Part shown: positions 1-64,000 of the stretch, piece after piece
Layout: each line of letters begins with the position of its first letter
Position numbering within the stretch: the stretch's first letter is position 1
Source of the DNA: Thiogranum longum
Lineage (GTDB): Bacteria; Pseudomonadota; Gammaproteobacteria; DSM-19610
NCBI RefSeq assembly: GCF_004339085.1
Contig: NZ_SMFX01000001.1
Coordinates: forward strand, 629,580-693,579
Length of the DNA stretch: 64,000 nt
Reading direction: 5' to 3'
Position numbers and translations under genes: made by a program
Notes under the pieces: generated by a model
What the model saw: only the letters and a program-made list of their open reading frames with translations
Databases searched by the model: none
What the model was told of the DNA's origin: nothing

Positions 1-533
1 CCATGCAGCGGCTGGACGGTTTTGTGGATAACGTGGGAAATGTACTCAGCGTTATACGCGGTATTGCAGAGCAGACCAATATGCTTGCACTGAATGCTGC
101 TATCGAGGCAGCCAGAGCCGGCGAGCAAGGGCGGGGGTTCGCCGTGGTCGCCGACGAAGTCCGCAACCTGGCGGGGCGCACGCAGAATGCGACACATGAA
201 ATCCAGGCGATCATCGAACAAATCCAGACCGGCGCGCGGGAAGTGGTTTCGGTGGTGGCTGAAGGTGATGGTCAGGCGACGGTTTGTGAGGAACTGATTG
301 AAACGGCTTGTATTGCATTATCAGAAATTGGCGGGGAAATCTCTGCAATTGAATCGGCGACCACAGAGATTAACGCACTGACCGATGCCCAGCGTGGTGT
401 GGTAGAACTGTTGGGTGATCGTATGGAACATTCTGCCGACGAGCGGAGATCAAGGCTTGAAAGCAATGGCCTGAGATCCATGGCGGAAGACCTGCACAAA
501 CTTGCCGACAAATTGAGCGGTAATTTCCGTTAA
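1..533 (+). CDS. Methyl-accepting chemotaxis protein, C-terminal part (5' truncated by window edge)
   Basis: Only the cytoplasmic signalling part is present, because the frame is open to the left edge. The hairpin tip that binds CheA and CheW is visible as [20 protein letters not shown] followed by [15 protein letters not shown], the most conserved stretch of the family. After the tip the coiled coil is unusually short and irregular, with several Cys and Gly residues, and the protein ends in LSGNFR. No CheR-binding pentapeptide is visible at the end. It lies 83 bp upstream of a second chemoreceptor on the same strand, so the two may be a tandem duplication. The ligand cannot be told because the sensor part is outside the window. 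Confidence 0.93.
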
Positions 534-616
534 GTCCAATGGCGACTGGCCGCCACAAAGAACAAGTGCCAGTTGGCACGGACTGAATATTCACCTAAAG
601 GACTGAGTGTCGTTTT

Positions 617-1795
617 ATGAAACCCAGCATACTCCGCAATCTATTGATATCAAGTATATTTTTTGGACTACTTACCGGCGCAATATTCCCGTTCTTTGCT
701 GAAATATTTGTCGATATCAAGGAGGGCATGTTTTTCTGGTTCCTGGGCGCGTGCTTGATGGCGGGTACTTTCATCGGTGTAAGCAACTACTGGCTGGTAA
801 ATGTAATCTTGCTGAAACGCCTGAAACGAATTTCAGAAATCGCCAATGCCATCAGCCAGAATGATGTGTCGCATGAATGCAAGATGCAGAGCAACGACCT
901 GATTGGTGAAATCGTTGGTGCCTTCAATCAGATGGCGGCCAATTTGCGTAACATGATCGGGCAGATCAGCGGGGCAACAACCCAGCTGGCAGCTGCAGCC
1001 GAAGAAACATCTACCATCACGGATGAAACCAGCCGTGGCATACAACAGCAGCAGTCAGAAATTGACAGTATTGCCTCGGCAATGGATGAAATGACCTCGA
1101 CAGTTCAGGAAGTGGCGCGCAGTGCGGCCGAAGCGTCGAGAGCCGCTGATAATGCAGACCACGACGCGAAGTCCGGCGCGCTGGTTGCAACAGAAGCCAT
1201 AGGTGGCATTGATGTCCTGCTGGGTGAAGTGGATTCTGCCGCTCAGGTGATTCGTAACCTGGAGAAAGAAAGCGAGAATATCGGTTCCGTGCTTGATGTT
1301 ATTCGGGGTATCGCTGAACAAACCAATCTGCTTGCGCTTAATGCGGCTATTGAGGCAGCCCGTGCCGGTGAACAGGGGCGCGGATTCGCTGTGGTGGCGG
1401 ACGAGGTGCGTACTCTGGCCAGCCGTACACAGACCTCGACCCAGGAAATTCATGACATGATCCAGCGTCTGCAGGATGGCGCTGTCAATGCCGTCAAGGT
1501 GATGGAAGGCGCTCAGTCCAAGGCCCAGGGTAGTTCAGATCATGTCGAAAAAGTTGCCGAAGCACTGGCTTCAATAGCCGGTGCCGTGTCGAATATCAAT
1601 GATATGAATACCATGATAGCCAGTGCTGCCGAGGAACAGAGCTCGGTGGCAGCTGAGATGCAGTCAAATATGAACAACATCCGTGGGGTGTCTGACCGTT
1701 CAGCCGAAGGGGCGAAGCAGACAGCCCAGGCGAGTGAAGAGCTGGCGCGCCTTGCAGCAGAGCAGCAGGAACTGATGGCCCAATTCAAACTGTAG
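617..1795 (+). CDS. Methyl-accepting chemotaxis protein without a periplasmic sensor domain
   Basis: A complete chemoreceptor of 392 residues. Two membrane segments (about residues 7-30 and 38-62) are separated by less than ten residues, so there is no periplasmic ligand domain. A HAMP-like linker follows (about 63-115), then the signalling coiled coil with the tip [20 protein letters not shown] and [15 protein letters not shown]. It should sit in the inner membrane and control CheA; the input could be membrane or cytoplasmic state or a partner protein. It follows another chemoreceptor gene closely and is ended by a strong terminator at 1821. Family assignment is certain; the signal sensed is unknown. 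Confidence 0.95.
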
Positions 1796-1820
1796 AGCCT
1801 GCTGTAAACCGAAAACCGGT

Positions 1821-1851
1821 AAGCCGGACGGGAAACCGTCCGGCTTTTTTT
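1821..1851 (+). terminator. Rho-independent terminator after the chemoreceptor gene
   Basis: A perfect 11-bp stem (1821-1831 with 1836-1846) with a GAAA tetraloop is followed by a run of T to 1851. It lies 26 bp after the stop codon and should end the tandem chemoreceptor transcript. Confidence 0.9.
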
Positions 1852-1983
1852 ATCCCTTTTGGGAGGGGTGAAAAGGCATGCAAAAAGGATTTTTGTGCTG
1901 TATTGTTCGCGCCCGGATCAATAAATTTTATTGGCTCGAAAAAAATTTAGTTGGCACCAGGGTGCAAAGAAGGGTTCGTAAAC

Positions 1984-2892
1984 ATGTCAGATCGCAGATT
2001 GCAGGTATTTCATACAGTTGCCCGTCTTTTGAGTTTCACCAAGGCAGCGGATAGTCTGCACATGACACAGCCGGCCGTCACCTTCCAGGTGCGTCAGCTG
2101 GAAGAGCAGTTCAACACTCGCCTGTTTGACCGTACCCATAACCGTATCAGCCTGACCGAAGCAGGGAGGAGGGTATTCGATTTTTCCGGTCGTATCTTCG
2201 ATCTGTATGCGGAAATGGAAAATGCCATCAAGGACATGACCGGTGATGTCAGCGGCATCCTTATGATCGGAGCCAGCACTACAATAGCCGAGTACATGCT
2301 GCCCGCCCTGCTGGGAGATTTCAAAAAGAAATACCCGGACGTCAATGTTCAGCTCAAAGTATCGAACTCCGACGGTATCGTACACATGGTTGAGAATAAC
2401 GTTATCGATCTGGGTGTGGTGGAATCGCCGGTCATGAACAAGAATCTTGTAGTGGAAGTGTGTCGCGTGGACCAGCTGGTGGCCGTGGTGTCACCTTCGC
2501 ACCATCTGGCCGAGCGTGGTGTGGTGGGAATAAAGGATCTGCTCGAATACCCGTATATTTGCCGTGAAGAAGGTTCCGGAACGCGAGAAGTAATCGCCGA
2601 GTATATGAACGGTCTTGGTATTGCGCCGGGACAGGTGCACCTGTCGATGGAGCTGGGTAGTCCGGAGTCGATCAAGGGTGCAGTGGAGGCCGGTATGGGG
2701 GTTTCGATTGTGTCGCTGGCAACCATTCAGAAGGAACTCAAGCTCGGGACGCTGGTCAAGCTGAACCTCGAGCCTGCGCTGGAGCGGCCATTCTCGTTCG
2801 TGCACCAGAAACAGAAATTTCGCCACCGTGCCATGGATGAATTGCTTGAGTTTGCAAGAAACTACTGCAAATCACATCCTGACGTTGTATAA
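1984..2892 (+). CDS. LysR-family transcriptional regulator
   Basis: A 302-residue LysR-type regulator. The N-terminal winged helix-turn-helix reads LQVFHTVARLLSFTKAADSL then TQPAVTFQVRQLEEQF; the C-terminal part is a periplasmic-binding-protein-like effector domain with the motif REEGSGTRE. It resembles the YeiE/CmpR/CysB-like group in layout, but the effector cannot be inferred. I chose ATG 1984, which gives the usual short N-terminus; an in-frame start at 1951 adds 11 unlikely residues. It is followed after 8 bp by a small unknown gene on the same strand and then by a permease, so the three may be co-transcribed. Usually such regulators control themselves or a neighbour. Confidence 0.92.
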   Translation: MSDRRLQVFHTVARLLSFTKAADSLHMTQPAVTFQVRQLEEQFNTRLFDRTHNRISLTEAGRRVFDFSGRIFDLYAEMENAIKDMTGDVSGILMIGASTTIAEYMLPALLGDFKKKYPDVNVQLKVSNSDGIVHMVENNVIDLGVVESPVMNKNLVVEVCRVDQLVAVVSPSHHLAERGVVGIKDLLEYPYICREEGSGTREVIAEYMNGLGIAPGQVHLSMELGSPESIKGAVEAGMGVSIVSLATIQKELKLGTLVKLNLEPALERPFSFVHQKQKFRHRAMDELLEFARNYCKSHPDVV

Positions 2893-2900
2893 AACGACGT

Positions 2901-3293
2901 ATGGATGACGAAAGAAAGAAAGTCCTTTTAGAAACCCTTGAAAAACTCTCGCCGACAGACCAGTCGGCGGTTGCCAGCTTTGCAGAATTCCTGTTGGGGC
3001 GCGAGCCCGGGTTTTCTTTTCCCGCGCAGGGGAGCACTGATCCGGTGAGGGATGAGCCGGTCGAAATCCCCGAGCCCGAGCACATTCAAGCACCCGAAAA
3101 CGAGCGCGTGGTTGCGGCACTGAAACGGCTGTCAAAAACCTATCCTATGTTGGGCAAGAACAAGATGCTCGGCGTGACTTCAGACCTGATGACACAGCAT
3201 GTACTGCACGGGCGCGAGGCCAGTGAGGTCATTGCCGAGCTGGAGCGCGTCTTTCAGGAAGCCTACGAAACACTTAAACAGGACTCGGACTGA
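2901..3293 (+). CDS. Conserved-looking hypothetical protein
   Basis: I do not recognise this 130-residue protein. It is acidic and probably cytoplasmic, with no signal peptide or membrane segment. The first 35 residues look helical (LLETLEKLSPTDQSAVASF), then a proline/glutamate-rich linker, then a second helical part with KTYPMLGKNKMLGVTSDLM. It starts 8 bp after the LysR gene and ends 4 bp before the permease gene, which suggests translational coupling in one operon. Coding is supported by its position, tight spacing and frame-consistent codon use rather than by a family match. Confidence 0.75.
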   Translation: MDDERKKVLLETLEKLSPTDQSAVASFAEFLLGREPGFSFPAQGSTDPVRDEPVEIPEPEHIQAPENERVVAALKRLSKTYPMLGKNKMLGVTSDLMTQHVLHGREASEVIAELERVFQEAYETLKQDSD

Positions 3294-3297
3294 GCGA

Positions 3298-4371
3298 ATG
3301 GAAGTTATCCGTCAGTGGTTCCGGCGCCATTTCTCGGATCCCCAGGTTGTCATTCTGGCGCTGGTGTTGCTGCTGGGTTTTGTGGTGGTTATCACCATGG
3401 GCAAAATGCTGGCGCCAGTGCTGGCAGCTCTGGTGCTGGCCTATCTGCTGGAAGGCGTGGTTACAGCAATGCAGCGACTGGGTGCTCCGCGCCTGGTCGC
3501 TGTTATCCTGGTGTTCCTGGTCTTTATCATTGTGCTGGTTTTTGCGCTGCTGGGGCTACTGCCGAAGCTCTCCTACCAGGTGACGCAGCTGTTCCAGCAA
3601 CTGCCTAATATTATCGGCAAGGGTCAGGACGTAATCATGCACCTGCCGGAACAGTATCCCGGCCTGGTCAGCGAGGCGCAGGTTGCTGACCTGATGAATG
3701 CTATCCGTGCCGAACTGGGCGGTCTTGGGCAGCGGGTCGTATCAGTGTCCATGGCGTCAGTGTTCGGCATCATGATGATTATGGTCTACCTGATACTGGT
3801 CCCTTTACTGGTATTCTTTTTTCTCAAGGACAAGCAGCGCATTATCGAGTGGTTTCAGGGTTACCTGCCGAAAGAGCGGGCGCTGACAACGCGGGTATGG
3901 CAGGACGTCAATGTGCAGATTGCCAATTACGTGCGTGGCAAGGCGTGGGAAATACTGATTGTCGGTGGCGTGTCGTATATCACGTTTACCATTATGGGTC
4001 TGCAATATGCGGTACTGTTGTCGACCCTGGTGGGCCTCTCGGTCATCATTCCCTATATCGGCGCAGCCGCAGTAACCTTGCCGATCGCTGCAATCGCCTT
4101 CTTCCAGTGGGGCTGGAGCAGTGACTCCTGGTATGTTTTGCTGGCCTACGGCGTGATCCAGGCGCTGGACGGTAATATCCTGGTGCCGCTGCTGTTCTCC
4201 GAAGTGGTCAATCTGCACCCGGTCGCCATCATTATCGCGGTCGTGGTATTTGGCGGTTTGTGGGGGTTCTGGGGTGTGTTTTTTGCCATTCCACTGGCTA
4301 CCCTGGTACAGGCGGTACTCAAGGCATGGCCGAAGAAACCTTTGCCTGAAACAGACGCTTCCACGGCTTGA
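3298..4371 (+). CDS. AI-2E family transporter (PerM/TqsA-like permease)
   Basis: A 357-residue inner-membrane protein with about seven to eight hydrophobic segments and the family pattern: N-terminal helix pairs (residues about 15-100), an amphipathic middle region, and a C-terminal half containing LVPLLVFFFLKD, VGLSVIIPYIGA and GFWGVFFAIPLATL. Members export small molecules or ions; TqsA exports autoinducer-2 and others act in Na+ or H+ exchange, so the substrate is not known here. ATG 3298 fits the family N-terminus and lies 4 bp after the preceding gene. It converges with phoH, with a palindromic repeat between them. Confidence 0.88.
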   Translation: MEVIRQWFRRHFSDPQVVILALVLLLGFVVVITMGKMLAPVLAALVLAYLLEGVVTAMQRLGAPRLVAVILVFLVFIIVLVFALLGLLPKLSYQVTQLFQQLPNIIGKGQDVIMHLPEQYPGLVSEAQVADLMNAIRAELGGLGQRVVSVSMASVFGIMMIMVYLILVPLLVFFFLKDKQRIIEWFQGYLPKERALTTRVWQDVNVQIANYVRGKAWEILIVGGVSYITFTIMGLQYAVLLSTLVGLSVIIPYIGAAAVTLPIAAIAFFQWGWSSDSWYVLLAYGVIQALDGNILVPLLFSEVVNLHPVAIIIAVVVFGGLWGFWGVFFAIPLATLVQAVLKAWPKKPLPETDASTA

Positions 4372-4398
4372 AGTTCAGCGCTCTGTCAGGTTTTCCGG

Positions 4399-4418
4399 AT
4401 TCCGGCATCCGCCGGAAT
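4399..4418. repeat. Palindromic dispersed repeat core, possible bidirectional terminator
   Basis: An 8-bp perfect stem ATTCCGGC/GCCGGAAT with loop ATCC, within the wider core that reads (on the minus strand) CCGTCATTCCGGCGGATGCC and then GGAATCCGG. It sits between two convergent genes and is followed by a T-rich stretch (4431-4438), so it may end transcription from the permease side. The same core with compensatory base changes recurs at 62562-62590. Confidence 0.7.
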
Positions 4419-4436
4419 GACGGGGTTGTTATTTTT

Positions 4437-5852
4437 TTACAGGGTGTCTGACGCGTAATCCGCCAGTCGTGAACGCTCACCGCGGGTGAGGATAATGTGC
4501 CCGCTATGTGCCCAGTTCTTGAACCGGTCCACCACGTAGGTAAGACCGGAGCTGGTTTCGGTGATATAGGGCGTATCAATCTGTGCGACGTTGCCAAGGC
4601 AAATCACCTTGGTGCCCGGCCCGGCGCGTGTCACCAGGGTTTTCATTTGTTTGGGCGTCAGGTTTTGAGCTTCATCAAGAATCAGGTACTTGTTCAGGAA
4701 GGTGCGTCCGCGCATGAAATTCATGGAGCGGATCTTGATCCGGTTACTGAGCAGGTCGTTGGTGGCGGCGCGTCCCCAGTCACCGCCTACGTCAGATCGT
4801 GTCAGTACTTCCAGATTATCCATCAGTGCGCCCATCCACGGCGTCATCTTTTCTTCCTCGGTACCGGGCAGGAAACCGATGTCTTCGCCCACCGGCACAG
4901 TGACGCGGGTCATGATGATTTCCTTGTAGCGGTTTTCTTCCAGTGTCTGTGTCAGACCGGCTGCCAGTGCCAGCAACGTTTTGCCGGTACCGGCCGTACC
5001 CACCAGGCTGACAAAATCAACTTCCGGATCCATCAACAGGTTCAGGGCAAAGTTTTGTTCGCGGTTGCGTGCGCTGATGCCCCAGACAGTATGTCTTGAC
5101 CCGCGGTAGTCGATAGCGGTTTCCAGGATGGCGCTGTCATGGCCGACGTCCCTGACCAGGGCTTCAAAGCCCTGGTCGCCGGGAATATAGACGCATTCAT
5201 TGATATTCCAGGATTCCACCAGTGGACCGTGAACGCGGTAATAGTTGCGACCGTCCTTTTGCCAGGATTCCAGTGTATCGCTGTGCGCCTGCCAGAAATC
5301 TTCCGGCAGCTCGGTAAGGCCGGGGTACAGCAGGTTGACGTCTTCCAGCACCTGGTCGTTGAAATAATCCTCGGCATGTATGCCCAGTACGGCAGCCTTG
5401 ATGCGCAGGTTAATATCCTTGGACACCAGTGTGACGGTTACATCAGGGTGCTCATTCTGCAGCGCCAGCGCCGTGGCGAGAATACTGTTGTCCGGGCGGT
5501 TGCCCGGGAGTACGTCCGGCAGGGCGGCCTTCAGCGTATGAGTCTGGAAAAACAACCGTCCGCTTTGTTCCTGCTGCAGGTCTTCGATCAGCCCACGTGT
5601 GACCAGCGGAATTCCCTGTTCGATTTGCTCCGTGGTGATGTCGCGCATCAGCTCGTCGAGAAAACGGCTGACCTGGCGTACGTTGCGGGCGACTTCCGAA
5701 ACGCCTTTCTTGCCGGCGTCCATTTCCTCAAGTACCACCATGGGCAGGTAGACGTCGTGCTCCTTGAAGCGGAACAGGGATGTCGGGTCGTGCATCAGCA
5801 CGTTGGTGTCGAGAATAAAAAGGCGTTTGGCGGCAGTGTCAGCCTGTATCAT
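4437..5852 (-). CDS. PhoH-family ATPase with N-terminal PIN domain
   Basis: A 471-residue two-domain protein. The N-terminal PIN nuclease-like domain begins with the acidic motif LFILDTNVLMHD (D15, N17) and contains a conserved EEMD. The C-terminal PhoH P-loop ATPase carries Walker A GTAGTGKT near residue 285 and Walker B YLILDEAQN. This PIN-PhoH arrangement (YlaK/PhoH2 type) is thought to act as an RNA helicase/ribonuclease, but the substrate in this organism is unknown. It is the last gene of a minus-strand run galT-gcvR-peroxiredoxin-phoH, 30 bp after the peroxiredoxin gene. Confidence 0.93.
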   Translation of the reverse strand: MIQADTAAKRLFILDTNVLMHDPTSLFRFKEHDVYLPMVVLEEMDAGKKGVSEVARNVRQVSRFLDELMRDITTEQIEQGIPLVTRGLIEDLQQEQSGRLFFQTHTLKAALPDVLPGNRPDNSILATALALQNEHPDVTVTLVSKDINLRIKAAVLGIHAEDYFNDQVLEDVNLLYPGLTELPEDFWQAHSDTLESWQKDGRNYYRVHGPLVESWNINECVYIPGDQGFEALVRDVGHDSAILETAIDYRGSRHTVWGISARNREQNFALNLLMDPEVDFVSLVGTAGTGKTLLALAAGLTQTLEENRYKEIIMTRVTVPVGEDIGFLPGTEEEKMTPWMGALMDNLEVLTRSDVGGDWGRAATNDLLSNRIKIRSMNFMRGRTFLNKYLILDEAQNLTPKQMKTLVTRAGPGTKVICLGNVAQIDTPYITETSSGLTYVVDRFKNWAHSGHIILTRGERSRLADYASDTL

Positions 5853-5882
5853 GGAGGGCGGTTGTTCCTCGCTGTGCAGGGT

Positions 5883-6362
5883 TTAAGGGTTGGCGCGGTT
5901 CAGTTCGCGCACGGCTTCGAGTACTTCATCGACGTGACCATCGACCTTGACCTTGCGCCACTCACGACGCAATTTTCCGCTGGCGTCTATCAGGAAGGTA
6001 CTGCGCTCTATGCCCATTACTTTCTTTCCGTACATGTTTTTTTCCTTGATGACATCGAACAGTTTGCACAGGGCTTCATCTTTGTCCGATATCAGTTCAA
6101 AAGGGAACGCCTGCTCTGTCCTGAACTTTTCATGCGAGGCAAGACTGTCACGTGATACGCCGACTACCACGGTCTTGTTGCGGCGGAACTTCGCAATATT
6201 GTCACGGAAATTCTGGCCTTCCAGTGTACAGCCCGAAGTGTTGTCCTTAGGGTAAAAATAAATCACCACATTTTTGCCCTTGTGGTCAGAGAGGCGAAAA
6301 GTGCCACCGGTCGACTCGGCGCTGAAGTCAGGGACTTTCTTGTTGAGTTGTACAGCAGGCAT
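5883..6362 (-). CDS. bcp: Thioredoxin-dependent peroxiredoxin, Bcp/PrxQ type
   Basis: A 159-residue cytoplasmic peroxiredoxin that reduces hydrogen peroxide and organic peroxides. The active site is FYPKDNTSGCTLEGQNFRD, with the peroxidatic Cys in the GCT motif. The resolving Cys found five residues later in E. coli Bcp is absent (Gly-Gln here); one other Cys occurs in ALCKLF. It is therefore either a 1-Cys enzyme or uses a distant resolving residue. ATG 6362 matches the family N-terminus and leaves 5 bp to gcvR. The gcvR-bcp adjacency is also found in E. coli. Confidence 0.93.
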   Translation of the reverse strand: MPAVQLNKKVPDFSAESTGGTFRLSDHKGKNVVIYFYPKDNTSGCTLEGQNFRDNIAKFRRNKTVVVGVSRDSLASHEKFRTEQAFPFELISDKDEALCKLFDVIKEKNMYGKKVMGIERSTFLIDASGKLRREWRKVKVDGHVDEVLEAVRELNRANP

Positions 6363-6367
6363 GGTGC

Positions 6368-6898
6368 TTATCCTTTTACAGGCTCGATCACGGCATCCAG
6401 GTTCAGCCGGTCGCAAAAGTCCAGGAACTCCTCGCGCAGGGTGGCGATATGGGTGCTGGCGGGTACATCCAGCACCATGTGTACCGCAAACATCTGCGTG
6501 CCGGTATGCGCGGCGGCATAGGTCGAGGTGGAAAGGTCCTGGATGTTGATGTTGCGCTGGGAAAAGAAGCTGGCCAGGTTATGGACGATGCCAGGGTGGT
6601 CGAGGGCAACCACATCCACACCATAGGGCAGGTAATCGCCTTCGGCAGGTCTTTGCTCGGTACGCTTGATGTGCAGCGTCATGCCCAGCTGGTCCTGCAT
6701 CGCGTCACACTGGTTTTCCAGTTTGGCAAGGTTGTTCCAGTTGCCGGTCACCAGCAGCAGCACAGCGAACTCACCGCCCAGCACAGTCATTCGGCTGTCG
6801 GCAATGTTGCAGCCACTGTCTGTCACCCAGCCTGACAGGCGGTCGACCAGTCCGGGCTTGTCCTCGCCCAGCGCAGCTATCACCAACTGGTTATTCAT
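6368..6898 (-). CDS. gcvR: Glycine cleavage system transcriptional repressor GcvR (tandem ACT domains)
   Basis: A 176-residue protein made of two ACT domains. The first starts with LVIAALGEDKPGLVDRLSGW and the second with VVALDHPGIVHNLASFFSQR. In E. coli GcvR has no DNA-binding domain and blocks the activator GcvA when glycine is present. No gcvA or gcv operon lies in this window. It sits between galT (15 bp away) and the peroxiredoxin (5 bp), with dapA nearby on the other strand, an arrangement close to the dapA-gcvR-bcp region of enterobacteria. The ACT fold is certain; the exact regulatory target is inferred from the family. Confidence 0.87.
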   Translation of the reverse strand: MNNQLVIAALGEDKPGLVDRLSGWVTDSGCNIADSRMTVLGGEFAVLLLVTGNWNNLAKLENQCDAMQDQLGMTLHIKRTEQRPAEGDYLPYGVDVVALDHPGIVHNLASFFSQRNINIQDLSTSTYAAAHTGTQMFAVHMVLDVPASTHIATLREEFLDFCDRLNLDAVIEPVKG

Positions 6899-6913
6899 GC
6901 GTGCAGCCTACCA

Positions 6914-7996
6914 CTAATCCAGTACCACGGCACGTAGCTGTTCGGCGGCTTCTTCCGGGCTGATAGTGCTGACAAAAAGACCTGATCCCAGCTCGAAGCC
7001 GGTCGGTATGCTGGTGCGTGGGCAGATCTCCATATGCCAGTGATAGCTGTCCTGGCAGTGACTGAAATCATTGTTGTGCGGCAGTGAGTGCAGGAAGAAA
7101 TTGTACTGTGCCCCGCCGATCACGGCGTCCAGTCGTGCCATGGCGCGTTTCAGTACTCGCGACAGGTCTTCGCGCTGCGCGTCGTTAATTTCGATGAAAT
7201 CGCTGGCGTGCTGCAAAGGCAGGATGTGCACTTCCCACTCGTAGCGGCTGGCAAAAGGTTTAATGGCAACAAAGTGCTCACCACGCTCGATCACGTACTG
7301 GCCAACGTCGATTTTACGCCGCACCGAACCAGACTCACGGTCATAGATCTTGGCCTCAAATGTCAGTGCTTCGTCGATCAGTGAGCAGAAAATACACTGC
7401 CGGTTCTTCTCGAAATATTGACGGCTGTGAATAACCTCGTTGTATACATTCTCGGGCACCACCGGCATGGCGATGACCTGGCTGTGGGTGTGCGCGATAC
7501 TGGCGCCGGCGGCAGGGCCGAAGTTTTTGAAGACCAGGACATATTGTATGCGTGCATCGGCGTCGTACAGGGCGCGGATGCGGTCCCGGTACATCCCGAT
7601 CAGACGAAACAGGTGCTCCTCGGACATTTCGTGAAGGGCAATACCGTGCTCCGGGTGGTCAATTATGACTTCGTGGCGACCGTAACCGTCGATAGCCTGC
7701 TGCAGTCCGAATACCAGGTTGCCGGAGTTGCTTTCGTCACCCAGAACCGGGTAGAGGTTTTCCACCACCCGCACCTGCCAGTCTCCGGTTTCCGGGCTTG
7801 CCGCGACGGTAGGCGGGGTCATTGCTTCATTGCCGGGACAGAACGGGCAGCGGTCCACGTGCTTGCGCGTGTCGCGCGGGGCAGGCGCTTCCTCCTTGCG
7901 CGGCCGCATGCCGCGGGCGGTGGATACCAGTACAGATTCACTGGGAACGATGGGGTTGATGCGGATTTCGCGGATAGTATCGGGCTGATCGCTCAT
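6914..7996 (-). CDS. galT: Galactose-1-phosphate uridylyltransferase-like nucleotidyltransferase
   Basis: A 360-residue HIT-superfamily enzyme. The zinc-site CPFCPGNE is near residue 50 and the nucleotide-accepting histidine motif is AHTHSQVIAMP. Classical GalT has His-Pro-His at this site; here the middle residue is Thr, as in a divergent bacterial branch. It probably exchanges UDP between glucose-1-phosphate and galactose-1-phosphate, though related proteins act on other sugar phosphates. It heads a minus-strand operon and is divergent from dapA across 178 bp. No other Leloir-pathway gene is adjacent, so a role in glucan or sugar-nucleotide metabolism is possible. Confidence 0.85.
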   Translation of the reverse strand: MSDQPDTIREIRINPIVPSESVLVSTARGMRPRKEEAPAPRDTRKHVDRCPFCPGNEAMTPPTVAASPETGDWQVRVVENLYPVLGDESNSGNLVFGLQQAIDGYGRHEVIIDHPEHGIALHEMSEEHLFRLIGMYRDRIRALYDADARIQYVLVFKNFGPAAGASIAHTHSQVIAMPVVPENVYNEVIHSRQYFEKNRQCIFCSLIDEALTFEAKIYDRESGSVRRKIDVGQYVIERGEHFVAIKPFASRYEWEVHILPLQHASDFIEINDAQREDLSRVLKRAMARLDAVIGGAQYNFFLHSLPHNNDFSHCQDSYHWHMEICPRTSIPTGFELGSGLFVSTISPEEAAEQLRAVVLD

Positions 7997-8174
7997 AATG
8001 CTTTGCCAGTTGGTAAGGTAGGCTAATTATCATCGCCCAGCGCGAGATGGAAACCAAGGGTTGCTGAATCCGGTATTAATTGGACTAATCAGGCGGCGGC
8101 AGAGGGTCGCCCGCGCTTGTCAGCAGCGGGGTGGAAACGTAACATGCGGCTAGATTTTCATGGTGGAGAGTTCG

Positions 8175-9065
8175 ATGTTTCACGGCAGTATGGTGGCACT
8201 GGTCACGCCCATGCGCGAGGATGGTGCGATCGACGAGGACAGCCTTGAAGGTCTTGTCGAATTCCACGTTGCCGCAGGCACCGATGCTATTGTGGCCGTG
8301 GGTACGACGGGCGAATCTGCGACCATTAATGAAAAAGAGCACTGCGCACTGCTGCGCCGCATTGTTGCCATGGTGGCCGGACGTATACCGGTTATTGCCG
8401 GCACAGGTGCAAACTCCACCCAGGAAGCCATCGATTTGACCCGCTGTGGTATGGAGGCCGGCGCCGACGCCTGCTTGCTGGTGGTGCCGTATTACAATAA
8501 ACCCACACAGGAAGGGTTGTATCAGCACTACATGGCCATAGCCAGGGCGGTGCCAATCCCCCAGATCCTGTACAACGTGCCGGGGCGAACGGTGTGCGAT
8601 ATGTTGCCGGAAACCGTTGAGCGCCTTGCGCCTGTCGCCAATATAGTCGGCATAAAGGAAGCCACCGGTGATCTGCAGCGTGGCAGGGAGATCCTGGAGC
8701 GCTGTGGCGACCGGCTGGATCTGTACAGCGGAGATGATGCAACCGCCATGGAACTGATCCTGTTGGGGGCCAGGGGGGATATCTCCGTGACCGCCAATGT
8801 GGCACCAAAAGCCATGCATGATATGTGTGCGGCTGCGCTGGCAGGTGATCGCGAAACGGCGGAGAAAATCGACAGTACGCTGCGTGCCCTGCACCGCGAC
8901 CTGTTTATTGAGTCCAGCCCGATCCCGGTCAAATGGGCTTTGCACGAAATGGGGATGATTCCGCCGGGCCTGCGTCTGCCCATGACGCCATTATCGCCAG
9001 AATGTTATCAGCCGGTTCGCGAGGCATTGCGTCAGGCCGGCGTGCACGAGATTTCCAATGCCTGA
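8175..9065 (+). CDS. dapA: 4-hydroxy-tetrahydrodipicolinate synthase
   Basis: A 296-residue class I aldolase that condenses pyruvate with aspartate semialdehyde in lysine and peptidoglycan (diaminopimelate) synthesis. Clear family motifs are MFHGSMVALVTPM at the start, VGTTGESATI, AGTGANSTQEAI, PYYNKPTQEGLYQHY and GIKEATGD, whose Lys forms the Schiff base with pyruvate. ATG 8175 matches the universal MF(T/H)GS N-terminus; an upstream in-frame ATG at 8160 is less likely. Its 3' end lies directly against the bamC gene, the same pairing as in E. coli. Confidence 0.98.
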   Translation: MFHGSMVALVTPMREDGAIDEDSLEGLVEFHVAAGTDAIVAVGTTGESATINEKEHCALLRRIVAMVAGRIPVIAGTGANSTQEAIDLTRCGMEAGADACLLVVPYYNKPTQEGLYQHYMAIARAVPIPQILYNVPGRTVCDMLPETVERLAPVANIVGIKEATGDLQRGREILERCGDRLDLYSGDDATAMELILLGARGDISVTANVAPKAMHDMCAAALAGDRETAEKIDSTLRALHRDLFIESSPIPVKWALHEMGMIPPGLRLPMTPLSPECYQPVREALRQAGVHEISNA

Positions 9066-9090
9066 ATCGAAAACAAGCGGACCTTTATCT

Positions 9091-10215
9091 ATGCCAGAAA
9101 ATTTCATTGCCCTGCGTATCCTGTTGCCTGTCCTGTTGCTGTCCGGTCTGTCCGGGTGCGGCACGCTGGACCGGATGTTTCCGGATCGCAGCGGGGACTA
9201 CAAAAAAACACAAACTGAATCGGCGCTGGATGTACCTCCTGACCTTACCTCGACCCCGGTCAATGACGCCCTGGTAGTACATGACGGAGCCGCTACGCTG
9301 TCCGGTTATAACAGTGCCACCCAGACACGTAAAAGCGCCAGCGGGCAGGTGTTGCCAACACCGGAAGATATGAGTATTGAGCGTGACAAGGATCGCGCAT
9401 GGCTGGTTATCAAAGGTGATCCGGCCACAGTCTGGAATCGGGCAAGACAGTTCTGGCTTGATTCGGGGTTTCTGATTAGCCGTGAAAATCCGGAACTCGG
9501 GGTGCTGGAGACCGACTGGGTGGATAGCCAGGTGAATGCCCCCGGCGATATTATTCGTAACACTATCAGCCGTGTCTTCCAGAGTGCCTATTCATCTTCG
9601 CTACGCGATCGTTACCGGATGCGCCTGGAGTCCGGCGAAAAGCCGGGTACTACCGAGATCTATATTACCCACAAGGGGTTACAGGAAAAACTGGAAGGTC
9701 GCACTGACGAAATCCAGACCACTGTCTGGGAACCGCGGCCCAGCGATCCTGGCCTGGAATCGGAAATGCTGAAGCAGATGATGGTTTATCTTGGCGCCAC
9801 ACCACAGCGTGCCGAGCAACTGCTTTCATCACAGCAACCTGCACCTGACAAGGCGGAATTGACCAAGCTGGGTGACGGGCAGCCGGTACTGGTACTTCAC
9901 GACAGCTTTCCACAAGCCTGGCGCCGCGTCGGTATCACGCTGGACCGGATTGATTTTGCTGTCGAGGACCGGGACCGTTCAGCGGGCACCTATTTCGTGC
10001 GTTACAACGATCCGCTGAAACAACAGAAAAAGGGGTTCCTGTCGAAACTGGCATTCTGGTCAGATGATGAAACCGACAAGGTAACCACCTACCAGATCAA
10101 ACTGGTTGATGATGGAGCGGATACACGCGTGATGGTTCTGAACGAAAAAGGTGAAGCTGAAACCACCGTTACCCCTGTTCGTATTCTGACGCTGCTCTAC
10201 GAGGAACTGAGATAG
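9091..10215 (+). CDS. bamC: Outer membrane assembly lipoprotein BamC
   Basis: A lipoprotein subunit of the BAM complex that inserts beta-barrel proteins into the outer membrane. From ATG 9091 the protein has 374 residues with a signal peptide ending in the lipobox LSGC (Cys 23). After it comes the BamC N-terminal region ALDVPPDLTSTP, which binds BamD, then two helix-grip domains (PATVWNRARQFWLDSGF and then QAWRRVGITLDRIDFAVEDR). An alternative ATG at 9058 overlaps the dapA stop by 8 nt and would lengthen the signal peptide by 11 residues, and I cannot exclude it. Location next to dapA is typical. Confidence 0.92.
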   Translation: MPENFIALRILLPVLLLSGLSGCGTLDRMFPDRSGDYKKTQTESALDVPPDLTSTPVNDALVVHDGAATLSGYNSATQTRKSASGQVLPTPEDMSIERDKDRAWLVIKGDPATVWNRARQFWLDSGFLISRENPELGVLETDWVDSQVNAPGDIIRNTISRVFQSAYSSSLRDRYRMRLESGEKPGTTEIYITHKGLQEKLEGRTDEIQTTVWEPRPSDPGLESEMLKQMMVYLGATPQRAEQLLSSQQPAPDKAELTKLGDGQPVLVLHDSFPQAWRRVGITLDRIDFAVEDRDRSAGTYFVRYNDPLKQQKKGFLSKLAFWSDDETDKVTTYQIKLVDDGADTRVMVLNEKGEAETTVTPVRILTLLYEELR

Positions 10216-10218
10216 GCG

Positions 10219-11001
10219 ATGCGTTTTGCTTCACTGGGTAGTGGCAGCCACGGCAATGCAACACTGGTTGAGGTGCGCGCCACCTGCCTGATGATCGATT
10301 GCGGATTTTCCTGCAAGGAAACCGAAAAACGGTTGCAGCAGCTCGGAATTTCACCTGACAGCATTGATGCAATTCTGGTAACACACGAACACAGTGACCA
10401 CATCTCCGGTGTCGCCAGGTATTCACGCCGTCATGGTACCCCGGTGTGGATGACCTCGGGGACTGAAGCCATGCACCAGGGTGGCGAAGTCGCCGAGCTG
10501 AATATTTTCAACAGCCATCAGTCTTTTAGTATCGGCGACATTGAAATTCAGCCTTTCCCTGTTCCCCATGATGCCCGCGAGCCCTGCCAGTTTGTATTTT
10601 CTGACGGTCAGTACCGGCTCGGATTGCTGACGGACACCGGCAGTATCACCCGCCATATGGTGGAGGCGCTGGAAGGGCTGGATGCCCTGATTCTTGAGTT
10701 CAACCATGATCCCGACATGCTCGCGGATGGGCCTTATCCACTTGGGCTCAAGGCTCGTGTAAGTGGTGATTTTGGCCATCTGAGTAATGCCCAGGCAGCT
10801 GATCTGCTCGGGCGGCTTGATCTGGGCCGCCTGAAACAGCTGGTGGCCGCACATCTTAGTGAAAAAAATAATCATCCCGAGCTGGCACGCGAGCACGTAG
10901 AAAATGCGCTTGGTGGGCATAATGTGGACATTTACATCGCCGACCAGCTGGTCGGTATCCCCTGGAAAAACCTCATCCAGAACAGGTTGCTACCGAACTG
11001 A
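10219..11001 (+). CDS. Metallo-beta-lactamase-fold hydrolase (YycJ/WalJ-like)
   Basis: A 260-residue cytoplasmic metallo-hydrolase. It starts with the strand-loop MRFASLGSGSHGNATLVE and carries the di-metal motif HEHSDH (residues 56-61), a further conserved TDTGSIT and the late motif AHLSEKNNHPELA. This pattern is that of the YycJ group, for which exonuclease activity has been proposed, not of antibiotic-degrading enzymes. It begins 3 bp after the bamC stop, so dapA-bamC-this gene form an operon. Substrate not known. Confidence 0.9.
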   Translation: MRFASLGSGSHGNATLVEVRATCLMIDCGFSCKETEKRLQQLGISPDSIDAILVTHEHSDHISGVARYSRRHGTPVWMTSGTEAMHQGGEVAELNIFNSHQSFSIGDIEIQPFPVPHDAREPCQFVFSDGQYRLGLLTDTGSITRHMVEALEGLDALILEFNHDPDMLADGPYPLGLKARVSGDFGHLSNAQAADLLGRLDLGRLKQLVAAHLSEKNNHPELAREHVENALGGHNVDIYIADQLVGIPWKNLIQNRLLPN

Positions 11002-11117
11002 CCTGACTCAAGATTTTCAGCAATTTGCCACTAACCCGTGTGCATTGAGAGCGCGTGACAGGAAACGGCTGGCCATCCTGGCAAGGCCGTGATTCGCGGG
11101 GTCCGAGGGCTGAAATA

Positions 11118-13145
11118 GTGAAGTATGAAGTGTTTTCCCGGTTGTCTATCCGCAGCAAGGTATGGGGTGGTTTTGGTCTATTACTGGCCCTGACGGTTGC
11201 CGTATCAACGGTATCCTGGCGAAGCCTTTTCCAGATTGAAGATGAATTCAGCCGTATGGTGGAAGAGGTGCAGCCCACTATGCTGGCATCGCAGTCGTTG
11301 TCACGCTCGCTGGCGCAGGCTTCGGCTGCGCTTGGCACCTATCTGCTCACCCGGGAAAATACCAGCCGGGTGGAATACGGCGAGTCGCTGGAACAGGTCG
11401 AGGCCGCTATGTCTGATCTGGCAGAGCAGGCTGCCGAACAGAACAATGCCGAACTGGCGGATCATGTCGCTCATCTTGGAGCACTCGTGGAACGTTTTTC
11501 CGGTTACCGGGATCGCATGATTGCGCTGGCGGAGGACAACAAGACAAATCTGGCTGGTGTGGGTTATGCGGCGAGAAACCTGAATCCTGTCAGCCAGGAA
11601 ATGTTGCAGATTACCAGCGAAATGATCAGCAGTGAATTTGAAGAGGATGTGACGCCCAGACGGCGGAAATTGCTTAACGAGATTCATGAATTGCGTTATG
11701 CCTGGGCCAATGTAATGAATGGTGTGCGTGCTTACATTGCCTTTCGCAGTAACAGTTCACTCGAGGAAATAGAACTTTATACTGGGCTTGCTGACCAGAA
11801 ACTCAACAAGCTGTCTTCCTATGAAGGCGAGCTGACATTCGAGCAGGAAGACGGAGTGGCACGCTTCACCGATCTCAAGAAGAAATTTTCCGGTTTGTTT
11901 GAAGGCTTGAAGAAAATTGCTGCTGAAGGGGGCTGGCGCACCGATGTCAGTCTAATCCGTAACGAGGTTTCACCACTTCTTGCTGAAATTAATAATGAAC
12001 TTGATGGGGTAGTAGAAGGGCAGCGTCAGCTTGCGATGACCGCCAGTGATGACGTGTTAAGTGACCTTCAGGGCAGTACTTCCTTCATTGGCATTCTGCT
12101 GGCCGTATCACTGTTTATTGGCATTGCCGTCATGATGCTGGCTGGACGCCAGGTTGTTTCTCCGATCCTGCGTCTTCGGGATATTCTCGAAGATATGGCA
12201 AAAGGCGAGGGCGACCTGACCCAGCGTGCAAAGCTTGCCTCGAAAGATGAGTTGGGACAAACCTCCGGTTATTTCAACCAGATGATGGGTGGTTTGCAGG
12301 AGATGGTGCTGGAGATAGCCGCTGTTTCCGAGCAGGTGCTGGGGAGTGCGCAGCAATCCAGCGAGCGCATCGGTACCGTACACAAGAATGTCACCGACGC
12401 GGCTGAACGTATACGCGGTACGGCAGCTGCCACTGAAGAAATGTCGGCAACCAGTGCAGATATTGCGCGTAATGCAGAAACGGCAGCCAGTGAAGCCGAG
12501 AAAGCGCGCGAGCAGGCCAGTGAAGGGAACGGCGCCATGCGTGAAATGGCGGGCAAGGCCGGGGTGATGGAAAATGAAGTCAAGCGTCTGCAGGAAAGTG
12601 TTGCGACGATTGAGGAAAAGGGGCGTGCCATGGAATCCATGGTCGGGGTAATCAACGAGATTGCCGAACAGACCAATTTGCTGGCACTGAACGCGGCCAT
12701 CGAGGCGGCGCGTGCCGGCGAAGCCGGGCGTGGGTTCGCCGTGGTGGCTGACGAAGTGCGTCAACTGGCATCCAAAACCCAGCAGTCTACGGCCAGTATC
12801 CACGAATTGCTCGACAGTAATCGCAAGTCCAGCCAGGCGCTGGTTTCCACCATGCAGCAGGTGGCTGAGGCCGGTGGCTCGGTCTCGAATACGGTTTCAG
12901 ATGCCGAGCGGGTGATCTCACGCATGTCGGAAAGCGTCAACCTGATGAACGATATGGTGGTGGAAATTGCCCAGGCCGCCCGTGAGCAGTCCCAGGCCAG
13001 TCAGGAGATTGCGCACAACGTGGAGACCATATCTGCCACAGAAACCGAGAATGCTGATTTAATGTCAGCCAGTCACGAGGAATTATCCGAGCTGACGGGC
13101 ACAGCGGTTCGGCTTAAGGCTGTTGTGGACCGCTTCAAGGTTTAA
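11118..13145 (+). CDS. Methyl-accepting chemotaxis protein with large periplasmic domain and HAMP
   Basis: A full-length chemoreceptor of about 675 residues. It has a first membrane helix (about 15-33), a roughly 280-residue helical periplasmic sensor, a second helix [20 protein letters not shown] and a HAMP domain ([20 protein letters not shown]). The signalling coiled coil follows, with the tip [20 protein letters not shown] and [16 protein letters not shown] chose GTG 11118, which has GAGGG upstream; another GTG at 11055 would add 21 residues without membrane character. It is transcribed alone between a metallo-hydrolase gene and purL. Confidence 0.95.
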
Positions 13146-13155
13146 GAAAAACAGC

Positions 13156-13175
13156 CAGCCGCCTGCGTGCGGCTG
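13156..13175 (+). terminator. Weak hairpin after the chemoreceptor gene
   Basis: A 7-bp stem CAGCCGC/GCGGCTG with a 6-nt loop lies 10 bp after the stop codon. No T-run follows, so intrinsic termination is uncertain. Confidence 0.35.
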
Positions 13176-13232
13176 TACCACCTCCCGACCATCCCGTATC
13201 ATAGCGTGCTTTCGTTTTGACCGGGAAAGCCC

Positions 13233-16200
13233 ATGTTGCAGCTTGCTGGCGCACCTGCCTTTTCATCCTTCCGAATCCGTAAATTGCTCGAACGTGTGCA
13301 GCAGATCGCTGCCGGTGTTACGGGGCTGGAAGCTCACTACGTTCATTTCGTGGAGCCGGAGCAGGATCTGACGCCTGCCGAATGGCAGGTGCTTGAACAG
13401 CTGCTGGGCGGGGCAGACCCCAGCGTCAGGCAGGCAGCACACCGGTTCTGGGTTGTTCCACGCATTGGCACTATTTCTCCCTGGTCGAGCAAGGCCACCG
13501 ATATCGCCCATAACTGCGGGCTGTTGAATGTGTCGCGTATTGAGCGAGGGATCAGTTTTGACCTGGGTCTTGAGGCAGGGGTCACCCTGGATGGTGATAC
13601 GCTGGAATCGCTGTTGGCAATTCTGCACGATCGTATGACCGAGTCGGTGCTGACACGTGCGGAGGATGCCGAGGCGTTATTCAGTCATGCCGAGCCGGCG
13701 CCGCTGAGTCGCGTGGATATTCTCCAGGGTGGCCGTGATGCTTTACTGGCAGCAGACAGGTCGCTGGGGCTGGCGTTATCAGGTGATGAAATCGATTACC
13801 TGGTAGAAAGCTTTATTGCACTGGGCCGTAATCCCACTGATGTCGAGCTGATGATGTTCGCACAGGCGAACTCCGAGCATTGTCGCCACAAGATATTCAA
13901 CGCCAGTTGGGTCATTGACGGCAAACCGCAGGACACCACCCTGTTCAACATGATCCGTGCTACGCATCGGGCCAGCCCCGACGGCGTGCTGTCCGCCTAC
14001 CATGACAACTCAGCTGTTATCGAGGGCAATCCGGCGAAGCGCTTTTTTATCGACGCTGATTCCGGTGCTTATCGTGAGCACCATGAAGCTGCGCACATAC
14101 AGATCAAAGTAGAAACACATAACCATCCGACTGCCATAGCACCTTTCCCGGGCGCAGCAACCGGTTCCGGCGGTGAGATCCGTGATGAAGGTGCTACCGG
14201 GCGCGGTGCCAGGCCCAAGGCTGGGCTGAGCGGCTTTTCCGTGTCCAACCTGCGGATACCGGACTTCGTGCAGCCGTGGGAAACCGATTACGGCAAGCCG
14301 GCACGAATTGTTTCTGCGCTGGAAATTATGATCGATGGGCCGCTGGGTGCCGCGGCCTTCAATAACGAATTTGGTCGACCTAACCTGTGCGGCTACTTCC
14401 GCACTTTCGAGGAGCGCGTACCGGGGCCGGCAGGCGAGGAAGTGCGTGGCTATCACAAGCCCATCATGATTGCCGGTGGTTACGGCAATATCCGTGAACA
14501 GCACATTGAAAAACAGGACATTCCTGCCGGCGGCCAGATTGTAGTGATCGGCGGACCCGCCATGTTGATTGGTCTTGGTGGTGGCGCAGCTTCATCTGTA
14601 TCCAGCGGTGAGAGCGCCGAGCACCTGGATTTTGCCTCGGTACAGCGGGGCAACCCGGAAATGGAGCGCCGTTGCCAGGAAGTCATTGACCGTTGTTGGG
14701 AAATGGGCGAAGACAACCCGATTCTGTCTATTCACGATGTTGGCGCAGGCGGCTTGTCCAATGCAGTACCGGAACTGGTGAATGATGCCGGGCGCGGTGG
14801 CCGCTTCGAGTTGCGTGCCATTCCCAACGACGAGCCGGGTATGTCTCCCATGCAAATCTGGTGTAACGAGTCGCAGGAGCGTTATGTGCTGGCAGTATCG
14901 GATGCGCGTATCGAGGAATTCCAGGCGCTGTGCGAACGTGAACGCTGCCCCGTTGAAGTGCTGGGCGAGGCGACGCTGGAGCCACAGCTGGTGCTGGGGG
15001 ACGGATATTTCGACAATACGCCCATTGATCTGCCGCTGTCTCTTTTGCTGGGCAAGCCGCCTAAAATGTTGCGCGATGTTCACCATCGTACTTTCAGCAA
15101 ACCCGACCTGGAACTGCCGGATGATCTGACAGAAATCGCCTATCGTTTGCTGCGTGTGCCTTCGGTCGGCAGCAAGCAGTTCCTGATTACGATTGGCGAC
15201 CGTTCTGTGACCGGACAGGTGACACGTGACCAGATGGTCGGACCCTGGCAGGTGCCGGTTGCAGATGTAGCCGTAACTTGTGCCGATTACCGCAGTTATC
15301 GTGGTGAAGCCATGGCAATGGGCGAGCGTCCACCGGTGGCACTGGTCGATCCGCCGGCCTCGGGACGTATGGCGGTCGGCGAAACCATTACCAATATGGC
15401 CGCCGCGTGTATCGAGTCATTATCCAGCATTCGTCTGTCGGCCAACTGGATGGCACCTGCCGGTCATCCGGGGGAAGATGCCGGCCTGTTTGATACGGTG
15501 CGCGCCGTCGGTGAGGCGCTGTGTCCACGACTTGGCCTTTGTATCCCGGTGGGCAAGGATTCCCTGTCGATGAAGACAGTGTGGGAGGAAGATGGCGAGC
15601 CACGTTCGGTCACTGGTCCCTTGTCATTGATCGTGACCGGTTTTGCACCGGTCAGCGATGTGTGTAAAACCCTGACGCCGCAGTTGCGTATTGATTGCGG
15701 CGATACCGACCTGGTGCTTGTTGATCTGGGCAAAGGGCGTAACCGGCTGGCCGGTTCGGCACTGGCCCAGGCATACAAGCAGGTTGGTCATCATGCGCCT
15801 GACCTCGACGACCCGGATGCATTGAAGAGTTTCTTCGCCGCTATCCAGGACCTCAACCAGAATGACCTGCTGCTGGCTTACCACGATCGTTCCGACGGTG
15901 GCTTGTTTACCACGCTGTGTGAAATGGCCTTTGCCGGTCATTACGGAGTGGAAGTTCAGCTTGACGAACTCGGTGATGACAGTCGCGCCGCGCTTTTCAG
16001 TGAGGAGCTGGGTGCGGTGCTGCAGGTGCGACATTGCGACACTGACGCAGTACTGGAGACCCTGCGCGAAGCCGGTCTGGGGCGATACAGCCATGTCATT
16101 GGTGCCTTGCGTGATGATGATCGCATTGTCTTTACCCGGGCACGCAAACCGCTGTTTGATGAAAAACGCATAGACTTGCAGCGCGCATGGTCGGAAACCA

Positions 16201-17123
16201 GTTACCAGATGCAGGTTCTGCGGGACAACCCGGAATGTGCAGAACAGGAGTTCTCTGCACTGCTCGACAGTAGTGATCCCGGTATGCAGCCACGTATCAG
16301 TTTTGACCCGGAAGATAACATTGCCGCCCCCATGATCGCGGTGGGTGTGGCGCCCAGGGTGGCTATCCTGCGTGAGCAGGGTGTGAACGGGCAGCTGGAA
16401 ATGGCCGCTGCATTTACAGCGGCCGGCTTTGACTGCCGTGATATACACATGAGCGACATTATTACCGGGCGAGCAGATCTGTCCGGTTTTAGCGGCCTGG
16501 TAGCTTGCGGTGGTTTTTCCTACGGCGACGTACTGGGCGCAGGACAGGGCTGGGCAAGATCGATCCTGTTCAATGCCGGTGCCCGTGATGCCTTCAGTGC
16601 GTTTTTCGATCGTGACGACAGTTGGGGGCTGGGTGTGTGTAACGGTTGCCAGATGATGTCCGGCTTACGGGATATCATTCCAGGTGCTGCGCACTGGCCA
16701 GGTTTCGAGCGTAACCTGTCCGAACAGTTCGAGGCGCGTTATTCACTTGTTGAAATACTCGATACGCCATCAGTTTTGCTCAAGGACATGGCCGGCTCCC
16801 ATCTGCCGATTGCCGTAGCACACGGTGAAGGTCGGGCCGCATTTACTTCACGTGAGCAGGCGCAGGCGGTTCTGGACAGCGGACACGTCGCATTGCGATA
16901 CGTAGATCACTATGGCGAGGCTACCGAAGCTTACCCACACAATCCCAACGGTTCGGCATTCGGTATTACCGGTCTGACAACCGATGACGGGCGCTTCACC
17001 ATCATGATGCCGCACCCGGAGCGGGTATTCCGCGGCGTACAGCATTCCTGGTGTCCTGACGAGTGGGGTGAGGATGGCCCCTGGTTGCGGATGTTCCGTA
17101 ATGCGCGTTACCAGGTTGGTTAG
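13233..17123 (+). CDS. purL: Phosphoribosylformylglycinamidine synthase, single-chain type
   Basis: A 1296-residue purine-synthesis enzyme that converts FGAR to FGAM using glutamine and ATP. It has the large single-chain architecture of proteobacteria. It begins with an N-terminal PurS-like part with [15 protein letters not shown], then the linker with [10 protein letters not shown]. Two duplicated ATP-binding synthase halves follow, with [20 protein letters not shown] and [14 protein letters not shown], and a C-terminal class I glutamine amidotransferase with the nucleophile motif [11 protein letters not shown] and the HPERVF histidine. It stands alone between a chemoreceptor and msrPQ; no other pur gene is close. 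Confidence 0.99.
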
Positions 17124-17268
17124 TGCGTTCGTGACCATTCTGTGAAGACTTCTGCCCGCAAGTCGCTACACTACAGGTAAGCCTGTGTTTAAAGGGCCTG
17201 CAGCGGGTCCGGGCGAGGAACTTGCTCTTCAGGGCGCAGTCTCAACGTGCAGACCAGAGGGTAGAACT

Positions 17269-18213
17269 GTGTTGATCAGAAAACCAGCCGATCTTGACGA
17301 GTCAGATGTTACTCCATACGAAATATATCAGCAGCGACGCAAGTTCATGCAATCCGGGCTTGCCGTTGCCGGGGCAGCACTGACAGGTTCGTTATGGCTG
17401 CCGTCTGCGTCGGCAGCCATAACTATCGGTGAGGTGAAGGATGGCCCGTTCAGCACCGATGAGAACAAAACCGACCGCAAGGACGTTTTGACCTATAACA
17501 ATTTCTACGAGTTCGGTGTTTCCAAGTCTGACCCTTTCAAAACCGCACACCGGATGAAAACCGATCCCTGGTCGGTAGAAGTTGTTGGTGAATGTGAAAA
17601 ACCGGGCACATTTTCGCTGGAAGATATTCTGGCCCCGCATGCGCTGGAAGAACGTATATACCGGCTTCGCTGCGTGGAGGGCTGGTCGATGGTAATCCCG
17701 TGGATTGGATTCCCCCTGGCCGATCTGGTCAAGCGCTTCGCGCCAACCTCCAAAGCCAGGTTTGTGGAATTTGAAACCCTGTACGACAAGAAACAGATGC
17801 CGGGTCAGCGGCGGCGTGTACTGGACTGGCCGTATCGCGAAGGGCTGCGTATGGATGAAGCCATGAACCCGCTCACTCTTATGGCGGTAGGGTTATACGG
17901 CGAAACACTGCCTAACCAGAATGGTGCCCCCCTGCGCCTGGTGGTGCCCTGGAAATACGGATTTAAAAGTATCAAGTCAATTGTGAAAATCCGCTTTCGG
18001 GAAACACAACCGACCAGTTCGTGGATGAAGGCCGGTCCGCGTGAGTATGGCTTCTATTCCAATGTAAACCCGAATGTTCCACACCCGCGCTGGAGCCAGA
18101 AGCGTGAACGGCGTATCGGAGAACTCAGAAAGCGCAAGACGCTTATGTTCAATGGCTACGAAGAGCAGGTTGCTGCCATGTATTCAGGTATGGACCTGAA
18201 AAAGTATTTCTAG
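17269..18213 (+). CDS. msrP: Protein-methionine-sulfoxide reductase catalytic subunit MsrP (YedY)
   Basis: A 314-residue molybdenum-cofactor enzyme that repairs oxidised methionines in periplasmic proteins. The start GTG 17269 has a good ribosome site (AGAGGG) and gives a twin-arginine signal peptide, [10 protein letters not shown] followed by a hydrophobic stretch ending near ASA, as expected for Tat export. The sulfite-oxidase-like fold shows [14 protein letters not shown] with the cofactor-ligating Cys, and [21 protein letters not shown] longer frame reaching 17185 is less likely. It is followed after 16 bp by its haem partner msrQ. Confidence 0.95.
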
Positions 18214-18229
18214 CCGGGTGGTTCGCAAT

Positions 18230-18835
18230 ATGCAAAAACGCATACTAAAGCCGCTGGTTTTTCTGTTATGCCTGCTGCCGGTTGTGGTTCTTGTTTGGCA
18301 GTTATTGACAGACCGGCTGGGCGCGAACCCGATTGATGAAGTGGCTGATGCAACCGGCGAGTGGACATTGCGGTTCCTGTTGATAACGCTGATGGCTACC
18401 CCGATCAAACGCCTGTTTGGCTGGGGCTGGATGGTCAGGGTGCGGCGTATGCTCGGGATTTTTGCGTTTTTCTATGCAACGCTGCACCTTGTTACCTACC
18501 TGTGGCTCGACCAGTTTTTCGACTGGGGCGAGATCTGGCTGGACATCCTGGACCGGCCATTTATTACCATTGGTATGCTGGCGTTCGTTTTATTGTTGCC
18601 GCTGGTGGTTACATCAAACAATATGATGATGCGCCGGCTTGGACGAAACTGGAAGCGGCTGCATCGCCTCGCATATGTTATCCCCTTGCTGGGCGTCGTG
18701 CATTTCTGGTGGCTGGTCAAGGCCGATGTGCTGGAGCCGTTGGTGTACGGTGGAGTGCTCGCGCTGCTGTTGCTCTTGAGGGTAAGGCGTAAAGCCTTGA
18801 CCGGCCGGGTGGCCGGTGAGAACTGCGCGTCCTGA
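18230..18835 (+). CDS. msrQ: Protein-methionine-sulfoxide reductase haem-binding subunit MsrQ (YedZ)
   Basis: An integral membrane cytochrome of about 201 residues with roughly six hydrophobic helices that passes electrons from quinones or flavin to MsrP. Family features include LKPLVFLLCLLP at the N-terminus, LRFLLITLMATPIKRLFGW, a YATLHLVTYLW helix with a haem-ligating His, and WKRLHRLAYVIPLLGVVHFW with two more. ATG 18230 is used; GTG 18218 is an alternative. It is coupled with msrP. Confidence 0.95.
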   Translation: MQKRILKPLVFLLCLLPVVVLVWQLLTDRLGANPIDEVADATGEWTLRFLLITLMATPIKRLFGWGWMVRVRRMLGIFAFFYATLHLVTYLWLDQFFDWGEIWLDILDRPFITIGMLAFVLLLPLVVTSNNMMMRRLGRNWKRLHRLAYVIPLLGVVHFWWLVKADVLEPLVYGGVLALLLLLRVRRKALTGRVAGENCAS

Positions 18836-18853
18836 CCCCCTTTGTTCAGGGGG
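18836..18853. terminator. Short hairpin between convergent genes
   Basis: A 6-bp stem CCCCCT/AGGGGG with a 6-nt loop directly after msrQ and before the 3' end of the convergent gene at 18866. There is no T-run, so a role in termination is only suggested. Confidence 0.35.
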
Positions 18854-18865
18854 GCGTGGAGGCGG

Positions 18866-19468
18866 CTATGGCATATCCTTCAGCTTTTTGTAATCAATGG
18901 CTTCGGCATAAGCCTTCAGGTCTTCTGCGCTGACGTCGTTGCCTTCAATCGTTACAAGAAAGCGTTTGGCAACGACGATATTGATTTCACCCTGTCTGTT
19001 GTCGCTGTCAAACTTGACGATGGCTTTCTGGCGTCCGACCCGTTCCAGTTTGCCTCCGTCAGAGGCAGCAAACATCGGGTTAGAAAACATCATCATCATG
19101 CCCTGCATCATCGGTGAGTCAGTGATTATTCTTACAGTAACCGAGCTGGCGTTCTTGCTGTATGTGCGTTCTGCCGTTACGCCACCACCAAACATGGCGC
19201 CGCCAGCAGCCTGGGACGAGGGAGGCTGTGCACTCCATCCGTCAAGGGGTTCGGGAAGAAATGCCTCGAGTTCGCCGCCTTTCTTTTGCTGGATCAATTG
19301 CGTCGCATAGTTCAGGCTTTCAACTGCATCCTTGTATTCACCGTCATGGTAATACTCCAGCGCCTCGTTGATAGAGTCTTCGATGTCATCTGCATAGCCC
19401 GGTCCGGAAAGCATAAAGATAGCTGCCGCAATACCGGTGGCTTTCAATGCACTGTTCAGTTCAAACAT
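18866..19468 (-). CDS. Exported hypothetical protein
   Basis: A 200-residue protein not recognised by name. It starts with a signal peptide (ATGIAAAIFMLSGPGYA, cleavage expected before DDIED), then a short TPR-like helical part (SINEALEYYHDGEYKDAVES), a Gly/Ala linker with FGGGV, and a C-terminal alpha/beta part with a Met-rich helix (MMQGMMMMFSNPMF). It is probably periplasmic or envelope-attached. The Met-rich stretch next to the msrPQ genes, which repair oxidised Met, is suggestive but unproven. It lies upstream of and convergent with msrPQ and downstream of ettA. Confidence 0.7.
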   Translation of the reverse strand: MFELNSALKATGIAAAIFMLSGPGYADDIEDSINEALEYYHDGEYKDAVESLNYATQLIQQKKGGELEAFLPEPLDGWSAQPPSSQAAGGAMFGGGVTAERTYSKNASSVTVRIITDSPMMQGMMMMFSNPMFAASDGGKLERVGRQKAIVKFDSDNRQGEINIVVAKRFLVTIEGNDVSAEDLKAYAEAIDYKKLKDMP

Positions 19469-19503
19469 GATTCTCTCCTTTTTTCACAAAGTCGAAACAC
19501 GGT

Positions 19504-21168
<1,665 letters not shown>

Positions 21169-21431
21169 GTGTCCTCACCGGCTGGAGATAAACTCGGGAC
21201 ATTATACCGGTTGTGTGCTGCCAGGTTGAGTCACTATCTGTGGACCTGGAGTAGTGCAGGCCTGATAAGATCCTGGCAAACGGGTCAGGCAATGTGTAAT
21301 GCCCGAGTCGGGTAATTATACCTTTTGTGGCGGATCCGCCCTGTTATGTGACATGGCAGAAATAGAAAAACCTTAAATAAATAGCCAGATAGCCGATAAA
21401 ACGGCTCAGAGTACGAAACCGGGCAATTTCT

Positions 21432-23426
21432 GTGAGCTTAGCAGGGGATAATACGAAAACAATCATCAGCCTTGGCTTTGGTGCAGTCCTGGCGTTGATG
21501 TTTATGCTGGTTTTTATTGCCCTGGAGCAGATGCAGGCACTTAATAACAGTATTTCCAGTCTGGTTGAGGAAACCAACGCAAAGACCGCCGCGGCCAATA
21601 CCATGCGCGATGCTATACGTCTTCGTGCCATCAGCCTCAAGACCATGCGGCTAACGGCAGACCCTTTTGAACGTGATGAAGAACACCTTCGTTTTCTTGG
21701 TTATGCCGGGCCGTACAGTCGTGCGCGCGAGCTGCTGATATCAAAGAAAATGGATGCCCGGGAGATCAAAATTCACCGCAAGCTGAGCGAATTTGCTCTG
21801 CGTGCGCAACCCGATAATGAATATGCAGCAGAGCTGTTGCTGAAAGGCGTGCCAGAAAAGGAAATTGATGCTGCAATGCAGGTTGCTGCCGCTAGCCAGG
21901 TGCAATTGCTCAAGCTACTTGATGAGCTGGTTAATCTCGAGCAGGAGAATGCTGAAACTGCTATCGATATGTCAGCTGCCCATTACCAGGAAACACGCCA
22001 CAAAATGTTTGCGCTGGCGGTCATTGCGCTGCTCTTTGCCATCGTAATAGCATGGCTGGTGATACACAGGATAGCGGAAAAAAACCGGCGTATCTCCTAC
22101 CAGGCCAGCCATGATGTACTGACAGGATTGATTAACCGTCGCGAATTTGAAAGGCACCTTGAATATCTTATTGGTCTTGCAACCTCGGATGGCCGTGAGC
22201 ATGCATTGCTCTATATGGACCTTGACCGGTTCAAGATCATTAATGACAGCTGTGGACATCTTGCAGGAGATGAGTTTCTGCGCCAGCTTGCAATAGTCAT
22301 GAAATCAAAGCTGCGCAAGTCGGATATTCTTGCCCGCCTGGGTGGAGATGAGTTTGGAATACTTTTGATGGATTGCCCACTGGGAAAAGCGGCAGATATT
22401 GGCGAGGAGTTACGTTCAACCGTTGAGGATTTTCACTTTTTCTGGGATGGGAGAACGTTTACGGCAGGTGCCAGTGTCGGTATTGTTGCAGTCAGGTCCG
22501 ACGAAATGAATCCTGCCGCTGTCCTTAGTACAGCAGACACAGCCTGCTATATGGCAAAAGAGGCGGGGCGCAACCGGGTGAATATCGCAGCCACCAACGA
22601 CAAGGATATCATTCGGCATCGTGGTGAGGTTAATACGATTAGCCGTATCAAGGATGCACTCGAACAGGATCGCTTCTGTCTGTATTACCAGCCTGTGGTT
22701 CCGGTCCGGCAGGAGCAATCCCTGTCTCCCCGGGTAGAAATACTGGTTCGCATGATCGCAGCTGATGGCACCCTGGTACAGCCAGGTTCATTTATCCCTT
22801 CAGCAGAACGTTATAATCTTATGGCGGCCATCGATCACTGGGTTGTATTGCATGCCATTGATTGGCTGGAAGCCAGGCGATCAGATGCGGGCCTGCCGGT
22901 GTTTATGATTAATCTCTCCGGGCAGTCGCTGTCGGACGGGCCACTACTGAACAGTATTGTAGACAAGTTGTCGGCCAGCGCAGTAAGCCCGGGGCAACTG
23001 TGCTTCGAAATTACAGAAACCGCCGCTGTCAGTAATCTTTCGTCGGCAATCGAATTTATGGAGGCCATGAAGGACCTGGGCTGCCAGTTTGCGCTGGATG
23101 ATTTTGGCTCGGGCCTGTCTTCGTTTACCTATCTCAAACGTCTGCCGGTAGACTACCTTAAGATTGACGGATCTTTTGTCAGGGAGATTGCCGATGATCT
23201 TATTAGTCGCGCCATGGTCAAGTCCATCAACGATATTGGTCATGTCATGGGCAAACAAACGATAGCAGAGTTTGTGGAGAATCCAGCCATCCTTGAACAG
23301 GTCAGAATGCTCGGTGTTGACTATGCGCAGGGGTATGGTATTGCTCGTCCACAGCCTCTCGATGACGCAGTGATATCAGATCCTGCTTTCCTGCATTCAG
23401 AAGCCGGGCAAAGAAGAGCCTGGTAG
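21432..23426 (+). CDS. Membrane GGDEF-EAL protein (cyclic di-GMP turnover)
   Basis: A 664-residue inner-membrane signalling protein starting at GTG 21432. Two membrane helices (about 10-30 and 194-214) enclose a helical periplasmic sensor. The GGDEF domain has the intact motif ARLGGDEFGILL and the substrate segment DLDRFKIINDSCGH. The EAL domain reads VEILVR in place of EAL-x-R, but keeps NLSGQSL, ITETAAV, DDFGSGLSS and YLKIDGSFV. It may thus be an active cyclase, with phosphodiesterase activity plausible but not certain. Stand-alone gene, divergent from ettA. Confidence 0.95.
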   Translation: MSLAGDNTKTIISLGFGAVLALMFMLVFIALEQMQALNNSISSLVEETNAKTAAANTMRDAIRLRAISLKTMRLTADPFERDEEHLRFLGYAGPYSRARELLISKKMDAREIKIHRKLSEFALRAQPDNEYAAELLLKGVPEKEIDAAMQVAAASQVQLLKLLDELVNLEQENAETAIDMSAAHYQETRHKMFALAVIALLFAIVIAWLVIHRIAEKNRRISYQASHDVLTGLINRREFERHLEYLIGLATSDGREHALLYMDLDRFKIINDSCGHLAGDEFLRQLAIVMKSKLRKSDILARLGGDEFGILLMDCPLGKAADIGEELRSTVEDFHFFWDGRTFTAGASVGIVAVRSDEMNPAAVLSTADTACYMAKEAGRNRVNIAATNDKDIIRHRGEVNTISRIKDALEQDRFCLYYQPVVPVRQEQSLSPRVEILVRMIAADGTLVQPGSFIPSAERYNLMAAIDHWVVLHAIDWLEARRSDAGLPVFMINLSGQSLSDGPLLNSIVDKLSASAVSPGQLCFEITETAAVSNLSSAIEFMEAMKDLGCQFALDDFGSGLSSFTYLKRLPVDYLKIDGSFVREIADDLISRAMVKSINDIGHVMGKQTIAEFVENPAILEQVRMLGVDYAQGYGIARPQPLDDAVISDPAFLHSEAGQRRAW

Positions 23427-23460
23427 GCCAGTTGGACCGCATGCCGGGAAAAAAGAAAAT

Positions 23461-23511
23461 GGGGGCAGTCCCTGTCAACCGGTTTTGCACCTGTCGATAA
23501 GGGCTGACCCC
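23461..23511. repeat. Imperfect inverted repeat between convergent genes
   Basis: GGGGGCAGTCCCT (23461-23473) pairs imperfectly with AAGGGCTGACCCC (23499-23511) around a 25-nt loop. It lies between the 3' ends of the GGDEF-EAL gene and the cytochrome c peroxidase gene. It could be a repeat remnant or a bidirectional terminator. Confidence 0.45.
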
Positions 23512-23534
23512 GAATACTGTTTAACCATGCCTGA

Positions 23535-24941
23535 CTACTCAGCCAGTGTTAAACCACTTGGAACGCGCTTCGGTGAATCATCACGCAGGTCAATGCTGGA
23601 AGGGTCAGTCAGTGCATTCAGGAAGTCCAGGATGCGATCGACGTCTTCATCGTCATAGCCCAGTGGTGGCAGTTCATTGTGGTCTGCAATGAAAGCAACA
23701 CGGTCTGGATCATCCATGGTGATGAAGTCGAGAGCATCGAGATCATCACGTGATGGCAGTACGGCCTGGGACCGGTCATAGTTGCTGAGTGCATTAACCG
23801 CATCCACATGATGTTCTACAACCGCACGCAGTGTGTTATAGGCGCCGGCATGACCGTAGGGTGCTGTCAGTGCTACGTTGCGCAGTGTAGGTGTGCGGAA
23901 CTTCAGGATATCGGTTTCTTCGCCAGTGACCTGTTGACGACCGAAGTCTTCATGTCCACCGGTTTTGCCCGGACTGTTACTGCCACGACCGGCGCCGACC
24001 TGGGGCATGGCGATAGCATGGAACTGCAGGTCGGTCTGGAACGGGCCACTGTGGCAGGAAGCGCAACTGTTACCGTTCTCGTCACCTTCGTAGAACAGTT
24101 CCATGCCGTCCTGGGCATTCTCACTCATGGCATCCTCATCACCGCGCAGGAACAGGTCAAAGGGGCTGTTGTCGGCACGCCAGTTCACACCCTCGAAGGC
24201 TGAAATTGCATTGGCTGCATGCGCATAAGTAATATCCGATGCATCAAAAATTTCACCAGGGAAGGCGGCCCTGAACATGTCCACGTATTCCGGGATCGCC
24301 TGCAGGCGCTGGGCCAGTAATTCCCAGACTCCGCCCGGGCCGGCAAGATTTCCGGCTGCGGCAGCGATGGCGACTTCATTCTCTGGCGCCTGACCAGCCA
24401 TTTCTGTTGCAGAAGTTACCGGGAACATGGCCTGACAGGCTAATACATTTTCGAGGTTGTCAGGCAGATTTCCGCCAGCCGGTGTCTTGCACCCGCTGGG
24501 GAAGGAGGGGTTTACCTCTACACGCCCATCGTGGAACAGGACTGTGAACGATTTCGCACCAAGGTTGAATACCGGAGGTGCATTGCGTGGCACACGCTCG
24601 TGGACGGCATCATCACCGTTACCGGTGTCGCGTGTCACGCCTAATCCGACAGCGCCCTCACCAACAGGCAGGGACAGCCCGTCACCGGTGTCTGTCAGAG
24701 TGTGGTGGCAGGTACCACAGGATATATTCATGTTGCCGCTAAGAATTTTGTCGAACATCAGGTTTTTGCCCAGCTCCACTTTTTCCGCGTTCGGGTCGCG
24801 GAAGTCCATGTCTGTCACCGGATCCGGTAGTACATCGTCTTTTTTCTCTTTGCCTTTGCCTTTGCTTCCGGCGTACGCGGCACTGCTTGCCAGCAGCAGC
24901 GTCGCGATCGAGGCTGTAGTAATAGCTGTCGTTAATTTCAT
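23535..24941 (-). CDS. Di-haem cytochrome c peroxidase / MauG family
   Basis: A 468-residue exported protein with a signal peptide (ATLLLASSAAYA) followed by a Lys-rich linker (GSKGKGKEKKDD). Two haem-c sites are present: CGTCH (C75-H79) and CASCH (C293-H297). The family includes peroxidases that reduce hydrogen peroxide with electrons from periplasmic cytochrome c, and MauG-like enzymes that modify protein residues; its length exceeds the classical enzyme by about 120 residues. It stands alone on the minus strand, divergent from glyA. Confidence 0.93.
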   Translation of the reverse strand: MKLTTAITTASIATLLLASSAAYAGSKGKGKEKKDDVLPDPVTDMDFRDPNAEKVELGKNLMFDKILSGNMNISCGTCHHTLTDTGDGLSLPVGEGAVGLGVTRDTGNGDDAVHERVPRNAPPVFNLGAKSFTVLFHDGRVEVNPSFPSGCKTPAGGNLPDNLENVLACQAMFPVTSATEMAGQAPENEVAIAAAAGNLAGPGGVWELLAQRLQAIPEYVDMFRAAFPGEIFDASDITYAHAANAISAFEGVNWRADNSPFDLFLRGDEDAMSENAQDGMELFYEGDENGNSCASCHSGPFQTDLQFHAIAMPQVGAGRGSNSPGKTGGHEDFGRQQVTGEETDILKFRTPTLRNVALTAPYGHAGAYNTLRAVVEHHVDAVNALSNYDRSQAVLPSRDDLDALDFITMDDPDRVAFIADHNELPPLGYDDEDVDRILDFLNALTDPSSIDLRDDSPKRVPSGLTLAE

Positions 24942-25376
24942 TGGTTATTTCTCCTCTGCTTCATCTCCGGGACGAAGCACATGTTTCCAACAGGTGGCAG
25001 GTAAATCAGGAAGGTTTTTCTAACAGCCGGATTTCAGCGGTTATCCCTCCATGCAAAAGGACTGGACAATGGTCTTGTATAGGTCGTGTATAAAACCGTG
25101 AGCGCCCTTCGCTGAGGACTTGCCCTGGTTTTAGTCTTAGTCTCAGTCCAGGATGAGCAATGGCATGATCTGATTTTTGCTGTATGTAACTTCCGGTACC
25201 AGGCAGGAGATATTTATTCATATTTAGATAAAACAGTTAGTTAAGTGATAAATGTTGCGTACTGAGGCTGTCTCTGCGGCAATATGCCCAAGGGGGCCGG
25301 CGAAAGCCTGATGGCTGGGCGAAACGCCCTGATTCCAGTATGATTCGCCTCTTTTCAGCCGTGTCGGGGAAGCCGA
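24942..25376. other. 435-bp intergenic region between the divergent peroxidase and glyA genes
   Basis: No convincing gene or RNA is seen. It holds three near-copies of a six-base unit (TTAGTC, TTAGTC, TCAGTC) at about 25131-25148 and an AT-rich stretch at 25217-25255 that may hold the glyA promoter. I see no glycine-riboswitch-like structure, though I cannot fold it by computation. Confidence 0.5.
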
Positions 25377-26630
25377 ATGTTCAGCAAGAAAATGACCATC
25401 AAGGGGTTCGATGACGAACTTGCCGCCGCCATTGCCGCCGAAGAGGTTCGCCAGGAAGAACACATCGAACTGATTGCGTCAGAAAACTACGCCAGTCCGC
25501 GTGTTATGGAGGCACAGGGCAGCGTGCTGACCAATAAATATGCCGAGGGTTATCCGGGCAAGCGCTACTACGGTGGCTGTGAGCATGTCGATGTGGCCGA
25601 GCAGCTGGCTATTGACCGTGCCAAACAATTATTCGGCGCCGATTATGCCAATGTGCAACCTCACTCCGGTTCACAGGCCAATGCGGCGGTATACCTCGCG
25701 CTTTGCTCACCCGGGGACACCATACTCGGCATGAGTCTTGCCGATGGTGGTCACCTGACGCATGGTTCCAGAGTGAATTTTTCCGGCAAGGTGTTCAACG
25801 CTGTTCAATACGGTCTGAATACCGACACCGGCGAGATAGACTACGATCATATGCAGGCTCTGGCGCTGGAGCACAAACCCAAGGTTGTAGTGGCCGGCTT
25901 TTCCGCTTACTCACGCGTCGTGGACTGGGAGCGTTGTCGCAGGATTGCCGATTCCGTGGATGCTTTTCTGTTTGTCGACATGGCGCACGTTGCCGGCCTT
26001 GTTGCAACCGGGCATTATCCCAGCCCTGTCCAGATTGCCGATGTAACGACGACAACGACGCACAAGACCTTGCGTGGTCCACGTGGTGGTCTGATCCTCG
26101 CGAAGTCCAATCCGGATCTTGAAAAGAAGCTCAACTCACTGGTATTCCCCGGTATTCAGGGTGGTCCGCTGATGCACGTGATTGCTGCCAAGGCCGTAGC
26201 CTTCAAGGAAGCGTTGCAGCCCGGGTTCAAGGACTACCAGGGCGAGGTACAGGCCAATGCGCGTGCCATGGCGCAGGTATTTCTGGATCGTGGCTACAAC
26301 GTTGTTTCCGGGGGTACCGACGACCACCTGTTCCTGGTCGATTTGATAGCCAAAGGTATCACCGGCAAGCAGGCGGATGCTTCGCTGGGTGCCGCAAATA
26401 TCACTGTCAACAAGAATGCCGTACCAAACGATCCCCAGTCACCGTTTGTGACCAGTGGCATCCGTGTGGGCACGCCGGCTGTCACAACCCGCGGCTTCGG
26501 TGAAGCTGAAGTGTGCGAGCTGGCAGGCTGGATGTGTGACATCATGGACGATGTGGACAACGCCGATATCATCGAGCAGGTCAAAGCGAAAGTGCTGGAT
26601 GTCTGTAAACGCTTTCCGGTGTACGGCTAG
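25377..26630 (+). CDS. glyA: Serine hydroxymethyltransferase
   Basis: A 417-residue PLP enzyme interconverting serine and glycine and charging tetrahydrofolate with one-carbon units. Motifs include [33 protein letters not shown], and the cofactor-lysine motif [15 protein letters not shown]. Length is standard. It precedes nrdR and the riboflavin genes with only 28 bp spacing, so it likely leads that operon, a common gammaproteobacterial order. Confidence 0.99.
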
Positions 26631-26658
26631 CCCGTTGCTCCACGGAGACTGACCACGC

Positions 26659-27180
26659 ATGCGCTGCCCGTTCTGCGGAAACATGGATACCAAGGTCATT
26701 GACTCGCGTCTTGCAGGCGAGGGCATGCAGGTGCGTCGTCGCCGTGAATGCGTCGCCTGTGCAGACCGTTTTACGACCTACGAATCGGCTGAGCTGGTCA
26801 TGCCGCACATTATAAAAAGTGACGGGACGCGCGAGCCGTTCAACGAGGAAAAACTGCTGACCGGTGTGTTGCGCGCGCTGGAAAAACGCCCGGTTAATAC
26901 AGAAAGTGTGGAAGCCGGTATCAGTCGTATTCAACACCGCTTGCAGGCCTGTGGTGAGCGTGAGATCCCGTCACGCCAGTTAGGTGAATGGGTGATGGAT
27001 GAATTGCGTAATCTTGACCAGGTCGCTTATGTGCGTTTTGCTTCGGTGTACCGCAGCTTCCAGGACGTAAGTGAATTCCGCGACGAGATCGAGCGCCTTG
27101 AGCAGGGGCCCACGCCGGAAGAAAAGCGTGACCAGATGCCGCTGCTGCCGGATGAAGAGGAAAACACGCCTGATGCCTGA
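26659..27180 (+). CDS. nrdR: Transcriptional repressor NrdR
   Basis: A 173-residue regulator of ribonucleotide reductase genes. It starts with the zinc ribbon [17 protein letters not shown] and [17 protein letters not shown] (four Cys), followed by the ATP-cone domain (VIKSDG-like [16 protein letters not shown]) which senses dATP/ATP. The C-terminus is acidic and about 20 residues longer than usual. It overlaps the ribD start by 8 nt, a standard gene pair. Confidence 0.98.
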
Positions 27181-28318
27181 GGCGTCGCCGGTGGATACAG
27201 CCGTATTCGATGCAGCTGATCATGCCTTTATGGCCGAGGCCGTGCAGCTGGCCTGCCGTGGTATTTACAGTACACATCCGAACCCGAATGTCGGCTGTTT
27301 GATTGTTGCCGGAGGTGAAGTGCTTGGGCGTGGCTGGCACCGCCGTGCCGGTGAGCCGCATGCTGAAGTATATGCCCTGCAAGAAGCGGGTGAGCGTGCC
27401 CGCGGAGCAACGGTTTATGTGACGCTGGAACCCTGCAGTCATAGCGGGCGCACACCACCTTGCGCAGACGCACTGGTCGAGGCCGGTGTGGCGCGCGTTG
27501 TTGTCGCTATGCAGGATCCGAATCCGCAGGTGGCCGGTCAGGGTATCGAGCGTTTGCGCAAGGCCGGGATAAGCGTTGAATCCGGCTTGCTGGAAGCGCA
27601 GGCGCGTGAGCTGAACCCCGGTTTCATTTCGCGCATGGAGCGTGGACGGCCCTGGTTGCGGGTGAAGCTGGCTGCCAGCCTCGATGGTCGCACCGCCATG
27701 GCATCGGGTGAGAGTCGGTGGATCAGTGGCCCGGAAGCTCGACAGGACGTGCAACGCTGGCGGGCACGAAGCTCTGCGGTCATGACGGGCACAGGTACTG
27801 TTATATCCGATGATCCATCGCTGAATGTACGGCTGGAGGCCTCGCAGTTATACGGCGTGGAACCGCTGCGCCAGCCCTGGCGCGTGGTGCTGGACAGCCA
27901 GCTGCGCCTGTCACCCGGGGCAAGGCTATTGTCATTGCCGGGTGAAACGCTGGTGATGACGGTGAGTGAGAATACCGCAGCACGCAGTGCGCTGGAGAAG
28001 GCGGGTGCTACGGTTTGCCTTGTTGAGGCGCACAACGGTCAGCCGTCACCACAAGCCGTGCTGGCAGAGCTGGCAGCGTGTGAAATGAACGAAGTGCTGC
28101 TCGAATGCGGCCCGACACTGGCGGGAGCATTTATGGCTGCCGGGCTGGTTGATGAGTTGGTGCTGTACCTTGCGCCACACCTGATGGGTGATGGGGCGCG
28201 CGGCCTGTTTCATCTGCCCGGGCTGGAAAAGATGCAGGATCGTATTGCTTTACAATGGCAGGATATGCGCAAGGTCGGCGATACACTACGGCTAACCCTG
28301 CGGCCTGCACGGGATTGA
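27173..28318 (+). CDS. ribD: Bifunctional riboflavin deaminase/reductase RibD
   Basis: A 381-residue enzyme for the second and third steps of riboflavin synthesis. The N-terminal deaminase has [10 protein letters not shown] (zinc His and catalytic Glu) and [16 protein letters not shown]. The C-terminal reductase has [18 protein letters not shown] and [16 protein letters not shown] 27173 overlaps the nrdR stop (ATGCCTGA), indicating translational coupling. It lies upstream of ribE. Confidence 0.98.
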
Positions 28319-28339
28319 CAGGACAGGCGAACACATAAC

Positions 28340-29011
28340 ATGTTTACCGGTATCATACAGGCAGTCGGTGAAGTCGCCGCCCTGCAGCCAAAGGGCGATG
28401 ACCTGCGTTTACGCATACGTACCGGCAAGCTTGCACTCGACGATGTTGCCATTGGTGACAGCATTGCCACCAGCGGTGTATGTCTGACAGTCGTGGACTT
28501 GCCCGGGGACGGTTTCTGGGCTGATGTGTCCGCTGAAACCCTGGCCTGTACCCGCGCCGGTGAATTAAAAACCGGCGACCGGGTAAACCTGGAAAAGGCA
28601 CTGACACTTTCCACCCCGCTGGGAGGGCATCTGGTCAGCGGTCATGTCGATGGCCTCGGTGAAGTTATATCGCGGCACGAAGACGGGCGCTCGGTGCGCT
28701 TTCACATGCGCGCACCGGATAACCTGGCGCACTATATTGCCGCCAAGGGCTCGGTGTGTATCGACGGTATCAGCCTGACCGTCAATGCAGTTGACGGTGC
28801 CGGGTTTGAGCTGAATATCGTGCCGCACACACTGGCAGAAACTACCATGGGTGAGCTTCGGCCCGGACAAACGTTCAACCTGGAAGTGGATATTATTGCC
28901 CGTTACCTGGAACGCCTGCTGCTTGGCCAGCGTGCCGCACAACCGGGCCACGAAGGGATAACGGAAGAACTTTTACAACGTTGCGGTTTTACGGGCGCAG
29001 CAGACAGGTAA
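28340..29011 (+). CDS. ribE: Riboflavin synthase, alpha chain type
   Basis: A 223-residue two-barrel enzyme that dismutates lumazine to riboflavin. The two homologous halves start with MFTGIIQAVGEV and with LVSGHVDGLGEV, and the conserved GVCLTV and GISLTVNAV loops are present. It lies 21 bp after ribD and 9 bp before ribBX. Confidence 0.98.
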   Translation: MFTGIIQAVGEVAALQPKGDDLRLRIRTGKLALDDVAIGDSIATSGVCLTVVDLPGDGFWADVSAETLACTRAGELKTGDRVNLEKALTLSTPLGGHLVSGHVDGLGEVISRHEDGRSVRFHMRAPDNLAHYIAAKGSVCIDGISLTVNAVDGAGFELNIVPHTLAETTMGELRPGQTFNLEVDIIARYLERLLLGQRAAQPGHEGITEELLQRCGFTGAADR

Positions 29012-29020
29012 AACCGGTTT

Positions 29021-30136
29021 ATGAAACTGAACAGCATCGAAGAGATTGTCGAAGATATCCGTGCAGGCAAGATGGTTGTCATCATGGATGACGAGGACCG
29101 TGAGAATGAGGGCGACCTGCTGATGGCTGCCAGTCTCGTCCGGCCGGAAGATATAAACTTCATGGCAACGTACGGGCGCGGCCTGATCTGCCTGACGCTG
29201 ACGCGTGAACGCTGCCGGCAACTGTCGTTACCACTGATGGTGGCCGACAATCAGGCGCAGCTGGCAACGAATTTTACTGTATCCATCGAAGCGGCCGAGG
29301 GTGTGACAACCGGAATTTCCGCCTATGACCGGGCGCGCACCGTCGAGGCGGCAGTCAAGCGGGAGGCCAAACCGCAGGACATTGTCCAGCCAGGCCATAT
29401 TTTTCCATTAATGGCCCAGCCGGGCGGTGTGCTGACACGCGCCGGTCATACCGAGGCTGGATGTGACCTGGCCCGTCTGGCGGGACAGGAACCGGCGGCG
29501 GTGATTGTCGAGATTCTCAATGAAGACGGCAGCATGGCACGCCGCCCGGACCTTGAGAAATTTGCCGAAACGCACGACCTGAAAGTCGGCACCATAGCTG
29601 ACCTGATCCACTATCGAATTGCCAACGAGAAAAGTGTTGAACGGGTGGCGGAGTGTAATTTGCCGACCGCGTGCGGGACGTTCCGCCTGTATGCCTACCA
29701 GGATATCGTCAATGAAGGACTGCATCTGGCGCTGGTGAAGGGCGAGGTTTCACCCGATAGTCCTAGCCTGGTGCGTGTGCACGTACAGAATGCGCTGGGT
29801 GACCTGTTCGGTGCACAGATGCAGGACATTGGCTGGCCATTACGTGATGCGATGCATCGTATCAATGAAAATGGTCAGGGTGTCGTTGTTGTGCTGGGGC
29901 AGCACGAGACACCACGCGACCTGGTGCAACGTATCCGAAGCTATGACGAGCACGAAAAATCCGGCGAAGCGCTGAAGCACGAAGAACAGCACGAGCTTCG
30001 TACCCACGGCATCGGTGCACAGATTCTGGCCGACCTCGGTGTGCAGAAGATGCGCGTGTTGAGTGCACCCAAAGTGGAACACGGTCTGTCCGGTTTCGGG
30101 CTGGAAATTGTCGAATACGTCGACGACCGGAAATAA
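29021..30136 (+). CDS. ribB: 3,4-dihydroxy-2-butanone-4-phosphate synthase with degenerate RibA-like domain (RibBX)
   Basis: A 371-residue fusion. Residues 1-200 are a complete RibB with the metal-binding motif MDDEDRENEGDLLMA and TRAGHTEAGCDLARL. Residues 205-371 resemble GTP cyclohydrolase II, but its zinc cysteines and catalytic site are gone: where the active enzyme has a Cys-containing VRVHSEC...SLRCDCG pattern, this one reads VRVHVQNALGDLFGAQMQDIG (from residue 251). It should make dihydroxybutanone phosphate but not open GTP; an active RibA must be encoded elsewhere. This hybrid type, known as RibBX, is found in many Proteobacteria. Confidence 0.95.
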   Translation: MKLNSIEEIVEDIRAGKMVVIMDDEDRENEGDLLMAASLVRPEDINFMATYGRGLICLTLTRERCRQLSLPLMVADNQAQLATNFTVSIEAAEGVTTGISAYDRARTVEAAVKREAKPQDIVQPGHIFPLMAQPGGVLTRAGHTEAGCDLARLAGQEPAAVIVEILNEDGSMARRPDLEKFAETHDLKVGTIADLIHYRIANEKSVERVAECNLPTACGTFRLYAYQDIVNEGLHLALVKGEVSPDSPSLVRVHVQNALGDLFGAQMQDIGWPLRDAMHRINENGQGVVVVLGQHETPRDLVQRIRSYDEHEKSGEALKHEEQHELRTHGIGAQILADLGVQKMRVLSAPKVEHGLSGFGLEIVEYVDDRK

Positions 30137-30166
30137 ATTCAAACATTGAAATGCGGAGTGACTGTC

Positions 30167-30643
30167 ATGAGTGGCATCCAGGAAATTGAAGGTAATCTTA
30201 ATATTCGTAACGCGCGCATTGCGCTACTGGTGGCGCGCTTCAACAGCTTTGTTGTGGAAAGTCTGCTGAGCGGTGCAATTGATACACTGAAGCGCCACGG
30301 CGCGGAAGACAAGGATCTGACGATTGTCCGCGTGCCGGGGGCTTTCGAGATGCCACTGGCCGCGAACCGGCTTGCAGCCAGCAAACGTTACGACGCCATT
30401 ATTGCGCTGGGCGCGGTTATTCGTGGTGGAACACCTCACTTCGAATACGTCGCCGGTGAATGTACCAAGGGACTTTCCAGTGTGTCGATGAAACATGATA
30501 TTCCGGTGACCTTTGGCGTGCTCACCGTGGACAGTATCGAACAGGCTATCGAGCGTGCCGGCACCAAGGCAGGCAACAAGGGTGACGAGGCAGCCATGTC
30601 CGCTATCGAGATGGTCAACGTGCTGCGCGAGATCGGTCAGTAA
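30167..30643 (+). CDS. ribH: 6,7-dimethyl-8-ribityllumazine synthase
   Basis: A 158-residue lumazine synthase that joins the two riboflavin precursors. Motifs include [44 protein letters not shown] and [14 protein letters not shown] 30167 has GGAG upstream and fits the family; a longer frame to 30146 exists. It lies between ribBX and nusB, and the ribH-nusB pair is one of the most conserved in bacteria. Confidence 0.98.
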
Positions 30644-30648
30644 AGCGT

Positions 30649-31122
30649 ATGAACCAGCCCGCAAAACCCCAGGCTGCACAACGTACCCGTGCGCGCCGGC
30701 TTGCCATGCAGGCGCTTTACCAGTGGGATATGTCGGATAACAACCTGTCAGACATCGAAGCCCAGTTCGTTGAAGAAGAGGGCTTTGAAAAAGCCGATGC
30801 CGATTATTTCAACGAGCTGTTGCACAGGATACCGGCAAAACTCGATGAAGTTGAAGCGGCTTTCGCGCCATATCTCGATCGCCCGGTAAAAGAAATAGAT
30901 CCTGTCGAACGCGCGGTGTTACGCATGGCAAGTTATGAGTTGATGACCCGTATTGACGTGCCGTACAAGGTTATTATTAACGAGGCGGTTAACCTCACCA
31001 AAAAGTTCGGTGCCGAGCAGGCACACAAGTATGTGAATGGCGTGCTGGACCAGACCGCACGCAAGTTACGCGCCGTGGAGCACCCCCAGGGTGAAGGTGG
31101 GAGCGGGTTGCTGAAAAAGTAA
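30649..31122 (+). CDS. nusB: Transcription antitermination factor NusB
   Basis: A 157-residue all-helical protein that with NusE binds the boxA RNA of rRNA operons. It starts with ARRLAMQALYQWDMS and has DPVERAVLRMASYELM and INEAVNLTKKFGAEQAHKYVNGVLD. It starts 5 bp after ribH. In most relatives thiL follows, but here a 7-kb block intervenes. Confidence 0.98.
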   Translation: MNQPAKPQAAQRTRARRLAMQALYQWDMSDNNLSDIEAQFVEEEGFEKADADYFNELLHRIPAKLDEVEAAFAPYLDRPVKEIDPVERAVLRMASYELMTRIDVPYKVIINEAVNLTKKFGAEQAHKYVNGVLDQTARKLRAVEHPQGEGGSGLLKK

Positions 31123-31194
31123 TGCGCTCCTTCAATCTGCCTTGAATGTCGGGCTCAACACTACCATGCCGCTACCCAGGCACTGGAGCTGGAT

Positions 31195-32310
31195 ATGAAT
31201 AAAGCCGAAGCCGCCATCCGTGGCCTTGTTGAGCTTGCCGATATCGAAATCAACGGCAGCCAGCCACACGACATCCAGGTAAATGACACGCGTTTCTACC
31301 AGAAACTGTTGAGTGGCGGAGCGCTTGGCCTTGGTGAAACCTACATGCAGGGCCTGTGGGACTGTGAAGCACTTGATGTCCTGATTTACCGCTTACTACG
31401 GGCAGACCTTGAGCACGCCATTTCGCCGCTGAAACTGCTGTGGCCTGTTATCTGGTCAAAACTGGTTAACATGCAAAGTCATAACCGGGCGTTCCGTATC
31501 GGCGAGCGTCACTACGACCTGGGTAATGATCTTTACGAACGCATGCTCGACCCGCGCATGACCTATACCTGTGGCTACTGGAAAGATGCCGATAACCTGA
31601 GCGATGCACAGGAAGCCAAACTCGACCTGGTATGCCGCAAGGTTGGCCTGGAACCCGGTATGCGGGTACTTGATATCGGTTGTGGCTGGGGCAGTTTTGC
31701 CGGCTTTGCGGCCGAACGTTATGGCGTCAAGGTGGTCGGCGTGACGGTTTCCCGGGAACAGATTGCATATGGACAGGAACGCTACAAGGATCTCGATGTT
31801 GATCTGCGCTTGCAGGACTATCGCGATGTCAATGAGCATTTCGACCGTATAATCTCAATCGGCATGTTCGAACATGTTGGCCCGAAAAACTATCGCACCT
31901 ATATGAAAATGGTGGAGCGTTGCCTGGAAGATGATGGCCTGTTTCTGTTACACACCATAGGTACAAACACGCGAGCCACGGATGTTGATCCCTGGACCAA
32001 TAAATACATTTTCCCAGGTGGTGTACTTCCCGTCCCGGAACAGATCGACAAGGCGGTCAGTGGCGTATTCATCATGGAAGACCTGCACAATATGGGCACC
32101 CATTATGACCCGACCCTGATGGCGTGGATGGCGAATATCGATGAGCACCGGGAGCAGCTTGACAGCCTTGGCTATGACGACCGTTTCTATCGCATGTGGC
32201 GCTATTTTCTGCTGTCATCAGCCGGTTCGGCGCGGGCGCGCCGAAACCAGCTGTGGCAAATTGTTTATAGCAAGAAAGGAGTGGAGGGCGGTTATACGTC
32301 TATCCGCTAA
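31195..32310 (+). CDS. cfa: Cyclopropane-fatty-acyl-phospholipid synthase
   Basis: A 371-residue S-adenosylmethionine-dependent methyltransferase that adds a methylene bridge to unsaturated membrane lipids. It has the N-terminal lipid-binding part with [16 protein letters not shown], the phospholipid-enzyme motif [20 protein letters not shown], the SAM motif [20 protein letters not shown], and [16 protein letters not shown]. Such enzymes typically respond to stationary phase or acid. Its stop codon overlaps that of the convergent helicase gene. Confidence 0.97.
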
Positions 32311-33632
32311 CCTCTGCCGGCCTGTGGCTGCCTCTGCCTGGATTTGGCACGCGCTGCAGGTGCTTTATGCCGGCCACTGCCCGGTCTTTTGGACGCGCCG
32401 TTGCCACGATTACGGTTGTCACCCTGGTGCCCCTGTCTGGAGTGGCCCTTGCCATTACGACCGTTCTGGATCGGTTCTGCCTTGATGCTCGGGTCCGGCT
32501 CATAGCCTTCCAGTACTTGTTTCGGGATTTCGCGCTTCAGTAACCGCTCGATGTCTCGCAGCAATTTGTGCTCGTCGATGCATACCAGAGAAATGGCTTC
32601 GCCTTCGTTGCCGGCACGACCGGTACGGCCAATACGATGCACGTAATCTTCCGGGACATTGGGCAGCTCGTAGTTCACTACATGCGGCAACTGGTCTATA
32701 TCCAGCCCACGCGCAGCAATGTCGGTGGCAACCAGTACGCGCACGTCACCGCTCTTGAAGCCGGCCAGCGCTCGCGTACGTGCCCCCTGGCTTTTATTGC
32801 CGTGGATTGCGGCAGCAGTCAGCCCGTCTTTTTCAAGTTGTTCGGCAAGACGGTTGGCGCCGTGCTTGGTGCGGGTGAAGACCAGCACCTGTCGCCAGTT
32901 GCGTGAGCCGATCAAAAAGCTCAACAACTCGCGTTTGCGCAGCTTGTCGACAGGATAGACTTTCTGTTCGATACGTTCGGCAGTGGTGTTGCGACGCGCC
33001 ACTTCTATCAGTTCGGGGTTGTCGAGCAGACGGTTGGCGAGTTGCTTGATCTCATTGGAGAAAGTGGCAGAGAACAGCAGTGTCTGACGATGATGTTTAT
33101 CGGGTAACAGGGCCATCACTTTACGGATGTCGTGAATAAAGCCCATATCGAGCATGCGGTCTGCTTCATCGAGCACCAGGATTTCGACCTGTGACAGATC
33201 AACTGTTTTCTGGCTGACATGGTCCAGCAGGCGTCCCGGTGTCGCCACCAGAATATCGACACCGCGGCGCAGTTTCTCGATTTGCGGGTTGATCTTGACT
33301 CCGCCAAAAATGACGGCCGATTTCAGCGGCAGGTGACGGCCATAGGTCTGCACGCTTTCAGCGACCTGGGCGGCCAGTTCCCGTGTTGGCGTCAGCACCA
33401 GTGCGCGCACCGGGCGGCGACCTTTGTCAGCAGGGCTGCTGCTGAGACGCTGCAGCAGAGGCAGGGTAAAGCCGGCTGTTTTACCGGTGCCGGTTTGCGC
33501 ACCGGCCAGGACATCCTTGCCTTCGAGTACGACAGGAATTGCATTGCTTTGAACAGGTGTAGGTTCGCTGTAGCCCTGCTCGCTGATCGCACGCAGGAGT
33601 TCGGCCGACAGGCCGAGGGTATCAAATGACAT
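32307..33632 (-). CDS. rhlE: DEAD-box RNA helicase, RhlE type
   Basis: A 441-residue RNA helicase with all family motifs in order: the Q-motif region [19 protein letters not shown], Walker [24 protein letters not shown] within [17 protein letters not shown] within [21 protein letters not shown] and [11 protein letters not shown] basic, Gly/Arg/Lys-rich tail of about 60 residues follows and should bind RNA. The start at 33632 (MSFDTLG) fits RhlE; the frame stays open further upstream but without family sequence. It shares the bases CTAA with the end of cfa. Confidence 0.95.
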
Positions 33633-33915
33633 TGGGGTAATAACTCCAGTCTTGCCCTCCCATAGGCAGCATTGGCTGGCGGGAGCCGGTTCGGGCTGGA
33701 TAAAGGGATTCTTGCTTGCGGGAGGCCCGGTAAAGCGGGCAAACGGCTCAAGACATTCCGGCAGCTTTTCATGGCCGCTCAAATGGGTGCTAACCGGTCA
33801 GGCACCCGGAATGCGGTTATTCTACCAGAAATTTGTGTTGGGCGGGAATTTTGATTATGAGGGAAGGCATACAGGTCCGTATAATGGTTCTGATGTTGCA
33901 TTTGCCGGGATAACA

Positions 33916-34371
33916 ATGCGTCTGAAACAGATCTGGGTTGATGCCGATGCCTGCCCTAAAGTCATCAAGGAAATACTGTTCCGTGCTGCAGAGCGGACGG
34001 GTGTGCCATTGATGCTGGTAGCCAACCAGCCACTGCAGGTTCCAAAGTCCCGCCACATTCGCGCTATCCAGGTCGGCGCCGGTTTCGATGTAGCCGATAA
34101 CTATATCGTAGCGCATGCCGAAGTCGGTGATCTGGTGATAACAGCGGATATTCCACTGGCGGCTGAAGTCGTCGCGAAAGCGTGCCGTGCGCTGAATCCG
34201 CGTGGTGAGCTTTATACGGAAGAGAATATTCGTCAACGTCTCAATATGCGGGATTTCATGGACACCCTGCGCAGTAGCGGGATTGATACCGGCGGGCACG
34301 CATCCTTCAGTCAGGCCGACCGCCAGGCATTTGCCAACCAGCTGGATCGATTGCTCGCGAAGCCGGGCTAG
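33916..34371 (+). CDS. YaiI/YqxD family protein (UPF0178)
   Basis: A 151-residue protein of the conserved UPF0178 family, distantly PIN-like. Motifs are [16 protein letters not shown], the ANQPLQVP and GADVADN-type segment (here [12 protein letters not shown]), and [17 protein letters not shown]. Function is unknown; the conserved aspartates suggest a nuclease-like metal site. ATG 33916 is the family start. It precedes a GGDEF-EAL gene on the same strand with 124 bp between. Confidence 0.93.
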
Positions 34372-34495
34372 AGCGGCGGTAAACTTGACAGGATGGTAAA
34401 CCTGTAGGTTGCTTAACCCGTGGATGTCTAAAGTATTTTTCTTGTCGGTCGATGACTTGTGGTGGGTAACTCTGAGGAAATAGCAGGGGTTAGTA

Positions 34496-37060
34496 GTGGC
34501 CGACAGGAAACCGGGAAAATGGCTTGATCTGAATACCTTGAGCGGCCGGTATCTGGTTGTGGCACTGGCAGTCGTGATTGTTGTTACCCTGTCAGTCGGC
34601 TGGGCGGTATGGATGCTGGGCAAGGCGACGCAGTCTTCCACCAGCAGCCTGCAGCTGCGAAACAATATCCAGTCCCTCGGCACTGCTATACGCAGTTCAG
34701 TCTGGCAGACTAATTTTGCCCTTCAGAGGTACATGATTTCGCCATCGGATGATATTCAGAAACAAGTACTCCAGGAAATCAGGGAAGCCAGGGAAAAAGC
34801 TGCCGAACTCGCAAAAATTCAATCTGGTAGCCAGGGAAGTGCAGAGAAGGCCATACAACTCAAAGAGAAACTTGGCAAGCTGCAGCTGCAGCTTGACCAT
34901 TTGATGGAAATTCGAAACGACCCGCAGCAGCTACATCCGGCCATGCACCTGATGTCTGGTTTCATGCTGCCAGCCAATGACGCGTTTGTGACGGCAGTTA
35001 ACCTGGCGCTCTCGGAACTCGTCAGCGATAACAGCAATATTCTCGCATCACAGGAGTTTCTTCTGCTGAACGGGGTCCGTGACCGCTGGCGGCAAATGAT
35101 CGGTTTTTATCGAGTGATGGTGGCCAACCGTTTCGGGGCATTTACAGCCAGTCAGGAAGGTATGGCCAGGCAGTCATACAATGTCAGGTTACTCTACCAG
35201 CAGATCAGGGAGAACCTCCGACAACTCACCAAAATGGATGTAAGCGGTGATCTTGGTTTTCAGACCAGTGATGCACTTGCGGTGATGCGGCTAAATTCCG
35301 AAAACTGGTATGAATACTTTCAGAAAGTCAGTGCCATGTACTCTTCTGATGACTGGCGCACTGATTTGCCCTTTTTACGGGATATTGTGCAGCCATTATT
35401 TGATAATATCTGGCAGGCATTACTGGCGGTAGAGCTGGCGGTTGAGAAAAAATCCAATCAGCAAGTTGATCAGCTGAGAACAGCCGGCAGAACGGTGAGT
35501 GTGACCCTGTGGGTGCTCGCCGGATTGCTTTTTGTCCTGGTGATTAGCGGTTATACCGTGCTGGACCGGATACTCCTCGGCCCTATAGCGCGTATCTCCC
35601 ATGCCTTGTCGCTGGATGTCGATGTTAAATCCGATCGACCTTTCGAAGTGCCGGAGGCCAGGACACGGGAAATACAACAGCTGGTTACAGCATTTGAAAA
35701 TATGCGCAGCGATGTGCAGCGCCGCCGCCTGGCACTGGAATACCAGTCTTTGCACGACAGCCTGACCGGCTTGCCGAACCGGGCTTATCTGCTTGAAGAG
35801 CTGACCGAGACATTGAAAAAGGCAAGCCGGCTTGACCGGAATGTTGGTCTGATGATAATGGATCTGGACCACTTCAAGGAAATTAACGATACGCTCGGCC
35901 ATCCGGTTGGTGACCTGATACTGCAGGCCGTTTCAAAGAGATTATCCGAGGCTATTGGAGACTGCGGTTTAACGGCGCGCCTGGGTGGTGACGAATTTGC
36001 GGTCATCCTTCAGTGTACCAACCAGGGTGATTGTGCCAGGACATCTGTGGCTATCGCCAGGGCGCTGGAGAAGGAATTCCAGGTTGGTGGTCACAAACTC
36101 TATGTCGGTGGTAGTGTGGGTGTGGCTATCTACCCCAAAGACGGGATCGATGTATCGGTTCTGATGCGCCATGCAGATGTTGCCATGTATACGGCAAAAC
36201 ATACCGGGAAACGCACGGTATTTTATGATGATACCCAGGATGAAAACAGCTTGCTGCGTTTGCAGCTGGTCAAGGATCTCAAGGATGCCATAAGTAATGA
36301 CCACCTCGATCTTCATTTCCAGCCAAAAATAAACCTCGTTAATCAGTCGGTCAGTTCTGTGGAAGCCTTGTTGCGTTGGGAGCACCCTGAACATGGCATG
36401 GTGCCACCGGGACGGATTATTCCCATGGCTGAGCAGACCGGTGTTATCCAGCAATTGACGCGCTGGGTACTTGCGCGGGCTTTGCGGCAGTTGTCAGACT
36501 GGCGCAGAGATGGCATTGATATTGGTGTGGCGGTAAATCTTTCAGCTTATGATCTGCGTGACACCACTTTGCCGGAAGTGGTGCATGGTCTCTTGACCGA
36601 AACCGGTACCCATCCGGAACAGTTGACACTTGAAGTTACAGAGAGTGCCATGATGTCTGACCTGAACAATGCAGCACAGCTGTTGTCGCGCATCAAGGAA
36701 ATGGGGGTCAGTATTGCAATCGATGACTTCGGCACAGGTTTTTCCTCATTGTCTTACCTGAAAAAACTGCCGGTCAAGGAACTTAAAATCGACAAGTCTT
36801 TTGTTATCAACATGGGCCATGATGAGAACGATGCCATGATTGTGCATTCCACTATTGATCTCGCGCATAATCTGGGCCTCACCGTGGTCGCAGAAGGTGT
36901 TGAAAGCAGGAAGGTGCTGGAACAATTACAGTCTCAAGGCTGTGATCTGGTCCAGGGTTTCCATGTGTGTAAACCCTTGCCTGCGGTCAAGCTGGGAGGC
37001 TGGCTTCGTGAAATGTCACACAGGGTTACGGCGTTACACAAAGCCGGAGATGTTGCATAA
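34496..37060 (+). CDS. Membrane HAMP-GGDEF-EAL protein (cyclic di-GMP turnover)
   Basis: An 854-residue inner-membrane protein starting at GTG 34496. A first helix (about 18-42) and a second (about 340-362) flank a long helical periplasmic sensor that resembles chemoreceptor sensor bundles. A HAMP-like linker follows, then a GGDEF domain with ARLGGDEFAVIL and DLDHFKEINDTLGH, then an EAL domain with VEALLRWEHPEHG, NLSAYDL, EVTESAMM, DDFGTGFSS and ELKIDKSFV. All catalytic motifs are intact, so both synthesis and breakdown of cyclic di-GMP are possible. Confidence 0.96.
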   Translation: MADRKPGKWLDLNTLSGRYLVVALAVVIVVTLSVGWAVWMLGKATQSSTSSLQLRNNIQSLGTAIRSSVWQTNFALQRYMISPSDDIQKQVLQEIREAREKAAELAKIQSGSQGSAEKAIQLKEKLGKLQLQLDHLMEIRNDPQQLHPAMHLMSGFMLPANDAFVTAVNLALSELVSDNSNILASQEFLLLNGVRDRWRQMIGFYRVMVANRFGAFTASQEGMARQSYNVRLLYQQIRENLRQLTKMDVSGDLGFQTSDALAVMRLNSENWYEYFQKVSAMYSSDDWRTDLPFLRDIVQPLFDNIWQALLAVELAVEKKSNQQVDQLRTAGRTVSVTLWVLAGLLFVLVISGYTVLDRILLGPIARISHALSLDVDVKSDRPFEVPEARTREIQQLVTAFENMRSDVQRRRLALEYQSLHDSLTGLPNRAYLLEELTETLKKASRLDRNVGLMIMDLDHFKEINDTLGHPVGDLILQAVSKRLSEAIGDCGLTARLGGDEFAVILQCTNQGDCARTSVAIARALEKEFQVGGHKLYVGGSVGVAIYPKDGIDVSVLMRHADVAMYTAKHTGKRTVFYDDTQDENSLLRLQLVKDLKDAISNDHLDLHFQPKINLVNQSVSSVEALLRWEHPEHGMVPPGRIIPMAEQTGVIQQLTRWVLARALRQLSDWRRDGIDIGVAVNLSAYDLRDTTLPEVVHGLLTETGTHPEQLTLEVTESAMMSDLNNAAQLLSRIKEMGVSIAIDDFGTGFSSLSYLKKLPVKELKIDKSFVINMGHDENDAMIVHSTIDLAHNLGLTVVAEGVESRKVLEQLQSQGCDLVQGFHVCKPLPAVKLGGWLREMSHRVTALHKAGDVA

Positions 37061-37161
37061 ATCCGGTAGCCCGGACTGGACAGTTTTGCCTGATCAGCTA
37101 GAATTATCCTCACCGTACTCGCCTCTGCTGGGGGCCGAGATGTCGTCCTGGAGGGCATACC

Positions 37162-37509
37162 GTGCACGTACCGGACAAGATCGAGCACCTTATAGAGTCA
37201 CATCGTGACGAGAAAGAAGTCGGGCTGTGGTTATTCTCGCTTATCCCGCTGGGTGTGGCATTCATTTTCTTCTTTATTTTTCTTCTGCCGATGGACTTGC
37301 CGAACAAGGATATTATCCTGGTCACAGGTGCTGGTGCAGGTGCTGCTGGCTTACAGGGCTACTGGATACAGCGAGGCTGGCGGCGAGAGGAAGGACTCAC
37401 CATTTTGCTCGGCTTGATTGGCCTGATAGCTGTTTCAGTTTTCGTATGGGCCTATATTAACTTCCTCGGGGAAATCGTGCGCAGTATTTTCAAGGGCTGG
37501 GCCGCCTAG
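37162..37509 (+). CDS. Small inner-membrane protein of unknown function
   Basis: A 115-residue protein with start GTG 37162 and a strong ribosome site (GGAGGG). It has three hydrophobic helices: residues about 22-43, 49-65 and 80-103. The N-terminus is charged (KIEHLIESHRDEKE) and probably cytoplasmic. I do not recognise the family. It lies between a GGDEF-EAL gene and a convergent haem-binding-like gene. Confidence 0.65.
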   Translation: MHVPDKIEHLIESHRDEKEVGLWLFSLIPLGVAFIFFFIFLLPMDLPNKDIILVTGAGAGAAGLQGYWIQRGWRREEGLTILLGLIGLIAVSVFVWAYINFLGEIVRSIFKGWAA

Positions 37510-37542
37510 AGTCTGCCCATGCTGTCCGACCAGATCTGGGGT

Positions 37543-38049
37543 CTAGTCTGAAAAAGCGATACGATCTTCAAGTGCTTCAAGTGCTGCTCGCGCACAGCTC
37601 TCGTCCTTGTCGCCACCGGGTGCACCACTGACACCGACTGCACCAGCCAGGTAACCACCAACAATGATCGGTAGCCCGCCCTTTAACATGATGAGGCCAT
37701 CAATCTGGTTCAGCTCGTTACGGATATCAGAGCGGTTTTCTACCACAGCACCACTTTCGGTGCCGCCCATGATGACCATGTTGGCTTTGCGTTGTGAAAT
37801 ATCCAGGGTGAACCGGGGTGCAGCATCATCGCGCAGTGCCGCACGAAGTGAGGCATCCTTGTCAACAACGACAGCGCTGACCTGGTAACCGGCCTTGCGG
37901 CAGGCAAGTACTGCCTCGTTGACAACATCCCGGGCCAGTTCCATACCGATGGTGCGTTGTACCAGAATATCGGCGGCCCATGTGCTTGTGCTGCCAAGCA
38001 TGAGGGCAAGCAACAGGCTGTTCCCTGAACGTGGTATGTAGTGTGGCAT
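37543..38049 (-). CDS. GlcG/HbpS-family exported protein
   Basis: A 168-residue protein with a signal peptide (LLLALMLGSTSTWA, cleavage before ADILV). The rest is the GlcG/HbpS fold, with VVNEAVLACRKAGYQVSAVVVDKDAS, ARFTLD-like PRFTLDISQRKAN and the Gly-rich LPIIVGGYLAGAVGVSGAPGGD. Members bind haem or are found near glycolate oxidase genes; no such genes are present here, so the ligand is unknown. It is divergent from thiL. Confidence 0.88.
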   Translation of the reverse strand: MPHYIPRSGNSLLLALMLGSTSTWAADILVQRTIGMELARDVVNEAVLACRKAGYQVSAVVVDKDASLRAALRDDAAPRFTLDISQRKANMVIMGGTESGAVVENRSDIRNELNQIDGLIMLKGGLPIIVGGYLAGAVGVSGAPGGDKDESCARAALEALEDRIAFSD

Positions 38050-38239
38050 GGTACTGTCTCCCTGGCTGAATTGGGGTGAATTATCCCGCGTTGTGCACGT
38101 AGGCCACAAGTGCCGCGGATGCTAGACTGTGTCTTTGAATTTGCGAGGTGTGTTCGGTGCCTGATTGTGGTTGCGAGACAGAGATCAATGACAGGGAGCA
38201 AAGCCGGATACTGGCCAGATCTGGCGAAACAATTTCCTG

Positions 38240-39199
38240 ATGGTTTCTGAGTTCGAAATTATTCACCGGTTTTTTCAGCGTGAGCTGGCCGCACCGGGTG
38301 TGTTGCTGGGTATCGGTGATGATGCCGCAATACTGATGCCGGATGCGGGAAGTGCGCTGGTGGTGGCTGTGGATACGCTGGTTGCCGGTCGCCATTTTCC
38401 CGATCAGACCGATCCGGTCAGTATTGGTCATAAAGCCCTGGCCGTTAACCTCAGTGACCTCGCTGCAATGGGCGCGCAGCCGCGCTGGGCGACACTGGCG
38501 CTGACCCTGCCGAAAGCTGATGAAGCCTGGTTGTCCGGGTTTGCTGAAGGCTTTTTTGCGTTGGCAGACCGGTTTCATGTGGCGCTGGTGGGTGGGGATA
38601 CCACGCGCGGTCCACTTTCGATGACGGTGCAGGTACAGGGGCAAGTCGATGCCGCCAGGGCACTGCGACGTGATGCAGCAAAACCCGGGCAACATATTTT
38701 TATTACCGGCACGCCGGGTGATGCGGCATTTGCCTTGCAGCAGTTACAGGCAGGTGAAGCAGTTGAAGCAGCGTTGCTTGCCCGCCTGAACCGGCCGGAG
38801 CCAAGAATTGCCCTGGGTATGACACTGGCGGGTGTTGCCGAGGCGGCGATTGATGTGTCCGACGGGCTACTGGCTGACATTCAGCATATGCTGGATGCCA
38901 GTGCTTGTGGTGCACAGATAAATGTTGATGCCATCCCGCGTTCACAGGCATTACTGTCACTGGATGTTGAGTCTGCGCTGACCTGCCAGCTGAATGGCGG
39001 GGATGATTACGAATTATGTTTTACCGTAGATGCTGATCGTGTTGAGCAGGTATACCAGGCAGCAGAAGATAGCGCGGTATCTATTGCAGAAATCGGTATT
39101 ATCGAGCCACAACCGGGTATTCGCTGTGTGCACGAGGACGGTTCGCCCTGTACGCTGAAGGTCGGGGGTTTCGATCATTTCGCAAACAACCATGACTGA
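38240..39199 (+). CDS. thiL: Thiamine-monophosphate kinase
   Basis: A 319-residue kinase producing thiamine diphosphate. Motifs include the N-terminal SEFEIIHRFF, GIGDDAAIL, the metal site VAVDTLVAGRHFP, KALAVNLSDLAAMGAQPRW, VGGDTTRGP and LNGGDDYELCF. It overlaps the pgpA start by 8 nt. In most gammaproteobacteria thiL directly follows nusB; here it is 7.1 kb away. Confidence 0.97.
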   Translation: MVSEFEIIHRFFQRELAAPGVLLGIGDDAAILMPDAGSALVVAVDTLVAGRHFPDQTDPVSIGHKALAVNLSDLAAMGAQPRWATLALTLPKADEAWLSGFAEGFFALADRFHVALVGGDTTRGPLSMTVQVQGQVDAARALRRDAAKPGQHIFITGTPGDAAFALQQLQAGEAVEAALLARLNRPEPRIALGMTLAGVAEAAIDVSDGLLADIQHMLDASACGAQINVDAIPRSQALLSLDVESALTCQLNGGDDYELCFTVDADRVEQVYQAAEDSAVSIAEIGIIEPQPGIRCVHEDGSPCTLKVGGFDHFANNHD

Positions 39200-39671
39200 G
39201 CGCATCGATACACGGAGGGTTTTTTCCGATCCTGTTTTGTGGCTGGCATTCGGCTTCGGCTCAGGGCTCTCGCCACGTGCACCGGGAACAGCCGGTACGC
39301 TGGTGGCGGTCCCCTTGTTTCTGCTATTGGATCAGTTGAGTTTCGCAGGATATTTGACGGCAACAGTGCTTATCTCGCTGGCCGGCGTATGGATCTGTCA
39401 ACGTGCATCACAAACACTGGGCGTTCATGACCATCCCGGTATCGTCTGGGATGAATTTGCCGGTTACCTGGTCGCTATGATAATGGCCCCCGAGGGCTGG
39501 ACCGGTATCCTGGCCGGGTTTGTATTGTTCCGGTTTTTCGATATATGGAAGCCCTGGCCGATTGGCTGGGTTGATAAAAAAGTGCACGGTGGCCTCGGTA
39601 TCATGCTGGATGACATACTGGCGGGCCTGATGGTGGTTGTGGTGCTGTGGGTTGCCAAGCTGGTCGTCTGA
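39192..39671 (+). CDS. pgpA: Phosphatidylglycerophosphatase A
   Basis: A 159-residue inner-membrane enzyme that dephosphorylates phosphatidylglycerophosphate. The signature FGFGSGLSPRAPGTAGTLVA is near the N-terminus, followed by DHPGIVWDEFAGYL and the C-terminal helix DDILAGLMVVVVLW. It is translationally coupled to thiL (overlap ATGACTGA). Confidence 0.97.
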   Translation: MTERIDTRRVFSDPVLWLAFGFGSGLSPRAPGTAGTLVAVPLFLLLDQLSFAGYLTATVLISLAGVWICQRASQTLGVHDHPGIVWDEFAGYLVAMIMAPEGWTGILAGFVLFRFFDIWKPWPIGWVDKKVHGGLGIMLDDILAGLMVVVVLWVAKLVV

Positions 39672-39714
39672 TTTATTCTGGAAGCCTGGAGTATTTGCTG
39701 ATACGGCATTTCAT

Positions 39715-40326
39715 ATGGAAATATTTTCTGCATTACTGTTCTCACTGGCGCTGATAGCGGCCTCGTTTGCTATCAATCGCTATTTGATAGGTGGACGGCT
39801 GGTTATTGATGGCTACCGGCTTGCGTTGACAGCATCGGCGGTTCTCCTGCTTGCGGTCGTGGCTGAATCGCTGATCAATCCGCTTTACGAGCAGTTGTTT
39901 GGTGGCAAACTGTGGGAATACCGGGTCTTTCCGCTACACGACAGCAACGTCTCGGCGCTGGCCGCTTTCGTGTGGACTGCTTACGGCGTACACCTCTACT
40001 TTACCGGTCAGTCTCTGGATCTGAAGCTGGGAGGTCGCTGGAGCAGCACCGGTACCAAGGCTCTGATTGTCAGCTTCGAGGCACCTTTTGTCTTTGAGGT
40101 TAGTGGTAATCTTCTGTTTCTGCAGCTGATGAATAACTATTATGCGTATTATCTTCCCTCCGATGTCTATCACCTGACATCTTTCCGGGTAGTGCCGGTT
40201 TATATTTTCTGCATCTTCTTCGGCATGGTAATACTTAAACTGCTGGAGCAGTTGCCGCGTTACCGGATGCTGCCTCCGGCGCTGTTTGCGGGCGGGATTG
40301 CCTACCTGTTCGCAGGAGCGACCTGA
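39715..40326 (+). CDS. Multi-pass membrane protein of unknown function
   Basis: A 203-residue integral membrane protein with about six hydrophobic segments: 4-22, 36-58, 83-101, 120-140, 160-185 and 186-201. Between the second and third segments is a conserved-looking LFGGKLWEYRVFPLHDSNVS. I cannot name the family. It follows pgpA by 43 bp on the same strand and converges with folE2. ATG 39715 was chosen because upstream residues lack membrane character. Confidence 0.65.
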   Translation: MEIFSALLFSLALIAASFAINRYLIGGRLVIDGYRLALTASAVLLLAVVAESLINPLYEQLFGGKLWEYRVFPLHDSNVSALAAFVWTAYGVHLYFTGQSLDLKLGGRWSSTGTKALIVSFEAPFVFEVSGNLLFLQLMNNYYAYYLPSDVYHLTSFRVVPVYIFCIFFGMVILKLLEQLPRYRMLPPALFAGGIAYLFAGAT

Positions 40327-40341
40327 GAACGTTTGCAACAA

Positions 40342-41172
40342 TCAACTGTCGACCAGTTGATCCTTTTCCTTGTCGCGTTCGATCAGCGCATAGGCCGAGT
40401 GATTGTGTATGGACTCGAAGTTTTCTGATTCCACGATATAGGCGCTGATACGGTCATCTGTATTCAACGCAGCGGCGATATCCCGCACCATGTCTTCCAC
40501 AAACTTCGGGTTGTCGTAGGCTTTTTCCGTGACGTATTTTTCATCCGGGCGTTTGAGCAGGCCGTAGAGTTCACATGAAGCCTGGCCCTCGACCATGTCG
40601 ATCAGTTCCTCTATCCAGACAAAATCACGCGTGGTAGCGGTGACTGTTACGTGTGAACGCTGGTTATGTGCGCCGCGCTCCGAGATTTTTTTCGAGCAGG
40701 GGCAAAGGCTGGTGACCGGTACGATGACCTTGATTTTCATTTTTGGTTTACCGTCGGAGATTTCCCCGATAAAGGAAACCTCGTAATCGAGCAGGCTTTG
40801 TACACCCGATATCGGCGCGGTTTTGTTGATGAAATAAGGGAAGCTCATCTCGATGTGACCGGCTTCGGCTTCCAGACGTTCGGCCATTTCGCCGAGCATT
40901 TCCTTGAACGACTCGACGCCGATTTCGCGCTCGTGCAGGTTGAGAATTTCCACGAAGCGTGACATGTGTGTACCTTTGAAATTGTGCGGCAGGTTCACGT
41001 ACATGTTGAAATTGGCAATGGTGTGCTGTTCGCCTTCGCTGCGGTCTTTTACCCGCACCGGGTGGCGAATGTCCTTGATGCCGACCTTGTCGATGGCGAT
41101 GTGGCGGGTGTCAGCGCTGTTCTGTACGTCAGCAATGGGGTTGTTGACGGTGGCAGCCGTTGATTTACTCAT
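40342..41172 (-). CDS. folE2: GTP cyclohydrolase FolE2 (type IB)
   Basis: A 276-residue enzyme that opens GTP to dihydroneopterin triphosphate for folate and queuosine. The catalytic and metal site is [21 protein letters not shown], typical of the IB type, which tolerates metals other than zinc. It is the last gene of a long minus-strand run and overlaps the PTPS/QueD gene by 4 nt (ATGA), so the two enzymes act in sequence on the same pathway. Confidence 0.96.
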
Positions 41173-41555
41173 GATTCATCCTCAGCGTAACGCACGCAGG
41201 CGCGTTCAGTTTCCCATAGCGTGACAGCATGAACGCGGATGCTTTCGTTGTTCAGTTGCGCCGACAGTTCCTGGTAAAAATATGCGGCGATGTTTTCAGC
41301 TGTCGGGTTAATGTCAGTGAATGGCTCCAGATCATTCAGGTAGCGATGATCCAGTTTGGCCGCGATGTCGCGGGTGGCCTGTTTGATGACCTTGAAGTCC
41401 ACGCCCATGCCCATCTTGTCCAGCGAACTGGCGCGAACTTCGGTTTCGACTTTCCAGTTGTGGCCATGCATACGCGCACAGGCGCCCGGGTACTCACGCA
41501 GAGTATGCGCAGAGGCGAAGTCCGTAACAATTTTCAGGGTATAACAGGCGGCCAC
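41169..41555 (-). CDS. queD: 6-pyruvoyl-tetrahydropterin synthase / QueD family
   Basis: A 128-residue enzyme starting at GTG 41555. Zinc histidines are in FASAHTLRE and the catalytic segment is [12 protein letters not shown] (C-x3-HGH). It should convert dihydroneopterin triphosphate to 6-carboxytetrahydropterin for queuosine, or to sepiapterin-like pterins in other family members. It is translationally coupled with folE2, which supplies the substrate. It starts 28 bp after the dxs stop. The gene symbol is the best family guess. Confidence 0.88.
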
Positions 41556-41583
41556 ACTAATTCCTGACTGAAAAGGTAGGATT

Positions 41584-43476
41584 TTAGTCGACCGCACGCA
41601 GCGTTGCAATTCGTGCCGCCAGTTCCCGCTGGATCCTGTGGTAAATACTGTCGCTATCCAGGCCACATTCGGCGAGCTGCTCCTCACGACTGGCGTGCTC
41701 AATGAAATGATCCGGAATTCCAAGGTGAGTCAAGGGGATAGTGATGTCGTGGGCAGCCAGGGATTCGGCTACTGCGCTACCGGCGCCACCGCTGATAGCG
41801 TTGTCTTCCAGTGTTACCAACATGCGGTGGTTAGCCGTCAGCTCACATACACAGGCTTCGTCCAGAGGCTTGATAAAGCGCATATTGACTACGGTGGCAT
41901 CCAGTTTTTCCCCGGCTTCAAGCGCTGCGGTCAGTGTGCTGCCGAAGGCCAGCAGGGCCACATCCTTACCTTTGCGGCATACCTGCGCCTTACCGATTTC
42001 CAGGGTATCCAGGTCGGAATCGACCTCCACGCCCGGCCCGGTACCCCGCGGGTAACGCACGGCTGCTGGCCCCTCATGCCTGAAACCGGTCGACAGCATC
42101 TTGCGGCACTCGTTTTCGTCAGCTGGTGCCATCAGCAGCATGTTGGGGATGCAGCGCAGGAAACTCAGGTCGAAATTACCCGAGTGGGTCGGCCCGTCCG
42201 CCCCGACCAGTCCACCCCGGTCTATGGCGAACAGAACGGGCAGGTTTTGCAGGGCGACATCGTGGATCAGTTGATCGTAGGCACGCTGCAGGAATGTGGA
42301 GTAGATCGCGACCACCGGTCTGATACCTTCACAGGCCAGTCCGGCAGCCAGGGTGATACTGTGTTGCTCGGCAATACCGACATCAAAGTAACGATCAGGG
42401 AACTGTTCGGAAAATCCCACCAGCCCGGAGCCTTCACGCATGGCCGGTGTAATACCGACCAACTTGTCATCGGCAAGGGCCATGTCACAGATCCAGTCCG
42501 AGAATACGCGGGTGTAGGTTTTCCCCGTGGGAGTGCCACCACCCTGACTTTCGCCCGTTTCAGGATCAAATTTGCCAATGCCGTGAAATTTGCAGGGGTT
42601 GTTTTCTGCCGGGGCATAGCCTTTGCCCTTGCGGGTGACAACGTGCAGAAGTTGCGGGCCATTCAGTTGGCGCACATTGCGCAGGGTGGTAACAACTGCG
42701 TCCAGGTCATGGCCGTCGATAGGGCCAATATAATTGAAGCCAAGTTCTTCAAACAGGGTGCCGGGTATAACCATGCCCTTCATGTGTTCTTCGGCACGTC
42801 GCGCCAGCTCCCATACGGTGGGCATTTTCTGCAGGACTTTTTTACTGCCTTCGCGCATGGTGGCGTAGGTGCGACCGGACAGAATACGCGCCAGGTAATT
42901 GGACAGGCCACCGACATTGGGCGAAATCGACATGTCGTTATCATTCAGTACCACCAGCAGATTGGCATCCAGCGTACCGGCGTGGTTAAGCGCCTCGAAG
43001 GCCTGACCGGCCGTCATGGCGCCGTCACCGATAATGGCGGCTACACGCCGGTTGTTGCCTTCCTGTGTAGCGGCAATAGCCATACCCAGTGCGGCGCTGA
43101 TAGAGGTGCTGGAATGCCCGACTCCAAAGGCGTCGTAAGGGCTTTCATCGCGCTTGGGAAACCCGGCCAGCCCGCCTTTCTGGCGGATACTGCTCATCTG
43201 CTCCCGGCGGCCGGTGATAATCTTGTGCAGGTAGCTCTGGTGGCCCACATCCCACACCAGCTTGTCATCCGGCGTATTGAAAACATAGTGCAGTGCGAGT
43301 GTCACTTCCACCGTACCCAGGTTGGCCGCCAGATGGCCACCGGTGGACGACACCGATTCAATCATGAACTGGCGGGATTCACGCGCCAGTGCGCGTAACT
43401 GGGCCATGTCAAGGAGGCGCAGATCTGCGGGTGAGTCGATCTGGTTCAACAGGCTGTTTGGGTCTACAGTTTTCAT
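41584..43476 (-). CDS. dxs: 1-deoxy-D-xylulose-5-phosphate synthase
   Basis: A 630-residue thiamine-diphosphate transketolase-like enzyme, first step of the MEP isoprenoid pathway. Motifs include TVELTVALHYVF-like [32 protein letters not shown], the ThDP motif [20 protein letters not shown] with [17 protein letters not shown], and [21 protein letters not shown] with [22 protein letters not shown] 43476 is the family start. It follows ispA by 72 bp, the usual xseB-ispA-dxs order. Confidence 0.99.
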
Positions 43477-43548
43477 GCAACGCTGGACGGCAGGGAAGCG
43501 GTCAATTATCGGTGTTGACGGGCTGCGAGGCAAGCAAATCGACCTGCT

Positions 43549-44484
43549 TCAGGTGCTCCGTTCGACAATATATTGTGAAATCCAGCGCAACGGATCGGCG
43601 TTTTCGTCCAGATCGGACAGTGCCTCGAGAGCGGCACTGTGCAGCTCCTGGGCGCGTTCGCGGGCCCCTGCCAACCCCAGCAGGGCGGGGTAGGTGGGTT
43701 TGTCCAGGGCGCGATCGGCACCCGCCTGCTTACCCAGTTGCTCGGTATTGCCGGTGACGTCAAGTATGTCATCCTGCACCTGGAAGGCCAGTCCGATGTA
43801 CTTGCCATAGTGGTCGAGCGCGCGTGTCAGGGTTTCGTCGGCATTCTCAGCGCATAGCGCACCCAGCAGCACAGCAGCACGTATCAGCATACCGGTTTTG
43901 TGAATGTGCATATCTTCCAGTTCGGCGATACCCAGCGTTTTGCCCACAGCCGCCAGGTCTATGGCCTGCCCGCCGACCATACCGCGCGAGCCGGAGGCCA
44001 ACGCGAGGCGTTCGATCATGGCCAGTCTCTGTGGTGCCGGTATACCACCCATGTCCGCGTGGGACAGCAGGTAAAAAGCCTGGGCCTGCAGGGCATCGCC
44101 GGCCAGTATGGCTTCCGCCTCACCAAATGCTTTGTGGCAGCTGGGTTTGCCGCGGCGCAGGTCATCGTCGTCCATGGCCGGCAGGTCATCGTGTATTAAA
44201 GAATATACGTGGATACACTCGATGGCACAGGCGGCGACATCGAGTTGTTTGCCGCGGGCGCCCAGCGCATGGCCGGCGGCATACACCAGTACCGGGCGAA
44301 TACGTTTTCCACCATCAAGCACGGCATAACGCATGGCGGCATGCAGCTGTGTCGGGAGTGTATCCGTATCGGGCAGGAATTGCCGGAGCGCTGCTTCAAC
44401 GCGTTGCTGGCAGTCAGCCAGAAAGCTGTCCAGGTCAGTCAGGGTCTGTGTCACTTTGGAAAGGCTCAAGCGCTGCCTGGCCAT
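43549..44484 (-). CDS. ispA: Farnesyl diphosphate synthase (geranyltranstransferase)
   Basis: A 311-residue all-helical prenyltransferase that makes farnesyl diphosphate. It shows DGGKRIRPVLVYAAG, the first Asp-rich motif LIHDDLPAMDDDDLRRGKP, and the second motif FQVQDDILDVTG. From this start it overlaps xseB by 50 nt; a GTG at 44454 would shorten the overlap to 20 nt. It supplies precursors for quinone and undecaprenyl lipid synthesis. Confidence 0.97.
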   Translation of the reverse strand: MARQRLSLSKVTQTLTDLDSFLADCQQRVEAALRQFLPDTDTLPTQLHAAMRYAVLDGGKRIRPVLVYAAGHALGARGKQLDVAACAIECIHVYSLIHDDLPAMDDDDLRRGKPSCHKAFGEAEAILAGDALQAQAFYLLSHADMGGIPAPQRLAMIERLALASGSRGMVGGQAIDLAAVGKTLGIAELEDMHIHKTGMLIRAAVLLGALCAENADETLTRALDHYGKYIGLAFQVQDDILDVTGNTEQLGKQAGADRALDKPTYPALLGLAGARERAQELHSAALEALSDLDENADPLRWISQYIVERST

Positions 44485-44683
44485 CCTTTTCCAGCAGGAT
44501 TTGTACTTTTTGTTCGGCTTCTTTTAACGCGGTCTGGCAGGCACGAGTGAGTTGTACGCCGCGCTCGAACTGTTTCAGCGACTCATCGAGGCTCAGGTCA
44601 CCCTGTTCCATTTGTTCGACCAGGCTTTCCAGCTCCGCGAGGGCTGTTTCAAAGTCAGGCATTTTCTTGCTGCGTTTTGCCAC
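44435..44683 (-). CDS. xseB: Exodeoxyribonuclease VII small subunit
   Basis: An 82-residue helical protein with the family sequence PDFETALAELESLVEQMEQG then LSLDESLKQFERGVQLTRAC. It binds XseA to form the nuclease acting on single-stranded DNA; xseA is not in this window. It overlaps ispA, as in many gammaproteobacteria. Confidence 0.96.
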   Translation of the reverse strand: MAKRSKKMPDFETALAELESLVEQMEQGDLSLDESLKQFERGVQLTRACQTALKEAEQKVQILLEKDGQAALEPFQSDTDPD

Positions 44684-44857
44684 GTCGGCTCTCCGTTATC
44701 CGGGAGCGTACGTTACAAGTGCGGGTCGGGAAGGTCAAACATGCCCGCCATGTCACCCACCCCCTCCCGGATCTGTTCCGTGTATGCCCAATGAAAGACC
44801 ACCTTTGCCCATAACTTGCCCCTCGGCAATATCCCGTGTCAAAGCGGGCACTGCATC

Positions 44858-45415
44858 TCAACTATCAATCAGCAGGTGCCCGAAATAGGCGAATATGCCG
44901 ATCATGACACCTGTGAAAAGCTGGGCGTGAACCAGGTAGGAGAGTTTCTTTAACTCTATTGGCGAATACCGCCATGTAAGGAACATGCCAAATAACCCTT
45001 GCCAGATGACCAGCGCCAACACAGCCGGAAAGAACAAAACCCGCATAGGTGCGGTTCCCATCAGTGCAATGTGCAACAGGATAATTGCCACTGTTGCGAT
45101 TCCGACGTAGACGTGGGTTCTATCTAAAAAACCCAGTAAATGCTGGAAAAGCGATGCGGTGGCGGGTGGGGAATAGTCCGGAAGCAAGCGCTTTGCAAGC
45201 GCGCCTTTGCCCATCACCAGTTTCAACAGGGTGCGCGCGTAAATAAACAGCAACGCCCATAACCCGGCCTCGCCAAAGCTCTCTCCCATCTCGCTGAGAA
45301 ATGTTTCGCGCTCAGGTATTGGCGGATAGACTGTATAGACATATACGAAATACACAATCGACGCGAACAGGACGATCGCGGTGTAAATCAAAATATCCTT
45401 GAAACTCCTTATCAT
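44858..45415 (-). CDS. Membrane protein with possible b-type haem ligands
   Basis: A 185-residue inner-membrane protein with about four to five helices: 8-30, 50-68, 100-120, 125-147 and 160-182. Histidines fall in helices in a pattern used by b-type cytochromes: H101 and H115 (spacing HX13H) in one helix, and H163 and H180 in the last. I do not recognise a named family. It is divergent from the rubrerythrin gene and upstream of xseB on the same strand with 174 bp between. Confidence 0.65.
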   Translation of the reverse strand: MIRSFKDILIYTAIVLFASIVYFVYVYTVYPPIPERETFLSEMGESFGEAGLWALLFIYARTLLKLVMGKGALAKRLLPDYSPPATASLFQHLLGFLDRTHVYVGIATVAIILLHIALMGTAPMRVLFFPAVLALVIWQGLFGMFLTWRYSPIELKKLSYLVHAQLFTGVMIGIFAYFGHLLIDS

Positions 45416-45566
45416 CTGTAATCTGCCACAAAAGTTCAGGTGCCGGCTGGCTTACCCGGGTATCCTGGATCGTCGGCGCTGCCGGGCATAAAAGCGGGTC
45501 ACCGGTGAGTCGAAAAACACCGACAAGTCAACACTAACACCTGTATTATGGTGCGTGAATAAGCAA

Positions 45567-45595
45567 TTGACAGACACAAGATACTGAGCTAAATT
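45567..45595 (+). promoter_or_regulatory. Sigma70-type promoter of the rubrerythrin operon
   Basis: A perfect -35 box TTGACA (45567-45572) and a -10 box TAAATT (45590-45595, 4 of 6) are separated by 17 bp. Transcription should start near 45602, leaving a leader of about 60 nt before the rubrerythrin start. Confidence 0.65.
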
Positions 45596-45604
45596 CTTCC
45601 CCAG

Positions 45605-45621
45605 TTTAGATTCAGTCTAAA
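45605..45621. promoter_or_regulatory. Candidate operator downstream of the rubrerythrin promoter
   Basis: An inverted repeat TTTAGA-TTCAG-TCTAAA lies directly after the predicted start of transcription, where a repressor could block the promoter. The factor is unknown; the half-sites do not match FNR (TTGAT-N4-ATCAA). Confidence 0.45.
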
Positions 45622-45664
45622 TAGCGACACGAACGATTTTTTCATCTATCCGGAGGCACCAAAC

Positions 45665-46084
45665 ATGGACCTGAAAGGAAGTAAAACCGAAGACAATCTG
45701 AAAGCTGCATTTTCCGGCGAGTCTCAGGCTAACCGTCGTTACCTGTATTTTGCAGCCAAGGCTGACGTTGAGGGTTATAACGATGTTGCTGCTGTGTTCC
45801 GTTCCACTGCCGAAGGTGAAACCGGTCACGCCCACGGTCACCTGGAGTACCTGGAAGCGGTGGGTGATCCGGCAACCGGTCTGCCGATCGGCGGCACCAG
45901 CGATAATCTGAAGGCGGCTATTGCCGGCGAGACTCACGAGTACACCGATATGTACCCGGGGATGGCCAAGGCTGCACGTGATGAAGGTTTTGACGAGATT
46001 GCCGACTGGTTTGAGACTTTGGCCAAGGCCGAGCGTTCACACGCCAATCGTTTCCAGAAGGCGCTGGACGCACTGGACGACTGA
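45665..46084 (+). CDS. Rubrerythrin without rubredoxin domain
   Basis: A 139-residue non-haem di-iron protein of the ferritin-like class that reduces hydrogen peroxide. The metal-binding Glu and His residues are in [39 protein letters not shown] and [11 protein letters not shown]. The C-terminal rubredoxin domain of classical rubrerythrin is missing, so electrons must come from another protein, possibly the iron-sulfur protein encoded next. It is the first of three same-strand genes with the same order in many Proteobacteria. Confidence 0.95.
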
Positions 46085-46099
46085 TGGCTGTGTCTGCTG

Positions 46100-46122
46100 C
46101 CGGTTTCTGATGAAGAAACCGG
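46100..46122 (+). other. Hairpin in the rubrerythrin/iron-sulfur protein spacer
   Basis: A perfect 9-bp stem CCGGTTTCT/AGAAACCGG with loop GATGA, 15 bp after the rubrerythrin stop. No T-run follows; it may protect the upstream mRNA or lower readthrough. Confidence 0.6.
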
Positions 46123-46124
46123 TA

Positions 46125-46159
46125 GGGCCGGGAACACCCTCCTGGTGTTTTCCCGGCCC
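46125..46159 (+). other. Large GC-rich hairpin in the same spacer
   Basis: GGGCCGGGAACACC (46125-46138) pairs with GGTGTTTTCCCGGCCC (46144-46159) around a 5-nt loop. GATTT follows, giving a weak terminator-like form. It could act as a partial terminator that makes rubrerythrin mRNA more abundant than the genes after it. Confidence 0.6.
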
Positions 46160-46248
46160 GATTTCCCTCCCGGCGCTACGCGCCGGTGCGGGGAGCCCCG
46201 AATTTTCTGGCCCGCCCCGGGCCACCCTGAATAGCCCGGAGATTTGCG

Positions 46249-47583
46249 ATGTCTGTTCGTGAAGGCAATCTGGAAGCCCCTACTCGTCACCCGCTGGACT
46301 GGAAAAACCCTGATTTCTACGATGAAAACCTGCTGGTGCAGGAGCTTGAGCGGGTGTTCGATATCTGTCACGGGTGTCGAAGATGCTTTAGTCTTTGTAA
46401 TGCATTTCCCACCCTGTTTGACGCCATTGACGAATCATCAACCATGGAACTCGATGGCGTGGACAAGCGCGTCTTCTGGCAGGTGGTGGATCACTGTTAC
46501 CTGTGTGACATGTGTTATATGACCAAGTGCCCGTATGTGCCGCCGCATGAATGGAATGTCGATTTCCCGCACCTGATGTTGCGCGCCAAGGCGGTAAAAC
46601 ATGCGCAGGGCAAGACGCGGGTACGTGACCGGATTTTAAGTTCAACCGACACAGTTGGCATGCTTGCCGGTATTCCCGTGGTCAGCGGCGTCGTCAATGC
46701 CGTAAACCATAACAAGGTGGGGCGGCGCGTCCTGGAAGAGTTGCTGGAAGTCCATCCCGATGCGCACTTGCCTGAGTACCACAGTGACAAGTTGCGCAGT
46801 CGCGTGGAGATTACCCGAAACCAGGACGCTAATGCTGCTCCCGAAGCCGGTCCGACGCGAGGCAAGGTGGCGTTGTTTGCCACCTGTTACGGCAACTACA
46901 ACGAGCCGGATCTTGGGGAAGACCTGATTGCAATATTTGAGCACAACGACATCCCTGTGCGCCTGGTGGATACCGAGCGTTGTTGCGGAATGCCCAAGCT
47001 GGAGCTGGGTGATCTGCAGGCCGTGGAGAAAGCGAAAGAGGTAAACATACCACAGCTGGTTTCCCTGGTTGACAAGGGATGGGACATTGTCGCACCGGTT
47101 CCCTCCTGTGTGTTGATGTTCAAGCAGGAGCTGCCGCTGATGTTCCCGGATGATGAGGATGTGGCGAAGGTGCGTGACGCTATCTATGATCCCTTCGAGT
47201 ACCTGATGATCCGTCACAAGCATGACCTGTTGAAAACGGACTTCAGTCACAGCCTCGGTAATATTTCCTATCACGTTGCCTGCCATCTGCGTGTACAGAA
47301 TATCGGTATGAAAACCCGCGAGCTGTTGCAACTGGTGCCGGATACCAGCGTCGATGCCATCGAGCGTTGTTCGGGGCACGATGGTACCTACGCAGTGAAA
47401 AAAGAGTTCCACGAAATTTCCATGAAGATTGGCAAGCCTGTCGTGAACCGTGTGCAGAAGGCAAGCCCTGACCACTATTCCAGTGACTGCCCGATGGCCG
47501 GTCACCAGATCGAGAACGGGCTGGAGAATGGCAAGGCGCCGGACCACCCGCTCAAGCTGTTGCGTATGGCGTACGGCATTTGA
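46249..47583 (+). CDS. Iron-sulfur oxidoreductase with two CCG domains (GlpC/HdrD-like)
   Basis: A 444-residue electron-transfer protein. The N-terminal ferredoxin-like part has C40-x2-C43-x2-C46-x3-C50 and C83-x2-C86-x2-C89-x4-C94; the last spacing is one residue longer than usual. Two cysteine-rich domains follow: the first with C213, CCG at 245-247 and C287, and the second with C345, a degenerate CSG at 374-376 and C414. Such domains bind a noncubane cluster or act on disulfides in heterodisulfide reductase. No glpA or glpB is near, and the gene is flanked by rubrerythrin and DUF3501, so it probably feeds electrons to peroxide reduction. Cytoplasmic or membrane-associated. Confidence 0.9.
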
Positions 47584-47628
47584 CATTGCCCGGTAACTGA
47601 CATGAAAACAATCGAAGGCGAGGCCTCC

Positions 47629-48213
47629 ATGCAAAAACTTTCACGTTCGGATCTTTATAGTCTGGAAGAATACTCGACCCTGCGTAACGAGTTTCGTCAG
47701 CAGTTGATGGCACACAAGAAGAATCGTCGTTTGCCGTTGGGTGATATAGCGGCGCTCTACTTTGAAGATCGCCTGACCATGCAGTACCAGATCCAGGAAA
47801 TGTTGCGCGTTGAGCGCATCTTTGAAAGTGAAGGTATCCAGGAAGAACTGGATGCGTACAATCCGTTGATTCCGGATGGCAGTAACCTGAAGGCCACCTT
47901 TATGATCGAGGTGCCGGATGAAGATGTGCGGCGCAACAAGCTGGCCGAACTGAAAGGTATCGAGGACGAGGTGTGGTTACGTGTCGAGGGTTTCGATCCG
48001 GTGTTTGCGATTGCCGACGAAGACCTGGAGCGTGAAAACGAGGAGAAGACCTCCTCGGTACATTTTATGCGCTTTGAGCTGACGCCTGACATGGTGGCGG
48101 CCGCCAAACAGGGTGCTGCTCTCGGTGCGGGTATCAGCCATGCTGCCTACACGGTTCAGCTGGAGCCACTGCCAGAAAATATACGCGCTGCCCTGGTAGT
48201 TGATCTCGACTGA
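47629..48213 (+). CDS. DUF3501 family protein
   Basis: A 194-residue cytoplasmic protein of the DUF3501 family, recognised by MQKLSRSDLYSLEEYSTLR, IAALYFEDRLTMQYQIQEML and the C-terminal LEPLPENIRAALVVDL. It is acidic and without cofactor motifs. It follows the iron-sulfur protein by 45 bp, and this three-gene order (rubrerythrin, CCG protein, DUF3501) recurs in Proteobacteria, which suggests a shared role in peroxide defence, but its own action is unknown. An upstream ATG at 47602 is a possible alternative start. Confidence 0.9.
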   Translation: MQKLSRSDLYSLEEYSTLRNEFRQQLMAHKKNRRLPLGDIAALYFEDRLTMQYQIQEMLRVERIFESEGIQEELDAYNPLIPDGSNLKATFMIEVPDEDVRRNKLAELKGIEDEVWLRVEGFDPVFAIADEDLERENEEKTSSVHFMRFELTPDMVAAAKQGAALGAGISHAAYTVQLEPLPENIRAALVVDLD

Positions 48214-48296
48214 CCACCAGTCACTTTTTCAAGAAAAAACGACGAGTTGCCGTTAAACTCCCCTGCAGGTTCACCTAAATACACAGGGAGTACAGC

Positions 48297-48881
48297 ATGA
48301 GCACAGGGAGCATTTTCTGGATTGTCATCGGGCTTGTACTGGTTGTCGTGCTGGTGTACGGCATCCAGATCTACAACCGGCTGGTCTCGCTCAAACACAA
48401 TGTATCCAAGGCCTGGTCAAATATCGACGTCCTGCTCAAGCAACGTCATGATGAATTACCCAAGCTGGTGGAAGTCTGCAAGCAGTACATGGGTTACGAG
48501 CAGGAGACGTTGCAGAAAGTCATGGAGGCCCGATCGCAGGTCGCGCAGGCCCGGGAAGGTGGAAATATGCCGGCACTGGGGGCCGCCGAATCCCGGCTTC
48601 GGCTGGGACTGGGCAACCTGTTTGCGCTGGCCGAGGCCTACCCGGACCTTAAGGCGGATACGACTTTCCAGCATTTGCAGGATCGTATTTCGGCCCTGGA
48701 AAACAGCATAGCCGACCGGCGTGAGTACTATAACGAAAGCGTCAACCTCAATAATATCCGTATCGAACAGTTTCCGGATGTCATCATTGCCAGCAAATTC
48801 GGTTTTGGGCCTTTCGAATTACTCGAGTTCAGTGACGAAGAGACTGCCGATGTAAATGTCGGTCGTCTGTTCAACGGCTGA
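48297..48881 (+). CDS. LemA family protein
   Basis: A 194-residue protein with one N-terminal membrane helix (IFWIVIGLVLVVVLVYGI) and a long helical bundle containing SLKHNVSKAWSNIDVLLKQR, DELPKLVEV, YNESVNLNNIRIEQFPDVII and FELLEF. The family is widespread, and its role is poorly known; LemA was first named from a sensor-kinase locus but is unrelated to that kinase. It lies 17 bp before a GIDE-type membrane protein, with which it probably forms a complex. Confidence 0.93.
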   Translation: MSTGSIFWIVIGLVLVVVLVYGIQIYNRLVSLKHNVSKAWSNIDVLLKQRHDELPKLVEVCKQYMGYEQETLQKVMEARSQVAQAREGGNMPALGAAESRLRLGLGNLFALAEAYPDLKADTTFQHLQDRISALENSIADRREYYNESVNLNNIRIEQFPDVIIASKFGFGPFELLEFSDEETADVNVGRLFNG

Positions 48882-48898
48882 AGCCGGTTATCCCTCCT

Positions 48899-49819
48899 AT
48901 GTCGGGTATCCTGGGTGATCTCAAGACGATATCGACGCTGCATTTTACACTGTTTGTGCTGTTCACCCTCGTGGCTGCCCTGTGGTGTTTCTGGCTGGTG
49001 TGGAAAAACTTCCAGAGCGCCCGCATTATTGAAGATACGCCAACTGCAAAGGTTCGATCGGCCCCGCAGGGCTACGTGGAGCTGGAAGGTTCTGCGCGCT
49101 GTTTTCCCGGGCAGCAGGTCCTGGCGCCACTGACGGGGCTACCCTGTGTCTGGTACAGCTTCCGTATCGATGAGGAGCGCCGGGGATCGCGGAACTCGAC
49201 AAACTGGGTTGAAGTGGAATCGGGTACCAGTGAAACCCCGTTCTGTTTTTATGATGAAACAGGTGAATGCCTTGTCGACCCAAGAGGTGCAGATGTCACC
49301 GAATCGGCACGCAAGACATGGTACGGCAGTAGTCAACGGCCGACAGCAGGCAGGCAAAAGCGTGGTTTGTTCGGGCAGCTGGTTGGAAGGCGATACCGTT
49401 ATCAGGAAAAGCGTATCGATGAAGGTTATCTCTACTTGCTGGGCTGGTTTGACACGATTCGCAGCACCGACAGCAGTGTCAGTGAAGAAGTTCTGGCTCT
49501 GCTGCGACGATGGAAGCAGGATCAGGGTGTTCTCGTGGACCGCTTTGACAGCAATGGCGACGGTGGCATCGACGAGAATGAATGGGCACAGGCTCGCCAG
49601 TCAGCACACCGGGAGGTTGTTCAGGATCGTGCAAGGCGCTCCGCCGAACCTGCCCTGAACTGTGTGCGTGCCGGTGAATCGGATCGCTATCCCTTTCTGA
49701 TGGCTGCGCGTCCACAGCCCCTGTTATCCAGCCGTTACCGACGACGTGCTGTTGCTGCCCTGGCAGGATTTTCGATAGCCTGTGCAATTTTACTGATTAT
49801 GTTCTCTGTCAGGTTCTGA
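48899..49819 (+). CDS. GIDE/MULAN-like membrane protein with an EF-hand loop
   Basis: A 306-residue protein with helices near residues 14-34 and 284-303. The part between them contains the GIDE/BAM-type domain seen in mitochondrial MULAN (GYVELEGSARCFPGQQVLAPLTGLPCVWYSF, residues 58-88, shown here in pieces: ELEGSARCF, LTGLPCVWYSFRI). The eukaryotic RING finger is absent. Residues 217-228 form a canonical EF-hand loop, DSNGDGGIDENE, with all ligands in place. It follows lemA by 17 bp. Function unknown; calcium-sensitive envelope function is an inference. Confidence 0.75.
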   Translation: MSGILGDLKTISTLHFTLFVLFTLVAALWCFWLVWKNFQSARIIEDTPTAKVRSAPQGYVELEGSARCFPGQQVLAPLTGLPCVWYSFRIDEERRGSRNSTNWVEVESGTSETPFCFYDETGECLVDPRGADVTESARKTWYGSSQRPTAGRQKRGLFGQLVGRRYRYQEKRIDEGYLYLLGWFDTIRSTDSSVSEEVLALLRRWKQDQGVLVDRFDSNGDGGIDENEWAQARQSAHREVVQDRARRSAEPALNCVRAGESDRYPFLMAARPQPLLSSRYRRRAVAALAGFSIACAILLIMFSVRF

Positions 49820-49921
49820 TTGTAGCGGCCTTCCTCCTGCCGGGGGCTTTTTCCTCATGAAAAGCAATTTTAAGCCACCGGGTGCGGATCTGCATGCGGG
49901 CGAAAAAAAATCACTGCAGGA

Positions 49922-49950
49922 CTTGAAAATGGGGTGAGGCGTTCCCATTT
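49922..49950 (+). promoter_or_regulatory. Heat-shock (sigma32-type) promoter of the small heat-shock gene
   Basis: The -35 box CTTGAAA (49922-49928) matches the sigma32 consensus fully and the -10 box TCCCATTT (49943-49950) matches CCCCATTT in seven of eight positions, with a 14-bp spacer. Transcription should start near 49957, about 60 nt before the hsp20 start. Confidence 0.75.
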
Positions 49951-50015
49951 TTCAGTCATCAGCGGATGCCATGCCGGTATCACGCGAAGTGGATTCTTGA
50001 AGAGGAGATGCAACC

Positions 50016-50456
50016 ATGTCTTTAGTGAGATACGAACCCTGGAGTCTTTTGAACCAATTGCAGGGCGAGATGAGCCGTATGCTTGATACCAACCGTTATG
50101 GCGAAGAGGGAAGTCCGCTTGCAACCAGTGACTGGGTGCCGGCAGTGGATATCAAGGAAGAAGATGACCGTTATGTTATCCATGCGGATGTGCCTGGCGT
50201 AGAAGCCAGGGACATTGAAGTCAATATGGAAGACGGTGTTCTGTCTATCAGGGGTGAGCGCAAGATTGAAAACGAGGAAGAGCGGGAAGGCTACAAACGC
50301 ATCGAACGCGTACGTGGCAATTTCTACCGTCGTTTCAGCCTGCCCGATGGTGCTGATGCTGAGGCTATCAGTGCCAAATGCAAGGATGGCGTGCTTGAAA
50401 TCATCATTCCCAAGCAGACCAAGGTGATGCCCAAGCGCATCGAAGTACAGAGCTGA
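50016..50456 (+). CDS. Small heat-shock protein, Hsp20/alpha-crystallin family
   Basis: A 146-residue chaperone that holds unfolding proteins. The N-terminus has MSLVRYEPWSLLNQLQGEM, and the alpha-crystallin domain includes WVPAVDIKEEDDRYVIHADVPG, ERKIENEEEREGYKRIERVRG and GNFYRRFSLPDGAD. The C-terminal tail carries the IxI-like segment KRIEVQS. It has a strong ribosome site (AGGAG), a heat-shock promoter upstream and its own terminator, so it is a single-gene heat-shock unit. Confidence 0.97.
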   Translation: MSLVRYEPWSLLNQLQGEMSRMLDTNRYGEEGSPLATSDWVPAVDIKEEDDRYVIHADVPGVEARDIEVNMEDGVLSIRGERKIENEEEREGYKRIERVRGNFYRRFSLPDGADAEAISAKCKDGVLEIIIPKQTKVMPKRIEVQS

Positions 50457-50481
50457 TCAATACCTGGCAGTTCCTCGACAG

Positions 50482-50506
50482 CCCCGGCCTCTGGCCGGGG
50501 TTTTTT
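50482..50506 (+). terminator. Rho-independent terminator after hsp20
   Basis: A perfect 8-bp GC stem CCCCGGCC/GGCCGGGG with loop TCT is followed by six T, 25 bp after the stop codon. Confidence 0.92.
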
Positions 50507-50538
50507 GTTACACTCTGCTGGTCGATATTCCGGTGGTG

Positions 50539-51120
50539 ATGATGATCAAGAATATAGGGTACGCCGGGGTTCTTGTGCTGGGTTGTGTCGTCCTGTCCGT
50601 GACGGCTGCTGGCGAGGATCCTGTATTTGGTGATTTGTACGGTGAGGAGGGCAGCGCCGGTTTTGTCGAGGGTAAAGCCTGGGAGGAGCAGGGACTGGTA
50701 CTGCCCGCCTACCCGGATGTTGAATCCCGTGACCTGATAGAAGTTGACCTGTTGCTAAAAAATTATCCGTTCCGGTTATTGATTGATCCGGCCTCCGTCA
50801 GTGTCGGAAAAGACGGTGTAGTACGCTATACCGCTATTATTAAATCAAGATCCGGTGCAACCAATGTGATTTATGAGGGAATACGCTGTTCGAGGGGACA
50901 GTACCGTCGCTATGCCTTTGGAGGGCAGGCCGGGTTTCAGTTGGCGATGAATTCGCGCTGGCGCTATATCCGTGGTGGCGAACGTGGAGCGGAAGCTTAT
51001 CTGAAAGTTTTGTACGACCATTTTATCTGCCCGTCGCCAGCGCCTGGCAAGCCGGGCCCTGTGCTCCGGCGCTTGCGTGCGCCAAATCCTGATAATTTTT
51101 TCTATGGCGAAGAGGAATAG
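50539..51120 (+). CDS. Exported CNP1-like family protein
   Basis: A protein of about 193 residues with a signal peptide (AGVLVLGCVVLSVTAAG) and a mature part with WEEQGLVLPAYPDVESRDLIE, YTAIIKSRSGATNVIYEGIR and the segment RGQYRRYAFG. This pattern is that of the CNP1-like family (first noted in Neisseria), of unknown function in the envelope. The start is among GTG 50533, GTG 50536, ATG 50539 and ATG 50542; I give ATG 50539. It lies upstream of parE with 61 bp between. Confidence 0.82.
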   Translation: MMIKNIGYAGVLVLGCVVLSVTAAGEDPVFGDLYGEEGSAGFVEGKAWEEQGLVLPAYPDVESRDLIEVDLLLKNYPFRLLIDPASVSVGKDGVVRYTAIIKSRSGATNVIYEGIRCSRGQYRRYAFGGQAGFQLAMNSRWRYIRGGERGAEAYLKVLYDHFICPSPAPGKPGPVLRRLRAPNPDNFFYGEEE

Positions 51121-51175
51121 AACAAGCGCGGCGCTTTCTGTAGCATGGGCGCCCTGATCAACTCACGAAGTCTGA

Positions 51176-53068
<1,893 letters not shown>

Positions 53069-53173
53069 TTCAGCATCGGCCAGCAGCATTGCAGGCCTGA
53101 CTTAACTCTATGAAAACACAGAAAGAATTGACGGTGCCCTGAAGCTTTTGTGGCCCGGGGTTACGGGAGAGAT

Positions 53174-55705
53174 ATGGGCGAGATAATCGTCAAGCATTTC
53201 AGGCGTGCCGATACGACCTCGGAGCAAAAGGAGCTGGTTACCGAGATCGTCGTCGAGGATTCGGATACCGGGCATTTTCTCAGGCGTGTTGAAGAATCCC
53301 GTCTTACCCGCCCCTGTTTCCAGACTATCGACATGCGCGGAAAGGTGGCTGGCGAATGTCGGCGTTATGCTTTCAATGATCGTATCCATTATCTTGATGA
53401 TCTTTCCTTCCAGATGTTCGAACGCGGCCTGCACGAGAACAACGGCGTGTATACCGTCGGCACTTTTGAGTCAATTGTCGGGGGAGCACACACGCTTCAG
53501 GCGCAGATAAATGCACGTGATGAAGCAGAACTTCGCCGTCAGGAAATTGAAAAACGACGCCTGCAGAGAACGCGTGATGCTGCGCGTGAACGTGCCAGGG
53601 TGGATGGCGTTGACGCTGTTGAGGATATACAACCGGTTATTGCGGACAATCCTGAATCGTTGCCACTCGGGTACTTTCGCAAGAGAGACCATCCCCGTCT
53701 CCAGTTCGCCTCCAAGGTAAGGTTACAGAGCGGCAACATTCGTAGCGATGGTATCACCCGTGATATTTCTGTCTGTGGTATCCAGGTTCGCATTAAAGGA
53801 TTGACCACCTTCCAGGAAGACCAGAAACTCCAGGTATCATTGACTGGCCTGCACGACAAGGCAGGCAATGTACAGTTCGATGATGTCCTATATCGGGTTG
53901 TCCGTATCCAAACGCATGAAGCTGATAGCACCCTGTTTCTGCGCCGCGTGGATCTTGACGGGCCGGCCGGGTTTTCAGATTTTATTTCAGGATTTATCGA
54001 GGAAAACCGGCGACGCTACAAGCTGGATGTGGATGATGAGTATACGTCGACATTGAGCTGGTATTACGAGCGCTGCCATGCGCAAAGTATCACCCAGCTG
54101 CCGGTATTTGTCGAGAAAACCGGGGCAGATACTTTACGCGTGCAGGCGGTTGCCATGAGTGAGGGCAATACCTACCTGGCGCGTTTCTTCTGTACGGATG
54201 TTGATAATTATGACTTCAGTCCCCTTGCTCTCCCGGCGCGGCTTGAGCGGCTGGCGGAGAAGGGTGAGTTTGTCATGGCGATGTATCGCCACAAGGGCGA
54301 TGGTGATGACCGCTTACGCCTGCATTCTGCAGCTGATTTCGAGTTTGCAACAGATGCTGATTTCTACCGCTTCATCTATTACGCCGCCAGTCAGCCGGAA
54401 TACAGTGTTGTGAAAGTGCAGGTCGGCAGTATGCCGTTACTGCAGGCATCAGGTAAGAAAATCGATGAAATCTCGCAACGTCTGCAATACAAGTCTGAAT
54501 CCCGGATGAAGGTATTGCGTGAGCAGCTGGCGCGCCTGTTCTTTGTCGCCTACGTGGTGGATATGACCCATAAGTACACGGGCCTGTCCATGAATGATAA
54601 GTCGATTGATGGACTGCAAGCCTGGGTTGGTCCCGAATGCCGGAATCTTTCAGATGGCGGGGTGAAAAAATCACTGGATCCTTCACGCGAGTTACTCAAG
54701 ACTGACCTGGTGCGCTTTGGCTATGTCGAGCGGCGTCGTGAAGATCGCTATCTGGCCGAGACCCGTGTGGACGTGAAAATCGGTGATCGCAGCCTGGAGG
54801 GGTTGTCAAAGGACATTTCAACGCGGGGGATTCGTATTCAGCTGAACAAGTGCCTTGCCGTCAAGCCCGGTGCGCCGGTCAAGGTGGGGCTGGTGTCCCT
54901 GCAGCAGAAGAAGTCCGGTGCCAACCTCATGGATATTCCCTACCTGGTGGTCAACTCGGTCAATAATGACGAGGGCACGGTGATCATGCTGGAGCGTGTT
55001 CTGGGTAGTGCGAAAGAAGGTCTCAAGGAATTCTTCGTTGAGCTGATCACCAAGAATGAGCACAAGCTTGGCGTGGATACCGGTGATATCTGGAGTGCAA
55101 CAACATCGAGGTTGTACGAGTCGCTACTGGCCGCCAATACGCCTACCATTCCGTTTTTCCTGGGTCGAAATGCGGAAGGTGGCGCACATCTGCAATTTGT
55201 GGGTGTCCCGGAAGGTGGCAACAAACTGCTTGATTTCTTTGAGACCGAAAGCGGGCACGATTTCCGTTGCGTCAACGATCGTCGTGTTGTCACAACCTTG
55301 TATGACGCGATTCAGATTCTTGTCCGTCGGCAGAAGGCATCACAGGAGCCTCCGGCACCCTTTGAGCTTGAGCTGTATCTGTATCGGGAGCGGGATGAGG
55401 AAACCGGTGAGACTTATATCCATGCCGCGACCGAACTCGATTTTACCAGTGATGCCGGGCGTGAGACCTACCTCCAGCAACTGGTTGGGAGGGAGGACTG
55501 GCGTTGTCTGAAGATTGTGACTACGTTTGTTCATGCTCTGGATGAGAAGTCAGTCGACAAGCTGGTTGCTTCAGTGAGGGAGCAGTCGAAGCATCGTGCG
55601 ATCAAGCTCTCGGACCTGGCGCATTCCGTAGTGGGATGCGGTGAAGTCATCGATATCTCCCGCCAGTCGGGGGCCCGGCGAGGGCTTGTGAAGCCGGAGT
55701 CCTAA
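53174..55705 (+). CDS. Large protein with two PilZ domains and an internal duplication
   Basis: An 843-residue cytoplasmic protein. ATG 53174 has GGGAGAGA upstream; a GTG at 53150 is less likely. Residues 110-150 are a charged helix. Two PilZ domains carry both cyclic di-GMP motifs: R171-x3-R175 with D197-x-S199-x2-G202, and R521-x3-R525 with D547-x-S549-x2-G552. The distance between motifs is identical (26) and the two copies are 350 residues apart. Each is followed by a similar roughly 170-residue region of unknown fold (compare [12 protein letters not shown] with [12 protein letters not shown]). It lies between parE and parC. It should be a cyclic di-GMP receptor; the output is unknown. 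Confidence 0.9.
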
Positions 55706-55776
55706 AACACGGGTTCACCTTCCAGCGCCTGCATCGGTACAATGGCCCGGTCCTTGTACTGAATGACGGAACCGGT

Positions 55777-58020
55777 ATGTCCACAGATACTCTTGTCGAA
55801 GGCACGGAAACGCTGCCACTGCACACCTTTACCGAAAAGGCATACCTGGATTATTCCATGTATGTCATTCTCGATCGTGCCCTGCCACACATCGGCGATG
55901 GCCTGAAGCCGGTACAGCGGCGCATTGTCTACGCTATGTCCGAGCTCGGCCTGTCGGCACGGGCCAAGTTTAAAAAATCGGCACGTACGGTAGGCGATGT
56001 ATTGGGCAAGTTTCACCCACACGGTGATACTGCCTGTTACGAAGCTATGGTGCATATGGCGCAACCCTTTGCTTTCCGGTACCCCCTGGTTGACGGGCAG
56101 GGCAACTGGGGTGCGCAGGACGACCCTAAATCCTTTGCAGCCATGCGCTATACCGAGGCACGTCTTTCGGCCTTTTCAGAAGTCCTGCTGGCCGAACTGG
56201 GTGAGGGAACTGTTGACTGGACGGCCAACTTCGACGGTACCTTGCAGGAACCGATCCTGCTGCCCGCACGCCTTCCGGTGGTGCTACTGAATGGCGCAGC
56301 CGGTATCGCCGTCGGGATGGCGACAGATATCCCTCCACATAACCTGCGCGAGGTGGCTTCCGCCGCCATTCACCTGCTGGAGAAGCCTAAGGCGACAGTG
56401 GATGACCTGTGTGAATATATCCAGGGTCCCGACTACCCGACAGGGGCAGATATTATTACGCCGCGTGATGATCTGGTGCGCGCGTACCATACCGGGAGTG
56501 GTAGCGTACGAATCCGTGCACGCTACGAGTCGGAGAGTGGGGATATTGTTGTCACCGAATTGCCCTGGCAGGTATCTGGCGCACGGGTGCTGGAGCAGAT
56601 TGCGGCACAAATGACGGCGAAGAAGTTACCGATGGTTGCAGATCTGCGCGATGAATCCGATCACGAAAATCCAACCCGGCTGGTTATTGTACCGCGTTCC
56701 AGCCGGGTAGATATCGATACCATCATGCTGCACCTGTTCGCGACAACCGATCTGGAGCGCAGTTACCGCGTCAATATGAATATGATCGGGCTGGACGGCC
56801 GTCCGGCTGTCAAGGACCTTCGCACGCTGCTGAAAGAATGGCTGGAATTCCGGGTTGGCACGGTGACGCGGCGTTTGCAGTATCGTCTCGACAAGGTGCT
56901 CGATCGTCTGCATATCCTTGATGGCTTGCTGGTCGCATACCTGAATATCGATGAAGTTATTGCCATTATCCGTGGCGAAGATGAGCCACGACCGGTGCTG
57001 ATGAAACGATTCAAACTCAGCGAGCGGCAGGCGGATGCCATTCTGGACCTCAAACTCCGACACCTGGCAAAACTGGAAGAAATGAAAATCCGTGGTGAGC
57101 AGGAAGAGCTGGCTGCCGAACGTGACAGTTTGCAGAAGACCCTGTCATCTAAACAGCGTTTACGCACGCTGGTAAAAAAAGAAATTACCGCCGATAGCGA
57201 AAAATTCGGTGACGACCGCCGTTCTGCGCTGGTGAGTCGTCCGGCCGCGCAGGCTATGGATGATACTGCGCTGGTACCCAGTGACCCGGTAACCATTGTA
57301 TTGTCGGAGAAAGGCTGGGTGCGTGCTGCTAAGGGACACGAAGTCGATCCTGAAGCGCTCAGTTACAAGGCCGGTGACAGTTTTCTCGCAGCAGCGCAGG
57401 GCCGTAGTAACCAGCAGGTCGTATTCCTTGACTCTACAGGCCGGGCCTATACGCTGACTGCTCACAGCCTGCCCTCGGCACGTGGTCAGGGTGAGCCGCT
57501 GACCGGCCGGTTTAACCCGCCGGACGGTGCTCATTTTGTGGGTGTTATGGCCGGGGATGCAGACAGCCTGTATCTGCTGGCGAGCGATGCCGGCTATGGT
57601 TTCGTGGCTCGCATCGGTGATCTGTATGCGCGTACAAAGGCCGGGAAATCCGTGCTGTCGGTGCCGAAGCATGCGCGAGTGCTACAACCGGTTCCGGTAG
57701 TCGACCCGGAAGCTGACCAGCTGGCGGCCATTGATCTGCAGGGCCATATGCTGGTTATCCCGACTGTGGAAGTGCCGCGCCTTAATCGCGGTAAAGGTAT
57801 CAAGATCCAGGGTGTCAATGCGAAGAAACTGGCCGCCGGCGAGGAGCGTATGGTCGCCGTGGTGAGCGTGCCGCAGAATGGTTCGCTGGTTCTGCATGCG
57901 GGTAAACGGCACCTGAAACTGAAAGCCTCAGAGCTGGCGCTATACCAGGGGGATCGGGGCCGCAAGGGCAAGAAACTGCCACGTGGCCTGCAGCGGGTCG
58001 ACAGGGCATTTGCTGAATAG
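55777..58020 (+). CDS. parC: DNA topoisomerase IV subunit A
   Basis: A 747-residue DNA-breaking subunit. Motifs include [20 protein letters not shown], the quinolone-pocket segment [18 protein letters not shown], the catalytic Tyr in [11 protein letters not shown], and a C-terminal beta-pinwheel with [10 protein letters not shown]. The residue equivalent to E. coli ParC Ser80 is Thr, which keeps the hydroxyl group. It works with ParE, encoded one gene upstream. Confidence 0.98.
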
Positions 58021-58052
58021 AGCCGCCGTCACCCTGTAGACACAGAGGTAAA

Positions 58053-58376
58053 TTATTCGGCTGACAGGTAGGCTTTTGCCTCTTCTCCTGGATCCGGCAG
58101 GCCGGCAATTCGCCAGGCTTCAAGGCAATTCGGGAACAGATGATGCGTGGCTTCTGCTGTCAGATGTGTGTCGTGGCAGATCCGGGTGCTGGAGGGGGGG
58201 ACATGGTACTTTGCATAGTAGTTGCGCAAAGACTCGATAAGTCGCCAGTGCTCCTCGGAAAGTTCTTCAATTCCGTCTTCCCGGGCAAGCTCCCGGGCAA
58301 GCTCCGGCGTCCAGTCGTGTGGGTCGCATAACAGCCCGGATTCATCGCGCGGCACGTTTCGCAGTTGTTGTCCCAT
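58053..58376 (-). CDS. DsrC/TusE-like protein lacking the catalytic cysteines
   Basis: A 107-residue protein of the DsrC/TusE fold: DPHDWTPELARELAREDGIEELSEEHW, shown here by its key pieces LSEEHWRLIESLRNYY and LFPNCLEAWRIAGLPDP. In DsrC and TusE a penultimate Cys carries sulfur and DsrC has a second Cys before RIAGLP; here that position is Trp (W88) and the tail ends GEEAKAYLSAE with no Cys. Three other Cys (17, 67, 84) are elsewhere. It is thus not a normal sulfur carrier and may be one of the Cys-less regulator-type members. Convergent with parC. Confidence 0.85.
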   Translation of the reverse strand: MGQQLRNVPRDESGLLCDPHDWTPELARELAREDGIEELSEEHWRLIESLRNYYAKYHVPPSSTRICHDTHLTAEATHHLFPNCLEAWRIAGLPDPGEEAKAYLSAE

Positions 58377-58486
58377 GATAGTGCTCCTCTGCGTTCTGTT
58401 GATACCCGCTTTAAGTATAGTCAGTGCGCTGGCGGCAGCGTGCGGGTAGAATGGCGACCGTTCATTTTCAGCCAGGATAAGGTGCT

Positions 58487-59710
58487 ATGTCCCTGATTCG
58501 TCCCTTTGCCGGCCTGCGGCCGGTACCAGAACGCGCCAACGATGTGGTTGCGCCGCCCTACGATGTTCTCAATAGCGAGGAAGCCCGCGAACGGGCAGCT
58601 GACCGCCCACTGAGCTTCCTGCACATTTCAAAGGCTGAGATCGACCTGCCGCCGGGCACAGATCCTTATGATCCTGCGGTATATGCCAAGGCCGCGGAAA
58701 ACCTCAACAAGCTGGTCGCGGAGGGTGTGCTCAGGCGCGAAGACAAGCCGGTCTATTACGTTTACCGTCTGACCATGGGAGATCATGTACAGACCGGGCT
58801 GGTTGCCGTTGCATCCGTTGCCGATTACGACAAAAACCGTATTCGCAAGCACGAGTTTACCCGTCCCGCCAAGGAGGATGATCGCGTGCGCCAGATCGAG
58901 GCACTGAATGCACAGACCGGCCCGGTTCTGCTGGCATACCGGTCACAGGACGATATTGATGCGCTGATTGACTCGGCAACAAATAACCCACCGGAATATG
59001 ACCTGGTTGCAGACGATGGTATCGGGCATACCTTCTGGGTGCTCGATGACCCGGCAACCATCGACAGACTCACGGACGGGTTTGAGGCGATGGAGGCGAT
59101 TTATATTGCTGATGGCCACCATCGTTCGGCAGCGGCATCACGCGTGGCGGCCAGCAAAAATGGTCCACCCGATGCCATGAGCCGTTATTTCCTGTCAGTG
59201 ATTTTCCCGCACAAACAGATGAAGATCCTGGATTACAACCGGGTGGTTAAAGATCTCAACGGACTGAGTGAAATGCAGCTGCTGGAGAAGATTGCCACAG
59301 CGTATGACGTCAACCAGTCTGCGGAACCGGTATCGCCATCACGGCCGGGAGAGTTTGGAATGTACCTTGGAGGCCAGTGGTATCGCCTGAATATCCACCC
59401 GGAACGAATTCCCGAAGACCCGGTGGCGCGCCTCGATGTCAGTCTGCTGGCCGACAACCTGCTGGAACCGGTGCTGGATATCAGTGACCCGCGTACTGAC
59501 CCCCGCATTGATTTTGTCGGTGGGATCCGCGGCCTGGGTGAACTTGAGAAACGCGTGGACAGTGGTGAGATGGCTGTCGCATTTTCCATGTTCGCCACGA
59601 CCATGGAAGACCTTATGGCGGTGGCCGATGCCAACGAAGTGATGCCGCCCAAGTCAACCTGGTTCGAGCCCAAGCTGGCAGACGGGCTGGTTTCGCACGT
59701 ACTCGACTAG
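58487..59710 (+). CDS. DUF1015 family protein
   Basis: A 407-residue cytoplasmic protein of the DUF1015 family, recognised by IRPFAGLRPVPERANDVVAPPYDV, shown by its core VVAPPYDVLNSEEARERA, YYVYRLTMG, RHEFTRP-like RKHEFTRPAKEDDR, and the central IADGHHRSAAASR. Some members are annotated as SpoOJ/ParA/ParB-like or kinase-associated, but no function is established. In bacteria it is often found near serA/serB genes; none is here. Its stop overlaps that of the convergent FimX-like gene (shared CTAG). Confidence 0.93.
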   Translation: MSLIRPFAGLRPVPERANDVVAPPYDVLNSEEARERAADRPLSFLHISKAEIDLPPGTDPYDPAVYAKAAENLNKLVAEGVLRREDKPVYYVYRLTMGDHVQTGLVAVASVADYDKNRIRKHEFTRPAKEDDRVRQIEALNAQTGPVLLAYRSQDDIDALIDSATNNPPEYDLVADDGIGHTFWVLDDPATIDRLTDGFEAMEAIYIADGHHRSAAASRVAASKNGPPDAMSRYFLSVIFPHKQMKILDYNRVVKDLNGLSEMQLLEKIATAYDVNQSAEPVSPSRPGEFGMYLGGQWYRLNIHPERIPEDPVARLDVSLLADNLLEPVLDISDPRTDPRIDFVGGIRGLGELEKRVDSGEMAVAFSMFATTMEDLMAVADANEVMPPKSTWFEPKLADGLVSHVLD

Positions 59711-61794
59711 GCGACTTCCCCGGTGAAATCGTAGCTGAGTGTTTCGCTTGGCTCTTGCAGGAAGTTACCCTGGATAAAGTTGATGCCGCTCTGCCAGAGA
59801 ACAGCCAGGCTGTGTGCATCCTGAACATATTCTGCAATACATTGCTTGTTCATCGAATTGGCAGTGTCCAGTATCGATTTCACCATTGCCTGGTTATCAG
59901 TATCACTGGCCAGATTGTGGATGAAAGAACCATCTATCTTCAGATAATCGACCGGCATATGCTTGAGTAACTGGAAGGAGTTCGGGCTGGTGCCGAAGTG
60001 CTCCAGTACGGATTTACAGTGCAGTTCCTGCAATGCCTTGGCAAAGCTTTTCGCCTGTTTCAGATGTTGGGAAGCGATTTTTTCGGAGAGCTCGAATACC
60101 AGTGCGTCACCCGGCAGGCGATGTTCTTTCAGGCTGTTACTGACAAAATCCACCAGTTTTTCATCCAGCAGTGTTTGCCCCGAGACCTTGATAAAAAACT
60201 GGGTGTCTGAGCCCTGTGAGCGATGTTCCGATAGCGTCTTGATAGCATTCTCGATAACCCAAAAGTCGATTTCTGCAGTCTGACCGGTTTGCTCGGCAAT
60301 TGGCAGGAACTGACTGGGCAGAATATGTTCTTCCTCATCGTTAATCATGCGCAGCAGGACTTCGTATTTCTCACTGGTATCGCCCTGCAGGCTGACAATT
60401 GGCTGGAAAAGCAGCCGGAACTGGTTGTGTTCCAGTGCATCCTTTATCAAGGCATGCATTTGCTGGTCGCGTTCCTTGCCGATTTTCTCGTCGACCACCG
60501 GGTTGTGCAAATGGATCTTGTTACCGCCCGAGGAACGGGCAACCTCACAGGCCAGGTCTGCACGGGAAATAACTTCGTGAGCTGACGGCGAACTTTCACT
60601 GATAATGCTCATGCCGATACTGCAGGTTGTCGTTATTGATTTTCCTTCAATGTCGGCAATGTGGTCTTCGATAGACTGGCGAAGATTTCCCCCTAATGCA
60701 GAAATTGATTCGTGGTCGCAATCCTTGCGCAGGATGGCGAAAGAGTGATCACCAAAGCGTGCGACAATATCAGTGTCCTGTGTGTGCTCACGCATCAGGT
60801 CGGCGATGTCGCTGATGACCATGTCTGCCGCACCTATGCCAATGTTATCCTTGATGTCCTTGAAGTTGTCTACCAGCAGGTAAATCAACGCGGCATTTTC
60901 CGAACCGCTTACGGCATTTGTAACAGCCAGCTCAAGCTCTTCGATAAAGTACTGGCGATTAAACAGGCCGGTGAGTACATCCTGTTTGCTGAGGAATTTG
61001 ATTTTTTGTTCAAGCTCCTTGCTGGATCCTGCCTGGTTGCGAATGATGATCTGTGTACAGGCCTCGCCTTCAATGCTGGCAGGAGAGAACTCCATTAAAG
61101 CATCGAACTGTTTCCCGTCAGGCAGCTGTCCGTGTGTCTTCAATGAATCTTCCGTGGCTTCTTCCTTGCTGAAATTGCGCAGAAATTCCTTGAATTTTCC
61201 GTGCTCTTCCGGTGCAACCATATCGAGAATCGGCGTGCCTTCAATCTCATCGATGTTTTCAAAACCAAACATTTCCAGGTAGGAACTGTTGGCGAAGATA
61301 TGCATGCCTTCGTGTACGTAGGCAATGGCATCACGTGAGCTTTCCATCAGCGAGCGGGCGCGCTTCTCGCTTTCGTGGAAACGGGCTTCGAAATTATGAC
61401 CCTTGCTGGTTGAGCTGAGTTGGCGTAGTTCGCGCTGGGCAACCAGTTGCAGGTGCTCGGGCTGGTCGTAAGAACACAGGTCGGACGCACCCTGACGCAT
61501 GGCCTCGATAATTTCAGCCTCATCGGCTGTTTCGCCGATAGCGACCAATGGAGCAGGGACTTCACGTTGTTTCAGAAGAGCGGCTATATCGGGGAGTGAT
61601 GCCGATTCCAGTCCCATGGCACACAGCACAAGATCCGGAATATGTTTGTCCAGCAGGGTATTTATGCCATTACAGTCTTCAGCATAGTCCAGGCGGGATG
61701 CCTGCCCGGCATTTCTTAGGATATTGGCAAGGGCTTCTGCATCGTTGCGGGATTCCTCAACGATCAGCAGACGCAGAGTTTGGTCCTTGTCCAT
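59707..61794 (-). CDS. fimX: FimX-like cyclic di-GMP receptor: receiver-PAS-degenerate GGDEF-degenerate EAL
   Basis: A 695-residue protein, close to the 691 of Pseudomonas FimX. A receiver-like domain (1-125) lacks the phosphate-accepting Asp (DLVLCAMGLE). A PAS domain (about 140-255) follows. The GGDEF site is degenerate: RFGDHSFAIL at 346-355. The EAL domain keeps EVLLR (E478) but has LEHFGTS (597-603) instead of DDFGTG, so catalysis is unlikely and binding is expected. FimX controls type IV pilus assembly and twitching through PilZ and PilB. ATG 61794 gives a normal receiver start; a longer frame to 62112 is unlikely. The parE-parC-fimX neighbourhood also occurs in Pseudomonas. Confidence 0.85.
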   Translation of the reverse strand: MDKDQTLRLLIVEESRNDAEALANILRNAGQASRLDYAEDCNGINTLLDKHIPDLVLCAMGLESASLPDIAALLKQREVPAPLVAIGETADEAEIIEAMRQGASDLCSYDQPEHLQLVAQRELRQLSSTSKGHNFEARFHESEKRARSLMESSRDAIAYVHEGMHIFANSSYLEMFGFENIDEIEGTPILDMVAPEEHGKFKEFLRNFSKEEATEDSLKTHGQLPDGKQFDALMEFSPASIEGEACTQIIIRNQAGSSKELEQKIKFLSKQDVLTGLFNRQYFIEELELAVTNAVSGSENAALIYLLVDNFKDIKDNIGIGAADMVISDIADLMREHTQDTDIVARFGDHSFAILRKDCDHESISALGGNLRQSIEDHIADIEGKSITTTCSIGMSIISESSPSAHEVISRADLACEVARSSGGNKIHLHNPVVDEKIGKERDQQMHALIKDALEHNQFRLLFQPIVSLQGDTSEKYEVLLRMINDEEEHILPSQFLPIAEQTGQTAEIDFWVIENAIKTLSEHRSQGSDTQFFIKVSGQTLLDEKLVDFVSNSLKEHRLPGDALVFELSEKIASQHLKQAKSFAKALQELHCKSVLEHFGTSPNSFQLLKHMPVDYLKIDGSFIHNLASDTDNQAMVKSILDTANSMNKQCIAEYVQDAHSLAVLWQSGINFIQGNFLQEPSETLSYDFTGEVA

Positions 61795-62016
61795 AGGGTA
61801 TAGTGCTCCTGAATTCAGTTTTTTCTCGCCAGCTGTTTTGGCTGGTAGTGCGCTTACATTGTTTCGGCAGCATGGGCTACATTCTTTACCTCCTGATCGT
61901 GACCAAATAGCCATTCCTGCTGGCGTCGTAACCCCTTTTACATAAACAGGTTTCCTGCTAGCATGAAGACATACGGCCAGCCTATGAGGCCGCACAGGAC
62001 CAGCCGGGGACAGGGT

Positions 62017-62538
62017 ATGCAACAGATCAGGGTGCGGGCTGAAACTCCCGACGACTTCAGCGCGATTGATGTCGTGAATCTCAGTGCTTTTGAAGGTGAG
62101 GCCGAGGCGCAACTCATTGGTGAATTACGAAAGTCACCAACCTTCATACCGGACCTGTCGCTGGTGGCAGAGCTCAATGGCCGTATTGTTGGCCATGTGG
62201 TGTTGTCCAGGGTCAAGCTTGTTTCCGATCAGGGTGAAAGCGAAATACTTGCACTGGGTCCGATGTCGGTCGTGCCCTCGCAATCACACCGGGGTATTGG
62301 CTCGGAACTTATCGATGCTGCCGTTGCACGAGCCAAACCGCTTTGCTACAACGCCATCGTGGTGGCCGGGCACCCCGATTATTACTTGCGCTTCGGATTC
62401 AGGCCGGCATCTGAATGGGGCGTGACCTGTAATCTGCCAATACCGGATGATGCCCTGACGGCAATGGAATTGGTCGATGGTGCCCTGTCAGGTGGGGGAG
62501 TTGTCGAGTATCCCGACTTGTTCAAGGCATTATTCTAG
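62017..62538 (+). CDS. GNAT-family N-acetyltransferase (YhbS-like)
   Basis: A 173-residue acetyltransferase with IRVRAETPDDFSAIDVVN at the start, the acetyl-CoA site LGPMSVVPSQSHRGIGSELID and YYLRFGFRPASEWGV near the end, a pattern of the YhbS group. The substrate is unknown. ATG 62017 gives the family N-terminus. Divergent from the FimX-like gene; its stop codon abuts a repeat element. Confidence 0.9.
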   Translation: MQQIRVRAETPDDFSAIDVVNLSAFEGEAEAQLIGELRKSPTFIPDLSLVAELNGRIVGHVVLSRVKLVSDQGESEILALGPMSVVPSQSHRGIGSELIDAAVARAKPLCYNAIVVAGHPDYYLRFGFRPASEWGVTCNLPIPDDALTAMELVDGALSGGGVVEYPDLFKALF

Positions 62539-62673
62539 GGGAACTCTGATTAATTCATATTCCGTCATTCTGGCGTATGCCAGAATCCGGTGGTTTCAAT
62601 GAGATGGATGCCGGTACCGGATCGAGTCCGGCACAGGCTCTGCGCTGGCATGACGGATTAATCAGAGGTTCCC
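62538..62673. repeat. MITE-like element with terminal inverted repeats and internal palindromes
   Basis: Ends GGGGAACTCTGATTAAT (62538-62554) and ATTAATCAGAGGTTCCC (62657-62673) are inverted repeats with one extra G. Inside are a hairpin ATTCTGGC/GCCAGAAT (62567-62586), a second TGCCGG/CCGGCA (62609-62633) and inverted copies of CCGTCAT/ATGACGG. It has no coding capacity and resembles small non-autonomous elements. The inner hairpin shares its core with 4399-4418. Confidence 0.75.
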
Positions 62674-62721
62674 TGGAAAAGCCTCTGTTTTCCTGCTATC
62701 CGGTATGGACCGGTGTCAAGG

Positions 62722-64000
62722 CTACAACAGCTCCCAGACATCATCGAAGTCGCTACTCATCGTTTTTGAAGCGGGTTTCTTTTGACCGGGGAGCTTTATT
62801 TCGCCCAGTGCCGTGAACTGGAACTGGGCAAAGCTGCCGGTGTTCTCCACCAGTTTTGTCAGCTCAACGCGGACATTTTTTCCATGGCAGTTGATAACGG
62901 CCGAGTCACCGACCCTGAAGGGTGGTGAGGGCAGCAACAGGGTTGCGCTCTGCTGTATGCTGGCAATTTCAGGTAGCAGCAAGCCGCGGGTAAATTCATG
63001 GTTTTTCGTTCCCCGCTGTTCAGGCTGTCCGGCAATTGCAACGGCGCCCGGTGACAGCATTTGTACACCGAGTTCCAGCCCGCGTTTGTCGGCAAATTTC
63101 AGCCAGCGAATTACGCCCAGCCGCCAGTGAAATGTATCCGGGTCACTTTCTTCACGGATTCCCAGCAATTCGCCTACCTGGGCACGGGTGGTTTCAAGGT
63201 TGTCCCACAACAGGCAGTATCCGCCGGCGCTGATATTGACCATTTTCCAGTTCTGGGTGCGGTGGCTGGTGTTGATCTGCATCCCGGAAGCCGCACGGGC
63301 TACAGCCGTTTCCAGATTGGAGGGCAGCGCTTCTCCTTCAATCCGGTAGTTCATTTCCCACACGTCAGGCATATTACCTTCGCTTGCCCTTACATCACGT
63401 GCGCCAAAGCTGGCAGGTTCCTGAATATGCGGGACGGGCCCCGGGTCGGCGGAAAGATCGGTGTGACACTTTTTGCTGACGGGTGTCTGGTTGAAGACGG
63501 CCTCGCCACTGACAAAATAGTGGATAGAACTCAACCCCATCGACACGATGACCTGTGACTGGTCTTTTACACGGGAATAACGGCGTTTTGGCATAACACC
63601 CCATACCAGCATCAGGTGCTTGATTGTGGACAGTTTAATGCCGGTCGGGCGACTTTCCCGGGTTTCGCTTATGGCCTTGCGGGCATGCTCTGCAAGGCGG
63701 CCTGTATCCAGGGTTCGGGTAGTACCGCAATTCTCGTTGGTATCCCTGAGGACAAGATAACTGGGAGGCTCATCGCTATCCAGATTTACGGAAAAGAGTG
63801 CGTTCGGTTTTTCTTCGAGCATTTTAAGGTCGCTGAATTTTGCCCAGTCTTCCAGTGCATTATAGATATCTTCAGCTTCACCATGGCGAAGGCGATAAGG
63901 GCAGGCCAGCGCGAGCAGTAAAATTTGTTTGTAGCAGTCTGTGACAGTTGATGTGTGTTGAACGGCCGCAACAACGTCCATGACTTTATTGCGATGCAGG
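62722..64000 (-). CDS. PilZ-like protein, C-terminal part (5' truncated by window edge)
   Basis: The frame is open to the right edge; at least 425 residues are visible and no start can be fixed, though an in-frame ATG occurs at 63981. Motifs of PilZ type are seen: RRYSR (RxxxR form) followed by KDQSQVIVSMG, and NISAGGYCL (NxSxxG form) about 110 residues later. The distance is longer than in a normal PilZ domain, so the domain may be split or these may be halves of two domains. The protein has no membrane segment. It could be a cyclic di-GMP receptor; family not named. Confidence 0.65.
   Translation of the reverse strand, partial: LHRNKVMDVVAAVQHTSTVTDCYKQILLLALACPYRLRHGEAEDIYNALEDWAKFSDLKMLEEKPNALFSVNLDSDEPPSYLVLRDTNENCGTTRTLDTGRLAEHARKAISETRESRPTGIKLSTIKHLMLVWGVMPKRRYSRVKDQSQVIVSMGLSSIHYFVSGEAVFNQTPVSKKCHTDLSADPGPVPHIQEPASFGARDVRASEGNMPDVWEMNYRIEGEALPSNLETAVARAASGMQINTSHRTQNWKMVNISAGGYCLLWDNLETTRAQVGELLGIREESDPDTFHWRLGVIRWLKFADKRGLELGVQMLSPGAVAIAGQPEQRGTKNHEFTRGLLLPEIASIQQSATLLLPSPPFRVGDSAVINCHGKNVRVELTKLVENTGSFAQFQFTALGEIKLPGQKKPASKTMSSDFDDVWELL

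Follow-up and report, generated by a model that had tools for sequence, protein, structure and literature searches.

Gene, protein and domain organization

Between parE and parC, the window (the whole analysed stretch of 64,000 nucleotides from Thiogranum longum) holds an open reading frame for a protein with two PilZ domains, here called the double-PilZ protein (Table 1). The frame is open throughout, and a purine-rich stretch lies ahead of its ATG. Two stretches of the whole protein are matched by the Pfam family PF07238 (PilZ), at 65.3 bits against a gathering cut-off of 22.5, and the two copies reach 37.0 and 36.3 bits when scored separately in a genome scan. A PilZN/YcgR domain is missing from the Pfam matches at E up to 1, a level at which a very divergent one could escape, and a YcgR-like make-up (PilZN-PilZ) was ruled out for lack of such a match. 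Matches to ProQ_C (E 0.087) and CelA (E 0.0013, 16.9 bits against 699.1) were rejected as well, both being below cut-off and falling on the second PilZ domain. At the level of the whole protein, no solved structure resembles it by sequence at E up to 10, and profile searches of solved structures returned only the PilZ stretches and chance rows. The conserved N-terminal module has near-invariant residues at C48, D53, R55, G56, C62, D75, G91, T94, G96 and E99.

Table 1. Features of the double-PilZ locus (positions in the window)
Feature	Position	Strand	Basis or remark
parE (TIGR01055), neighbour	51182..53068	+	105 bases upstream of the double-PilZ gene
Double-PilZ protein, 843 aa (P0001), PlzC-like	53174..55705	+	open reading frame, Pfam, model
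N-terminal module, residues 1-110, conserved, single copy	53174..53503	+	alignments, model; no Pfam match
Long helix, residues 108-143, bridging N-terminal module and unit 1	53495..53602	+	predicted model
PilZ domain 1, residues 166-272, RxxxR 171-175, DxSxxG 197-202	53669..53989	+	Pfam, alignment, fold
Unnamed alpha/beta domain copy 1, residues 282-472	54017..54589	+	self-alignment, profile, model
PilZ domain 2, residues 516-622, RxxxR 521-525, DxSxxG 547-552	54719..55039	+	Pfam, alignment, fold
Unnamed alpha/beta domain copy 2, residues 632-835	55067..55678	+	self-alignment, profile, model
parC (TIGR01062), neighbour	55777..58020	+	71 bases downstream of the double-PilZ gene
FimX-like REC-PAS-GGDEF-EAL neighbour	59707..62112	-	GDHSF/EVL replace usual motifs; start codon uncertain

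A single old duplication of a PilZ and alpha/beta unit

A preliminary description had proposed that the protein arose by internal duplication of a PilZ domain together with the domain behind it, and this is borne out by sequence, profile, predicted structure and tree. Both PilZ signatures that it named are intact (R171/R175/D197/S199/G202 and R521/R525/D547/S549/G552), lie 350 residues apart, and are accompanied by two anchors, at 285 and 635, that keep this offset. The exact spacing holds up to about residue 342; past that point there are one gap and two insertions (13 and 4 residues) in the second copy. In a self-alignment, residues 166-444 align with residues 516-808 with a score of 212 (61 of 276 aligned residues identical), whereas shuffled sequences averaged 37 and never exceeded 69. 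The similarity reaches outside the PilZ motifs, as the post-PilZ parts alone score 111 (shuffle mean 30, best 64) and the PilZ parts alone 105 (best shuffle 56), and in each of these three comparisons 0 of 2000 shuffles reached the real score. The sequences ahead of the two PilZ domains have no mutual similarity (811 of 2000 shuffles scored as well). Because the repeat continues to a common strand ending in D-(M/I)-(T/S), at about residues 465 and 829, the unit is about 305-317 residues long.

The same relationship was recovered from relatives of the protein. Profiles of the two post-PilZ domains, each built from 41 diverse relatives that are 19-84% identical to the window protein, match each other over 182 columns with a probability of 99.9% (E 5.5e-32). 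An AlphaFold model computed with the same 41 rows (mean pLDDT 88.9, pTM 0.81) has an identical order of strands and helices in both units, including the parts after the PilZ domains, with a longer helix in copy 2 (703-722). In a tree of 82 units, one branch separates the 41 first units from the 41 second units (support 98/94); this split occurs in 98% of 200 bootstrap trees, and the root is left unfixed by the data. Since one branch splits all first from all second units, the duplication predates the divergence of the sampled members, and a single old duplication of the PilZ and alpha/beta unit is shown.

The domain behind each PilZ had been described as having no recognised motif, and neither window copy matches a Pfam family over cut-off: copy 1 has no match, and copy 2 has one at 16.7 bits against 33.7. 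For either copy, no Pfam family reaches an E of 1 or lower in more than 2 of the 41 members. Modelled alone, residues 282-472 form a mixed alpha/beta fold (pLDDT 90.6). The top Foldseek match to this domain is a weak one to a LOV domain (5j3w_A, E 0.012, probability 0.92), and the top structural alignment from VIA-align is 5luv_B (Z 5.2, rmsd 6.1 over 118 aligned residues), which is in the range of unrelated matches. LOV/PAS domains lead both searches, with GAF domains and phytochromes lower down and all of them weak. The predicted model therefore hints faintly at PAS/LOV and GAF as the nearest folds, which serves as a lead and not as a classification; the domain may belong to a family outside those listed in the searches.

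Two putative cyclic di-GMP sites

In the predicted model, both PilZ domains take up the PilZ barrel fold. Copy 1 is closest to MotI (5vx6_A, Z 14.2, rmsd 2.3 over 108 aligned residues) and copy 2 to 4p00_A (Z 13.3, rmsd 2.2 over 104), and the two domains match MotI, PP4397, BcsA, MapZ, YcgR (5y6f, Z 12.1) and VCA0042 (3kyg, Z 12.0) at Z 12-14. The only invariant columns in the 41-row alignment are R171, R175, R525, S549, G552, F620 and D827. Of the 41 relatives, 32 have complete cyclic di-GMP motifs at both sites and 39 have them at site 2. All nine incomplete rows are Methylophaga-like: eight have T or A in place of S199 and A in place of G202, and L059 has T and S, so site 1 has degenerated in these members, seven of which retain a complete site 2. 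The Methylophaga-like proteins (L055-L062, L124) are also shorter, at about 730-750 residues. For YcgR-type proteins, the available part of one article describes the first PilZ-like domain as often highly degraded (PMC10333796).

A further 50 aligned rows come from another order, seemingly that of Alteromonas (L054) and Aeromonas (L178) to judge by likeness, and every one of them has both motifs complete. These rows represent 47 distinct genes, three being repeat fetches of the same genes; L176, which aligned in pieces and has both motifs, was left out. Given these complete and conserved motifs, each PilZ domain is predicted to bind cyclic di-GMP through RxxxR and DxSxxG.

Gene neighbourhood and the topoisomerase question

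The position between the two topoisomerase IV genes had raised the question of whether cyclic di-GMP touches chromosome segregation or whether the arrangement is only linkage. The gene does sit between parE and parC, and the 18 named contigs L034-L051, from Thiohalobacter, Thiogranum and other Gammaproteobacteria, all have this order, as do L107-L109 (G254, G140, G101), but it is confined to one group. Among 20 loci of the other order, radA and serB are both in the flanks in 11, one of them in 6 and neither in 3, and parE and parC are absent from the flanks of about 6 kb in all 20. The stretches around L053-L062 and L110-L126 also have no parE or parC, and in other members of the family the genes found at a distance of about 1 kb or less are those for tldD, an aminotransferase, a ribonuclease D-like protein, a radical SAM protein or an AFG1-type ATPase. 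The location between parE and parC is thus shown to be inherited local linkage, and a topoisomerase IV link was rejected, as relatives of the same architecture sit beside radA and serB or beside unrelated genes. A coupling of cyclic di-GMP to chromosome segregation through topoisomerase IV is highly improbable for this protein. It would suit the short gaps of 105 and 71 bases, in which terminator-like sites are no commoner than chance, so that parE, the gene and parC may be co-transcribed, but besides the many loci with no topoisomerase gene nearby, parE lies 1.6 kb away from the gene even in two members of the window family (L046 and L047).

The radA setting is repeated in individual records, as radA-gene-serB-deoD in G403 and as radA-gene-serB in an Aeromonas caviae record; in E. 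coli K-12, serB adjoins radA with no gene in between. In Vibrio cholerae, radA and serB are VC2343 and VC2345, which flank VC2344 (plzC). The family is probably the PlzC family, an identification with VC2344 that draws on gene order. Relatives from the other order share the radA/serB setting with PlzC and are matched end to end by profile A2 (for example, E 8e-105 for L170), whereas the window copy differs from it by lying between parE and parC. Rows L061, L062, L111 and L116 of profile A2 begin upstream of a start codon or have none.

Other PilZ-like genes were seen near these loci. In the window, a 419-residue protein at 62722-63981 (-) has a sub-threshold PilZ match at residues 236-310 (16.7 bits against 22.5), and it recurs near the FimX-like gene in L031 and L033. 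In Alteromonas sp. a30, a small protein on the other side of radA (L054, 3879-4244, +) resembles, by eye, a stand-alone PilZ protein.

Co-inheritance with the polar flagellum

The presence of the gene was compared with that of FlhF (the polar-flagellum GTPase), PilM and FliG in 247 genomes of the other order, with FliG used to tell polar from other flagella. Presence of FlhF and PilM was set by gaps in E-values, giving totals of 155 and 165 that equal the totals over cut-off. In the gene search, which gave 152 matches, eight (f188 g278, E 6e-5 to 1e-3) were weak and confined to the PilZ stretch, and these genomes were counted as lacking the gene; four weak matches over the PilZ stretch (G134, G180, G223, G346) in another search, with 33 matches, were set aside.

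Gene and FlhF occur together in 143 genomes and are both absent from 91, with FlhF alone in 12 and the gene alone in a single genome (G417) that is 75% complete. The gene is thus found in 143 of 155 genomes with FlhF and in 1 of 92 without it. Fisher p-values ignore relatedness, and agreement within families was relied on instead: in f139, f188, f191, f201 and f205, families that include genomes with and without the gene, gene and FlhF agree in 88 of 88 genomes. The discordant family is f184, in which 11 of 15 FlhF genomes lack the gene and the same 11 lack PilM. It is the one family with many polar-type flagellates that lack the double-PilZ gene; G501, G514 and G604, for example, have FlhF and FliG with neither PilM nor the gene. 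Divergent second copies of the gene were found in f191, in L175 (G609) and G579:C60 (E 1.6e-59 and 5.7e-57).

FliG is over cut-off without FlhF in 28 genomes, and the gene is absent from 27 of them, the exception being G417. One genome, G432, has FlhF and the gene with no FliG detected. In G492 and G611, which lack the gene, there is only a FliG relative below cut-off, of a strength like that of the second copies in G385 and G412, which hints that lateral flagella do not retain the double-PilZ gene.

Losses can also be seen at the radA-serB site itself. In four genomes of f201 g291 without FlhF (G591, G621, G611 and G465), radA and serB are 362, 723, 174 and 220 nt apart, compared with 2632 nt in G403 (g291), where the interval holds the gene. 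Similarly, the distance is 104 nt in G483, from which the gene is absent, and 2316 nt in G407 of the same genus. The family profile has no match at E up to 1 in the intervals of G591, G621, G611, G465 and G483 (frames of at least 90 residues). In G434, a radA-serB interval of 2589 nt carries other frames, none of which matches the family profile. This comparison leaves out G492 (L198, with no serB match in the stretch), G393, G589, G390 and G414.

Outside this order, the coupling with FlhF is looser. The window genome has FlhF, FliG and PilM, and among 56 of its relatives, 17 of 20 gene-bearing genomes have FlhF over cut-off. The other three are G008, which is 82% complete, G010, whose FlhF is partial and lies at the end of a contig, and G053. 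The one-contig genome G053 lacks FliG and has no FlhF match above cut-off, and its gene is broken into several frames (L028, about 6300-9300), with some long frames nearby intact; either the gene may have decayed once the flagellum was lost, or the assembly may contain errors. As many as 16 of the 33 FlhF genomes among the relatives lack the gene, and polar flagella can therefore work without it, as is also seen from the 12 such genomes in the other order. What is new here is that presence and loss of the gene track FlhF in one order, and not topoisomerase. Co-inheritance with FlhF is distinct from interaction, and the counts are raw and not corrected for the species tree.

Relation to known PilZ proteins

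The plzC gene of V. cholerae is VC2344, and the available portions of the literature report that PlzC binds cyclic di-GMP (PMC4624772), with 0.1-0.3 uM given for binding by PlzC and PlzD (PMC10519070). In the accessible discussion of another study, only PlzB and PlzD of V. cholerae are said to bind with considerable affinity (PMC3131395), so that the reports on PlzC disagree (PMC4624772; PMC3131395). Effects of plzC on motility, biofilm and colonisation have been reported (PMC10653909; PMC3131395), and the accessible part of a 2022 review states that PlzC promotes biofilm at high cyclic di-GMP only, with a mode of action that is "not clear" (PMC9303241). Mention of a two-unit make-up or of a link with the polar flagellum was not found in those portions of the PlzC literature that were available.

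PilZ proteins that act on flagella are already known as YcgR, PlzD, FlgZ and MotI, which in the available descriptions have a PilZN-PilZ make-up with the motifs in the second domain, whereas the double-PilZ protein is without a PilZN match, has both of its sites complete and carries a further domain behind each PilZ. In the accessible text on Shewanella putrefaciens, none of five PilZ proteins is noticeably YcgR-like, and MotL acts on lateral and not on polar flagella (PMC8203827). Proteins with two intact PilZ domains have been reported before. A survey, as far as its text was available, describes proteins with two consecutive PilZ copies and binding motifs in both (PMC11800159); the present protein differs in having a related domain of about 190-200 residues after each PilZ. 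According to the available part of its description, PixB of Myxococcus xanthus has two PilZ domains, cyclic di-GMP binding and a motility phenotype, but it also has a GNAT domain, and its PilZ domains are without the Ser of the second motif (PMC8316039); binding by the double-PilZ protein is a prediction. Leptospiral YcgR-GAZ likewise combines PilZ with a GAF-like domain, which in the accessible text is inserted inside PilZ, in single copy and together with PilZN, in Spirochaetota only (PMC11800159), whereas here the alpha/beta domain follows each PilZ. A two-unit PilZ protein of this make-up was not found described in the available portions of the literature searched.

Proposed function and alternatives

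The double-PilZ protein is interpreted here as a PlzC-like cyclic di-GMP effector with two sites that acts in polar-flagellar motility and in attachment, with a probability of roughly 0.6, and it is probably a motility switch that merely adjoins the topoisomerase genes. One PilZ and alpha/beta unit was duplicated once before the sampled members diverged. In the proposed mechanism, cyclic di-GMP would bind at each PilZ through the RxxxR and DxSxxG motifs and may shift the PilZ against the alpha/beta domain behind it, which could serve as a protein-binding face. Two sites might give a steeper or a graded answer to rising cyclic di-GMP. The co-inheritance with FlhF points to the polar flagellum or its pole machinery as the putative target, and as the signal rises the protein would curb swimming and favour attachment.

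The main alternatives concern type IV pili and surface life in general. A role as a regulator of type IV pili, perhaps in the window group together with the FimX-like protein encoded 4 kb downstream and with the flagellar correlation as a secondary effect, appears quite unlikely. The GDHSF/EVL motifs of this neighbour resemble those of Pseudomonas aeruginosa FimX. In 9 of 14 window-genus loci its gene is found beyond parC and a DUF1015 gene, and the remaining five stop short of that place; the two proteins may perhaps work together, but the FimX-like REC-PAS part was matched in none of 48 loci tested outside the window group. In the 247 genomes, the gene and pilM are both present in 138 and both absent from 76, with pilM thus in 138 of 144 gene-bearing genomes, and 11 of the 12 genomes with FlhF and no gene also lack pilM. 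FlhF and PilM are both present in 139 genomes, of which 138 carry the gene; it is also carried by 5 of the 42 genomes that have one of the two and by 1 of the 66 that have neither, so that joint action with pili is conceivable. Against pili as the main partner, 27 genomes keep pilM without the gene, including all 25 gene-less genomes of the five concordant families, and pilM is missing from 6 gene-bearing genomes, among them G545 and G568, where it is not over cut-off.

A general switch for biofilm or surface life, which would follow the polar flagellum only through a common lifestyle, is rather unlikely. It would agree with the biofilm effect of PlzC at high cyclic di-GMP that the available part of the review reports (PMC9303241), and with the smaller numbers of GGDEF matches in several genomes without FlhF: four of f201 have 9-23, compared with 38-63 in five that have FlhF (about 62 candidates scored at most). 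However, with the same ceiling of about 62 scored candidates, G492 and G589, which are without FlhF and the gene, have 57 and 46 GGDEF matches. Their congeners with FlhF are similar in this respect, as four of the five examined have 51-63 and the fifth, G418, has 13. Because these two genomes keep so many matches, cyclic di-GMP signalling is not lost along with the gene, and GGDEF matches were present in 46 of 46 genomes examined. The near-total lack of the gene from genomes with FliG and no FlhF also argues against a switch of this general kind and is consistent with a polar-flagellar effector.

Significance

A more far-reaching version of the polar-flagellar reading is put forward tentatively, as a possibility with the odds against it. 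Across much of the Gammaproteobacteria, the family could supply the dedicated cyclic di-GMP effector that has been missing for the polar flagellum. It would be a receptor with two sites, and its alpha/beta domains, as an undescribed family linked to PilZ, would dock on the motor at the pole or on the FlhF/HubP machinery there. Loss of the polar flagellum would then bring loss of this receptor, even in genomes that keep other flagella, pili and cyclic di-GMP signalling. Flagellar effectors of the YcgR kind carry their motifs in one PilZ domain, and here a widespread protein with two sites is tied to the polar flagellum in one order. The double-PilZ family thus points to how polar flagellates may read cyclic di-GMP.
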